Shown here in pieces: positions 1-38,881 of a stretch of DNA of 38,881 nt (position 1 is its first letter; every line of letters starts with the position of its first letter). The notes beneath the pieces were generated by a model. The model ran no database searches, was not told the DNA's origin, and saw only the letters and a list, made by a program, of their open reading frames with translations. The position numbers and the translations under genes are program-made. The stretch is from a virus: positions 1 to 38,881 of IMG/VR virus record IMGVR_UViG_3300044608_001059, one strand, 5' to 3'.

Positions 1-127
1 TCGGCGCCGCCAGACGGCGGGCCGCCAGCGGGCCCTGGGCCAGCGGCCTTACGGATAGCCTCCTTAGCAACCTTCCGCGCCTGCGCCTTCTGCTTCAGGG
101 TAGCCGGCGAGTCGCCCGCCATCGGGA
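1..127. repeat. Terminal direct repeat, left copy (circular contig overlap)
   Basis: The 127 bases here are identical to 38755-38881. A 127-base exact end overlap is a common k-mer size of short-read assemblers, so this is most likely a circular assembly overlap and not a physical terminal repeat. The gene that crosses it stays open through the junction, which supports circular joining. Confidence 0.95.
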
Positions 128-1049
128 AGTACGTCCGGTAGTAATTGGCGAACTCAGACGCCGGCATGGCCGCGCCGGTTCGGAAGCGCGCAATGGGGTC
201 CATCCACTCGTAGGCGGCCTGGAAATACTGCTGGGCCTCGGGCGTCAGCACGCTGTTTGCGGCGGTCTTTGCCAGCGTCCCGGATTCAGGGTTGCTCGTC
301 ACGCCGAACGCCTGAGCCTGCATGGGGGTTGGCACGAAGTTAGGCGCCGACTCCAGCGCCATGTCGGCGTTGTCCATCGAGGCGACAAAGGTTGCCGCCT
401 TGGTCTGCATCTCCGTGGGCTTGACCGGCTTTTGGGCCGTCGTCGGCGGAGCTTCCATGCCAGTAGCTTGGCCGGGGTCCGTGTAGATCAATCGCCCATC
501 GGGGCCGACAACCACAATCGGGTTCCGCTGCGGCGGGGCAGTCGGAGTGACATATGCCGTCATGCCTTCCGCCTGAGACTGATCCATGTAGATCGGCTGG
601 CCGTCCGGCCCGCGGACCTTGACCAAGCCCCTCTGCGTCGCCTGCCCGCGAGAGGCAAACAGTTCCGTGGCGCTCGTCACCGGCTGGGCGCGCATCGCGA
701 TAGTCCGCAGCCGGCCGTCGAGTTCAGCGGCGCGGGACAGCAGCTCTGGCGGGATCTGCCCGCCCTGCGCCTGAATCGCCCGCACCTGCGGCTCAAGCTG
801 CGCGATCTCGGCCAACGTGGCGTCGTACTCGGCCTGCAACGGGGCAATGCGCCCGCGCTCTTGCAGGGCCGCCGCCTGGTTCTGCTGCGCGGCCTTGAGG
901 TCGAACTCGTCCGCCGCCGACCGCTGATCGGCGTACCGCTGCTCGTTGTTAATCGCCTGCTGCTGGTCCTTCCCGCGCTGGTAGCCAGTCACGGTGTCCC
1001 GAACCTCGGGACCGAAGCCGCGGGCAATGATCAGGTCAATCGCGCTCAC
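1..1049 (-). CDS. Internal virion / DNA injection protein, 5' part (continues across contig end)
   Basis: This is the first 349 codons of a gene that finishes at 38733 after the contig ends are joined, giving 356 residues in total. The GTG start at 1049 overlaps the stop of the upstream 324-residue gene (GTGA). The product is rich in Ala and Gln, with a predicted coiled-coil stretch at about residues 20-120 and a Gly/Pro-rich C-terminus. It sits between two other injection-type proteins, in the place where P22-like phages keep the ejection proteins gp7, gp20 and gp16. The role as an ejected core protein is inferred from position, length and composition; no catalytic motif is visible. Confidence 0.75.
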   Translation of the reverse strand, partial: MSAIDLIIARGFGPEVRDTVTGYQRGKDQQQAINNEQRYADQRSAADEFDLKAAQQNQAAALQERGRIAPLQAEYDATLAEIAQLEPQVRAIQAQGGQIPPELLSRAAELDGRLRTIAMRAQPVTSATELFASRGQATQRGLVKVRGPDGQPIYMDQSQAEGMTAYVTPTAPPQRNPIVVVGPDGRLIYTDPGQATGMEAPPTTAQKPVKPTEMQTKAATFVASMDNADMALESAPNFVPTPMQAQAFGVTSNPESGTLAKTAANSVLTPEAQQYFQAAYEWMDPIARFRTGAAMPASEFANYYRTYFPMAGDSPATLKQKAQARKVAKEAIRKAAGPGPAGGPPSGGA

Positions 1050-2020
1050 GTCGGGAACGTCCGGTTAAAGTCGTACCCGCCGACCGGATTGGTGCCGCGA
1101 CGGCCCAGGATCTCGCCCAGCCCGCCGAGGCCGCCGAGGATCGCGCCCGTCTGCCCGAGGATGCCCGACGCGCGGCTGTCGCCCTGCGACTGAAGCAGGC
1201 TCGACACGTTGGCGCCCGTGTTCATGGCGGCCTGCGAGGCAGTGCCCGAGGCGGTCTGCGCGCCGCCCGACAGGCTCGCCAGACGGTTGAGGTAGTCGTT
1301 AAAGGCCGGCATCGCCACCCGCCCCGCAATGTCCGTCTGGAGCGCCGTCAGGACGTTGCCCGAGATCGGGCCCGAGCCGGTGGCCGAAGCCTGCGCGGTC
1401 GAAGCCCGACGCGCCTGATCCACCGCGAACTGGAAGCCCGGGTAGTTGGCGATCATCTGCTGTACCTGATCGCCCGACATGGGGCCGCCGGCAGCGGCCG
1501 GCTGGGAATCGGCGAAGTACCCGAGCTTGTTCTGCACCAGCGCGTTCGCGATCTGCGACTGCGCGCCGGGGCGGTTCCTGCTGATCAGCGCCTGAATCTC
1601 GCCCTGCTCGTCGTAGGCCGTCGGGTTGGCCTTCACGGTGTCCAGCAGGCGCTGGAGGTCGGACTGCGCGATGGGGCGGTTCTTGGACTCGACGCGCCCG
1701 CCAATGCTGCCCATCAGCGGCGTGGGGATGCCACCGGACTTCCCGCCACCGCCCGCAATGCTGAAGCCCTGAAGCGGGTTGATCGGGTTGTAACCCGTGG
1801 TCCCGCCCGTCTGTAGCCCGAGGATCGACGCAAGCTGCGAACGCGCCACGTTGCCGGTCTGGATCGCCGGCATCTGGAGCCCGAGGACGGTATCGAACTG
1901 CCGGCGCTGCTCGCCAATGGCCGCGTTGGAAGCGTCCCGCTGCGCGTCCGCCGCCTTGTCAGCCCCGAGGAAGCCCGACAGCAGGCCCGCCCCACCCAAT
2001 GCAAGCGTAATCGGGTCCAT
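1046..2020 (-). CDS. Internal virion / DNA injection protein
   Basis: A 324-residue protein that starts with a hydrophobic Gly/Leu-rich stretch (about residues 5-20), followed by an Ala/Gln-rich helical region and a Gly-rich C-terminus. This pattern is typical of phage DNA transfer proteins such as P22 gp7/gp20-type ejection proteins and of tail proteins that enter the cell envelope during DNA entry. The ATG overlaps the upstream stop (TGATG). It lies directly downstream of the P22 gp10-like tail genes and upstream of two further injection-type genes, which supports the call. The exact P22 counterpart cannot be assigned by eye. Confidence 0.7.
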   Translation of the reverse strand: MDPITLALGGAGLLSGFLGADKAADAQRDASNAAIGEQRRQFDTVLGLQMPAIQTGNVARSQLASILGLQTGGTTGYNPINPLQGFSIAGGGGKSGGIPTPLMGSIGGRVESKNRPIAQSDLQRLLDTVKANPTAYDEQGEIQALISRNRPGAQSQIANALVQNKLGYFADSQPAAAGGPMSGDQVQQMIANYPGFQFAVDQARRASTAQASATGSGPISGNVLTALQTDIAGRVAMPAFNDYLNRLASLSGGAQTASGTASQAAMNTGANVSSLLQSQGDSRASGILGQTGAILGGLGGLGEILGRRGTNPVGGYDFNRTFPT

Positions 2021-2343
2021 CAGGCGTCATCCTCGTAAACTGAAAGCCAGAACTGCACGTTGGCGTCCTCGCCGTACACCCGCACCACGTCACCCGCGCC
2101 CAGCACCAGCCCCGACCACGCCGTGTACTCGTTCGCCGGCAGGCTCGTGCCGTAAGCCAGGTAGTGCGCGTCCACAATCGCCGCCCCGTCCGGCGAGATC
2201 GCCAGCCGGAAGGTCTTGGCCGCCCCCGCGATGTTGGTGGCCTGCAAATAGCGCACGGCCGCCCGCTTGCCCGTGGGGCAGGTGTAGAGCGTCGTCAGGA
2301 CCGCGCCCGGCGTCGTCGCTACCGTGTTGACCGTTGCCGCCAT
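2020..2343 (-). CDS. Small virion-associated protein of unknown role
   Basis: A 107-residue protein with alternating hydrophobic and polar residues suggesting a compact beta-sandwich. Proteins of this shape (short, beta-rich, with a central T-G-K-R-A-A-V-R stretch) are often found beside tail genes as decoration or fibre-base proteins. The ATG is preceded by a short gap after the upstream gene, and the stop overlaps the start of the next gene. A structural role is inferred only from its place in the tail block. No motif identifies the function. Confidence 0.6.
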   Translation of the reverse strand: MAATVNTVATTPGAVLTTLYTCPTGKRAAVRYLQATNIAGAAKTFRLAISPDGAAIVDAHYLAYGTSLPANEYTAWSGLVLGAGDVVRVYGEDANVQFWLSVYEDDA

Positions 2344-2601
2344 CTACACACCCAGGAAAAGGATTTCGCGCACGTCCGACTCAAGCGCAGTGACGCGGGT
2401 ATTCGTGGCCGTAATCGCGGCGCGGTTCTGCCGGACGCCCGCATCTACCGGCGTGGCGTCACCAAGGAAACGCGCTTCCGTTTCGTAGTCGTCCGAAACC
2501 GTCTGCGCGGTGTCGAGTTCCTCGAAATACCGCACCCAGACCGGGGAGATTTTCCCGTCCGCCCCGATGATCGGTTCGCGTCGTGGACGCTCAAGCGGCA
2601 A
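2344..2601 (-). CDS. Small tail-associated coiled-coil protein
   Basis: An 85-residue product from a TTG start at 2601. This start is chosen because GAGGAG lies about 7 bases upstream and the longer reading has no better signal. The N-terminus has the pattern GADGKISPVWVRYFEEL, a feature seen in many short phage proteins near tail fibres. The C-terminal half (about residues 50-80) has heptad spacing (NRAAITATNTRVTALESDV), suggesting a trimeric coiled coil. It overlaps the end of the gp10-like gene by 11 bases. A link between tail hub and fibre is plausible but not proven. Confidence 0.6.
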   Translation of the reverse strand: MPLERPRREPIIGADGKISPVWVRYFEELDTAQTVSDDYETEARFLGDATPVDAGVRQNRAAITATNTRVTALESDVREILFLGV

Positions 2602-3961
2602 GCACCTGCTCCTCGTTGATCCACGCGCCGTAGAACGCAAACGGCGTCGGGTCGCTGTACGTCAACTGGTACACCCGGTTACGCGACCGGCCGTGGCGGG
2701 TGAACGGCACGCGCTTGCGCGTCTCGCCGATCTTCCCAACGCCCCGAAAGTAGGTCGTGCCCCACGTCTTGCCGCCGTCGTCCGAGTACCGCAGGCCGAT
2801 TTGGGGGTCAGAACCCTGCCCCGTGATCAGCCCCACGCCCACGTCGAGGTCGAGTTCAACGCGGTCAAAATGAATCCAGTTGGGACCGGCGGACAGGCTC
2901 TCCGAGGTCAGCGTCACCACCTGCGGGTCGCCCCACTCGGTGTACGTCTCGGGGTCCAGATAGCCGAGCTTGTTCCCGCTCCAGACGTACTGGCGCCCGT
3001 AAGCCTCGATGTGGCCCTCAACCTGCCAGCGGTCGCTGCCGTAGCTCGCCCGCTCGTTCCACAGGCCCGTCCCCACGGAATACTCAAAGGTTCGCCCCTC
3101 GCTGGGGAACGTCAGCACATACGAGAACGTGCCGTCCTGCGAGATCGCGAGGCCGAAGGCGTCGTCCAGGGTGTCGAAGCGCGCGAACAGTTGCTCAAGG
3201 GCTTCCGTGGACACCCGCTGCGGCGTATTGCCCCGCAGGACGCGCACCGTGCGGTCGTCGGCCAGCCAGAACACCGACTGATCGAGTTTCGCGGGGCTTC
3301 GCGGCGCCAGGCACCCGCGCTCAATGAAGCCGTCCGAGTTGAGGCCGAACGGATACGGAATCGTGCCCCGGTTGGACGCAATCGCCATCGCCCGGGGGCC
3401 AAACTGGATGAGGTCGCGCCCCTCGGCAATGATGGCGGTCGGCTGTTGCTGCGCCCACGAGATCGAATCGAAGGCGAGGGCTTGGTAATTCAGCGGGTCG
3501 CCGAAGTCGCTGACGAAAATCCGGTCGTCAGCCAGAAAAACAAAGTACCCGTCCGTCCACACCACCTGCGTGGACGGCAGGAAGTCGGCATCGGTGATCG
3601 GCGTAACCGTCGTGGTCACCACATAGCCGTCGCCGTCGGCCAGAAACACGGCCTTATCGACGCCCGCCGCGCTCGGGCAGTAGCCGGTGCCGGGGATCGA
3701 CCCCAGTAGCGTCGCGGTGTGGCTGTCCGACACCGAATAGACGCCTTCTCCCGCCACGATCACCAGCGTATTGCCCACCAGGGACGCGCCCCGAATGGGG
3801 CCGGCGGCCGTGAGGGCATTCTTGATGCCCGGCAGCCGGAAAACCGGCGTCTGCGTGCGCGATCCCTGCTGCGCGGGGACCGTTCTTGCGTTCACCACGC
3901 GCTGCGCCGACAGGCTCAGGGCCGGCGACTGGTACGAATTCACCGCAAACCGGGTGAACAC
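2591..3961 (-). CDS. P22 gp10-like packaged DNA stabilization / tail hub protein
   Basis: A 456-residue protein from a GTG start one base after the upstream stop. In P22 gp10 forms the ring below the portal that holds packaged DNA and anchors the tail. The match is by features: an N-terminal R-V-V-N-A-R segment and L-P-G-I-K, repeated beta-strand blades with V-W-T-D-G-Y-F and F-V-S-D-F-G-D-P patterns, and a length close to P22 gp10 (472). Its place after the adaptor gene and before the injection proteins also fits. Confidence in the family is good; residue-level function is not tested. Confidence 0.85.
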   Translation of the reverse strand: MFTRFAVNSYQSPALSLSAQRVVNARTVPAQQGSRTQTPVFRLPGIKNALTAAGPIRGASLVGNTLVIVAGEGVYSVSDSHTATLLGSIPGTGYCPSAAGVDKAVFLADGDGYVVTTTVTPITDADFLPSTQVVWTDGYFVFLADDRIFVSDFGDPLNYQALAFDSISWAQQQPTAIIAEGRDLIQFGPRAMAIASNRGTIPYPFGLNSDGFIERGCLAPRSPAKLDQSVFWLADDRTVRVLRGNTPQRVSTEALEQLFARFDTLDDAFGLAISQDGTFSYVLTFPSEGRTFEYSVGTGLWNERASYGSDRWQVEGHIEAYGRQYVWSGNKLGYLDPETYTEWGDPQVVTLTSESLSAGPNWIHFDRVELDLDVGVGLITGQGSDPQIGLRYSDDGGKTWGTTYFRGVGKIGETRKRVPFTRHGRSRNRVYQLTYSDPTPFAFYGAWINEEQVLAA

Positions 3962-3962
3962 G

Positions 3963-4337
3963 CTAGAAGTCCTCCACCGCCATCGGCTCGGCGATGTATT
4001 TGGCCGCCGCGAGCTTGCGCAGCAGCCGCTCTCCCTGTGACGGGGCCTGCCCGCCTACCTGACCGTTGATCCGCAGCCGTTCCAGGCGGTCGCCAGACAC
4101 GCCAAACGGCTGTGCGGCGTGGTAGGCCAGCACCCACGCCATCGGCAGGGCCGCCGCATCCGGCACCGACCCGTCGATTTCCCAGTAAACCAGCCCCAAC
4201 TCTTCCAGCAGGGGCCACAGCGACCCGTAAATCCGGGCGAGTTCGGCCATGTCCTCGGCCGACACCACCCGATCAGGGCCGGTCGCGCCGATTTCCACCA
4301 GCGCGTCGCCGTACAGGTCGTTGAGTTCGCGTGCCAT
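3963..4337 (-). CDS. Head-to-tail adaptor-like protein
   Basis: A 124-residue, mostly alpha-helical acidic protein lying between the head genes and the gp10-like tail protein. P22 places gp4, the first tail accessory factor that binds the portal, in this slot, and the length is close to gp4 (166) and to other helical adaptors. It starts with D-L-Y-G-D-A-L-V-E-I-G and contains short helices with Leu repeats. The ATG lies only six bases below a strong hairpin (4344-4369) and has no clear Shine-Dalgarno sequence, so translation could be controlled by that structure. Role inferred from synteny. Confidence 0.55.
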   Translation of the reverse strand: MARELNDLYGDALVEIGATGPDRVVSAEDMAELARIYGSLWPLLEELGLVYWEIDGSVPDAAALPMAWVLAYHAAQPFGVSGDRLERLRINGQVGGQAPSQGERLLRKLAAAKYIAEPMAVEDF

Positions 4338-4343
4338 AAGAAC

Positions 4344-4369
4344 GGGGGCCGGGTGTTACCCCGGCCCCC
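4344..4369 (-). terminator. Strong GC hairpin after decoration-protein gene
   Basis: A perfect 10-bp stem (4344-4353 with 4360-4369) closes a 6-base loop. On the - strand it follows the 140-residue head protein gene and is followed by GTTCTT, a weak U-rich run. It could act as a partial terminator or RNA 3' stabiliser that sets high capsid and lower tail expression. It could also block the start of the next gene, which begins at 4337. Confidence 0.6.
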
Positions 4370-4375
4370 TGACCC

Positions 4376-4798
4376 TTACGAGTAGTACCAGAAGCTGTAG
4401 TAGAGGCTTCCGGCCGCCGCCGTGCCCGAAGGCGCGGTGGTGAAGGTCGTGGACGCCAGCGTCTTGCCCGACGTGACGTAGGGCTTGATCGCCCGGACCG
4501 TCGGCACCTGCGTCGCCACCGAGCCCAGGACCGCCGACGTAACGCCCGTCAGCACGTCCGTGGCACCGATGGTCACCTTCGTCACCACGCCCGTGCTGCT
4601 GTCGAGGTCGTCCGACGTACAGCCGACCGCGACCACCGTCACCCCATCGGGCAGGTAGCCGAGGTTAACCACGTCGTTCAGTTCCATCTCGCCAGTCGCG
4701 AGGGGAACCTCGAACATCTGCACGCACAGCCCGCCGTTGGCAAGCTGCTTGCGCGGCTTCTGATAGGCGGTCAGGACCGCCTTGGTTTCACCAGCCAT
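4376..4798 (-). CDS. Head decoration-like protein
   Basis: A 140-residue beta-rich protein encoded directly after the major capsid gene, with AGGAG about 9 bases before the ATG. The N-terminal part contains Y-Q-K-P-R-K-Q and an L-P-D-G-V-T-V-V-A-V-G strand pattern, and the C-terminus is Ser/Tyr-rich (YYSFWYYS). Small proteins in this position commonly decorate the capsid lattice. The gene is bracketed by the capsid gene and a strong hairpin, so it probably shares the highest expression level of the late operon. The decoration role is inferred from position. Confidence 0.6.
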   Translation of the reverse strand: MAGETKAVLTAYQKPRKQLANGGLCVQMFEVPLATGEMELNDVVNLGYLPDGVTVVAVGCTSDDLDSSTGVVTKVTIGATDVLTGVTSAVLGSVATQVPTVRAIKPYVTSGKTLASTTFTTAPSGTAAAGSLYYSFWYYS

Positions 4799-4816
4799 GT
4801 TTCATTACTCCTGTGG

Positions 4817-5926
4817 TTAGGCGACAGCGGCGGTCCAGACGGACACGACACCGTGCTGCTTCAGATCGTCGGTATCGGCAGCACCCGAGCCGAAGCACAG
4901 CTTCTCGACGCCGTAGATCTGCTCGATGGCCACGCCCACCTTGTCGCCGTAGTCGAAGGTCTCGGTCTTGGAGGTCCACCGCTTGGCAAGGCCGTAACCC
5001 ACGGCCTGCGCGCCGCAGAGGAACGCCTGACAGGTGGTGACAGCCGAGCCCGAGTCGATGTTGGCGCCGACGATGGGAAGCTCCGGGATCGACCGGATGA
5101 TGATCCCGTCCCACACGAAGTCCGCACCACGGAACAGCGGGTTCTCCTTCGACCGCTCCCGGGCCTCGCGCTGCGCGGCCTGGAACACGGTGTCGGACAG
5201 AACCAGATCCCGAAGCTGGTACGGGTGGGCAAACAGCACGTACCACTCCTCGTCGCCCTTGGTCCGGATCGGCCGGATCTTCGGGCTCGCGGTCTGCGCG
5301 AGGATCTTGGCGGTGCTGAGAACGCTCGCCTTCATCTTGTCGTCGGTGTTGTCGAGCTTGTTGTGCTCGGTCGCGAAGACCGAACCGCCCGTGCCCGCCG
5401 AACCCCAGACGGTGCGATCCGCGTTGTCCACCAGCCACGCATTCCGGTCCGCCGCCGCGATGGCGTCGAACTCGGCGCTGGTAAACCACGTCTGGATCGT
5501 GTTGCCGCTCCGGTAGGAATTCAGGGCGCGGATCACAAGCTCGCGGGTGTCGTCAATCGCCCAGCCCTTGAGCATGGCCTTGCCAGCCATGCGGAGGTCG
5601 ATAGCCGACTTCTGCTCGCTCATCTCAGCGACGCGAATGCCGTTACGGCGCTTGTCAACGGTCAGCAGGTGGGAGCGAGAAAGCAGCTCCTCCTCGTTGC
5701 CCTCCAGCGTGCCGGTGCCGGTGACGGCCGCGTTGGAAAGCCTGTTGACCAGAGCAAAGGTGAGTCGATCACCCTTCTTCTTGGTCAGATCCTCCTTCAT
5801 CTGGATGATGGAGTTCTCGTCCGTACCCATGTACGGCGCGAAGCGGTTCTCGCGGATGTACTCCTCGAAGAACTTGCTGTCCCACTGCTGAACTCTCAGC
5901 CCAGTGGCGTTGGTTGTATCAGCCAT
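4817..5926 (-). CDS. Major capsid protein, N4-gp56 family
   Basis: A 369-residue protein that builds the icosahedral shell. It fits the N4-gp56 capsid family: an N-terminal W-D-S-K-F-F-E-E-Y-I-R-E-N segment, K-K-G-D-R-L-T-F-A-L-V, an early glycine-rich turn (GTGTLEGNEE), a central H-P-Y-Q-L-R-D-L stretch and a C-terminal Y-G-D-K-V-G-V-A-I-E-Q-I-Y-G-V-E-K pattern. A strong GAGGTGA ribosome site precedes the ATG. The scaffold gene lies 11 bases upstream and a decoration-type gene downstream. P22 itself uses a different capsid family, so the head and tail genes have separate kinships. Confidence 0.9.
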   Translation of the reverse strand: MADTTNATGLRVQQWDSKFFEEYIRENRFAPYMGTDENSIIQMKEDLTKKKGDRLTFALVNRLSNAAVTGTGTLEGNEEELLSRSHLLTVDKRRNGIRVAEMSEQKSAIDLRMAGKAMLKGWAIDDTRELVIRALNSYRSGNTIQTWFTSAEFDAIAAADRNAWLVDNADRTVWGSAGTGGSVFATEHNKLDNTDDKMKASVLSTAKILAQTASPKIRPIRTKGDEEWYVLFAHPYQLRDLVLSDTVFQAAQREARERSKENPLFRGADFVWDGIIIRSIPELPIVGANIDSGSAVTTCQAFLCGAQAVGYGLAKRWTSKTETFDYGDKVGVAIEQIYGVEKLCFGSGAADTDDLKQHGVVSVWTAAVA

Positions 5927-5937
5927 GATTGCTCACC

Positions 5938-6699
5938 TCAGTAAGTTGGTAACAGGTCGGTAAGGGGCTTGGGGCCGGACCACGTTTTGGTCGTCTCGCC
6001 CTTCGCGCCCGCTATGTCGGTGAGTGACTCAGGGACTTCGGGAACCGGCTTGGACTGCAACGCCTGCCGCGCACGCTCTTCGCCGCGTGCCTCGGCCTGC
6101 TTGATGAGTTCCTCAAGGCTGCCGGCCTCGCGGAACGTCTTGAGGTTTTTCCCCGACTTGTAGACGAACTCCACCGGGTTGGTGGCAGCCCTCGCCTCCT
6201 CGATCAGGGCGGGCGTCTCGCGCGCGGCCTCGGTGAACGCTTGCACGGCTTCCTCGTAGTCGGGGTAGCGCGTGCGGGCGTCCTGCTCGGCCAGCGCGAT
6301 GAATCGCGCCTGTGCCCGCGCCTCGGCTTCCGCCGTGATGCGCGTGACACGCTCCTCAAGGTGCTTCTCCCACTCGTCGGGGCTCTCAAACAGGTTCGGC
6401 TTGGGCTTGGCGGCTTCCGCCTCCTGCGCCTTCTGCCGGAGCGCGCTCAGTTCGCGCTCGTACTCCTGTCGCTTGCGACGCTCCTCGGCCAACGCCTGGT
6501 GCGGCACAAACCCCGGGGGTGGCTTGCTGTCCTTCGGTTCCTCTGGCGGTTTCTCGGCAGCCGGCGGCGCTGCTTCGGCCTTCTCGGCCGGTGGGGCCTC
6601 GGGAGCCTCGGGGGCTGCCTCGACCGCTGGTTCGCCCGTGGGCTCGGCAGAGCCCGTCAGAATCGCGTCCAGTTCCGTGTGGTCACTCATTGCTTCCAT
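5938..6699 (-). CDS. Capsid scaffolding protein
   Basis: A 253-residue, highly charged protein whose first third is Pro/Ala/Glu-rich and disordered (P-E-A-P-E-A-P-P-A-E-K repeats) and whose middle (about residues 80-190) is a long charged coiled coil. This is the normal make-up of phage scaffolds, which guide shell assembly and then leave the head. It sits directly before the capsid gene. A terminator upstream separates it from the portal block. The start at 6699 is taken; the ATG at 6690 is an alternative. No protease motif is seen. Confidence 0.85.
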   Translation of the reverse strand: MEAMSDHTELDAILTGSAEPTGEPAVEAAPEAPEAPPAEKAEAAPPAAEKPPEEPKDSKPPPGFVPHQALAEERRKRQEYERELSALRQKAQEAEAAKPKPNLFESPDEWEKHLEERVTRITAEAEARAQARFIALAEQDARTRYPDYEEAVQAFTEAARETPALIEEARAATNPVEFVYKSGKNLKTFREAGSLEELIKQAEARGEERARQALQSKPVPEVPESLTDIAGAKGETTKTWSGPKPLTDLLPTY

Positions 6700-6754
6700 C
6701 CGTTACCCCGAAGTCGGGAATCGCCCGTGAGCCGGCGGCGCTTTTTCCAGGCAA

Positions 6755-6777
6755 CAAAAAACCCGCCGTAGCGGGTT
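6755..6777 (-). terminator. Rho-independent terminator
   Basis: On the - strand a 5-bp GC stem (cores 6762-6766 and 6771-6775, extended by AA/TT pairs) with a four-base loop is followed by a run of six T. It lies 39 bases after the 255-residue head protein gene and before the scaffold gene. A separate promoter or antitermination must then supply the capsid genes. Confidence 0.85.
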
Positions 6778-6815
6778 CTCTGGTAGTCAGAAACTTGTGC
6801 GGGCTAAGGCGTCGC

Positions 6816-7583
6816 TCAGTACCCCAGTCGGTAAATGGCCGTGGCGCGCCAGATGACGTTGGTGGTGCCCGGGCAGACCACCGTGGTGTTGGTGCCCGCC
6901 GCAGACGAGCGCAGCGGGGCGCCGAACTGGAACTCGGTTTCGGTCAGCGTGCCCTGCGGGGCCGCGTCGGCCCGGAACGGGATCGAGGGCGTGCCGGGCA
7001 GGTTGGTGGTCGTCACGAGGACCGGCGTGGCGCCCGCCGTCAGGGTGGCGACGGCGAAGTGGTAGACGCGGATGCTGTCGAAGTAGTGGAACAGGCCGGT
7101 CACCGACGGAACCGTCAGGGTCACCGCCGCGCCCGAGGCGCCCGTGGCGGTAATGGCCAGCGTCATCGGCACGCGCTCGACCTGGATGACCGCATCGGCG
7201 CCCGTCGCCCGGGCTGCCACGATCACCGGGCCGCTGGTGTAGGCAGAGGCCCGGATGCGGACCCGGCGGAAGCCGGCCACGTTGACCGCAACGGTGGTGC
7301 CGGTGGCAGTCACCGACACGACGTAGGCTTGCGTCACCACGTTCAGCGCCGCGAGGGCGACGTAGTTGGTGCCGTCCACCGAGCCCTCAAACACACAGGT
7401 GGCGGTGAACGTGCCCCGGAAGTCCACCAGCATGGTGGAGTGGCCGTTGAGGTCAAGCAGCACCTCGCCGTTGGCGGCCGCGATGTTCTGCGTGACCGCC
7501 CTACCGTCGGTCAGCGTGCCGCCCCCGAGCTGGTCGAGGACGCCCATGTACTCGTTGCCGCGTGCGTCGTACAGGATTGCCAT
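6816..7583 (-). CDS. Putative head-associated structural protein
   Basis: A 255-residue beta-rich protein with repeated Thr/Val/Ala strands and a middle F-E-G-S-V-D-G-T-N-Y-V-A-L stretch, a pattern common in phage surface sandwiches that resemble carbohydrate- or decoration-type domains. It lies between the portal block and the scaffold gene and is followed by a clear terminator. The ATG is one base after the upstream stop. A structural role is inferred from position and composition; no enzyme motif is present. It could be a second decoration protein. Confidence 0.6.
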   Translation of the reverse strand: MAILYDARGNEYMGVLDQLGGGTLTDGRAVTQNIAAANGEVLLDLNGHSTMLVDFRGTFTATCVFEGSVDGTNYVALAALNVVTQAYVVSVTATGTTVAVNVAGFRRVRIRASAYTSGPVIVAARATGADAVIQVERVPMTLAITATGASGAAVTLTVPSVTGLFHYFDSIRVYHFAVATLTAGATPVLVTTTNLPGTPSIPFRADAAPQGTLTETEFQFGAPLRSSAAGTNTTVVCPGTTNVIWRATAIYRLGY

Positions 7584-7584
7584 G

Positions 7585-7908
7585 TCAGCCCACTGTGTAG
7601 TTCAGCCGGAACGCGCCGCCGATCCGCTGACCGGCTGTCGCGATCACGTCAAAGCCGCCGGTCCCAGCAATGGCCGCAAAACTCACGGCGTCCATCTCGG
7701 GGTCGTTCTCGTCGGTGTCCAGCGGGCCAGCGGGCTGCACCAGAATCCGGTTGCTGCCCGTCACCGTGGCGTCGGACACCGTGATCCGCGCCCGCTTGAC
7801 GCCATAGGGAACCGTGATCGTCGCCGCCTTGACTTGCGGGCCGGAGGCGCTGCTGCCGGACGCCGCCTTGGCCTTCCGCAGCGCAAACTGGATCAGCGCC
7901 GTACTCAC
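7585..7908 (-). CDS. Small head-associated protein of unknown role
   Basis: A 107-residue protein from a GTG start that overlaps the portal stop (GTGA). The sequence is beta-rich with a basic start (F-A-L-R-K-A-K-A-A) and a D-T-D-E-N-D-P acidic loop. It follows the portal gene and precedes another beta-rich head protein. The pair could be surface or neck proteins. No recognisable motif. Confidence 0.6.
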   Translation of the reverse strand: MSTALIQFALRKAKAASGSSASGPQVKAATITVPYGVKRARITVSDATVTGSNRILVQPAGPLDTDENDPEMDAVSFAAIAGTGGFDVIATAGQRIGGAFRLNYTVG

Positions 7909-9719
7909 CCGGCCGCCATCCCCGCCGCACCAGCGGTCGCCACGGCGGTCGTAATCTGCGCCTGCTTGGCCTCCTCAACGGCCTTCGCGGCGTCCGCCTC
8001 AAGCTGCGTAACCTGGGCATTCGCCCCACGCGCCTGCAACTCCTGCTGCGCCTTCGCCACGGCCTGCATCTCGGGGGAATCCCCGCCCGAGAGATTCTCC
8101 TTGAGCGCCTTCTTGTTCCGCAGGTTGCTGGCGTCGAGGTACACGTCGGGCGGGAAGATCACCCCCGCCTGTGCCAGCGTCACCAGTTCCGCGAACTGCT
8201 CCTGCTGAAGCACCGTCACGTCCGGCATCTCGTCCAGCACGATATCCACGTCCAGCTTCGTCACGTCGTTGCGCTTCGCCATGACCTTGGTGGGCGTCAG
8301 GCGGGCAATCTCGGCCAGCTGCGGCAGGACCGGCATACCGTTCTGCTGCGCGATCTGCACAAGCTCTTGGGCCGTGATGCCCTTGTTCAGCGCCACGAAC
8401 TTGGGCGCGCCCTCGTCGTCGCGAATCCGCACCCACGTCTCGTCGGTCCAGAACTGCTTGATGCGGTGCCAGACCTTGCGATAGGCCGTCTTCTGGAAGT
8501 GCCGCAGCTTGTCGAACAGCCTGCCCACCTCCAGCGCATCGGACTGCCGGTCCAACTGCTTGGCGCGGCCAGACTGCGAGCTGCTGGTGTTCGTCGGGGC
8601 CTTCGGGCCGGTGATCGACAGGGCCTCGGTCGCCTGCTGCAACAGCGCCGCGTGACCGGCCGACAGGTCGAGGTTCTGGTTAATCGCCAGTTCCATGCCA
8701 GGCATCTTCTCGATCACATAGTCGGGCTTTGCAATCTCCTGCCGGAGCTTCTGCACGTCGGCCACGGCACCGTCATCCAGCACCACCCCGCGAGTGTTCA
8801 GCAGGTGCAGCGACTTGCTGCGGCGGTGGTTGATCTCGTCCTGAAGGCTCTCAAACCGCCGGACAACGCCGTACCGCCGGTTTTCCTTGTCCACGAAGGC
8901 CGACACCCACGCATACGGGTGTTCCGGCTCGCCGTCCTCGTCCAGATACGGGCTCGGCTTCGGCTCCTCCAAGAACCCGTCCTTGACGAACACGCACCGC
9001 AGCCACTGGCCCTTGTGCCGGTAATACTGCTCGATCACCCGCACGCGCTTGCGGTGGTGGTCGAAGTGCGGCACCTCCTGCGGGCGGTCGTCGTCAGACT
9101 CGGCCATTCCACCCGAGGAGAACCGCGACGAGGCCAGATCCCACAGATCCTCCTTGTCGCCCCACTTCGCCCGCGCGTCGTCAATGTCCATCCACGCGAA
9201 CGTGCCGAGGAAGCGCGCATCCCCGAAGTCCGCCTCGGAACTGTAGGGATCCCAGTAACACCGCTCCCAGCGGTTGCGGCGGATCACCACGTCCATGCCG
9301 TCGCCGGCCTTCTTGACGATGATCTCGGCGCCGCCCATGCCCTCGATGAACACGTTTTCGGCCACGTCCGACCGGATCTTGGGGAAGTCCTGGTCGTCGC
9401 CCACATACCGCAGGGCGTCCGTGATGGCCTCGGCGTCCTGCTCGTGGGTCGGTGTGCGGGGATACGCTTTCGGGTCCGTCCGCGACGCGACCTCAAGGCC
9501 CACCATGTAGTCGATCTTGTCCTTGATCTTGTTATCGACAATCGGCGCCTGCTTGCGCTTCCGCAGCGTCGAGATTTCCTCGTCCGTCCACTGGTAGCCG
9601 TCGTAGTAATCCCGCGCCCGCAGGGATTCCTCCCGTGCGGTAATCGTGGCATCCCACCATGCGTCGAAGTTCGCGACGACGCGCGACAGGATGTCGTCGG
9701 TTTTCGCTACGTCCGCCAA
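7905..9719 (-). CDS. Portal protein, P22-type
   Basis: A 604-residue protein forming the dodecameric ring through which DNA enters and leaves the head. The N-terminal region has R-A-R-D-Y-Y-D-G-Y-Q-W-T and a K-I-D-Y-M-V-G-L-E stretch that P22-like portals share. The middle carries long helices and the R-Y-G-V-V-R-R-F segment, and the C-terminus has an Ala/Gln-rich helix (about residues 550-600) like a barrel. The TTG start at 9719 overlaps the terminase stop and has GAGGGCGA upstream. Its place after the large terminase is standard. Confidence 0.9.
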   Translation of the reverse strand: MADVAKTDDILSRVVANFDAWWDATITAREESLRARDYYDGYQWTDEEISTLRKRKQAPIVDNKIKDKIDYMVGLEVASRTDPKAYPRTPTHEQDAEAITDALRYVGDDQDFPKIRSDVAENVFIEGMGGAEIIVKKAGDGMDVVIRRNRWERCYWDPYSSEADFGDARFLGTFAWMDIDDARAKWGDKEDLWDLASSRFSSGGMAESDDDRPQEVPHFDHHRKRVRVIEQYYRHKGQWLRCVFVKDGFLEEPKPSPYLDEDGEPEHPYAWVSAFVDKENRRYGVVRRFESLQDEINHRRSKSLHLLNTRGVVLDDGAVADVQKLRQEIAKPDYVIEKMPGMELAINQNLDLSAGHAALLQQATEALSITGPKAPTNTSSSQSGRAKQLDRQSDALEVGRLFDKLRHFQKTAYRKVWHRIKQFWTDETWVRIRDDEGAPKFVALNKGITAQELVQIAQQNGMPVLPQLAEIARLTPTKVMAKRNDVTKLDVDIVLDEMPDVTVLQQEQFAELVTLAQAGVIFPPDVYLDASNLRNKKALKENLSGGDSPEMQAVAKAQQELQARGANAQVTQLEADAAKAVEEAKQAQITTAVATAGAAGMAAG

Positions 9720-11185
9720 GAGTCGCCCTCGGTGTCTTCAAACGCCCGGTCCCAGCGGTCCCGCTGCACCTTGGGCTTTGCCACAACCCCCAGCGCGGGG
9801 TGCGCCTGGTCAATCGCCCGCGCCATCAGTCCGCACATGTCCACGGCGTCGTCGTATTTCGCGGCGGGGAATCCCAGAAACTGCGCCAGTAAGCGATCCC
9901 CGTAGTCGTTTGCCGGCAAACCCACGCGACCCATACTCGCCATCGCTCTCAAGCTGGAAGCCCGCGCTACCTTGTCCCCAATGGTCGGCAGCCAGTCCAC
10001 CAAGCCCCCGGGAATCCTCCGCTCCCGGCGTATCCGCGTAATCAGGCCCTCCGAGGCTCTCCTCGGCATTCCCGCCTCGCCGAACTCGGCCAAGGGGCGG
10101 TGCCGGGCCACGAGGGCCATGTATTGCTCGACCCACTGGACTTGATCCTGCTGGCCGTACCAACCGTCGATGCCGAGATACAGCCGCGTCTCGCCCCGTT
10201 CGGTGGCGACGCCGTGAATCCCTAGCTCCGTGAAGTCCCCGCCGCCCTCGGTGAAGGCAAAGTCCGACGTGAGGTATTTCTTCACCGCCGGCACTTCGTC
10301 CAGCCGGTAGCGCCAGAACCACTCGCGCTGAAAGAATGTGCCTTCAGCCGGCAGGGGGCGCTGCTCGTACAGGGCCGACCAATACAGCGGCGGCGTCACC
10401 GCCCGCACTCGGTCATAGAACGCTTGGTCAAACCGCTCCGGCCACAGCGGCTCGCCGCTCACCGGAAGCTCTACCACCGTCCACTTGTCGCCCGAGTCCT
10501 GACTGGCCAGCAATCGCCCGGCCAAATCGTCCTCGTGCATCCGGTGCTGAATCAGGATCACCCGGGCGCCGGGATGAAGCCGGTTGTACGCGGTGCCCTG
10601 GTACCAGTCCCACACCCGATCACGGGCCGTCTCGGACTGCGCGTCCATCATCGACGCGAACGGGTCGTCAATAATCAGCCGGTCGGCGCCGCGGCCCATG
10701 ATCGCGCCGCCAATGCCAACAGCGAAGTAACCGCCGCCTGCGTTGGTCAGCCACTTGCCCTTGGCCGTCGAGTCCTCGGCCAGCCGGGTATCGAAAAGCG
10801 CCTGATACTCCGGGCTGTCGATGATGTTCCGCACCTCGCGGCCGTGATCCTCGGCCAGCGGGACGGTGGACGAGGCCGATATCACGCTGAGTCGCGGGTC
10901 GCGACCCAACGCATAGGCCGGGTACCGCTGGCTTGCCAGCATGGATTTGCCGTGACGCGGGCAGACCAGCAGCATTAGCCGGTCAACCTCCCCACGCTCT
11001 ACCCGGTCAAGCTGATCGGATATGACCCGATGCACCCTGCCGACTTGGTAACGCGGGGTTACCGCCTCAGTGAACCGGAGAAGGCTCCTCCGCGCTTCCC
11101 TGCGCCTCAGCAGCTCCGAGGCTGCGTCCTGTGGCGATATCTGCAAGCTCGGCGTCGCTGAGCTGTCGAGCGTCAACGTATTCAA
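9707..11185 (-). CDS. Terminase large subunit
   Basis: A 492-residue ATPase/nuclease that pumps and cuts DNA into the prohead. A Walker A variant CPRHGKS lies at residues 75-81 and Walker B LIIDD at 170-174, followed by a Q-H-R-M-H-E-D-D-L segment that is common in this family. The nuclease half begins near D308 (TSDFAFTEGGGD) and ends with the acidic KYDDAVD. The start is TTG at 11185 with AGAGG upstream; an in-frame stop just before it rules out a longer form. This start makes the gene overlap the small subunit by 119 bases. Confidence 0.93.
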   Translation of the reverse strand: MNTLTLDSSATPSLQISPQDAASELLRRREARRSLLRFTEAVTPRYQVGRVHRVISDQLDRVERGEVDRLMLLVCPRHGKSMLASQRYPAYALGRDPRLSVISASSTVPLAEDHGREVRNIIDSPEYQALFDTRLAEDSTAKGKWLTNAGGGYFAVGIGGAIMGRGADRLIIDDPFASMMDAQSETARDRVWDWYQGTAYNRLHPGARVILIQHRMHEDDLAGRLLASQDSGDKWTVVELPVSGEPLWPERFDQAFYDRVRAVTPPLYWSALYEQRPLPAEGTFFQREWFWRYRLDEVPAVKKYLTSDFAFTEGGGDFTELGIHGVATERGETRLYLGIDGWYGQQDQVQWVEQYMALVARHRPLAEFGEAGMPRRASEGLITRIRRERRIPGGLVDWLPTIGDKVARASSLRAMASMGRVGLPANDYGDRLLAQFLGFPAAKYDDAVDMCGLMARAIDQAHPALGVVAKPKVQRDRWDRAFEDTEGDSWRT

Positions 11186-11369
11186 CCGTTGCCTCTAACT
11201 GTGTCGGGGCCAGACGGGAATACAGGCGGTAAAACTCCGTCTTGTTGCCCTCGGCCCACTTGGCCATCGCGGCCGTCCCGCCAAGCCGGGTGAACACCGC
11301 GACGATGTTCTCCTTGACGCTGGCGGTTAACTTGTTCTTCGCCCCTGGCGGGCGTCCTGCGCGAGCCAT
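11067..11369 (-). CDS. Terminase small subunit-like protein
   Basis: A 100-residue protein starting two bases after the HNH gene stop. It has a basic N-terminus (GRPPGAKNKLT) as in many DNA-binding small terminase subunits, then helices through residues 15-70 that would form the oligomer, and an acidic end. It recognises the packaging site and hands DNA to the large subunit, whose gene overlaps its 3' end in another frame. The family call rests on the G-R-P-P-G-x-K-N-K motif, size and position. Confidence 0.8.
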   Translation of the reverse strand: MARAGRPPGAKNKLTASVKENIVAVFTRLGGTAAMAKWAEGNKTEFYRLYSRLAPTQLEATVEYVDARQLSDAELADIATGRSLGAAEAQGSAEEPSPVH

Positions 11370-11370
11370 A

Positions 11371-11889
11371 CTAAATACCCGCCGAAACCTGTTTTTCTTC
11401 GGGTTTTGAGTAGAACTCACCGAAGTAGCGCGGCCCCGCCTCATCGCGATATGCAAGGGCTTCCGCAAGGGACGGGAACCCCCAGCGAGAAACGCCCTTG
11501 CCGCGCACCTTGAACCGGACTTCCCACCCCTGTCCGTGCCGACGGATGTTGCGGTATCCGCTGGTGTTGCGCGGCTCAGGCCGGATGCGGTTGGCGCCGT
11601 TCTGCGACTTGTCAGCAGGCCGCAGGTTGGCCAGTCGGTTGTCGGCTTTGTCGCCGTTGACGTGGTCGATCAGCCCCGCCGGCCACTCGCCATAAACGTA
11701 GAGCCACGCCAGGCGATGCGCCTTGTAAACCCGACAGTCAATGCAGAGGTCGATGTATCCGCGCTTACTCAGCGTGCCGGCAACGGCCCCGACGCGGATT
11801 TTCCGTCTTGGCGCCGCCCACCGGAATATCCCGGTATCAGCGTCGTAAGAAACAATTTCCCGCAGTCGGGCCGCGGTCAGTTCGCTCAT
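11371..11889 (-). CDS. HNH endonuclease with AP2-type DNA-binding end
   Basis: A 172-residue protein. The HNH core has the H-R-L-A-W segment (H58) and I-D-H-V-N-G-D with D75, H76, N78, D80 and N84 to N88, as in HNH_3 homing enzymes. The C-terminal part (about residues 100-160, SGYRNIRRHGQGWEVRFKV) reads as an AP2 domain. Such stand-alone enzymes usually spread by cutting gene copies that lack them. The ATG overlaps the upstream stop (ATGA). It sits between the first late gene and the terminase pair, where HNH enzymes that aid packaging also occur, so a packaging role is an alternative. Confidence 0.85.
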   Translation of the reverse strand: MSELTAARLREIVSYDADTGIFRWAAPRRKIRVGAVAGTLSKRGYIDLCIDCRVYKAHRLAWLYVYGEWPAGLIDHVNGDKADNRLANLRPADKSQNGANRIRPEPRNTSGYRNIRRHGQGWEVRFKVRGKGVSRWGFPSLAEALAYRDEAGPRYFGEFYSKPEEKQVSAGI

Positions 11890-12200
11890 ACCAGCCCGTA
11901 CAGGTTCTCGACGCGGTAAACGTGCTGCGTCGTCTGCTGGGTCGCAAGCCCTTCGTCCGTCAGGACGACCAGGCTCCGGTCCTCGTAAGCGTTGGTATCG
12001 TCGCGAATGGCGTTCTCGGCCGCCGTGATCGGGATTGTCGTCACGGCGGTCGGCGTCAGGGTCGTCCACGCCTTGATCGGTTGCAGCGTCGTCAGGCAGT
12101 CAACACGGTACTTGAGCGTCGTCGGGGTGACGATGGAACCATCATCGCCCCTGACGGCGGCGGAAATCTCGACGGCGGTTTTTTCCTTGACGATCTGCAT
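11886..12200 (-). CDS. Conserved-type phage protein of unknown role, first late gene
   Basis: A 104-residue protein with regular beta strands and a T-T-L-Q-P-I-K-A-W segment. It may be an immunoglobulin-like structural protein. The ATG at 12200 is preferred over a GTG at 12215 because the latter adds five residues with no ribosome site; neither start has a strong one. It is the first gene after the candidate late regulator and so may be the first late gene. No family is recognised. Confidence 0.6.
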   Translation of the reverse strand: MQIVKEKTAVEISAAVRGDDGSIVTPTTLKYRVDCLTTLQPIKAWTTLTPTAVTTIPITAAENAIRDDTNAYEDRSLVVLTDEGLATQQTTQHVYRVENLYGLV

Positions 12201-12223
12201 TGGCTGAACGCACACGCTTGCAC

Positions 12224-12239
12224 GCTAGTCCACCCTAGC
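12224..12239 (-). promoter_or_regulatory. Palindrome and extended -10-like site at start of late operon
   Basis: GCTAG and CTAGC (12224-12228 and 12235-12239) form an inverted repeat with a 6-base gap, overlapping the stop of the candidate late regulator. On the - strand it contains TGCTAGGGT, an extended -10-like match, and the same TAGGGT hexamer lies at the leftward promoter near 17961. Transcription starting near 12224 would begin about 24 bases before the first late ATG. No good -35 is visible, so the call is tentative. Confidence 0.3.
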
Positions 12240-12641
12240 AAAATCCTCATACCCCGATTGGGAACTTTGGGAACTTTGGGAATTGTCCCCGTCGTCAATG
12301 CGCGCGGCGAGGTATCCATGCGACTGGTCGATGAGGCGATACAGGGTGGACTTGGTGACGCCCAGGGCGTTGGCCTTGGCTTCGTAGGGTAGGGAACTGC
12401 GGTACATGACCGCCACGACGTTCCGGTGCTGCTCGGGCAGACTCAGGAAGGCTCGGTGGAACGCCGCAATGGCGCGTGGCATGAGCTTTACGGGCACTCG
12501 GGCAAGCTGCTGCTTGATCGCGGCCCCGACGCTGCCCTCCTCCCGAATCCGGGCCATCAGGGAGGCTTTGGGCCACCCGGTATCCTCACGGGCGAACCAC
12601 CGCCCCCACTCCTTGCCCCGCAGGTGTACCCACTGGATCAC
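12225..12641 (-). CDS. Sigma-region-4-like DNA-binding protein, candidate late regulator (Q-type)
   Basis: A 138-residue protein whose residues 65-112 form a helix-turn-helix like sigma factor region 4: L-S-L-P-E-Q-H-R-N-V-V, a G-V-T-K-S-T-L-Y-R recognition helix and a following Leu-rich helix. Phage antiterminators and late activators of this type sit right before the late operon, as this gene does. It starts at GTG 12641, overlapping the upstream stop (GTGA). Its C-terminus is a Ser/Gln repeat encoded by a 9-base tandem repeat. Whether it works by antitermination or as an activator cannot be told. Confidence 0.65.
   Translation of the reverse strand: MIQWVHLRGKEWGRWFAREDTGWPKASLMARIREEGSVGAAIKQQLARVPVKLMPRAIAAFHRAFLSLPEQHRNVVAVMYRSSLPYEAKANALGVTKSTLYRLIDQSHGYLAARIDDGDNSQSSQSSQSGYEDFARVD
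12260..12286. repeat. Three-copy 9-bp tandem repeat inside late-regulator gene
   Basis: The unit GGGAACTTT occurs twice in full (12260-12268, 12269-12277) and a third time changed (12278-12286). In the - strand gene it encodes Q-S-S repeats. Length in multiples of three keeps the frame, so copy number could vary without harm. Confidence 0.85.
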
Positions 12642-12775
12642 AGTTGCAGCACCGCGCCGTCGCCCATGTCGAGGACGTAGCGCATATCGGTGGGGTCGAG
12701 GGCCAGCACCTGGGTTGGGGTATCAAAGGTCGAGGTGGGCCAGAGTCGCAGGATGTAGCGAATCACACGTTCCAT
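12638..12775 (-). CDS. Small protein of unknown role
   Basis: A 45-residue ORF with an ATG that overlaps the end of the YbcO-like gene and a stop that overlaps the GTG of the next gene (GTGA). GGAGGG lies about 6 bases upstream. It starts with a basic amphipathic segment (MERVIRYILRLW) and ends D-M-G-D-G-A-V-L-Q-L. The two overlaps and the ribosome site support it as real. Function unknown. Confidence 0.65.
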   Translation of the reverse strand: MERVIRYILRLWPTSTFDTPTQVLALDPTDMRYVLDMGDGAVLQL

Positions 12776-13050
12776 GTGGAACCCTCCGGGTTGCGTAAAA
12801 CGATTATGCCGCGTTCGCGGTAGACGATCTGCTGTTGGCCGAGGGCGCGGAATTTTGTTTTCCAGTCGCCCTTGCCCTCGCGGTCAACGTAGTCGTGGCA
12901 GCTATGGCACAGCCAGACGCCCCAGGGCCAGTCTGCGGCCTTTATGCCGCGTCCGAAATGCCCGGCGATGTTCAGGTGCGCCAGCACGGTGGTGCCCTCG
13001 GCCCCGCACAGGATGCAGGGCTTGCCGTTAGCCAGCTTGCGGAGATTCAC
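12763..13050 (-). CDS. YbcO-like (DUF1364) putative nuclease
   Basis: A 95-residue protein from GTG 13050. It matches the small lambdoid nuclease family represented by E. coli YbcO (about 96 residues): an N-terminal N-L-R-K-L-A-N-G-K-P-C, C12 and C15, T-T-V-L-A-H-L-N-I-A-G with H25, H31, and a C-H-S-C-H cluster with C48, C51 and H52. These Cys and His residues likely bind a metal in an HNH-like fold. The family is tied to recombination or DNA processing in phage early operons. It overlaps its neighbours on both sides. Confidence 0.85.
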   Translation of the reverse strand: MNLRKLANGKPCILCGAEGTTVLAHLNIAGHFGRGIKAADWPWGVWLCHSCHDYVDREGKGDWKTKFRALGQQQIVYRERGIIVLRNPEGSTWNV

Positions 13051-13249
13051 GGGGGACGAACTCAAGGCACCAGTCGTCGGCGGACACCTCCAAAAAAGCG
13101 GCAACGTCAGCGTGCGGCATCACTTGCCATTCGTCGTCGTGAGGAAGTAACCCCAAAGCAATCGGGCGCGGGGCATAACGGCGGCACAGCCCCATGCCTA
13201 TGGGGAACGACTCCTCAAACGCCGCGCAGTTCTCGCATTTACGATCCAC
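13028..13249 (-). CDS. Small Cys-rich, probable zinc-binding protein
   Basis: A 73-residue protein from GTG 13249, overlapping the upstream gene. It has C-x2-C (C5, C8), then G-L-C-R-R-Y-A-P (C22), and D-D-W-C (C61). The spacing fits a small zinc site. The + strand operon carries a protein with the same order of motifs (21009-21275). The common pattern C-x2-C, G-x-C-R-R, x-W-C suggests one family. Role unknown. Confidence 0.7.
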   Translation of the reverse strand: MDRKCENCAAFEESFPIGMGLCRRYAPRPIALGLLPHDDEWQVMPHADVAAFLEVSADDWCLEFVPRESPQAG

Positions 13250-13475
13250 TGCCGCCCTCCCCCGACTTCAGCAGCGACCCACGCGACGCCACCTGACCGG
13301 CGCACTCGATGACCATGCCCGTGGTGTTGGCGTCCACGAACCATCCCCATTCCTCGGGGGTCATTTCGAACTGCACCCAATAAACGGGGCCTTTCTTGCT
13401 GGCCCGAAACTGGGGGCGCGGATACCGCAGGGTGAAAAAAAACTGACCGTCGCTATCCAGTGGATTCGGCGTCAT
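13239..13475 (-). CDS. Small phage protein of unknown role
   Basis: A 78-residue protein, ATG overlapping the stop of the upstream gene (ATGA). The middle has aromatic strand segments (V-Y-W-V-Q-F-E and E-E-W-G-W-F-V-D-A) and the C-terminus is Ser/Gly-rich. Genes with this look are common beside YbcO-like nucleases in proteobacterial phages, but no function is known to me. Confidence 0.65.
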   Translation of the reverse strand: MTPNPLDSDGQFFFTLRYPRPQFRASKKGPVYWVQFEMTPEEWGWFVDANTTGMVIECAGQVASRGSLLKSGEGGSGS

Positions 13476-13681
13476 TCCTTGCCCTCGCTTTTACGGATGA
13501 TCCTTTGGTGTGCCAGTGCCAGCAGCCACGTCGTTTCGGCGTTGTCCTGCGTTGCGGCTGCCATCGTGAACTGGCCGTCTGTGGTCTGGCCGAGAATTAC
13601 GACCGTGGCCCACGGAATTCTTTTCGCCCGCCGCAGCAGGTCAGCGGGAACGCTGTCGGGGAACTGTTCGATTTCACCCAC
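13472..13681 (-). CDS. Small phage protein of unknown role
   Basis: A 69-residue protein from a GTG that overlaps the upstream tiny membrane gene. The pattern A-T-V-V-I-L-G-Q-T-T-D-G-Q-F followed by T-W-L-L-A-L-A-H-Q-R is seen in many small accessory proteins of proteobacterial phages. No motif gives an activity. Confidence 0.65.
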   Translation of the reverse strand: MGEIEQFPDSVPADLLRRAKRIPWATVVILGQTTDGQFTMAAATQDNAETTWLLALAHQRIIRKSEGKE

Positions 13682-13745
13682 GCGTCACCGCCCACGCCAT
13701 GGCGGCCAGCCATAGCAGAATTGCGATACTGGCGATGGCGCACAT
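13674..13745 (-). CDS. Tiny membrane protein, 23 residues
   Basis: A 23-residue ORF that is nearly all one transmembrane helix (about residues 3-20) with a basic end (TRG). The ATG is joined to the previous stop as TGATG and its own stop overlaps the next GTG. The two couplings support translation. Function unknown. Confidence 0.55.
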   Translation of the reverse strand: MCAIASIAILLWLAAMAWAVTRG

Positions 13746-13825
13746 CAGCGGGTGTGCCACGCCCACGCCGCGATGCACAGGCTCACGACGGTGATGCCCA
13801 GCAGAACCATGTCGCCGGCGCTCAT
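13745..13825 (-). CDS. Tiny membrane protein, 26 residues
   Basis: A 26-residue ORF with one transmembrane helix (about residues 6-22) and an end WHTR. Its ATG overlaps the stop of the HTH-like protein gene (ATGA), and its stop shares a base with the next tiny membrane gene. Two membrane micro-genes in tandem are unusual. Function unknown. Confidence 0.55.
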   Translation of the reverse strand: MSAGDMVLLGITVVSLCIAAWAWHTR

Positions 13826-13995
13826 GGCGCGCTCGGCACGTCAGTCCCCAGCAGGTCCGCAATGGCCTGCTCGTGGGTCATGCCACGCTGCCGGCGCTTG
13901 CGGTAGGACGTGTGGTTGATGCCCAGCTTTTCGAGGATCACTTCCAGGGATTCCGTGCCGTACTTCGGCGGGCGGCCCTTGCGCTTTTCGGTCAT
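13822..13995 (-). CDS. Small basic helix-turn-helix-like protein
   Basis: A 57-residue protein with GAGGAA about 5 bases before the ATG. It begins with K-R-K-G-R-P-P-K-Y-G, an AT-hook-like basic stretch, then a short helix-turn-helix pattern (V-I-L-E-K-L-G-I-N-H-T-S-Y-R-K-R). It probably binds DNA. Target unknown. It follows the PP-loop gene by ten bases. Confidence 0.65.
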   Translation of the reverse strand: MTEKRKGRPPKYGTESLEVILEKLGINHTSYRKRRQRGMTHEQAIADLLGTDVPSAP

Positions 13996-14005
13996 TTCCA
14001 GTTCC

Positions 14006-14737
14006 TCAGGTAAAACACATTCCGGTTTCGCACTCGTCGGCGAACAGGTCGTGCTGCTCGTCGAGCTTTACAGACGCCAGTGGCTCGCACGAACGGTGGA
14101 ACCACACGGCGCGGTCGCGCTGCTGGATTTCTGCCTCTAGGGCCACGGCTTTGGCGAAATCGTCGGCAGGCATCGCCCGCCATTCAGCGTCGGACTTGTA
14201 CGGGCACATCCAGCACGACGACCTGGGCGGCGTGGGCCAGCCCATTCGCTCGACCAGTGCCACGCAATCGGCCCGGCTCATGCGCCGCTCGATGAGCGGG
14301 TAACGGTGGGGGTATGGCGGCTGCGGCACCCGGCACCGCTGCATTTCGTCGGTCGAGAAGCCAATCCACATATCTGCCGAAGCAATGCCGCGCTCGCGCA
14401 GCCAGCGATGGACTGGGCGGGTTTTCCATTCCTGCGAACAGTATTTCGGCAGCATCCCTCGCCCGTGCTGCGACGTGAACATCGGCATAATCACCGTGGA
14501 CTCGTCCGCTCCAGTCCACAGGTCAACCGTCGCATAGCTGTGCGGGATGCGGTGGATCTCCACAATGCCGCGCAGGGCTGGGGCGACGACGGACTCCAGG
14601 TACGCCCACGTCTGACTGCCCTCTCGCGAGGTATCCGCAATCACGGCCACATCGGGGGCGGGAAGGTCGCCGCGCACGATCAGCGCCGCAATTGCCGCCG
14701 ACTGGGTGCCGCCGCCGTATGACCAGACGTTGGTCAT
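14006..14737 (-). CDS. PAPS-reductase-like PP-loop protein
   Basis: A 243-residue protein from ATG 14737, overlapping the nuclease-like gene (ATGA). The PP-loop is Y-G-G-G-T-Q-S (residues 7-13), which binds ATP or an adenylated substrate. C100 in C-S-Q-E-W-K-T-R-P and a C-W-M-C pair (C175, C178) match the Cys cluster of the phage branch of this family. True PAPS reductases make sulfite, but phage members more often sit with DNA-handling genes and relatives such as DndC load sulfur onto DNA. No dnd partner genes are present, so the substrate is open. Confidence 0.8.
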   Translation of the reverse strand: MTNVWSYGGGTQSAAIAALIVRGDLPAPDVAVIADTSREGSQTWAYLESVVAPALRGIVEIHRIPHSYATVDLWTGADESTVIMPMFTSQHGRGMLPKYCSQEWKTRPVHRWLRERGIASADMWIGFSTDEMQRCRVPQPPYPHRYPLIERRMSRADCVALVERMGWPTPPRSSCWMCPYKSDAEWRAMPADDFAKAVALEAEIQQRDRAVWFHRSCEPLASVKLDEQHDLFADECETGMCFT

Positions 14738-15015
14738 TGCCCCAGCCACCGGAAAATATCTTCGACGCTGCGCCACGTCGGGCACTCGGCGTCCACGTCC
14801 ACCCCGTTGTCCCGCAGCCATTGCCGGCGCGCCAACTGGGCGGGGCTGTACCGGGCATTTCCTGACTTGACCTCGATCAGCCACGGGCGGCGGTCGAAGA
14901 TGATTTCCAGGTCACCCAGCGCCTCGCAGGACACGGGCCGGTACGGCAGCACAAGCTGATCCAGCGTCGCCCGGATAGCCGGCTCGATCACGTCTCGGCG
15001 GGCGGCGTGTCTCAC
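14734..15015 (-). CDS. VRR-NUC-like nuclease
   Basis: A 93-residue protein from GTG 15015, which overlaps the upstream stop (GTGA). It has the order of the PD-(D/E)xK fold in the VRR-NUC family: an N-terminal helix with E11, D35 in G-D-L-E-I-I-F, then L-I-E-V-K-S-G with E48 and K50, and a Q60 in S-P-A-Q-L. Such small proteins cut structured or branched DNA and often work beside phage recombinases and helicases, which are encoded nearby. Its stop overlaps the PP-loop gene. Confidence 0.85.
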   Translation of the reverse strand: MRHAARRDVIEPAIRATLDQLVLPYRPVSCEALGDLEIIFDRRPWLIEVKSGNARYSPAQLARRQWLRDNGVDVDAECPTWRSVEDIFRWLGQ

Positions 15016-15101
15016 AGCCCCGCCCCCACCAGCCGCGCACCCAGCACCGCCACGGTGGCGAGCAGGCACAGCCAGACCAGTGCCCCGGCGCCGTCATCCA
15101 T
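15012..15101 (-). CDS. Tiny membrane protein, 29 residues
   Basis: A 29-residue ORF: an acidic start (MDDGAG) and one transmembrane helix (about residues 7-27). The ATG overlaps the end of the upstream gene by eight bases, and the stop overlaps the GTG of the nuclease-like gene. The couplings support it, but it has no known role. Confidence 0.5.
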   Translation of the reverse strand: MDDGAGALVWLCLLATVAVLGARLVGAGL

Positions 15102-15306
15102 TGCGTTCCTCCGCTTTCTGCTTAGCCTCGTCCGCGCTGTCGAAAAAATCCACCAGCACCCACGTTTTCGGGTCCACGCGGTGCCACAGGCCGTAGCGCG
15201 GGGTTTCGTCGGCGTAGTGGTAGCGGGCGACGGTGTAGACCCCGCACACGCTTTCCAGGTGGTACTTGCTGCCGCGCTGCCATTGCATTTCAGAACCGCC
15301 GGTCAT
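15094..15306 (-). CDS. Small protein of unknown role
   Basis: A 70-residue protein with many aromatic residues (Y-H-L-E-S-V-C-G-V-Y-T-V-A-R-Y-H-Y and K-T-W-V-L-V-D-F-F-D), suggesting a small beta-sheet domain, and a charged helix at the end. The start at 15306 is tentative; ATG 15288 just past the upstream stop is an equal choice, and GTG 15312 is possible. No known function. Confidence 0.6.
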   Translation of the reverse strand: MTGGSEMQWQRGSKYHLESVCGVYTVARYHYADETPRYGLWHRVDPKTWVLVDFFDSADEAKQKAEERNG

Positions 15307-15529
15307 CGCCACGCACCCTGTCCACGCGTTTCACCAGTTCCTCGCCGGCCCGTTCCATCACCTGCCACCAGATTTTTTCCAGCGCCCGCCGTTGCTTCGT
15401 GGTGCTGCGGACGTACATCAACGCTTCCACAGCCTCTTGGATCGCATCGGCCGCGTGCCAAAGCGCCAGCGTCGGCTCGTCCTTCGTGAAGGCGGGCAGC
15501 AGTTCGTCCGGCAGTTCAGGCAACGGCAC
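15290..15529 (-). CDS. Small helical protein of unknown role
   Basis: A 79-residue acidic helical protein from GTG 15529, overlapping the helicase end by 14 bases. It is rich in Leu, Glu and Ala with a W-W-Q-V-M-E-R helix. Its tight coupling to the helicase gene may mean that the two act together, but nothing in the sequence shows this. Confidence 0.6.
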   Translation of the reverse strand: MPLPELPDELLPAFTKDEPTLALWHAADAIQEAVEALMYVRSTTKQRRALEKIWWQVMERAGEELVKRVDRVRGDDRRF

Positions 15530-17018
15530 GGCGGCGCTCCTGGCCCTTCGCCCACTTGATTTGCAGGTGCTTCACCAAGCCCGCCGTTTCGGCGCTCGGG
15601 ACCGCCATCGCGTCCCGGTTCCAGTCCCACGGGGGAAACGAACCAAACGCTTCCTTGTATTTGTGCGCGGCCCACCCCGGCTTGAAACCACGGCTATGCG
15701 CATACATCCGCAGTTCGGCGTAGGTCTGCCGCTGCTGGCGCCGCGCCTCGCCGTTGCGACGCTCCAGGTCGCCGTCGATAACCGCCACATCCTTCGCCGG
15801 ACGCGGCACCTGCCACCCGCATTTCGGGCAAACCATCGACCCGCGAAAGACGTGGGCGCAGCTACCACACGTCCGCGTCCGCTGCTCCCGCGCCTTGGGG
15901 TCGCGCTCGCGCAGCTTGGCTTGCCGCTCCTGCACCGTCTCGTCACCGGCCAGCGACCACGGCCGGTCCTCGTCGGCAAACCCGTGCAGGTCTACGGCGC
16001 CCGAGTGGTCTAGCACCAGAGCATCCGTCTTACCCGGCGCCGGCCGCAGGCCACGGCCGACCATCTGGAGGTACAGAACCAGCGACTTCGTGGGCCGCGC
16101 CAGCACCACGCACGACAGGTCCGGCAGGTCGAAGCCGTAAGACGCCAGAAAACAATTCGTCAGGACGCCCGTATCGCCCCGCCGGAACCGCTCAAAAATA
16201 CGGTCGCGCTCGGCCTGAGGGGTCGCCGCATCGACGTGTTCGGCGGGAACGCCCGACCGATTAAAGGCGTTCGCAAGGTGCTGCGAATGCTCGATGCCCG
16301 AGGCAAACACCACCGTCCGGCGGCCCGCCGCGAGCTTGTGCCAGTGCGACACAATGTCGCCCACCAGCTTCGGCGCGCTCATCACGCGCTCAAGCTGGCC
16401 CTGGACATAGTCGCCGGCCCGTACCTGCACCTCGTCCAGGTCGGGTTTGGTCGGGGCGTAGTAGACCGCCGGGCACAAGAAACCCTGCGCCGTCAGTTCG
16501 GCCACCGAGGCCACCGGAATAATCTCGTCGTACACCACACCCAACGCCCGGCCGTCACCGCGGGCCGGCGTCGCCGTCAGCCCCAGCACCATCGCGTCGC
16601 GGTAGTGGTCCAACACCCGCAGCGTGGACGGCGAGATACTCAGGTGCGCCTCGTCCACGATCACCAAGTCCGCACGCGGCGCGCACGCGGCGCCCTTTTT
16701 CAGCCTGGCGTGCAACGTCTGCACGCTCGCCACCTGCAACGGGGCGTACAGGCTCGGCGATTCGCCAGCCATCACGATCCCCGGCGGCAGGCCGGCCGCG
16801 GTCAGTTTCTCGACGGTCTGATGCACCAGCTCGCGCCGCGGGGCCACGAACAGCACCCGACGGCCGGCAGACTTGGCCGCCGCCATCACCGCCACCGCCA
16901 TCACCGTTTTGCCCGCGCCCGTCGGGGCCAGCAGGATCGGCCGGCGGCCGGCGCGCAGCGACTCACCCACGGCGGTCAGCGCGGCTTGCTGGTACGGGCG
17001 TAGCGAGAAACTGTTCAC
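15516..17018 (-). CDS. SF2 DEAD/DEAH-type helicase
   Basis: A 500-residue ATP-driven DNA or RNA strand-separating enzyme. Motif Q/Ia: L-R-P-Y-Q-Q near residue 6. Motif I is P-T-G-A-G-K-T (32-38), motif II D-E-A-H (122-125), motif III T-A-T (148-150), and motif VI Q-M-V-G-R-G-L-R-P (near 330). A C-x2-C and C-x2-C zinc knuckle follows (CGSC and CPKC, about 400-415), then a charged tail. The GTG start overlaps a 36-residue ORF stop. Probably the phage replication or recombination helicase; it is not a DnaB type, and no DNA polymerase is present, so replication would lean on the host. Confidence 0.9.
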   Translation of the reverse strand: MNSFSLRPYQQAALTAVGESLRAGRRPILLAPTGAGKTVMAVAVMAAAKSAGRRVLFVAPRRELVHQTVEKLTAAGLPPGIVMAGESPSLYAPLQVASVQTLHARLKKGAACAPRADLVIVDEAHLSISPSTLRVLDHYRDAMVLGLTATPARGDGRALGVVYDEIIPVASVAELTAQGFLCPAVYYAPTKPDLDEVQVRAGDYVQGQLERVMSAPKLVGDIVSHWHKLAAGRRTVVFASGIEHSQHLANAFNRSGVPAEHVDAATPQAERDRIFERFRRGDTGVLTNCFLASYGFDLPDLSCVVLARPTKSLVLYLQMVGRGLRPAPGKTDALVLDHSGAVDLHGFADEDRPWSLAGDETVQERQAKLRERDPKAREQRTRTCGSCAHVFRGSMVCPKCGWQVPRPAKDVAVIDGDLERRNGEARRQQRQTYAELRMYAHSRGFKPGWAAHKYKEAFGSFPPWDWNRDAMAVPSAETAGLVKHLQIKWAKGQERRRAVA

Positions 17019-17125
17019 TGTGCGGTCGCGTCCACTGTGCGAACACCAAAACCACTAGGCGGACTCGTCCACTCCGTGGACGGCTTTAACCACCTGCTGA
17101 ACACCTGTATCCACCTAGCGGTCAT
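17015..17125 (-). CDS. Micro-ORF before helicase, 36 residues
   Basis: A 36-residue ORF with AAGGGG before its ATG and a stop that overlaps the helicase GTG (GTGA), the same coupling used across the genome. It is Trp- and Ser-rich. The coupling suggests it helps translate the helicase. Function unknown; it may only be a leader. Confidence 0.45.
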   Translation of the reverse strand: MTARWIQVFSRWLKPSTEWTSPPSGFGVRTVDATAQ

Positions 17126-17175
17126 AACCCCTTACCCATGCCGAGCCTGAGCGGCTTTTGGCCGTAGCCGGACAT
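17122..17175 (-). CDS. Micro-ORF, 17 residues, Gly/Lys-rich
   Basis: A 17-residue ORF with GCGGGG before ATG and an ATGA overlap with the next ORF. The product is basic and Gly-rich. Tiny basic Gly-rich peptides occur in tailed phages, but its short length keeps this weak. It lies within the right arm of the hairpin at 17163-17204. Confidence 0.3.
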   Translation of the reverse strand: MSGYGQKPLRLGMGKGL

Positions 17176-17204
17176 CCCCGCAACGCGCAGGGACGCCGGC
17201 TACG
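17163..17204. promoter_or_regulatory. Inverted repeat with GC stem between early genes
   Basis: Nine bases at 17163-17171 are matched by their reverse complement at 17196-17204, with a second short stem inside (17075-type spacing: TCCC at 17175-17178 with GGGA at 17190-17193). The resulting RNA hairpin lies between the 61-residue ORF and the helicase leader. No U-run follows, so it may pause or regulate rather than end transcription. Confidence 0.5.
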
Positions 17205-17385
17205 CCTTACCCACGCTGTCGCCGTCGCGGTAAGGCCGTGGTGCATCAACTTCACGGCGTAGCGCCGTCCGGTACTGCCCCTCTGCACCTACGCCCAGGG
17301 CTGCGGCTGGCCGGAATCCCCAAGTAGCCGCGGTGTCGTCGGTGCGCTTGCGTTCAATCGAGCCCGCACACACCGACCTCGGCAC
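17200..17385 (-). CDS. Small basic protein of unknown role
   Basis: A 61-residue ORF from GTG 17385 with GGAG about 9 bases upstream, six bases after the previous stop. It is Arg- and Ala-rich with no obvious domain. It fills what would otherwise be a gap in the leftward operon. Coding status is likely but not certain. Confidence 0.4.
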   Translation of the reverse strand: MPRSVCAGSIERKRTDDTAATWGFRPAAALGVGAEGQYRTALRREVDAPRPYRDGDSVGKA

Positions 17386-17391
17386 GTCACG

Positions 17392-17553
17392 TCACTCCGT
17401 TACGCGCTCAAACCACCAAACAAACCCAAGGCACCGAATGACAAACATCCGGCCGTACTGGCTCTCGAAATGCGGCGGCGTCAGGAGATAGCGCCACCAG
17501 TGATGAGGCGCGTCCGCCCACCCGTTCATGCACGCGAGGTAGCGCACCCTCAT
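17392..17553 (-). CDS. Small protein, Trp-rich, unknown role
   Basis: A 53-residue ORF whose ATG overlaps the upstream stop (ATGA). It has many aromatic residues (HHWWRY and F-V-W-W-F-E-R-V). A short amphipathic or membrane-associated segment at about residues 37-50 is possible. No family known to me. Confidence 0.55.
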   Translation of the reverse strand: MRVRYLACMNGWADAPHHWWRYLLTPPHFESQYGRMFVIRCLGFVWWFERVTE

Positions 17554-17774
17554 GCCTCACCTGCCGGCTGAATCCAGACCAGCGATGGCAAGCGCTTGAG
17601 CAGGAACGCGGGCAGGTGGTGTTCCTGCACCTCGTAGGCCGGCAGCGGCACCGTGGGGACCACGGGCGGCGGCGGTACGGTGTTGCCCGGCTCGCGGAAA
17701 TCGACGCCGGGGCGAAGGGACAGCGAACCGTCGGCGTTCTCGCGGACGGCGCGGGGGTCAGCCTTGGCTACCAT
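17550..17774 (-). CDS. Small proline-rich protein of unknown role
   Basis: A 74-residue protein that starts within the end of the Cro-like gene. The middle is Pro-rich (NTVPPPPVVPTVPLP) and probably unstructured; the C-terminal part is hydrophobic (FLLKRLPSLVWIQP). No activity can be assigned. Its position as second gene of the leftward operon suggests an early host-takeover role, which is inference. Confidence 0.6.
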   Translation of the reverse strand: MVAKADPRAVRENADGSLSLRPGVDFREPGNTVPPPPVVPTVPLPAYEVQEHHLPAFLLKRLPSLVWIQPAGEA

Positions 17775-17952
17775 CGTTCGTGGCTCCTGCGGCTTCTGGT
17801 TGCGTCTGGCGCATGATTTCGGCCAGACGGGCGTGGTAACGCTCGGGAACGTGATGCGGCTTCCACTGGTACGGGGTGTGCGGCCGAAGGCCGAGGGCCT
17901 TAGCAATCTTGTACCGGGTGCCGAAGTGCGCCAGCACTGCGTTGATATCCAT
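17758..17952 (-). CDS. P22 Cro-like DNA-binding regulator
   Basis: A 64-residue helix-turn-helix protein starting at ATG 17952. The segment N-A-V-L-A-H-F-G-T-R-Y-K-I-A-K-A-L-G-L (residues 4-22) and the following P-H-T-P-Y-Q-W-K match the Cro/YdaS group, where the second helix reads DNA. Lambda-like Cro proteins are 60-70 residues, the same as here. It lies beside a divergent promoter region with operator-like repeats and is the first leftward gene. It probably turns down one or both promoters. Its transcript may be leaderless (predicted promoter -10 ends 8 bases before the ATG). No CI-type repressor is present. Confidence 0.8.
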   Translation of the reverse strand: MDINAVLAHFGTRYKIAKALGLRPHTPYQWKPHHVPERYHARLAEIMRQTQPEAAGATNDGSQG

Positions 17953-17960
17953 AACCGGGC

Positions 17961-17988
17961 ACCCTACGGATGCCACCGGAAATGTCAA
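17961..17988 (-). promoter_or_regulatory. Leftward promoter for Cro-like operon
   Basis: On the - strand TTGACA (17983-17988, a perfect -35) is followed after 16 bases by TAGGGT (17961-17966, weak -10). The expected start falls at about the ATG of the Cro-like gene (17952), so the message would be leaderless or nearly so. The -10 matches the consensus at only three of six positions. Confidence 0.6.
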
Positions 17989-18003
17989 TAGCCCCGTGGC
18001 GGT

Positions 18004-18037
18004 GCCGACGAACGGTCGATTACAGCCGACGAACGGT
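18004..18037. promoter_or_regulatory. Paired direct-repeat operator
   Basis: GCCGACGAACGGT occurs at 18004-18016 and again at 18025-18037. The two copies are 21 bases apart, two helical turns, and lie between the two divergent -35 boxes. A third partial copy (GCCGACG) lies at 18125-18131. This is the layout expected of operator sites for the Cro-like protein, though direct repeats, not palindromes, are unusual for a dimeric Cro. Confidence 0.7.
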
Positions 18038-18039
18038 AG

Positions 18040-18067
18040 TTGATATGGCGGACAGGGTATGTAATAT
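18040..18067 (+). promoter_or_regulatory. Rightward early promoter
   Basis: TTGATA (18040-18045, five of six -35 bases) and TAATAT (18062-18067, four of six -10 bases) are 16 bases apart. Transcription would start near 18075 and read into the early operon, with about 80 bases of leader before the first ATG at 18154. The -35 lies two bases after the second operator copy. Confidence 0.6.
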
Positions 18068-18076
18068 GGTCGCCAA

Positions 18077-18139
18077 GCCCGCCCCCACCCGTTCCTCCAA
18101 CCGGGTGCCTAGCGAGAGGGGTCAGCCGACGGGGCGGGC
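18077..18139 (+). promoter_or_regulatory. Structured early-operon leader
   Basis: GCCCGCCCC (18077-18085) pairs with GGGGCGGGC (18131-18139), and ACCCG/CGGGT (18087-18091, 18102-18106) forms a smaller hairpin inside. This leader could act in transcription control (pausing or antitermination) or mask a ribosome site. No U-run follows. Confidence 0.4.
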
Positions 18140-18153
18140 GCTGGGAGACAGAC

Positions 18154-18486
18154 ATGGACACGCGATTCCCCATCGGTAACCCGACCCTCGCGGACCTCAT
18201 CACCGCGCAGCTCACCGATTCCTGGCGCGGCGGTGTCCGCCAGCCCATCGACGGGTGCGAGGTGAACGACCTGCTGCGGCAGTTCGCGCAGGCCCACCCC
18301 GCCCAGTGCGCGCACTTCGTCGCTGAGGCGATTGCCGAGGCCGAGGACGACCACCTGTGCCGCATGGCCTGCGAGTCCACCGAACTCATGGGCACGACGG
18401 CGGCGCTGGCGATCCGCGCCTACACGCGGGCGTGCATGGAGGCGCAGCAGGCGTACCTGCTGTCCACCGAGAGGCTGGCGTCATGA
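18154..18486 (+). CDS. First early gene, unknown role
   Basis: A 110-residue protein, start at ATG 18154 with GGGAG about 6 bases before it. It is helical, with a Cys/His pattern (C-x-H-F, H-L-C, A-C) that does not match a known finger. The upstream in-frame extension contains the predicted promoter and operators, so the short form is used. First gene of the rightward operon, hence probably expressed right after DNA entry. Function unknown. Confidence 0.65.
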   Translation: MDTRFPIGNPTLADLITAQLTDSWRGGVRQPIDGCEVNDLLRQFAQAHPAQCAHFVAEAIAEAEDDHLCRMACESTELMGTTAALAIRAYTRACMEAQQAYLLSTERLAS

Positions 18487-18659
18487 GTGCGCCTCTGTGT
18501 TTTGAGATCAGCTCGGCGCTGGAACGTCTGATGGACGAGCATCGTTATTACGAGCGGCGACCACATGCCCCAGACGCTGCCGCGGATCTGGAATCCGCGT
18601 TTTCGCGCTTTGCCGACCTCATCGCCCGCCAGATCAAAGCCAACGAGGCGCAGTCATGA
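18483..18659 (+). CDS. Small early protein of unknown role
   Basis: A 58-residue helical protein from an ATG that overlaps the previous stop (ATGA). Acidic and Ala-rich; R-Y-Y-E-R-R basic cluster near the middle. No motif known. Its stop overlaps the next ATG. Confidence 0.6.
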   Translation: MSAPLCFEISSALERLMDEHRYYERRPHAPDAAADLESAFSRFADLIARQIKANEAQS

Positions 18660-18868
18660 ACGCCTACGGCGGATTCCCCAACGTGGACGAACTGCGGACG
18701 GCCTACGAGCGGTTGCAGGAGCGGATGCACGCGAAGTGCGACGAGGTGGAAAGGCTGCGCGAGGCCCTTGAGGATGCGCCGAAGCCCGACCTGTTCTTGT
18801 CCGCGGTTACCTACGCCGCCCGGTGCGGCGAATGGTATCGCACCACCCGCACGGAGGCCCTGTCATGA
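18656..18868 (+). CDS. Small coiled-coil early protein
   Basis: A 70-residue protein with a heptad region at residues 10-38 (L-R-T-A-Y-E-R-L-Q-E-R-M) and a C-terminal W-Y-R-T-T-R-T-E-A-L. That C-terminal DNA (18841-18862) is repeated at the end of the HNH gene and also carries the ribosome site of the next gene. Function unknown. Confidence 0.6.
   Translation: MNAYGGFPNVDELRTAYERLQERMHAKCDEVERLREALEDAPKPDLFLSAVTYAARCGEWYRTTRTEALS
18841..18862 (+). repeat. Direct repeat with ribosome-binding site, copy 1
   Basis: A 22-base block matches 21773-21794 at 20 of 22 positions. Both copies end a coding region and contain GGAGG that would serve the following gene. Confidence 0.8.
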
Positions 18869-19020
18869 GGATCGACTACGCGCACAAGCACTGGCTGCGT
18901 GAGCTTCAGCGCCGGACCGTCGCCAGTGACGACTTCAACTGCGGATTCTCGGCCGGCTTCATGGCCGCGATTCTGTTCGTGACCCTCGCGGTTTTGATTT
19001 TCGTGGAGGCAAGCCGGTGA
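18865..19020 (+). CDS. Small membrane protein, 51 residues
   Basis: A 51-residue protein starting in ATGA overlap, with a basic start and one transmembrane helix at about residues 27-48 (F-S-A-G-F-M-A-A-I-L-F-V and on). An early membrane protein of this size could alter the host envelope or block other phages, but this is inference. No lipobox. Confidence 0.6.
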   Translation: MRIDYAHKHWLRELQRRTVASDDFNCGFSAGFMAAILFVTLAVLIFVEASR

Positions 19021-19178
19021 GCAACACAGAGATTGAACTGCGGGCCGAGATTTTCCGCCTCAACGCCAAGGTGGCGGCCTACGAGGACGTTCTTGACGAG
19101 ATCGCGAGCTGCACCGAGTGCAAGCGCGCACGGGCGCTGGCGTGGGGTGTGCTGAGCGACCAGAAGGAAGCGGCGTGA
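19017..19178 (+). CDS. Small helical early protein with C-x2-C
   Basis: A 53-residue protein from a GTG overlapping the previous stop (GTGA). Charged helix with a C-T-E-C motif (residues 32-35) that could bind metal or pair through disulfide. Function unknown. Confidence 0.55.
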   Translation: MSNTEIELRAEIFRLNAKVAAYEDVLDEIASCTECKRARALAWGVLSDQKEAA

Positions 19179-19357
19179 TCCAGCCCGCGCACAAAGCCTT
19201 GGCCGTTGTGGCCCTGCGCGAGCGGGCCGAACGGATGAAGGTGGCGGCGCTGGCTGCCGCCGAAACGGACAGGGTGCGCGCGACCTCACTTCTTGACCTC
19301 GCTCGCGACTGCTCGCGGGCGGCTGATGAGATCCAACGGGAGATAACGCATGACTGA
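19175..19357 (+). CDS. Small helical early protein
   Basis: A 60-residue Ala/Arg-rich helical protein starting at GTG 19175 (GTGA). It overlaps the Erf gene by eight bases and so may be translated with it. No motif that would give an activity. Confidence 0.6.
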   Translation: MIQPAHKALAVVALRERAERMKVAALAAAETDRVRATSLLDLARDCSRAADEIQREITHD

Positions 19358-20018
19358 CGCAAGCGACAACATCGCCGAACTGGCCGCCGCGCTCGCCAAG
19401 GCGCAGGGCCATATCACGGGCGCGCTCAAGGACACCAACAACACGTTTTTCAAGTCCAAGTATGCCGACCTTGCGGCGTGCTGGGACGCCTGCCGGAAGG
19501 CGCTCAGCGACAACGGGCTGGCCGTCATCCAGACCACGACAGAGCGCGACGGGCACCTGTACGTCGCCACCACCCTCGCCCATTCGTCGGGCCAGTGGGT
19601 GCGCGGCTGGATGCCCGTCAAGACGAAGGACGACGGCCCGCAGGCTATGGGCTCGGGGGTCACCTACGCTCGGCGCTACGCGCTGGCGGCCATCGTCGGG
19701 CTGGCCCAGGTGGACGACGACGCCGAGGCGGCGCAGGGCCGGACCAGCGTGTCGCCCACCCGCATCGACCCCCTCGACAACGGCCAGACCGGCACGCCGC
19801 AGCAGCACAAGTATGCAGCCGAGTTCGCCAAGGCGTTTCGCGATGCGCTGGACGCCGACATTGGCGAGGATGAGAAGGCGCAGCGGATTGCCCAGCTTGG
19901 GCAGGAAATCAAGGAGGATGAGACCGTCATGGGCCTCACTTGGAGCCTGCTCAAGAAGGACAAACTACACAAGGCGATCACCCTCTACATGGGCAAGGCC
20001 CGGAAGGAAGCGGCATGA
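19350..20018 (+). CDS. erf: Erf-family single-strand annealing recombinase
   Basis: A 222-residue protein that anneals complementary single strands and helps circularise or recombine phage DNA. The family signs are the start region with L-A-A-A-L-A-K-A-Q-G-H-I, N-N-T-F-F-K-S-K-Y-A-D-L (residues 30-41) and G-S-G-V-T-Y-A-R-R-Y-A-L (about 101-112). Length is close to P22 Erf (204). GGGAG lies about 8 bases before the ATG. Next door is a small protein with an SSB-like acidic end, and a nuclease and a helicase lie on the other strand. Confidence 0.92.
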   Translation: MTDASDNIAELAAALAKAQGHITGALKDTNNTFFKSKYADLAACWDACRKALSDNGLAVIQTTTERDGHLYVATTLAHSSGQWVRGWMPVKTKDDGPQAMGSGVTYARRYALAAIVGLAQVDDDAEAAQGRTSVSPTRIDPLDNGQTGTPQQHKYAAEFAKAFRDALDADIGEDEKAQRIAQLGQEIKEDETVMGLTWSLLKKDKLHKAITLYMGKARKEAA

Positions 20019-20251
20019 GCTACGAGCAGCGTGACAACAGCGGAAGCCTGTTCCGCAACGAGAGCGACAACCCGAAGGCGCCGACCCACACCGGCAAGTG
20101 TCGGGTCAACGGGGTGGATATGCGGATTTCCGCGTGGGTCAAGGAAGGCAAGAGCGGGAAGTTTTTCAGCCTCGCTTTCGACCCGCCGCGCGACAAGCCC
20201 GCGAAGCCCGCCCCGAAGCCCGAGCCGGACGATTCGGACGTTCCCTGGTGA
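20015..20251 (+). CDS. Small SSB-tail-like protein after Erf
   Basis: A 78-residue protein in ATGA overlap with erf. Residues 10-50 look like a small beta barrel (G-K-C-R-V-N-G-V-D-M-R-I-S-A-W). The end, a Pro/Lys linker then D-D-S-D-V-P-W, resembles the acidic tip of bacterial SSB (D-D-D-I-P-F) that recruits repair proteins. Such a protein could bind or recruit Erf on single-stranded DNA. The fold is not established. Confidence 0.65.
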   Translation: MSYEQRDNSGSLFRNESDNPKAPTHTGKCRVNGVDMRISAWVKEGKSGKFFSLAFDPPRDKPAKPAPKPEPDDSDVPW

Positions 20252-20320
20252 TCCCCCGCGAGCGCAGCGCACTCTCCCCCGGCTGGCCCGGCCGTCTGCG
20301 TGGGGCGTAGGAGAAGGATT

Positions 20321-20641
20321 ATGACGATTGACGAACTGGAACGGCTGCACCGCGAGGCGACGCCGGGGCCGTGGGAACAGCACAAGATCGCGTCGTTGTC
20401 TGTCATCGGGCCGGAGCCGGACGACTACGTCGTGGCGGCGTGCGGCAGCTACAGCACCACGCTGCGGGACATGACCTCCATTCAGACAGCCAATTCGTTG
20501 CTGATCGCCGCCTCCCGCAACGCCGTCCCCGACTTCATCGCGGTCCTGCGGCTGCTGGCGCGGGTGCGCCCGACGCTCGGGACGACGATGGCGGATGAGG
20601 ACGAGCGGATCGCCCTGCTGGCGAAGTGGGGTGTGTCGTGA
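20321..20641 (+). CDS. Ead/Ea22-like protein
   Basis: A 106-residue protein with GAAGGA before ATG 20321. The start (I-D-E-L-E-R-L-H-R-E-A-T-P-G-P-W-E) is typical of the Ead/Ea22-like group, common in early operons of lambdoid phages and not clearly understood; it may help early takeover. It lies after a 69-base gap that contains no gene. Confidence 0.75.
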   Translation: MTIDELERLHREATPGPWEQHKIASLSVIGPEPDDYVVAACGSYSTTLRDMTSIQTANSLLIAASRNAVPDFIAVLRLLARVRPTLGTTMADEDERIALLAKWGVS

Positions 20642-21006
20642 CCCTGGACGAGATCGCTCGGCGGATCGGGATGGAGCTTGCTGTCCCCGGAGTCTCCTCC
20701 GCTGTCTTTTACGACCCAGAGGCCGACTGCTACAAGACCCGCGAAACCCTCCGCGCCCACCTTCTCGCAGGCGCACAGCCGCTGCGGATCGCGGCCAAGG
20801 TGCTGCGGGCGGAGCCGTACACCTACGAAATCACGATTGACGGCCCCGAGGTTCACGTCGTTGTGCTGGAGTGGAAGTACGGCACCAACATTCTCGCAGT
20901 CGAAAGCTGGCATCGGGTCGTGTCCGCGTATGCCATCGACGAAGCCACCGCCATCCTCGCCGCCGCCGAGGCGCTCCCTTCCCCTACCACCACCAAGGAG
21001 ACGTGA
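20638..21006 (+). CDS. Early protein of unknown role
   Basis: A 122-residue protein starting at GTG 20638 (GTGA). It has an alternating alpha/beta pattern, with T-Y-E-I-T-I-D-G-P-E-V-H-V-V-V strands in the middle. It is followed by AAGGAG for the next gene. No known family recognised. Confidence 0.6.
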   Translation: MTLDEIARRIGMELAVPGVSSAVFYDPEADCYKTRETLRAHLLAGAQPLRIAAKVLRAEPYTYEITIDGPEVHVVVLEWKYGTNILAVESWHRVVSAYAIDEATAILAAAEALPSPTTTKET

Positions 21007-21008
21007 CG

Positions 21009-21275
21009 ATGCATGACCGTGACCGCCCCGAATTCCCCGGCCCGCCGCCGGGGTCCCACGCGACCCCGATGACCGACGATCCGTGGGCGCATCGCGGCGC
21101 CCGGATGAGGTGCGCCACCTGTATGTGGTTCGTGACGAAGCCGGCCGAAGTGCTGCGGACGGCGGGCAACGAACTTGGCCGCTGCCGCCGGCACGCGCCG
21201 ACGATGAGCGGCTTCCCCGCCGTGTTCGGCCGCGACTGGTGCGGCGATCACAAGCTGGACGAGAACCGCGTGTAA
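21009..21275 (+). CDS. Cys-rich zinc-binding-type small protein
   Basis: An 88-residue protein with AAGGAG about 9 bases before ATG 21009. Cysteines: C-A-T-C (C35, C38), G-R-C-R-R-H (C59, H62), D-W-C-G-D-H (C78, H81). It is the same type as the 73-residue protein on the other strand (13028-13249). Most likely a zinc-stabilised protein binding DNA or protein. Function unknown. Confidence 0.7.
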   Translation: MHDRDRPEFPGPPPGSHATPMTDDPWAHRGARMRCATCMWFVTKPAEVLRTAGNELGRCRRHAPTMSGFPAVFGRDWCGDHKLDENRV

Positions 21276-21281
21276 CAGCCG

Positions 21282-21314
21282 GCGCCTCGGCTCGCTCACC
21301 CCGGGCCGAGGCGC
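21282..21314 (+). terminator. Perfect 10-bp hairpin before HNH gene
   Basis: GCGCCTCGGC (21282-21291) pairs with GCCGAGGCGC (21305-21314) across a 13-base loop. No T-run follows on either strand. It lies in the gap between the Cys-rich gene and the HNH gene and could be a weak terminator, a pausing site or a scar of insertion. Confidence 0.5.
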
Positions 21315-21335
21315 TGCCACCACAGGAGACGTGAG

Positions 21336-21806
21336 ATGGACAGGCGCGACCTAAAAACACGCTTCCTAGAAAAAGTTAGCAAGCCGCCAGAAACGACGTG
21401 CTGGTTGTGGATGGGCACAACCAAGGGAAGCGCACGGCCATACGGCATGATATGGGCGGGCGGACGGCATAGGCCGGCTAGTCAAGTGGCATGGGAAATT
21501 TCTAATGGCCGCTCATTCCCAAGCGGAATGATGGCTTGCCACACGTGCGACAACCCGCGCTGCGTCAACCCGCAACATATCTGGCCCGGGACCATGAGTG
21601 ACAACATTAGGGACGCGGTGAAGAAAGGTCGCGCAAACCCAAAAGGGAACGCTTACCGCACTCATTGCAAGCACGGGCATGAGTTCACGCCGGACAACAC
21701 CATTATCCGCCCCAGCACTGGGCACAGGAAATGCCGCGCGTGCCGCGACCGGATGAACCGTAGTCGATACGCCACCACCCGAGCGGAGGCCCTGCGCCGT
21801 GAGTGA
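21336..21806 (+). CDS. HNH homing-type endonuclease
   Basis: A 156-residue protein. HNH_3 core: W-L-W near residue 23, C-H-T-C-D-N-P-R-C-V-N-P-Q-H with C68, H69, C71, C76, N78 and H81. A second metal site follows (C111, H113, H115, C133, C136) in the C-terminal tail, which may bind DNA. The gene looks poorer in G/C than its neighbours, which suggests recent arrival. It is flanked by a perfect hairpin and ends with a repeat shared with 18841-18862. Stand-alone homing enzyme is the most likely role. Confidence 0.85.
   Translation: MDRRDLKTRFLEKVSKPPETTCWLWMGTTKGSARPYGMIWAGGRHRPASQVAWEISNGRSFPSGMMACHTCDNPRCVNPQHIWPGTMSDNIRDAVKKGRANPKGNAYRTHCKHGHEFTPDNTIIRPSTGHRKCRACRDRMNRSRYATTRAEALRRE
21773..21794 (+). 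repeat. Direct repeat with ribosome-binding site, copy 2
   Basis: Matches 18841-18862 at 20 of 22 bases and carries GGAGG for the next gene. It forms the last codons of the HNH gene. Confidence 0.8.
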
Positions 21807-22008
21807 GATCAAGCTGAAACTGCGCCCTTGGATGGCGCCGAACTTCGCCGTGCCCGAGTCGCCGCCAGGTCGTCGCGAGGACGGCGTGCGCTTTGAGGCC
21901 GGAATCCACGTCCGCGATCTACCCGTCGAGACGCTGGCCGAGATGGCCGACGAGTGGCGGGCCGAGCTGTTCCGCAAGGCTGGAAAGAAGGATCCGCGCC
22001 GTGAGTGA
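21799..22008 (+). CDS. Small protein of unknown role
   Basis: A 69-residue protein from GTG 21799 overlapping the HNH stop. It has a basic start and end, and an amphipathic helix at residues 38-58 (V-R-D-L-P-V-E-T-L-A-E-M). No motif for a role. Confidence 0.6.
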   Translation: MSEIKLKLRPWMAPNFAVPESPPGRREDGVRFEAGIHVRDLPVETLAEMADEWRAELFRKAGKKDPRRE

Positions 22009-22360
22009 CCTGACCGCAGACGATTACGCCAGGGTCGCCACCGAGATCGGGATGGTGTGCGAATGCGAAGCCGGCGGTTTCTGGCGAGAAGCCCTCGGCG
22101 TAGGAAGGAGCGGCATCGTTGCTCTCGACGCCGACCTCCCCGCCTACCTCGCCGAGCCCGCGCAGATGGTGAGGATTCTCAACTGGCTCCGCGACCACGA
22201 TCACCTGCCTGTGCTGACCCTCAACCCCGAGGACGGCCGCGAGGAATACTGGATCTGCGAGATGGCGGACCTCTCGACTCTCGACAGGCCGGTCTTCGCC
22301 ATCGGGCAGGACCCCGGCGAAGCCGTCCGCGACTGCGCGGCGCGGGCGCTGCGGCCGTGA
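22001..22360 (+). CDS. Early protein, ABA-sandwich-like layout
   Basis: A 119-residue protein starting at GTG 22001 within the end of the previous gene. The layout (strand, W-L-R-D-H helix, L-P-V-L-T-L strand, Y-W-I-C-E-M strand, then G-E-A-V-R-D-C-A-A-R-A-L helix) resembles small alpha-beta-alpha sandwich proteins found in phage early operons. Role unknown. Confidence 0.6.
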   Translation: MSDLTADDYARVATEIGMVCECEAGGFWREALGVGRSGIVALDADLPAYLAEPAQMVRILNWLRDHDHLPVLTLNPEDGREEYWICEMADLSTLDRPVFAIGQDPGEAVRDCAARALRP

Positions 22361-22488
22361 AGCCAGCTAGCCAGAACGACGTGGCGGCGTGGGGCGCCAT
22401 GGCCTGTGCGATGGCGACTACGCCCGACCCGGTATCGTTGGCTTGGTTTGCTCTCTCGGTGGTCTTCTTCGTGTTCTCGCGGCCGTGA
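22357..22488 (+). CDS. Small membrane protein, 43 residues, last early gene
   Basis: A 43-residue ORF from GTG 22357 (GTGA). The last 18 residues are a hydrophobic helix (S-L-A-W-F-A-L-S-V-V-F-F-V-F) ending in Ser-Arg-Pro. The end of the rightward operon; converges on the endolysin gene. Function unknown. Confidence 0.55.
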   Translation: MKPASQNDVAAWGAMACAMATTPDPVSLAWFALSVVFFVFSRP

Positions 22489-22502
22489 TCGTCACTCAGG
22501 AA

Positions 22503-22536
22503 CAGCCGCGCCCCTACGGGCCTCGTATTGCGGCTG
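22503..22536. terminator. Inverted repeat between convergent operons
   Basis: CAGCCGC (22503-22509) and GCGGCTG (22530-22536) form a seven-base stem around a GC-rich loop. It lies between the last rightward gene and the endolysin stop, where a two-way terminator would be needed. There is no T-run, so the stop signal is weak by sequence. Confidence 0.4.
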
Positions 22537-22544
22537 GCGCGAAG

Positions 22545-22934
22545 CTAGGGGTTAGACGGGTACTTCGACCTTGGAAGCTCCCAATGCGGACCGTCTTTAA
22601 AGGTCCGCCAGTCACCACCCCAGGTCACCGGCACGCCCTCCTCGCTCGCAGCCTGCTTGATCGCAGGGGCTAGCTGATCGAACAGCGGCCAGTCCCACCG
22701 GACGGTCCCCACCCACGGGGCGATATCGACGGCGTGGCCGGTCAGGTGCCGCGAGCGCATGGTCCGGCTGGCCCCTGCCGCCACCAGTTCCCGCTGGCGG
22801 GCCTCGGTCCTGAGCCCCTCCAGCACCACGAAGTCGATGGGGGTAATCCGAATGGCGCGCTGCACCACGCGCACGAGGTCGGGGTGGACGCCCTGTAGGC
22901 GGTCGAGGGATCGGCGGGACAGGCGGAAGCTCAA
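22545..22934 (-). CDS. M15-family endolysin (L,D-carboxypeptidase or L-Ala-D-Glu peptidase)
   Basis: A 129-residue enzyme that cuts the peptide part of the cell wall at lysis. It has the zinc-binding S-R-H-L-T-G-H-A-V-D-I (H63, D70) and the second site D-G-P-H-W-E-L (D114, H117). Length is near that of T5 endolysin (137). The start is TTG 22934, which overlaps the upstream stop (TTGA); the longer reading in the same frame has no family support. It is the last late gene. No signal peptide is seen, so it needs a holin to reach the wall. Confidence 0.9.
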   Translation of the reverse strand: MSFRLSRRSLDRLQGVHPDLVRVVQRAIRITPIDFVVLEGLRTEARQRELVAAGASRTMRSRHLTGHAVDIAPWVGTVRWDWPLFDQLAPAIKQAASEEGVPVTWGGDWRTFKDGPHWELPRSKYPSNP

Positions 22935-23200
22935 TCCTCGTCCCCCAGCACCGGCCCCGCGTGCAGGGGCAGCACTTCCTCCACCATGTCCCGCGCCAGG
23001 AACAGGTGCGGGTCGCCCTCGTCGGGGTACTCGGCGCCAATGTCCATCGCCAGCGTGATGCCGGCGTCCGTGTTCGCCATCACCCACCCCACCGCCATGC
23101 GCTTCATGGGCCTGAGCTTGGCCGCGTCCTCCCGCGTGATGGGCTGGTCACTACAGTGGTGGTCGTGCCAGACGACTAGGGCGACTTGGGGCAGTGACAC
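22931..23200 (-). CDS. Small protein between phosphoesterase and endolysin, unknown role
   Basis: An 89-residue protein from GTG 23200 with a histidine cluster near the start (W-H-D-H-H-C) and an acidic end. It has no signal or lipobox. Position suggests a lysis or late accessory role, but nothing in the sequence shows it. Its stop overlaps the endolysin start. Confidence 0.6.
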   Translation of the reverse strand: MSLPQVALVVWHDHHCSDQPITREDAAKLRPMKRMAVGWVMANTDAGITLAMDIGAEYPDEGDPHLFLARDMVEEVLPLHAGPVLGDED

Positions 23201-23328
23201 TGGTTCGCCTCCGCGTTGATTCGGGCCTGCTGTTCCTCTTTCCACCGCTGCCGCCACACGTCGATCTCGCCGTCCCGCTGGTACAGCAGGGCCACAAGCT
23301 CGTCGTAGGGGCGGCCCTCGTAGATCAC
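23176..23328 (-). CDS. Small charged protein of unknown role
   Basis: A 50-residue ORF whose GTG overlaps the stop of the metallophosphoesterase gene (GTGA). Charged helix with two Trp-rich steps (V-W-R-Q-R-W-K) and a C-H-C end. It overlaps the next gene by 25 bases in another frame. Probably real because of the coupling. Confidence 0.55.
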   Translation of the reverse strand: MIYEGRPYDELVALLYQRDGEIDVWRQRWKEEQQARINAEANQCHCPKSP

Positions 23329-24464
23329 GCCGCCGACCTCGCCAATGCCGACACGGCGTTGATGGTGTGCCGCTCAACCTCGCCGGCGTCGCGGTGCAGG
23401 ACGATGCCCTGCATATCCCGGCCGCTGCGGTAGCCGCTGGCCGCGTGCCAGGCGTCCTTGGCCGCAAGGGTGCGGAAGGATTCGACCGTACAGCCGGGAA
23501 GCTCATACAGCCGTTTATGATGGACGTGGCCGGTGTACCAGTAGCGGTGCGCCGTCTCGCCCCAGTCCTGCGCGCGGTCGGCGGACATGATCCCGCCCAA
23601 GGCTTCGGGCTTCACGAAGTCACCGTGCGTGACCCCGATCAGGCACCGGCCGAAGCGGTGATAGTGGAACTTCGCGGGCGACTCGTCGAAGTTCACGCGG
23701 GGGTTTTTCTCGTAGGCCATCGACAGCGCCACCGTCAGCATTTGCGACGTGTGTTCGTCGTGGTTCCCTATCTCGTTTATGACCCGCACGGACTGGTGCC
23801 GGGTCAGCGCCGTCTCGATGATCTGGCGCATGATGCGGACGCCCACCCGCAGAACCTTGTTCCAGCGGGTGTCCACGTCCAAGTGATTCTTTGAACGCAG
23901 GGTGATGGCGTCCAGCGTGTCGGCGTGGAAGAAGTCGCCGAGGTTGACGATCAAGGCTTCCTTCGCGGGCGGCATGGCTTCTACCAGACCGGCGGCCGCC
24001 CCGAGCATGATCCGCTCGGCTATCTCTAGGTCGAAGTCGTCGCCCGCCTCCTCGCCCCACGCGTACATCCCCACATGGGGGTCGCCCATGCAGTAGACGG
24101 CCAGAAGGTCGGCGGGGCCTTTCTTGGGGGCGACAATGCGGGGGACGGTCGGCAGCTTGCCCATGGACTTCCGCAGCGCGTCGATGACGGCGGCGGCATC
24201 GACGGGAACGCGGGTCTTGACCCATTGCAGCCCGCCGTCGGGGGTCTTGACCAGCGTGGACACGCCAGAAACGACGTGCCCCGGCGGGGGGTTGACGTGC
24301 AGGGCGCCCGGCACGCCCTCGGGGAAGGCCGCCCGAAGGTGGCGGGAGAACGTCATCTCGGTGCAGCCAAGCGCCCGGGCCGCGTACAGCTTGACGCCGC
24401 CGGCATCGCGCAGCGCCGTCAAGAGCGCGTCGGGGGTGAAGTGGTAGGCCGGTTTTCCCGCCAT
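23325..24464 (-). CDS. Calcineurin-like metallophosphoesterase with N-terminal HTH
   Basis: A 379-residue enzyme. The five metal motifs are in order: G-D-P-H (127-130), G-D-F-F-H (176-180), G-N-H-D (233-236), T-H-G-D (279-282) and G-H-V-H-H (312-316), so the active site is complete and two metals would be bound. Such enzymes cut phosphodiesters in DNA, RNA or small molecules; the phage branch is often called DNA repair exonuclease. The first 50 residues (D-A-L-L-T-A-L-R-D-A-G-G-V and A-L-G-C-T-E-M-T-F-S-R-H-L) look like a helix-turn-helix. It lies between spanins and endolysin, an odd place for a DNA enzyme. Confidence 0.88.
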   Translation of the reverse strand: MAGKPAYHFTPDALLTALRDAGGVKLYAARALGCTEMTFSRHLRAAFPEGVPGALHVNPPPGHVVSGVSTLVKTPDGGLQWVKTRVPVDAAAVIDALRKSMGKLPTVPRIVAPKKGPADLLAVYCMGDPHVGMYAWGEEAGDDFDLEIAERIMLGAAAGLVEAMPPAKEALIVNLGDFFHADTLDAITLRSKNHLDVDTRWNKVLRVGVRIMRQIIETALTRHQSVRVINEIGNHDEHTSQMLTVALSMAYEKNPRVNFDESPAKFHYHRFGRCLIGVTHGDFVKPEALGGIMSADRAQDWGETAHRYWYTGHVHHKRLYELPGCTVESFRTLAAKDAWHAASGYRSGRDMQGIVLHRDAGEVERHTINAVSALARSAA

Positions 24465-24467
24465 GCG

Positions 24468-24761
24468 TTACTTCGGCGCCGTGAGGGTTCGGATTTCGGA
24501 CAGCCGCGCGTCGCACTCCGCGATGACCACGCGCGCCTCCGCGACCGCTTCGTACAGGTCGCCCACCGTCTCAAGGGACGGATCGTAGTAGCACCCCGCC
24601 GTGAGGGAGATCGGAACAACCGTCCGAACTGGCTCAGCCGGCCCGGCAGGGGCGCAGGTACAGCCGGCGAGTACCGTTAGACAGGACAGCGCAGCGGCTG
24701 TGCAGCCTGCGCGGCGCAGTCGGGGTCGGATTCCTTCGCCTTCTTGAAAGCAGATTTCCAC
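24468..24761 (-). CDS. o-spanin (Rz1-like outer-membrane lipoprotein)
   Basis: A 97-residue lipoprotein from GTG 24761 with AAGGA about 9 bases upstream. A basic n-region (RPRLRR), a short hydrophobic core and the lipobox L-A-G-C (C34 becomes lipid-linked residue 1) make an outer-membrane lipoprotein. It overlaps the i-spanin gene by 85 bases in another frame, as in many lambda-like phages. With the i-spanin it joins and fuses the two membranes at the last step of lysis. Confidence 0.8.
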   Translation of the reverse strand: MEICFQEGEGIRPRLRRAGCTAAALSCLTVLAGCTCAPAGPAEPVRTVVPISLTAGCYYDPSLETVGDLYEAVAEARVVIAECDARLSEIRTLTAPK

Positions 24762-25030
24762 TGGCCCAGTTCCTTCTGTAGCCGGTCACGTTCTTTCTCG
24801 GCCGCCGCCACCGCCTGGTCGCCGTCCTTCCGCTGGCGCTCGTAAACGTCCAGCGCGTTCTTCCAGCCGTTCGCCAGCGTGTCCTTCCACTCGGCGCGCT
24901 CTTGACCAAACGCGGATGTAAGCCGCCAATTCTCGACCTGAACGGCACCCGCGCACAGCGCAAGCGAAACAGCGGAGGCGGCCCACACAGGCACTCGAAT
25001 ACGGGCAAACTCCAGAATTGCAGTCCACAT
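24677..25030 (-). CDS. i-spanin (Rz-like)
   Basis: A 117-residue protein from ATG 25030 (the longer reading from GTG 25072 has no ribosome signal). Residues 12-30 are a transmembrane anchor (V-P-V-W-A-A-S-A-V-S-L), then a long charged coiled coil (about 35-95) reaching into the periplasm with N-G-W-K-N-A-L. The 3' part overlaps the o-spanin. A short ORF with a strong ribosome site lies just upstream and may couple to it. Confidence 0.8.
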   Translation of the reverse strand: MWTAILEFARIRVPVWAASAVSLALCAGAVQVENWRLTSAFGQERAEWKDTLANGWKNALDVYERQRKDGDQAVAAAEKERDRLQKELGQWKSAFKKAKESDPDCAAQAAQPLRCPV

Positions 25031-25040
25031 CACGGCCCGC

Positions 25041-25079
25041 CTAGCACCAACCGCCGCCGATACCAACGCCACCGTTCAT
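25041..25079 (-). CDS. 12-residue Gly-rich micro-ORF before i-spanin
   Basis: ATG 25079 has a very good AAGGAGA about 5 bases upstream and opens 12 codons rich in Gly, ending in TAG 10 bases before the i-spanin ATG. The strength of this ribosome site, and the lack of one for the i-spanin itself, suggests translation passes from this peptide to the spanin. Confidence 0.45.
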   Translation of the reverse strand: MNGGVGIGGGWC

Positions 25080-25089
25080 GGTCGTCTCC

Positions 25090-25269
25090 TTACTGTGGTT
25101 GAGGGGAAGTAGCTTTCTGCACGGTGCGCGCACCGGCATAGATCCCGAGGGCAATGGTCGAGAGGGCTACATAGGTGCCCGCGTCAACGATGTGCGTGAA
25201 CAGCCCGACGGCGCCTGTCACCTGCACGAAGGCCGATTGCCAGAACTCGGTCGAGCGCCAGGTCGTCAC
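25090..25269 (-). CDS. Small membrane protein, holin candidate
   Basis: A 59-residue ORF from GTG 25269 (GTGA with the preceding gene). It has an amphipathic start and a transmembrane helix at about residues 30-48 (V-A-L-S-T-I-A-L-G-I-Y-A-G), with a basic-polar end. Next to spanins and endolysin, a holin is expected. Its size fits a small holin, but a one-helix protein could be the partner or antiholin instead. Confidence 0.6.
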   Translation of the reverse strand: MTTWRSTEFWQSAFVQVTGAVGLFTHIVDAGTYVALSTIALGIYAGARTVQKATSPQPQ

Positions 25270-25550
25270 GGCCGGCGCTCGGCCATGCGGTCTAGCTTGT
25301 CGTGCAACGTGCGCACGTCCTCGCGCACGTCAGCGCGGAGCTGCTCGATCTGCTTCCGCGACTCCTTGGAGTGATCGTCGAGCAGCTCGCGGAGCTTCTC
25401 GTGATCCTCGCGGTCGTGCTTGTCGGCGCGCTCTTCCAGCTTTGTGACTCGCGCCGCCTGCCCGGCCCACAGGAAGCCGGCCAGCGTCGTGACGCCGAGG
25501 GCCAGCGTGGAGGCGACGGTCTCCCAAGTGACGTGGATCGGGTCGTTCAT
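25266..25550 (-). CDS. Membrane-anchored coiled-coil protein, holin or antiholin candidate
   Basis: A 94-residue protein with a transmembrane helix at residues 10-30 (V-A-S-T-L-A-L-G-V-T-T-L-A-G-F-L-W) and a long highly charged coiled coil from 35 to 92. This form is like XhlA-type and other coiled-coil holin-associated proteins. It precedes the smaller membrane protein and the spanins. Either could be the pore-former; the pair is clear, the role division is not. Confidence 0.6.
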   Translation of the reverse strand: MNDPIHVTWETVASTLALGVTTLAGFLWAGQAARVTKLEERADKHDREDHEKLRELLDDHSKESRKQIEQLRADVREDVRTLHDKLDRMAERRP

Positions 25551-25552
25551 GC

Positions 25553-26872
25553 TCAGACTCGGATCGGGTTGTGGAGCGGGTCACCAATCGCCACGAAGTC
25601 GAAGGCGGATTTCTGCCAGTAGTCCATCTCGCACAGCGTTTCGCCCCTGAGCATCGACCGGACGCGCTCCCAGTGGTAGGTGCCGGTAAAGACGTTCGGG
25701 TGTGAGAGGCGGCCGAAACCACCGGCGCCGCCGTCGGCCATCCAGTAGCGGGACCAGTGCTGGTGGTCGCTGAGGCCGGCGATGATCAGGCCGTCACTCG
25801 CGGGCGTGATGTAGGGGACTGACGAAGGCCGCCACGTCGGGGAACTGGCGGGGTTCCAGCGGTTTGCCGGCATCCCGTAGCCGACCACCAGCCACACGTT
25901 CGTCCGCGTGACGCTGCCGGCGTCGATTTCCGCGAGGGTAAACGCGGCGTCACCGGGGTCGGCAAGCTGGTTTGCTGCCGTGTCAGTGTCGCTGTTGGCG
26001 TAGAAATACTGAACGTCGGTAAAGCCCGCGTCCTGCAATTCCTTGACGATGATGGCCGACCGCGCGGCAGGGCCAAGGCTGCTGTTCGCCGTGGTGTTGC
26101 CGATGCAGACCAGCACCCGGCGTCCCTGGGCCTCGGCCAACGTCTGCGTCTTGCCCTGTAGCCGGTTGACCACGGCCTGACTGTCGGTCAGCAGGGTGCC
26201 CGAATGAGACGAGCCCGTGGCGCCGTACTGGATCATCCAGCCGGCAACCCCACAGGGCAGGTCCGTGAGCTTGCTGTAATCCCGTCGCAGGGCGCTGGTG
26301 GGCTCATAGAGGTTCTTCCCGTCCTCGTAGGTCAGCCCCCCAGCGGTATACGCCGAGTTGTAGGCCGCCGACTGGACGGTCTGGTAGTAGCCTGCCGCTC
26401 GGACAGTGATTTCTTCGCGCAGGCTGTTCCCCGTCACCCCCGGAGCCACGCTGCCGTCGCGGGGCGTGATGAAGTCCTCAGCGTCATCGTCGCCGGCATC
26501 GACCCGAGGCTGCGCCCCCGTGGCATAGATGCGCTTGACCAGTCCAGCGGTATTCGCCAGCGGCGTGATGCCGTCGTTGAAATCGTTGACGGTCTTGCAC
26601 GCGATGTAGTTGGGGCACCCCGCAGCGGTGATGACCGCCCGCGCCCCGACCGTCATGACCTTTTCGTATAGCGGCGTGTAGAAGTTCGCGAAGCGCGACG
26701 CATCGTAGGCCCACAGGTACGGATCGGTGCCCATGGCAAACCCGATCTTGTTGGCCGACGGAATCCCCCGCTTGGCGAGATACCAGTCGGTAAACGTCCC
26801 CGACGCGGCCACGTCGGTGTTGTAGATCACCACGGCCTTGTCCGCGAGGGGGGATGCGTCAACCACGGCCAC
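25553..26872 (-). CDS. TIGR03790-like protein among tail genes
   Basis: A 439-residue protein from GTG 26872. The beginning (D-K-A-V-V-I-Y-N-T-D and Y-L-A-K-R-G-I-P-S-A-N) and the end (C-E-M-D-Y-W and F-V-A-I-G-D-P-L-H-N-P) match the TIGR03790 pattern, a group with a caspase-like or gingipain-like fold that usually ends G-D-P-L-Y-R-P. H and C residues for a peptidase are present (for example D-H-Q-H-W and C-E-M), but I cannot prove a catalytic pair. It is the last gene before the lysis block, so it may be a virion-associated or host-surface-acting protein. Confidence 0.6.
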   Translation of the reverse strand: MAVVDASPLADKAVVIYNTDVAASGTFTDWYLAKRGIPSANKIGFAMGTDPYLWAYDASRFANFYTPLYEKVMTVGARAVITAAGCPNYIACKTVNDFNDGITPLANTAGLVKRIYATGAQPRVDAGDDDAEDFITPRDGSVAPGVTGNSLREEITVRAAGYYQTVQSAAYNSAYTAGGLTYEDGKNLYEPTSALRRDYSKLTDLPCGVAGWMIQYGATGSSHSGTLLTDSQAVVNRLQGKTQTLAEAQGRRVLVCIGNTTANSSLGPAARSAIIVKELQDAGFTDVQYFYANSDTDTAANQLADPGDAAFTLAEIDAGSVTRTNVWLVVGYGMPANRWNPASSPTWRPSSVPYITPASDGLIIAGLSDHQHWSRYWMADGGAGGFGRLSHPNVFTGTYHWERVRSMLRGETLCEMDYWQKSAFDFVAIGDPLHNPIRV

Positions 26873-26873
26873 G

Positions 26874-27602
26874 CTAGACCCCGCCCGTCATCGTCCAAGT
26901 GCCGGTGCCGTCACCGAGGTTCGTGCCGGCGTTCCAGTTCGTCGCCGTCTGCGCGTCGCCAAAGCCGATGGCGGGGCGGGCGCCGGGGTTCTCCATGTTC
27001 GCCCCGAGGGCGCGGGCGGGGTAAAACTTCGTCGGGTCGGTGATGTATTGGCCCACGTCGAACCACGCGAGGCCCATGCGGCCGACAAGGCGCAGGGTGC
27101 CGGAGGTCGAGCCACCGATGCTCCACGCGGTCGGGCGTGGCATGGCCGTCGTGGCGCCGCCGCCAAGCCACGAAACGGTCACCGTGCGTTCCTCGGCATT
27201 GACCCAGCACCGCACCGTCTGCGTCGTGCGGTCGGCGGCGACGTGGATCACATAATCGGTGTTGGCGGACAGGTTGCTACCGCTGATCGTCGCGCCCACG
27301 AACCCCGCGTTGGAAAAGTTCGTCGGGGCGTTGAGCGTGACCGCACCCGTGCCAGCGCTTATGGAGATCAGCGGCAGGCCGGCGGTGCTGACAAAGCCCA
27401 TCAAAACCTGCTGGTTGGTCAGGTCGTTCGTGCGAAACGCCACCGCCGCCGTGAACGTGTCGAACGTCGCCGCAAGGCCAAGGTTCGTCGCGTTGTCGAG
27501 CTGGTCCCCGCCGTCAAAGACGACGTAGTTGTAGGCGTAGGCAGGCCCCGCCCGCCCCACCCCAAGGCCAACGCCGAGGTTCAGACCCAGACCGACGTGC
27601 AT
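26874..27602 (-). CDS. LamG-like tail-fibre region protein
   Basis: A 242-residue protein with a Gly/Leu-rich start (G-L-G-L-N-L-G-V-G-L-G) followed by a concanavalin/LamG-type beta sandwich: F-D-T-F-T-A-A-V-A-F-R, Y-V-I-H-V-A-A-D-R-T, W-S-I-G-G-S-T-S-G and G-R-M-G-L-A-W-F. Such domains bind sugars on host or capsule. The ATG at 27602 is used; it overlaps the previous gene by 22 bases. Likely a receptor-binding accessory. Confidence 0.75.
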   Translation of the reverse strand: MHVGLGLNLGVGLGVGRAGPAYAYNYVVFDGGDQLDNATNLGLAATFDTFTAAVAFRTNDLTNQQVLMGFVSTAGLPLISISAGTGAVTLNAPTNFSNAGFVGATISGSNLSANTDYVIHVAADRTTQTVRCWVNAEERTVTVSWLGGGATTAMPRPTAWSIGGSTSGTLRLVGRMGLAWFDVGQYITDPTKFYPARALGANMENPGARPAIGFGDAQTATNWNAGTNLGDGTGTWTMTGGV

Positions 27603-27934
27603 AGCACCACCCACCCAATCGGCACAGCCACCCGCACCCACAGGGGCGATTCCTCAGATCCCCACAGCGTCCCTTCGGCGTCAACCCCGTGGCCGGGGTC
27701 AACCTTCTCGATCACGTCCAAAAGCTTGTCCCACACCGTCCCCGAGCGGTGCCGCTGCGCGTAGCTGGAAATCGTTTCCACAGCCCCGCCGAGAAACAGC
27801 ACGCAAGCCCCGTGGTCGAGCAGGTACAGCGCCCACCACTTCGGGCCGTTCGACCAGCCGGGTTTCCAGGTCAGGCGGTCGAACCAGAACCAGCCCGAGG
27901 CCCACAGGTAGAGATTGCGGAAGTAGGTATCCAT
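27581..27934 (-). CDS. Membrane protein in tail-fibre region
   Basis: A 117-residue protein starting at ATG 27934 (TGATG). Two hydrophobic segments are seen, A-C-V-L-F-L-G-G-A-V (about 43-53) and V-A-V-P-I-G-W-V-V-L (about 101-113), plus many Trp residues. A membrane protein inside a receptor-binding block is odd; superinfection exclusion or host-surface change by the phage is a possible but unproven role. Confidence 0.55.
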   Translation of the reverse strand: MDTYFRNLYLWASGWFWFDRLTWKPGWSNGPKWWALYLLDHGACVLFLGGAVETISSYAQRHRSGTVWDKLLDVIEKVDPGHGVDAEGTLWGSEESPLWVRVAVPIGWVVLCTSVWV

Positions 27935-29196
27935 CACGGAATCCTGAACGCATAGGCGGGATCAAACGGCCGCACCGCCGCCACCATGATTTCGCCGTCG
28001 TCGTATTTGATGATCCGCGCCTTGCTGTAGAACCCGCCGGTTCCGGTATCGACCTGCGGGAACGTCGTGCCCGCCTGATCCGTAAGCAGGTTCCACGTCC
28101 ACGTCCCCGTTACCCGGTTCGTCGGGGCTCGCAGTTCGTACACGAGCGCAGGACCGGACAGCGCCGGCCATCCCGAGAGAACCGGCTGAAACGAATCGTA
28201 GTAGATCAGCGAGTTGCGGCGGGCTGACCACATCAGGGCGCCGTCTTTCCGCAGCACACCCGGGGGCGTGCCGCCCATCGTCAGCGTTATGCGCGACTGG
28301 GGGACGTTGGCGCCGTTGAACGGCACGGCCCGAAGGATCTTCGTCGTGCCCTCAAACTTCGTGTAAACGATCAGATCCTCGGACCCGTCGCCCGCAGCCC
28401 CAGGGACAAAGGCGGCGTCGGCCTCGTTGTAGCCGCTGTCCGCGTAGGAATAGTTGGTCAGGGTGCCGTAGATCCCGCCCGAGGCAGACCCTAAGCCCTC
28501 GTACTTCACCAGCACCGTCGGGCTGATCGACGAGTTGCAGGGCCGCGTCCAGATGCAGTTCCGGCGCGTATCCCACACCGACCACCCGCCGGCCGCGTAG
28601 AACGTGTCGTTGGAACGGTTCGGCGGCCCCACCCGCCACGCGCTCGCGGCGAGGTTGTAGACGTGGCAGACGCCAATGCGTGAGACGCGGGTGTTGTAGT
28701 CCTGCCCATACGCTGACCCACCCCGGGGGATCACGAAGCTTTCGGACACCGGATCAAAAGCGGGGTAACAGTAGGTGTGAGTCGGCACCGGAACGCCGTC
28801 AGCAAAAACGCCGTTCGGGTAGGTTCCAACCGGGCCGTTGGTGAATGGGCCGACGCCCGGCCCCTCGATGCGCGTATACAGCCGCGTACCGAGGTCAAGC
28901 GCGACCACCGACGAGTCAAAGCCCTGATCGCTGTGCCCGCCGCCCCAGAACAGCATGGCGCCCGTGGGGTACGCAGTAGACCCCGCCGGAACCGCTGCGG
29001 CACCGTTGTAGTTCCGCATGATCTCGTCGAAGTCGGCGCCCGCGAGGTTGGAATCCACGCTCATGAACGTATTCGTAGACGCCGCCTCCCAACGCCCGGG
29101 GCTGATTGCAGCCGCCCACGCGGGCAGGGTCGTGGACACCGACACCACGGGGACGACCCGGGCGTTGATCGCGGGGGAAACCTTTCCGGTGGGCAT
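27934..29196 (-). CDS. Kelch/galactose-oxidase-like beta-propeller protein
   Basis: A 420-residue protein joined to the previous gene as TAATG. Repeated blade motifs occur: F-W-G-G-G-H-S-D-Q-G (about 84-93) and S-S-V-V-A-L-D-L; G-V-C-H-V-Y-N-L-A-A-S-A-W; and V-W-D-T-R-R-N-C. Such propellers are used to bind or cut sugars. It sits in the tail-spike region, so host-surface contact is likely. Copper-binding residues of true galactose oxidase are not evident. Confidence 0.7.
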   Translation of the reverse strand: MPTGKVSPAINARVVPVVSVSTTLPAWAAAISPGRWEAASTNTFMSVDSNLAGADFDEIMRNYNGAAAVPAGSTAYPTGAMLFWGGGHSDQGFDSSVVALDLGTRLYTRIEGPGVGPFTNGPVGTYPNGVFADGVPVPTHTYCYPAFDPVSESFVIPRGGSAYGQDYNTRVSRIGVCHVYNLAASAWRVGPPNRSNDTFYAAGGWSVWDTRRNCIWTRPCNSSISPTVLVKYEGLGSASGGIYGTLTNYSYADSGYNEADAAFVPGAAGDGSEDLIVYTKFEGTTKILRAVPFNGANVPQSRITLTMGGTPPGVLRKDGALMWSARRNSLIYYDSFQPVLSGWPALSGPALVYELRAPTNRVTGTWTWNLLTDQAGTTFPQVDTGTGGFYSKARIIKYDDGEIMVAAVRPFDPAYAFRIP

Positions 29197-32100
29197 TACG
29201 GTTCCGTCCCTGCGAGGTGGCCGGGGAAGGGAATCCAGTTATCCGACACGATCAACTCCGCAAAGCGGGTACGCAGCGTCGGGCGATAGCCGGTTTCGGA
29301 GATGCGCGGGGTGTCGTAGTTCGTGAGCTTGATCCACGTCGGGCCGCCGGCATTCTCGCCGCTGGTGCCAAGGGTAGAGGCTGACAGCGACCCGAACGAC
29401 ACCGCGCGATTGCCGCAGATGTACTTGGGGGCAGTCCCGCGCGGCGCCGCCCACATACGGAACTCGCCCGCGCCGCCAGGGACTTGCCGGTAATACATCT
29501 CGACCACTAGCCAGTCGTCCTGCTCAAACGGTACGGCGCCCGAGGCCAATGCGTCGGCGTTGGGGAACGGGAACCCGCGCGCGTCGAGGTAGTTGGCCGC
29601 CGCGTTGTTTGGGACGTAGCTGTAGTTCTGTAGCGGCGACGAACCTTCGGAAATCAGCCGCGAGTTCCCGAACCGCTGGATGCCCTGAATGACCGTGGAC
29701 GGCGTGCCGCCCCCGGCGTCGATGCCGGTCTGGAAGTAGCGATCCAGCCCAGTAACCCGTTCGACACCCGTGCTGCCGTTGATGAACAGCCCTGGGAATC
29801 CCTGCTGCCGGGGCATATGCATGGCAACCTGCCCGCTGCCATAACCGCCGAGCAGGATGTACTTGCACTGGCCGTTCGTGCCAGCCGACTCCCACGCGAA
29901 CGCGGCACGGTTCAGCGAGATGTGAACCTGCATATAGAAGTTGTTGAAACGCGCCCCGCCCTTGCAGAAGAACACGCAGGTGCCGCCGTTGAACCCGTTG
30001 TTGCTGTACGTCTCGATCTCGATGAACTTGCCGCCCGAGACGACCGGGTGACCGCTGGTGGCGTCGCGGAGAAAGAACCCGTAGGACTGCGGGGTGTTCG
30101 TGTCCTGCCCGCCAGCGGTGTCAACGTGCTGGTCAATGAACTGCGCGTCGGACGTGTACTGCGAGAAGTTGTTGCTGTAGAACACCCCCGACCCGCCAAT
30201 GCGCGTGGCCCAGTCGGTTTCCGTATCCCCCGGCCCGCCCGACGACGAAATGGCCGAGATCGTCGGGACGACGTGCAGGTTGGACACCGAGCCCGCCGAG
30301 GCCGACGTACACGCCAGCCGCAGCGTGGTGTTGCTGACGATGGAGCCCGTGACGCCCGAGGGATAGGACGCGGTGACCGACCCGCCCGCCTCGTTGGTGC
30401 TGCTGATCGCGAGGCTGTCGAGCTTCTGACCCGACGGCGGCTGGTAGTACGGGGCGAGGTCGGTATCGACGTTCCCCGTGAAACCCGCGTTGACGGTGAT
30501 TTCGGGGATCGGCAGCCACGTCCCGAGGTCAGAGGCAACGGCCGTGGTCGTCGCGATCTCGGTGTCCTCGGCGCTCACGTTGCCGGCGTTGTCCACAGCC
30601 TGAATGCCGTAGGTGTAGGCCGTTCCTGCGGTGAGTCCGGTGTCGGTGTACGTCGTCACCCCGAACGGGCGCGTGGCAATGGGAACGGTGTTCCGGGTCA
30701 GCAGGTATTCCCGCACCCCGGACTCGGTGTCCGTCGAGGCCGTCCAGTCGAGGCGGATAGAGCCAGTCCCCGTGGTCGTCGCGCTCAGGGTCGGCACCGA
30801 GGGGGCGGTGGTATCGGGCGGCGTTAGTACGCTGGCGAAGTTGTCGAAAGCGGCCGTGGTCGCCGTCCCGTTCGCCCGCGAGGACGCCACGACGCCCACG
30901 AACGGGCGGCCGTTGAACGTCATGGCCTGCGAGCCGATGTTGATCCAGGTCGAGCCGTTGGCCGACGTGTAGGCCGTCACCAGCCCCGTCTGGTACGTCA
31001 GGCGCACCCACAGGGGGATGGAGCCAGCGGCGGACGATCCGGTCGCTGCGGCGTTCTCCGTCAGCCTCCGGCGAAACGCCACGCCATCGGCCGCCACGGT
31101 AATGGCCGCCATGACGGAACCCGCCGCCAGCGTCTCCCGAATCGCCACGCCGCCGTGCGGATTGCCGCCGGTCAGGCTCGCGACGCGGGCCGTGATCTGG
31201 AAATCGGTTTCGCCCGGGGCCTGGGCATAGGCAAACCCGCCGGAATCCGCCGCGCCACCAATCCCACCCCCGCCGGCAACCATCGTCACGCTGCCGGTGG
31301 TCGCGTTGTTGATCCCGGCGATGGACGCGGGTGAGGCATCGCCCAGCGTCGCCACCGCATAGGCGGGGGTCAGCGTCGGGGTGGTGAACGTCGCGCCGAC
31401 CGTCTCGGAGGCATTCCCCGCGAGGTCAACCGCCGTGACGGTGATGACGTACTCGGTTCCTTCGCTCAGGCCGTCGCCGGCCCCAAGCTGGAACACGGCG
31501 GCGTCCGAAAAGAAATCATCGGGGACCAGCGTGCGGTTGAACTGGTCGTTCAGGTTGATCGAATAGCGGTCGATGCCGCCCGCGTCAAAGGACGACAGGA
31601 CGGTGATGTAGACCGTGTAAGTGCCGGCCGTGGTGACCGGCACGGCAAAAATGCTCGGGTTCGTCGGGGCGGTGGTATCCCCGGGGGTCGGGTCAGGGTC
31701 CGGTGTCGGGGCCACGGGGGTGGTGGTCAGCACCTCGTTTGAAGCGCGGGCTTCCACCCCGCCGACGATTTCCGCGACGGAGAACGTGTACGGCGTGTTT
31801 GCCAGCAGCGGCGTGGCGGTGTGCGACCCGCTCGCCTCCACCGTGGTCACCGTCACGCCGTCATTCCGCACCCGGTAGACCCGGTAGGTCCGGCCCGCCA
31901 CGGCGTTCCAGGTCATGGCGGCCGACTCGTAAGTGACCGTCCCGAGTTCCAGCTTGATTTCAGGCTCGGCGTTGGTCGTGAACCCCACCGAGTTGGACAG
32001 GTCCGACTCCACTGCCGCCGTCGTATAGGCCGCCACAGCGGCCGTGTAGGCGGTCCCGGCAGTCAGGTCGGTCAGGGTGGCGGTAAGCCCCGAAACGTCG

Positions 32101-32294
32101 CCCCACGCGGCCCCGTTGAGGTACACGCGGTATCCGGCAATGGTCGTGCTGTCCGTCGGCGTCGAGGCCGACCACGACAGCGACACCGAGGTTTCGGACA
32201 GGACCGTGGCCGCGAGGCCCGTCACCTGCGTCGGCTCGGTGAACGTCTCGGGAAGGGCCCGGACGCCCTGATTGGGGGTTGCGCGGAGGGTCAC
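29196..32294 (-). CDS. Large tail protein with FN3 repeats and LamG-like domain
   Basis: A 1032-residue protein from GTG 32294. Domains in order: FN3-like (about 15-108), FN3-like (about 110-192), a third (about 205-308), a concanavalin/DUF1349-like sandwich (about 310-490), a fourth FN3-like module (about 493-585), and a 430-residue C-terminal part with no family I recognise. The FN3 parts carry the W-x-A-S-T-P and A-Y-T-Y-G-I-Q-A-V-D-N-A-G-N patterns. The protein is probably a long fibre with a C-terminal receptor-binding or sugar-cutting end. Confidence 0.75.
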   Translation of the reverse strand: MTLRATPNQGVRALPETFTEPTQVTGLAATVLSETSVSLSWSASTPTDSTTIAGYRVYLNGAAWGDVSGLTATLTDLTAGTAYTAAVAAYTTAAVESDLSNSVGFTTNAEPEIKLELGTVTYESAAMTWNAVAGRTYRVYRVRNDGVTVTTVEASGSHTATPLLANTPYTFSVAEIVGGVEARASNEVLTTTPVAPTPDPDPTPGDTTAPTNPSIFAVPVTTAGTYTVYITVLSSFDAGGIDRYSINLNDQFNRTLVPDDFFSDAAVFQLGAGDGLSEGTEYVITVTAVDLAGNASETVGATFTTPTLTPAYAVATLGDASPASIAGINNATTGSVTMVAGGGGIGGAADSGGFAYAQAPGETDFQITARVASLTGGNPHGGVAIRETLAAGSVMAAITVAADGVAFRRRLTENAAATGSSAAGSIPLWVRLTYQTGLVTAYTSANGSTWINIGSQAMTFNGRPFVGVVASSRANGTATTAAFDNFASVLTPPDTTAPSVPTLSATTTGTGSIRLDWTASTDTESGVREYLLTRNTVPIATRPFGVTTYTDTGLTAGTAYTYGIQAVDNAGNVSAEDTEIATTTAVASDLGTWLPIPEITVNAGFTGNVDTDLAPYYQPPSGQKLDSLAISSTNEAGGSVTASYPSGVTGSIVSNTTLRLACTSASAGSVSNLHVVPTISAISSSGGPGDTETDWATRIGGSGVFYSNNFSQYTSDAQFIDQHVDTAGGQDTNTPQSYGFFLRDATSGHPVVSGGKFIEIETYSNNGFNGGTCVFFCKGGARFNNFYMQVHISLNRAAFAWESAGTNGQCKYILLGGYGSGQVAMHMPRQQGFPGLFINGSTGVERVTGLDRYFQTGIDAGGGTPSTVIQGIQRFGNSRLISEGSSPLQNYSYVPNNAAANYLDARGFPFPNADALASGAVPFEQDDWLVVEMYYRQVPGGAGEFRMWAAPRGTAPKYICGNRAVSFGSLSASTLGTSGENAGGPTWIKLTNYDTPRISETGYRPTLRTRFAELIVSDNWIPFPGHLAGTEP

Positions 32295-34213
32295 TAGACG
32301 GCTTCCAGATACCAGCGATCCGCAGCGCCGCGCGCGTCGCCGTAGATGGCCCGATACCGACCCGAGGCAGTCGCGATGTCCGCGCCCGTGCCGGTGATGA
32401 TCCGCTCGGCGGCCGTCCCAGACACGGACTGGTGGTCAATCGTCGGCGCCCCCGACTGGATGTCGAGGTAGACCACAGCACCCGGGAACGGGCTGCCGAT
32501 GGTCTGAATGGTCGTGTTGCCGTTGATCTGCAACACCTGCGCGAGCGCGCCACCCGTGAACGTCCGGTCAAGGGCATTGGCCGAGGCCAGCGCCTTGACG
32601 GCCCCACCGGGACAGATGTTGTCGTAATAGGACGTGTAGACCGGCCGCTTGGTCGAGCTACCCGCATTCACGCCCATCGTCCCGCCGAAGCGGTAGTAGG
32701 CCAGTTGGCGGTGGCTGGCCGAACTGCTCGACGGGATGTTGATGCCGTTAACCTCGTCGATCACCAGCGCGCACAGGTGCCGGTACGTCCACGTCACGGT
32801 GCCGTCCGAGACGGTAGCCCCCACGGCGCCGGCGACAGGCTCGGTCGCGGCGTGGCTCGTCCCCGCCGTCGTGCACTCAAGCTGCACGGTGGTGGACGTG
32901 GAGATCGACCGGCGGTCGCCGAGGCTGTATGCCGTTGCCGCCACCCACGGAGCGCCGACGTTGTGCGTGTTGATCGTTACGTCGGTCAGCGAGACATTCA
33001 GGACGCTGGTGGAATCGTTGCGAATCCGCGCGGCCGAGATCAGCCCCTGCTGGGTCGTTGAGTTGAACCCGTGCAGGTTGTCCACGGTGATGTTGTAGTC
33101 CCACGTCCCCGTGTCGCCACCCACGCCGGTATCCGGGCCGCCGATGGTCACGCCGTAGTCGAAGCCCTCGAAGTGCAGGTTCTTCGCCAGCAGTTCGGAG
33201 CCGCGCAGCACGAAGCCCGAGTCGCCCGTCTGGACGGTCGCCCGACAGATCGTCGTCAGCTTGGTGAGCGACGCCTTGCCGGCGTAGATCTGCACGCCGT
33301 CGCCCTGATTCCCGGCCGTCGAGGACAGGACAATGTGCCCGCGCTCAATGCTGAAATTGGCCGGCGTGTAGCCGACGGCGGCCTGAGTGACGATGCCGTG
33401 GAAGCAGCCGACAATGGCGAAGTCATAAAGGCCGCTGTTCTCCTGGATGGAGTCAGACCACACCCCGATGACGCCGGTAACATTCCGGCCGTTGACCGTG
33501 ACCCGCTCAAGTCGCGAACTGTCGCCGCCAACCGTGTTGGTCGTGGGCAGCAACTGCACCACGCGGGGGCTGGTGGCCGTGGTGACCGCGAACCCGCTGG
33601 GCGCCGTGCCGGTGGCCGCCGACGAATAGGTAAACGTGTCCCAATCGGTGACGGTCACGGTGAAGGTGCCGTTATACACACCGCCACTGGCCACCGTGAC
33701 GGAGTTCCCCGTCGTCAGGCCGTGGGCCTTGGCCTCCACCGTCACCGTCGCGCCGTTGCCGGTCAGGGACGTGACTTCCAGCCGCCGCGTCATGGACGCC
33801 AGCGCCCAAATCTCGGACCCTACCGGCGACGTGGTGTCGCGGGGATACCCGCCCTGCCCGACAATGCGGTGCCCGTGCGGGACGATCAGCGGGCCGGACT
33901 CAAGCCCGATTCGGAAGCGCAAATCCGTGGTGCCGCCGGGGATCTCGTCGGCAGCGGTCCCGATGCTGTCCTCAAGCCACCGGCCGTTGGCCACCCGGTA
34001 CAGTTTCAGGCTGGGCTCGGTCGCGGACGTTCCGGTGGGCGTCGGGATCAAGATCGTCCCCGCCCGGCTCGTCACCTTCGCTGCCGTCGTCTGGAAGGCC
34101 GTCAGGTTGTTCGTGCTGTTGTCGGCAACCGCGCCCTCGTCCGTCACGTCATAGACGCTGTCGGCGTTGAGCTTCGGCTTGATAAGCGCGGCCAGCTTGT
34201 TTAGCTCGGTCAT
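32294..34213 (-). CDS. Beta-helix tail fibre/spike protein
   Basis: A 639-residue protein with ATGA overlap to the gene before. The start V-Y-D-V-T-D-E-G-A-V-A-D-N-S-T-N and S-R-A-G-T-I-L-I-P look like the cap of a pectate-lyase-like beta-helix, and short repeated strands with N-turns run through the middle (about 200-420). C-terminal about 80 residues form a separate tip. It is probably a second spike that binds or cleaves a surface glycan. Confidence 0.7.
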   Translation of the reverse strand: MTELNKLAALIKPKLNADSVYDVTDEGAVADNSTNNLTAFQTTAAKVTSRAGTILIPTPTGTSATEPSLKLYRVANGRWLEDSIGTAADEIPGGTTDLRFRIGLESGPLIVPHGHRIVGQGGYPRDTTSPVGSEIWALASMTRRLEVTSLTGNGATVTVEAKAHGLTTGNSVTVASGGVYNGTFTVTVTDWDTFTYSSAATGTAPSGFAVTTATSPRVVQLLPTTNTVGGDSSRLERVTVNGRNVTGVIGVWSDSIQENSGLYDFAIVGCFHGIVTQAAVGYTPANFSIERGHIVLSSTAGNQGDGVQIYAGKASLTKLTTICRATVQTGDSGFVLRGSELLAKNLHFEGFDYGVTIGGPDTGVGGDTGTWDYNITVDNLHGFNSTTQQGLISAARIRNDSTSVLNVSLTDVTINTHNVGAPWVAATAYSLGDRRSISTSTTVQLECTTAGTSHAATEPVAGAVGATVSDGTVTWTYRHLCALVIDEVNGINIPSSSSASHRQLAYYRFGGTMGVNAGSSTKRPVYTSYYDNICPGGAVKALASANALDRTFTGGALAQVLQINGNTTIQTIGSPFPGAVVYLDIQSGAPTIDHQSVSGTAAERIITGTGADIATASGRYRAIYGDARGAADRWYLEAV

Positions 34214-34689
34214 GGGGTGATCTCGTAGATGGCGGCGTCAAGCACGATTTCCCACCGATCCGTCTCCCACCGCAGCCCAACCTTGCCCCGCGCAAGGATC
34301 GTCAGCGCCTTGGTGGCGAGCCCATAGCCGATGCGCTCGGAGCCGTTCGGCGTCAGCGTCAGCGTGTAGGTGTCGGAATCGCAGTGGAACAGGAACGGCA
34401 GGTCCGTCCCGCCGCCCGTCGGCAGGGTGTACCAGATGTTAGCGGACTGGTTGGTGGACTTGATCTCCTTGCCCGCGTCGGCGTCCGTAAGCACCTGGTT
34501 AGTGCTGTAGTTGACCGGCGTCCACGGACGCGCCAGCGCCCGCTGGAGCAGGCGCGGGCGCATCTTCGCGATCTTGTTGGCGTTCGCCGCCGACCCAACC
34601 GGCAGCCAGTCGCTGTCGAGGTTGAGCGTGGCCGGGCTGGTGTATTCCAGCGCCGCCGACGCCAGCAGCGTGGGGATCAACGCGGGCAT
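34210..34689 (-). CDS. Small tail-region structural protein
   Basis: A 159-residue beta-rich protein with Y-S-T-N-Q-V-L-T-D-A-D-A-G-K-E-I near its middle and T-L-T-L-T-P-N-G-S-E-R-I-G-Y. It lies between the spike-base-like protein and the beta-helix spike, so it may be a connector. No enzyme motif. Confidence 0.6.
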   Translation of the reverse strand: MPALIPTLLASAALEYTSPATLNLDSDWLPVGSAANANKIAKMRPRLLQRALARPWTPVNYSTNQVLTDADAGKEIKSTNQSANIWYTLPTGGGTDLPFLFHCDSDTYTLTLTPNGSERIGYGLATKALTILARGKVGLRWETDRWEIVLDAAIYEITP

Positions 34690-34690
34690 T

Positions 34691-34939
34691 TCAGTACAGC
34701 GCCACGATGTCGGCAGCGGTGGTCGCCGCCATGACCCGCGTCACCTGCAACGGCAGCAGGGTGCCGCTGGGCACGTTCAGCAGGATCACCGTGTCACTCG
34801 GGGTATCGAGGAACCGCAGCGACAGGTTGCCGCCAGTCCCAACAAACAGGGCGCGACAGCCCGTCAGGTCGGTGCTGTCGCTCTTGGTCACCGTGCGGCC
34901 GCCAGTGGCGCCCCACAGATAGGCTCTAGGATCTGCCAT
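34691..34939 (-). CDS. Spike base protein-like (RCAP_Rcc01079 type)
   Basis: An 82-residue protein matching the small spike base pattern: T-V-T-K-S-D-S-T-D-L, R-A-L-F-V-G-T-G-G-N-L, V-P-S-G-T-L-L-P-L-Q-V-T-R-V and D-I-V-A-L at the end. In gene transfer agents and tailed phages this protein holds spikes to the tail end. It follows the tailspike gene, which agrees. Confidence 0.75.
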   Translation of the reverse strand: MADPRAYLWGATGGRTVTKSDSTDLTGCRALFVGTGGNLSLRFLDTPSDTVILLNVPSGTLLPLQVTRVMAATTAADIVALY

Positions 34940-34949
34940 AGGTCACCCG

Positions 34950-36476
34950 TTAGGTATCGGTTACGATGGTTTTGATGGTGCCGTCGCCGAATCTCACCTT
35001 GAGATCGCCGTCGGCGGTGTCCACATAAATGATCGCCATGTTTGCCACGGCGGAAGGCGCGGTGATCCCGTCGCGGATCGCCAGGGAGCCGTCAGCGCGG
35101 GCGTCGAAATAGTCCGCGCCACCGCGCCTGCCCTTGAGGAACGAGCCGGAACTGCGTTCCGTCTCCAGTTGCAGGGTGACGGGCGTTCCCGAGCCGGTCA
35201 CCGAGTCGCGGAGAACCACGAACGGCAGGGACGAGCCGCCCTCCACGTCGCGAACGTAGCGGATATGCCCGTTCGCAGACGACGCCGTGACAAACGCCGC
35301 CTTGATGCCCGGCGTGACGTAGTAGGGGTCGTACACCATCGTGTTTGTGCCAGCGTCGGCCAGCACGGCGGTGGCGAGGACGTAATAGTTGGCGCCGATG
35401 TGCGTGTGGCGAACGTCGGCACCCACGTCAAAGGCGGTCGTCACGTCCTCGATGCGGTTGGCCCAGATCACGTTGCCGTCGGTCAGGCCGGCGGCATTTG
35501 CCGACAACTGCACGGCCTTACCGGCTACGTCGGTATGACACGCGATGATCTGGTTGCCGTTGCTGTCCGCGATCCGCCACCCCACGGTGCCCGTCTTGGT
35601 CGCGCCGTTGAAACGGCACGAGTAGAACGTGTGCGCGTTGCTTGACGTGCCGTCGAGGAGGAACCCCGTCGTGCAACCGTTGGTCGTCACGCCGTAAAAG
35701 CGGTTGTAGACCGAGTACCCGGACACCGGGGAGTAACACCGGACGCCCGTGGCAAAGCTCTCGATCAGCAGGTTGTTGAAAATGCTTGTCGAGACGCTAT
35801 CGAGAGACAGGCCATAAACCCCACCCCCCGTGGCGCGCAGGGTCAGATTTTCGATCAGCACGTCATAAATGCGGGTACCGGGCGTGGTATTGGCGATGGC
35901 GTTGCCGGCGCCGGAGTAAATCACCGTGGTGGCCGACGGCCCCTCGCCGTAGATCACCGAGCCGGTGCGGATCTGAAGCGGACTCGCGTGCTTGAAAACC
36001 CCCCTGGGAATGTAGGCGGGGATGCCCGCACTGAGCGGGGCATTGAGGGCGGACGAACTGTCCGCCACGCCCGTCGTGTCCGCCCCGTACCGCCGCACGT
36101 CGCCGGGCGGGAACATATAGTTTGTCGGCACCACCGACGCGCCTGCTTCCAGGGCCGACTGCGGCCAGATGGCGCGGCCCACGAGGTCGCCAGTCAGGGT
36201 GCTGCCGGCATACTCGGGGACTTCCCACAGCGTCGCGTTGAGGGTGGTCGTCATCACCACCCGGTAGGTCACCTGCGGGTCCAGCCAGATCGTCGGGAAC
36301 AGGCCGCCCACGTCCGCAATCACGGGGTTGCTGTGCGCAATCGTCCGGTCCGGGTCCTGATAGACCGTCGTCGGGGTCGTCGTCCCCGCTAGGTAAAACC
36401 ACAGCTTCGCACCCCCCTGCGGGGCGCCAGAAGCCGTAAACTCCCGGGTGCGTGGGGGCGCGAACAGACTAGACAT
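34950..36476 (-). CDS. Tailspike with head-binding N-terminus and pectate-lyase-like beta-helix
   Basis: A 508-residue protein. The start is ATG 36476 because the longer reading would run through the terminator at 36493-36515. N-terminal module (about 1-85): P-R-T-R-E-F, K-L-W-F-Y-L-A-G-T-T-T-P and P-Q-V-T-Y-R-V-V, the tail-binding type. From about 115 a beta-helix opens with V-R-R-Y-G-A-D-T-T-G and I-P-A-Y-I-P-R-G-V, with S-V-I-Y-G-E-G. It probably binds and cuts host polysaccharide, as P22 tailspike does. Confidence 0.85.
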   Translation of the reverse strand: MSSLFAPPRTREFTASGAPQGGAKLWFYLAGTTTPTTVYQDPDRTIAHSNPVIADVGGLFPTIWLDPQVTYRVVMTTTLNATLWEVPEYAGSTLTGDLVGRAIWPQSALEAGASVVPTNYMFPPGDVRRYGADTTGVADSSSALNAPLSAGIPAYIPRGVFKHASPLQIRTGSVIYGEGPSATTVIYSGAGNAIANTTPGTRIYDVLIENLTLRATGGGVYGLSLDSVSTSIFNNLLIESFATGVRCYSPVSGYSVYNRFYGVTTNGCTTGFLLDGTSSNAHTFYSCRFNGATKTGTVGWRIADSNGNQIIACHTDVAGKAVQLSANAAGLTDGNVIWANRIEDVTTAFDVGADVRHTHIGANYYVLATAVLADAGTNTMVYDPYYVTPGIKAAFVTASSANGHIRYVRDVEGGSSLPFVVLRDSVTGSGTPVTLQLETERSSGSFLKGRRGGADYFDARADGSLAIRDGITAPSAVANMAIIYVDTADGDLKVRFGDGTIKTIVTDT

Positions 36477-36492
36477 AAGGCGAATCACCCAT

Positions 36493-36515
36493 AAAAAAGC
36501 CCGCACTAGGCGGGC
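36493..36515 (-). terminator. Rho-independent terminator
   Basis: On the - strand GCCCGC (complement of 36510-36515) pairs with GCGGGC (36499-36504) across five bases and is followed by six T. It lies about 70 bases after the injection protein gene and just before the tailspike, so tail-fibre genes probably have their own transcription start or depend on antitermination. The whole 106-base gap holds nothing else I can support. Confidence 0.85.
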
Positions 36516-36582
36516 CAAGAGGCTGGAAATGAAGCAGTTTTCTGCTTGGGAGGACTTCAAGTTCTCCGTCTTTGGCCTGCTG

Positions 36583-38733
36583 TTACTGCTGGCCCCGCTG
36601 CTGCTGCTGGCCCTCTGGGGCTTCCTGCTGTTCGGCTAGCAGGCGCGCCGCCTCGGCCAAGTCAGCGTCCTCGGTGCGCGCCGCGATGTTGGCAAGCTGG
36701 GCAACCTGCTGCCCGTAGGCCCCCGCTGGGAACTTGCTGGCTGTGGCAAGCCAACGCACAAAATCGGGATTGGTCATCAGCCGCGCCGACAGATTGGCCC
36801 CGCCAACCGTGGCCCCGATGCCCGCCAGAACGTCCAGCCGCCCGGTAATCAGGGCCACCAAGGCGCCACCCACCGTTCCGGCCTGAGCGGCGGCCTGCTC
36901 CGTCCCTGAGGGGTTGCGGAATACCTTGGCGCCATCCCGGATGTTCGCCGTCACCCGCGCAATCGTGTCGAGGTCTTGGCGGAACTGATTGCCGAAGCGG
37001 TCGAAAAGCACCCGCTTTGCGGACTGGCTAAGGGTGTTCCAGTTCGTCAGGAACGTCTCGGGGCTGAAGGCGTCGCCGGTCGCGTTCTGCACGCCAGCCT
37101 TAGCCGTCCCCAGTCGCCGCAGGACCGCCGCAGAGACGGCTTTGCGACCGTCCTCTGGTAGTGACTGCATGATCGACCGGAGAACAGTGGCGCCCTCCTT
37201 GGTGCCCGACGTGGCGGCCTTGAACACCTTCTCCGGGCCGCCCGCCGCGTCGATCACCGAATCAATCACCTCAAGCCGGCGCATACCGGCGCGGGTGTAG
37301 TTGTTGGCCCGGGAAAACGCCGCGCTGGCATCAGGGCCGGCCCCACGGGCGGCCGCCTCCAGGTCTTCGGACAGCGCCTTATAAAGAGCCGTCCACTTGC
37401 TGCGCGGCACGTCACTTAGCAGGCCGGCGTCAGCCATTTCGTTGCCCACCAAGGTCCGCAGCTTCTTGATGGCCTCATACGGCAGGGAGTCCGGCACGGC
37501 CGCCTTCGCGAGGTCGTCGCCCAATGCCCCCTCGATGCCTTGGATGCGGGAGTTCTTGAACCACTGCGACAGGGCAGGCGCGCCCGGAATGTCTGCGTTC
37601 AGGGCTTGGAGTGCCGCCCGGGTTTTCGACACGTTCACGGGCGTCTGCCCGCCGAGGTACTGGTCGAGCTTGCTGTATAGCTTTTCCTGCTGTGCCTTGA
37701 AGGCGCCCACAAAGCCGGACCCGGGCGTAGCCTTCTCGCCACGGATGCCCTTGACAATGGCAAGACCGGCTTCGTCAGCGCCGGCGCCGGGGGAGAGGCT
37801 GTCAGCCTGCTTGCCTACGGCGGCGCCGATCTCGTCGGCCTGGTCCGTGGCCTTGGCAATGATCCGGCCCGCGCCGCCGGGCGTGCGGCCCAAGAGGCTT
37901 TCCGTACCCTGCGCCACGCGGCCCTGCGTGCCCTGGCCGACGGTTGGCGTGGTGCCGGCAGTGGCAAAATCGTCGATGTTCTGCTCAAGCGCCTGACGCC
38001 CAGCCTCGCCACCGCGAAAGGCGCGGCGCGTCAGTTCTGGCGTGGCGGCGGCCATGCCCTGCGGGAGCGCCGCCCCGACGATGCCAGCGGCGAACTGCGC
38101 CAGAGGGCCGCCACCCATTTCCCGGGTGACGCCCGCGCTGGTGCCGCCGGTGGCGCCCGAAACGGTCTGCAACACCGGGTTGGACGCCAGCGTGGTCCCC
38201 ACCCGGGAAACCACCGGATTTGCGGACTGCGCCGCAACAGACCCCATGCCCATGCTGCCCATTGCAGCGCCCGCGCCACTGACAAGATCGCCCATGACCC
38301 GCTCGGTGGGCGTTTCTGGGGTCGGGGCGCCAAACTCCGTCAGGGCGTCACTTAGGGGGCCGGCCCGCTTTTCTGAACCGACCGCCTCAAGAATTGCGTT
38401 CAGCGGGACGCGCACGATGTTCCCCGCCAAGTCAGGCACGCTCAGGATTCCCTCGGCCAGCCGGCGAGAACCGTAAGCAATTTGCCGGCCTGCCCGCTCG
38501 GCAGGGCTTAACCCGTACCGATCCTGATACTCAGGCGACGCGGAATCGTACTCGGCCGGATTCTGCGCCTTCAGGTCGGCAGCAGTCGTCGTGCCGCGCA
38601 GCCCCACCTTGCGGGCGAATTCGTCAAACGGAAGGTCCGCGTAGAACTTCCGGTGCAACCCCCGCGCGAGCTGCTCGTCGCTCAGGTCGTCGTACTGCGG
38701 GTACTTCTGACGGACTTCGGCAAAGGACGGCAT
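36583..38733 (-). CDS. Large internal virion / DNA injection protein
   Basis: A 716-residue protein, joined by TAATG to the previous injection gene. The start has R-Q-K-Y-P-Q-Y-D-D-L-S-D-E-Q-L and D-L-P-F-D-E-F-A-R-K, the signature of N-terminal repeats in phage internal core proteins that move into the host with DNA. The middle is long helices with Gly/Ala stretches that may insert in membrane (about 130-200 and 625-660), and the C-terminus is Gln-rich. Closest known role is P22 gp16-type ejection protein. Followed by a terminator. Confidence 0.8.
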   Translation of the reverse strand: MPSFAEVRQKYPQYDDLSDEQLARGLHRKFYADLPFDEFARKVGLRGTTTAADLKAQNPAEYDSASPEYQDRYGLSPAERAGRQIAYGSRRLAEGILSVPDLAGNIVRVPLNAILEAVGSEKRAGPLSDALTEFGAPTPETPTERVMGDLVSGAGAAMGSMGMGSVAAQSANPVVSRVGTTLASNPVLQTVSGATGGTSAGVTREMGGGPLAQFAAGIVGAALPQGMAAATPELTRRAFRGGEAGRQALEQNIDDFATAGTTPTVGQGTQGRVAQGTESLLGRTPGGAGRIIAKATDQADEIGAAVGKQADSLSPGAGADEAGLAIVKGIRGEKATPGSGFVGAFKAQQEKLYSKLDQYLGGQTPVNVSKTRAALQALNADIPGAPALSQWFKNSRIQGIEGALGDDLAKAAVPDSLPYEAIKKLRTLVGNEMADAGLLSDVPRSKWTALYKALSEDLEAAARGAGPDASAAFSRANNYTRAGMRRLEVIDSVIDAAGGPEKVFKAATSGTKEGATVLRSIMQSLPEDGRKAVSAAVLRRLGTAKAGVQNATGDAFSPETFLTNWNTLSQSAKRVLFDRFGNQFRQDLDTIARVTANIRDGAKVFRNPSGTEQAAAQAGTVGGALVALITGRLDVLAGIGATVGGANLSARLMTNPDFVRWLATASKFPAGAYGQQVAQLANIAARTEDADLAEAARLLAEQQEAPEGQQQQRGQQ

Positions 38734-38881
38734 TAGCGAATCCCCAGCGGATCTTCGGCGCCGCCAGACGGCGGGCCGCCAGCGGGCCCTGGGCCAGCGG
38801 CCTTACGGATAGCCTCCTTAGCAACCTTCCGCGCCTGCGCCTTCTGCTTCAGGGTAGCCGGCGAGTCGCCCGCCATCGGGA
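38733..38881 (-). CDS. DNA injection protein, 3' part across the contig end
   Basis: This is the end of the gene whose 5' part lies at 1-1049. The codons seen past the repeat, from the shared Gly/Pro-rich segment to the stop TAA at 38733-38735, give a C-terminus ending D-P-L-G-I-R. The stop overlaps the start of the 716-residue gene (TAATG). Only bases 38733-38754 are unique; the remainder repeats the window start. Confidence 0.75.
   Translation of the reverse strand, partial: PMAGDSPATLKQKAQARKVAKEAIRKAAGPGPAGGPPSGGAEDPLGIR
38755..38881. repeat. Terminal direct repeat, right copy (circular contig overlap)
   Basis: Identical to 1-127. One copy should be removed to obtain the circular genome of 38,754 bases. 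Confidence 0.95.

Follow-up and report, generated by a model that had tools for sequence, protein, structure and literature searches.

Organization of the early region

The window described here, 38,881 nucleotides long and comprising the whole of IMG/VR record IMGVR_UViG_3300044608_001059, is a complete circular genome, with a 127-bp terminal repeat and with a sister contig (L009) that crosses the junction. By its gene content (capsid, portal, terminase and ERF recombinase) the phage is P22-like. The features of its early region are collected in Table 1.

Table 1. Features of the early region and of the integrase deletion site, in window coordinates
Feature	Position	Strand	Basis
DEAD/ResIII helicase, PR operon	15516..17018	-	family match
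Lone Cro, 64 aa, ATG start, P22_Cro type	17758..17952	-	profile match, PHROG, fold match
Imperfect dyad GGCACCC-TAC-GGATGCC over PR -10; candidate Cro operator	17958..17974	.	analogy with relatives
Leftward early promoter PR, before cro and the helicase operon: TTGACA (17988-17983), 16 bp, TAGGGT (17966-17961)	17961..17988	-	sequence inspection
Tandem element GCCGACGAACGGT-N8-GCCGACGAACGGT	18004..18037	.	exact repeats at 18004-18016 and 18025-18037
AlgR boxes CCGTTCGTC	18007-18015 and 18028-18036	-	only two exact copies in genome
Rightward early promoter PL: TTGATA (18040-18045), 16 bp, TAATAT (18062-18067)	18040..18067	+	sequence
PL leader, GC-rich fold	18073..18153	+	sibling alignment, folding
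First gene of PL operon, 110 aa, no family	18154..18486	+	family searches
ERF recombinase, PL operon	19350..20018	+	family match
Deletion scar, first 21 bp of sibling DUF4224 gene	22485..22506	+	20/21 identical

The leftward-reading 64-residue gene, which a preliminary description had called Cro-like, has held up as a P22-type Cro on two counts: it matches the P22_Cro profile PF14549 (E = 2.9e-6; 27.4 bits, slightly below the curated cut-off of 30.2), and it has the Cro fold, its AlphaFold model (pLDDT 80) finding P22 Cro, 1RZS, as best match in the PDB (E = 0.012, probability 1.00). It also belongs to PHROG 409, "transcriptional regulator". The Cro proteins of the relatives discussed below exceed the PF14549 cut-off (70 bits for that of L067, for example). 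The -10 box of the cro promoter ends 8 nt ahead of the cro ATG, so that the mRNA is probably leaderless.

Also located as first described were the two promoters facing away from each other and, between their -35 boxes, two 13-base direct repeats exactly 21 bases apart. The repeats sit 15 bp from the leftward -35 box and 2 bp from the rightward one, the pair ending 24 bp before TAATAT, and their centres lie near -63 and -42 of PL. On the minus strand each repeat reads ACCGTTCGTCGGC, which contains CCGTTCGTC. An exact 13-bp repeat arose within the 201-bp gap in 4 of 5000 first-order Markov sequences (about 1 in 1000); chance was rejected on this local count, and is not credible given the 48 copies with spacing 21 (see below).

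The region shares with the immunity region of P22 and lambda (CI, Cro, OR/OL) a P22-type Cro, divergent PR and PL, a helicase operon behind cro and ERF behind PL. Unlike that region, it has no CI, its -35 boxes are only some 50 bp apart, and a pair of AlgR-type boxes stands where the operator array would be.

The PL leader, which reaches from the likely +1 to the first ATG (2971-3051 in the sibling contig L026), is about 99% identical between the window and its siblings, while the aligned stretch including the gene that follows shows about 81% identity. It folds as a GC-rich multi-branch stem, with z only -1.0 to -1.65. No known RNA family was found at the leader; an sR33 match (E = 0.014) lies outside it and below the gathering score. 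Possibly the leader exerts control as RNA, for instance as an antiterminator.

Temperate siblings and loss of the lysogeny genes

Two temperate siblings have been identified, IMGVR 3300044646_001032 (L024/L010, 18 kb) and 3300042549_006369 (L026/L027, 38.7 kb), both colinear with the window on either side of the immunity locus. L024 is about 90% identical to the window over the portal-terminase stretch, and the flanking early genes of L026 are 78-92% identical. Between positions corresponding to 17759 and 18073 of the window, both encode a different Cro and, divergently, a 136-aa HTH repressor (HTH_26/HTH_3); the window's repeats were not found at this cro-CI locus. A repressor gene at the same place in close relatives without the repeats, which the preliminary description had named as counting against its operator reading, was looked for and is what the siblings carry. 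The interval corresponding to 22360-22507 of the window contains, in the siblings, genes for a DUF4224 protein and a tyrosine integrase together with a probable attP, which is 48 bp long and resembles the 3' half of tRNA-Lys. In L024 this stretch, tRNA-Lys (UUU)-like, lies at 2101-2148 beside the integrase, and it could identify the host.

Both components of a lambdoid lysogeny switch, a CI-type repressor divergent from cro and an integrase with its putative attP, are thus present in the siblings and absent from the window. The statement that repressor and integrase are both missing stands for the complete circular genome: no tyrosine integrase was found in it, none of its 144 scanned ORFs other than cro encodes an HTH protein, and the rest of the sequence yielded neither a CI-like ORF nor an att remnant; a hidden CI was rejected on the ORF scan. 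The scar listed in Table 1 joins directly to sequence past the integrase and attP, and since this DUF4224 remnant has been kept, the most likely course is that the window's lineage lost the integrase block, not that the siblings gained it. The suggestion that the phage might be a lytic relative of temperate phages is likewise supported: given that the siblings carry CI and the DUF4224-integrase-attP (tRNA-Lys) block exactly at the window's gaps, and that the scar persists, the window phage is, judged by sequence comparison, a lytic descendant of a temperate phage.

Lone-Cro relatives

Since a direct search of viral contigs with the window Cro (P0001) gave no relatives, portal and ERF were used to find them. 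The ERF protein as query yielded 56 loci, mostly of lower GC content (about 0.55) than the window. In most of those loci that reach that far, a P22-type Cro, recognized by the Cro profile, reads away from the ERF operon. Among the ERF loci only the two siblings have a second HTH gene (CI) beside Cro; about 30 related loci likewise have a lone Cro and no CI. Tyrosine integrases were found only in the two siblings among 38 records searched, many of which are fragments, so that absence is no proof for a single record. A CI-type gene does lie beside Cro at this place in the more distant temperate relatives PS-1, YA3, Pam1 and CBW1004C-Prop1.

In the lone-Cro loci the cro -10 box often again lies 6-8 nt from the ATG. 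Dyads of the form TTAAC-N4-GTTAA, read by eye, overlie the -10 boxes of both promoters in L041, L050, L056 and L032 and recur despite differing flanks; they are likely the operators of lone Cro. Neither the 13-bp repeats nor an exact AlgR box was found near cro in any lone-Cro locus. The window's own best dyad, over the PR -10 box (Table 1), was set aside as a Cro operator, being no better than chance (65% of shuffles reached its score).

The tandem element in other viruses

Besides the window, 13 viral contigs with GC contents of 41-71% carry the exact element with all its 26 fixed bases. Beyond the element their DNA has no match to the window locus; L085, one of the 13, does match the window in another place (26878-27525, at 68%). 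When the pattern was relaxed to CCGACGAACGG N2-32 CCGACGAACGG, 52 viral contigs were found. These contigs, the window, Stenotrophomonas phage Sonora and L098 together contain 60 occurrences, and in 48 of them the spacing is 21, with 31 spacings allowed. The pair is thus present in dozens of viral contigs, which reduce to 37 non-redundant sites; over these, the -35 score peaks 2 bp from the pair and the -10 score 23 bp beyond it, where the mean log-odds of -3.0 exceeds the 99th percentile of shuffles (-3.9). In Sonora four pairs, of which one has diverged, precede promoter-like sites within a single part of the genome. Several pairs per phage, each before its own promoter-like site, were also seen in L087 (1474-1507 and 1991-2024) and L100 (four sites). 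The Xanthomonas phages XacN1, FoX6 and FoX7 were rejected as carriers, showing part-matches only; no pair with up to three mismatches was found in the stretches of FoX6 and XacN1 examined. In the literature, a search for the motif as text returned no phage paper, and one for AlgR with phage promoters no relevant report among the papers searched.

This distribution bears on whether the window's repeats do anything at all. With CI and integrase missing and a scar left by the integrase block, the region could be a decayed immunity locus in which the repeats have no function; such decay is highly improbable, as the 13-bp identity and the spacing have been kept exactly, the geometry is that of other phages, and both promoters look intact.

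The binding factor would come from the host, since no LytTR domain (the AlgR family; see below) was found in the 37 pair-carrying records searched, of which those of the window and Sonora are complete; on this count a phage-encoded binder was rejected. In recurring in unrelated phages that lack the regulator gene, the pair resembles the CtrA sites of phage promoters. Integrase genes are present in 2 of the 22 larger pair-carrying records, so that the pair is not confined to lytic phages.

Relation to AlgR sites

The sequence CCGTTCGTC, whose two exact copies in the window are the only ones in its genome, is the AlgR core, identical at 9 of 9 positions to algD-RB1/RB2, algC-ABS1 and rhlA-ABS1; the consensus is that of Pseudomonas aeruginosa (PMC4064291). 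AlgR belongs to the LytTR regulators, whose direct repeats are separated by about 12 bp and, where promoters have been studied, lie upstream of -35 (PMC4064291, PMC6193735). The 9-bp cores of the window pair have this arrangement, their 21-bp spacing leaving exactly 12 bp between them just upstream of the -35 box, as at the LytTR direct-repeat promoters of HdrR, BrsR and AgrA; unlike in those systems, the regulator gene lies outside the phage. The box in the repeats presumably also fits the general LytTR consensus of Nikolskaya and Galperin.

With the promoters of the P. aeruginosa AlgZ/FimS-AlgR system (fimU-pilVWXY1Y2E, algD) the pair has the CCGTTCGTC core in common, and its position may be likened to that of the low-affinity algD-RB3, at about -45 and in opposite orientation (PMC4064291). 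It differs in consisting of two identical boxes exactly 21 bp apart at a phage early promoter, whereas most sites in P. aeruginosa consist of one box or are degenerate. That those sites are mostly not 12-bp direct repeats, with degenerate boxes at fimU, counts against the AlgR reading, as does the varying orientation of the pair to the promoter among phages (reversed in Sonora).

Bacterial chromosomes supply the strongest evidence for the AlgR reading. The pair was found in 4 of 369 genomes of one bacterial class, always with spacing 21, while a reversed-pattern control gave 0. All four copies adjoin type IV prepilin genes (GspH, N_methyl, ComP_DUS), recognized in the near-identical L145 and L146 from the translated start and not by family search; one copy also lies next to a FAD-dependent oxidase gene resembling thiO. 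Type IV prepilin genes are a classical AlgR target, the fimU-pilE cluster being AlgR-activated in P. aeruginosa. Each of the four genomes encodes exactly one LytTR protein, and in one of them the gene order is His-kinase, LytTR regulator, hemC, like algZ-algR-hemC of Pseudomonas. When the LytTR protein of L149 was compared with the PDB, all matches were to receiver domains and no AlgR was named. One more occurrence, with spacing 24 (L152, G579:C145:4956-4990), came from a further sample of 398 genomes, and the 13-mer form of the pair is present in 1 of 84,980 species genomes. The small number of chromosomal copies, four with about three independent, counts against the AlgR reading.

These results together bear on the proposal, made in the preliminary description, that the repeats are Cro operators through which Cro might do both jobs. 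It has in its favour that the repeats lie between the two promoters, that each contains a CCG-N5-CGG dyad, and that their spacing would suit two protein dimers on one face of the DNA. That Cro exerts all control through them is nevertheless very unlikely: the pair recurs in dozens of phages, with no homologue of the window Cro in the 13 exact-pair contigs tested; it contains the AlgR box and marks chromosomal prepilin promoters; it is absent from the lone-Cro relatives, whose operator-like dyads overlap the -10 regions; and it stands upstream of the -35 boxes, which is an activator position. Unrelated phages carry the same 21-bp-spaced pair, always a set distance away from a -10 box, which makes it probable that Cro does not use the repeats as operators; very probably the repeats are instead a host AlgR-type site.

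A possible host-controlled early promoter

What the old immunity locus would thus retain is a bidirectional early promoter region with a single phage repressor, Cro, and a single control element of host type. It appears reasonably likely that, in this lysogeny-less P22-like phage, host AlgR (LytTR family, AlgZ/FimS-AlgR system) binds the pair and activates early transcription, with Cro as a time-delayed brake. AlgR would bind in line near -42 and -63 of PL, which corresponds to about -57 and -78 of PR, and would activate PL and possibly, from the other side, PR, so starting the ERF and helicase operons; Cro made from a leaderless mRNA would accumulate and then repress both promoters. The start of infection would thereby be tied to AlgR activity in the host, and so to the making of pili. 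With neither CI nor integrase, no lysogenic outcome is expected.

A different assignment, in which a host factor other than AlgR binds the pair, or in which AlgR keeps the early genes repressed pending a change in the state of the host (a deferral like that by CtrA), seems unlikely. AlgR does both activate and repress, and its repression counts against reading the pair as an activation site; there is also the precedent of CtrA in pilitropic alphaproteobacterial phages (PMC9437464). Against this, the position next to -35 and the fixed distance to -10 fit activation, and AlgR is favoured by the identity of the box and by the linkage to pilin genes.

Activation by AlgR in the window would have counterparts elsewhere, the presence of the pair in dozens of unrelated viruses suggesting that these let a host sensor help start infection. 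More broadly, and with about even odds, many unrelated, mostly integrase-less phages may have independently taken up the pilin promoter element through which their host responds to AlgR; early transcription, and hence the timing of lysis, would then follow the pilus two-component system; in the window this element would replace the CI switch and oppose the lone Cro. As with the CtrA-controlled promoters of pilitropic and flagellotropic alphaproteobacterial phages (PMC9437464), unrelated phages would here have host-regulator sites at their promoters; the regulator family is a different one. Type IV pili are described as receptors of Stenotrophomonas phages DLP1 and DLP2 (PMC6024842).

What had looked like a trimmed lambda switch would then be a host-controlled promoter element found across many phages. 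If this is right, the reading of a host regulator by phages to time infection, so far argued for CtrA, extends to AlgR, which regulates pili and, in Pseudomonas, alginate as well; the state of algR is predicted to alter phage early gene expression, and the pair is a ready motif for finding such phages. The siblings with CI and integrase and the lytic lone-Cro phage with its AlgR-type element would also form a clean set for studying the passage from temperate to lytic life.

Other features of the lone-Cro loci

In L049, L050, L062 and L066 a palindrome whose arms (AAATACATA...TATGTATTT) are about 9 bp long lies between the early promoters, where the window has the AlgR-type pair. Upstream of cro in L048, L036, L040, L063 and L051 there is a near-symmetric two-way promoter, with both -10 boxes TATCCT and two TTGACA boxes a few bases apart. 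The early operon facing the lone Cro of L044 encodes, at 7468-7653, a CsrA homologue (PF02599, E = 1e-17).
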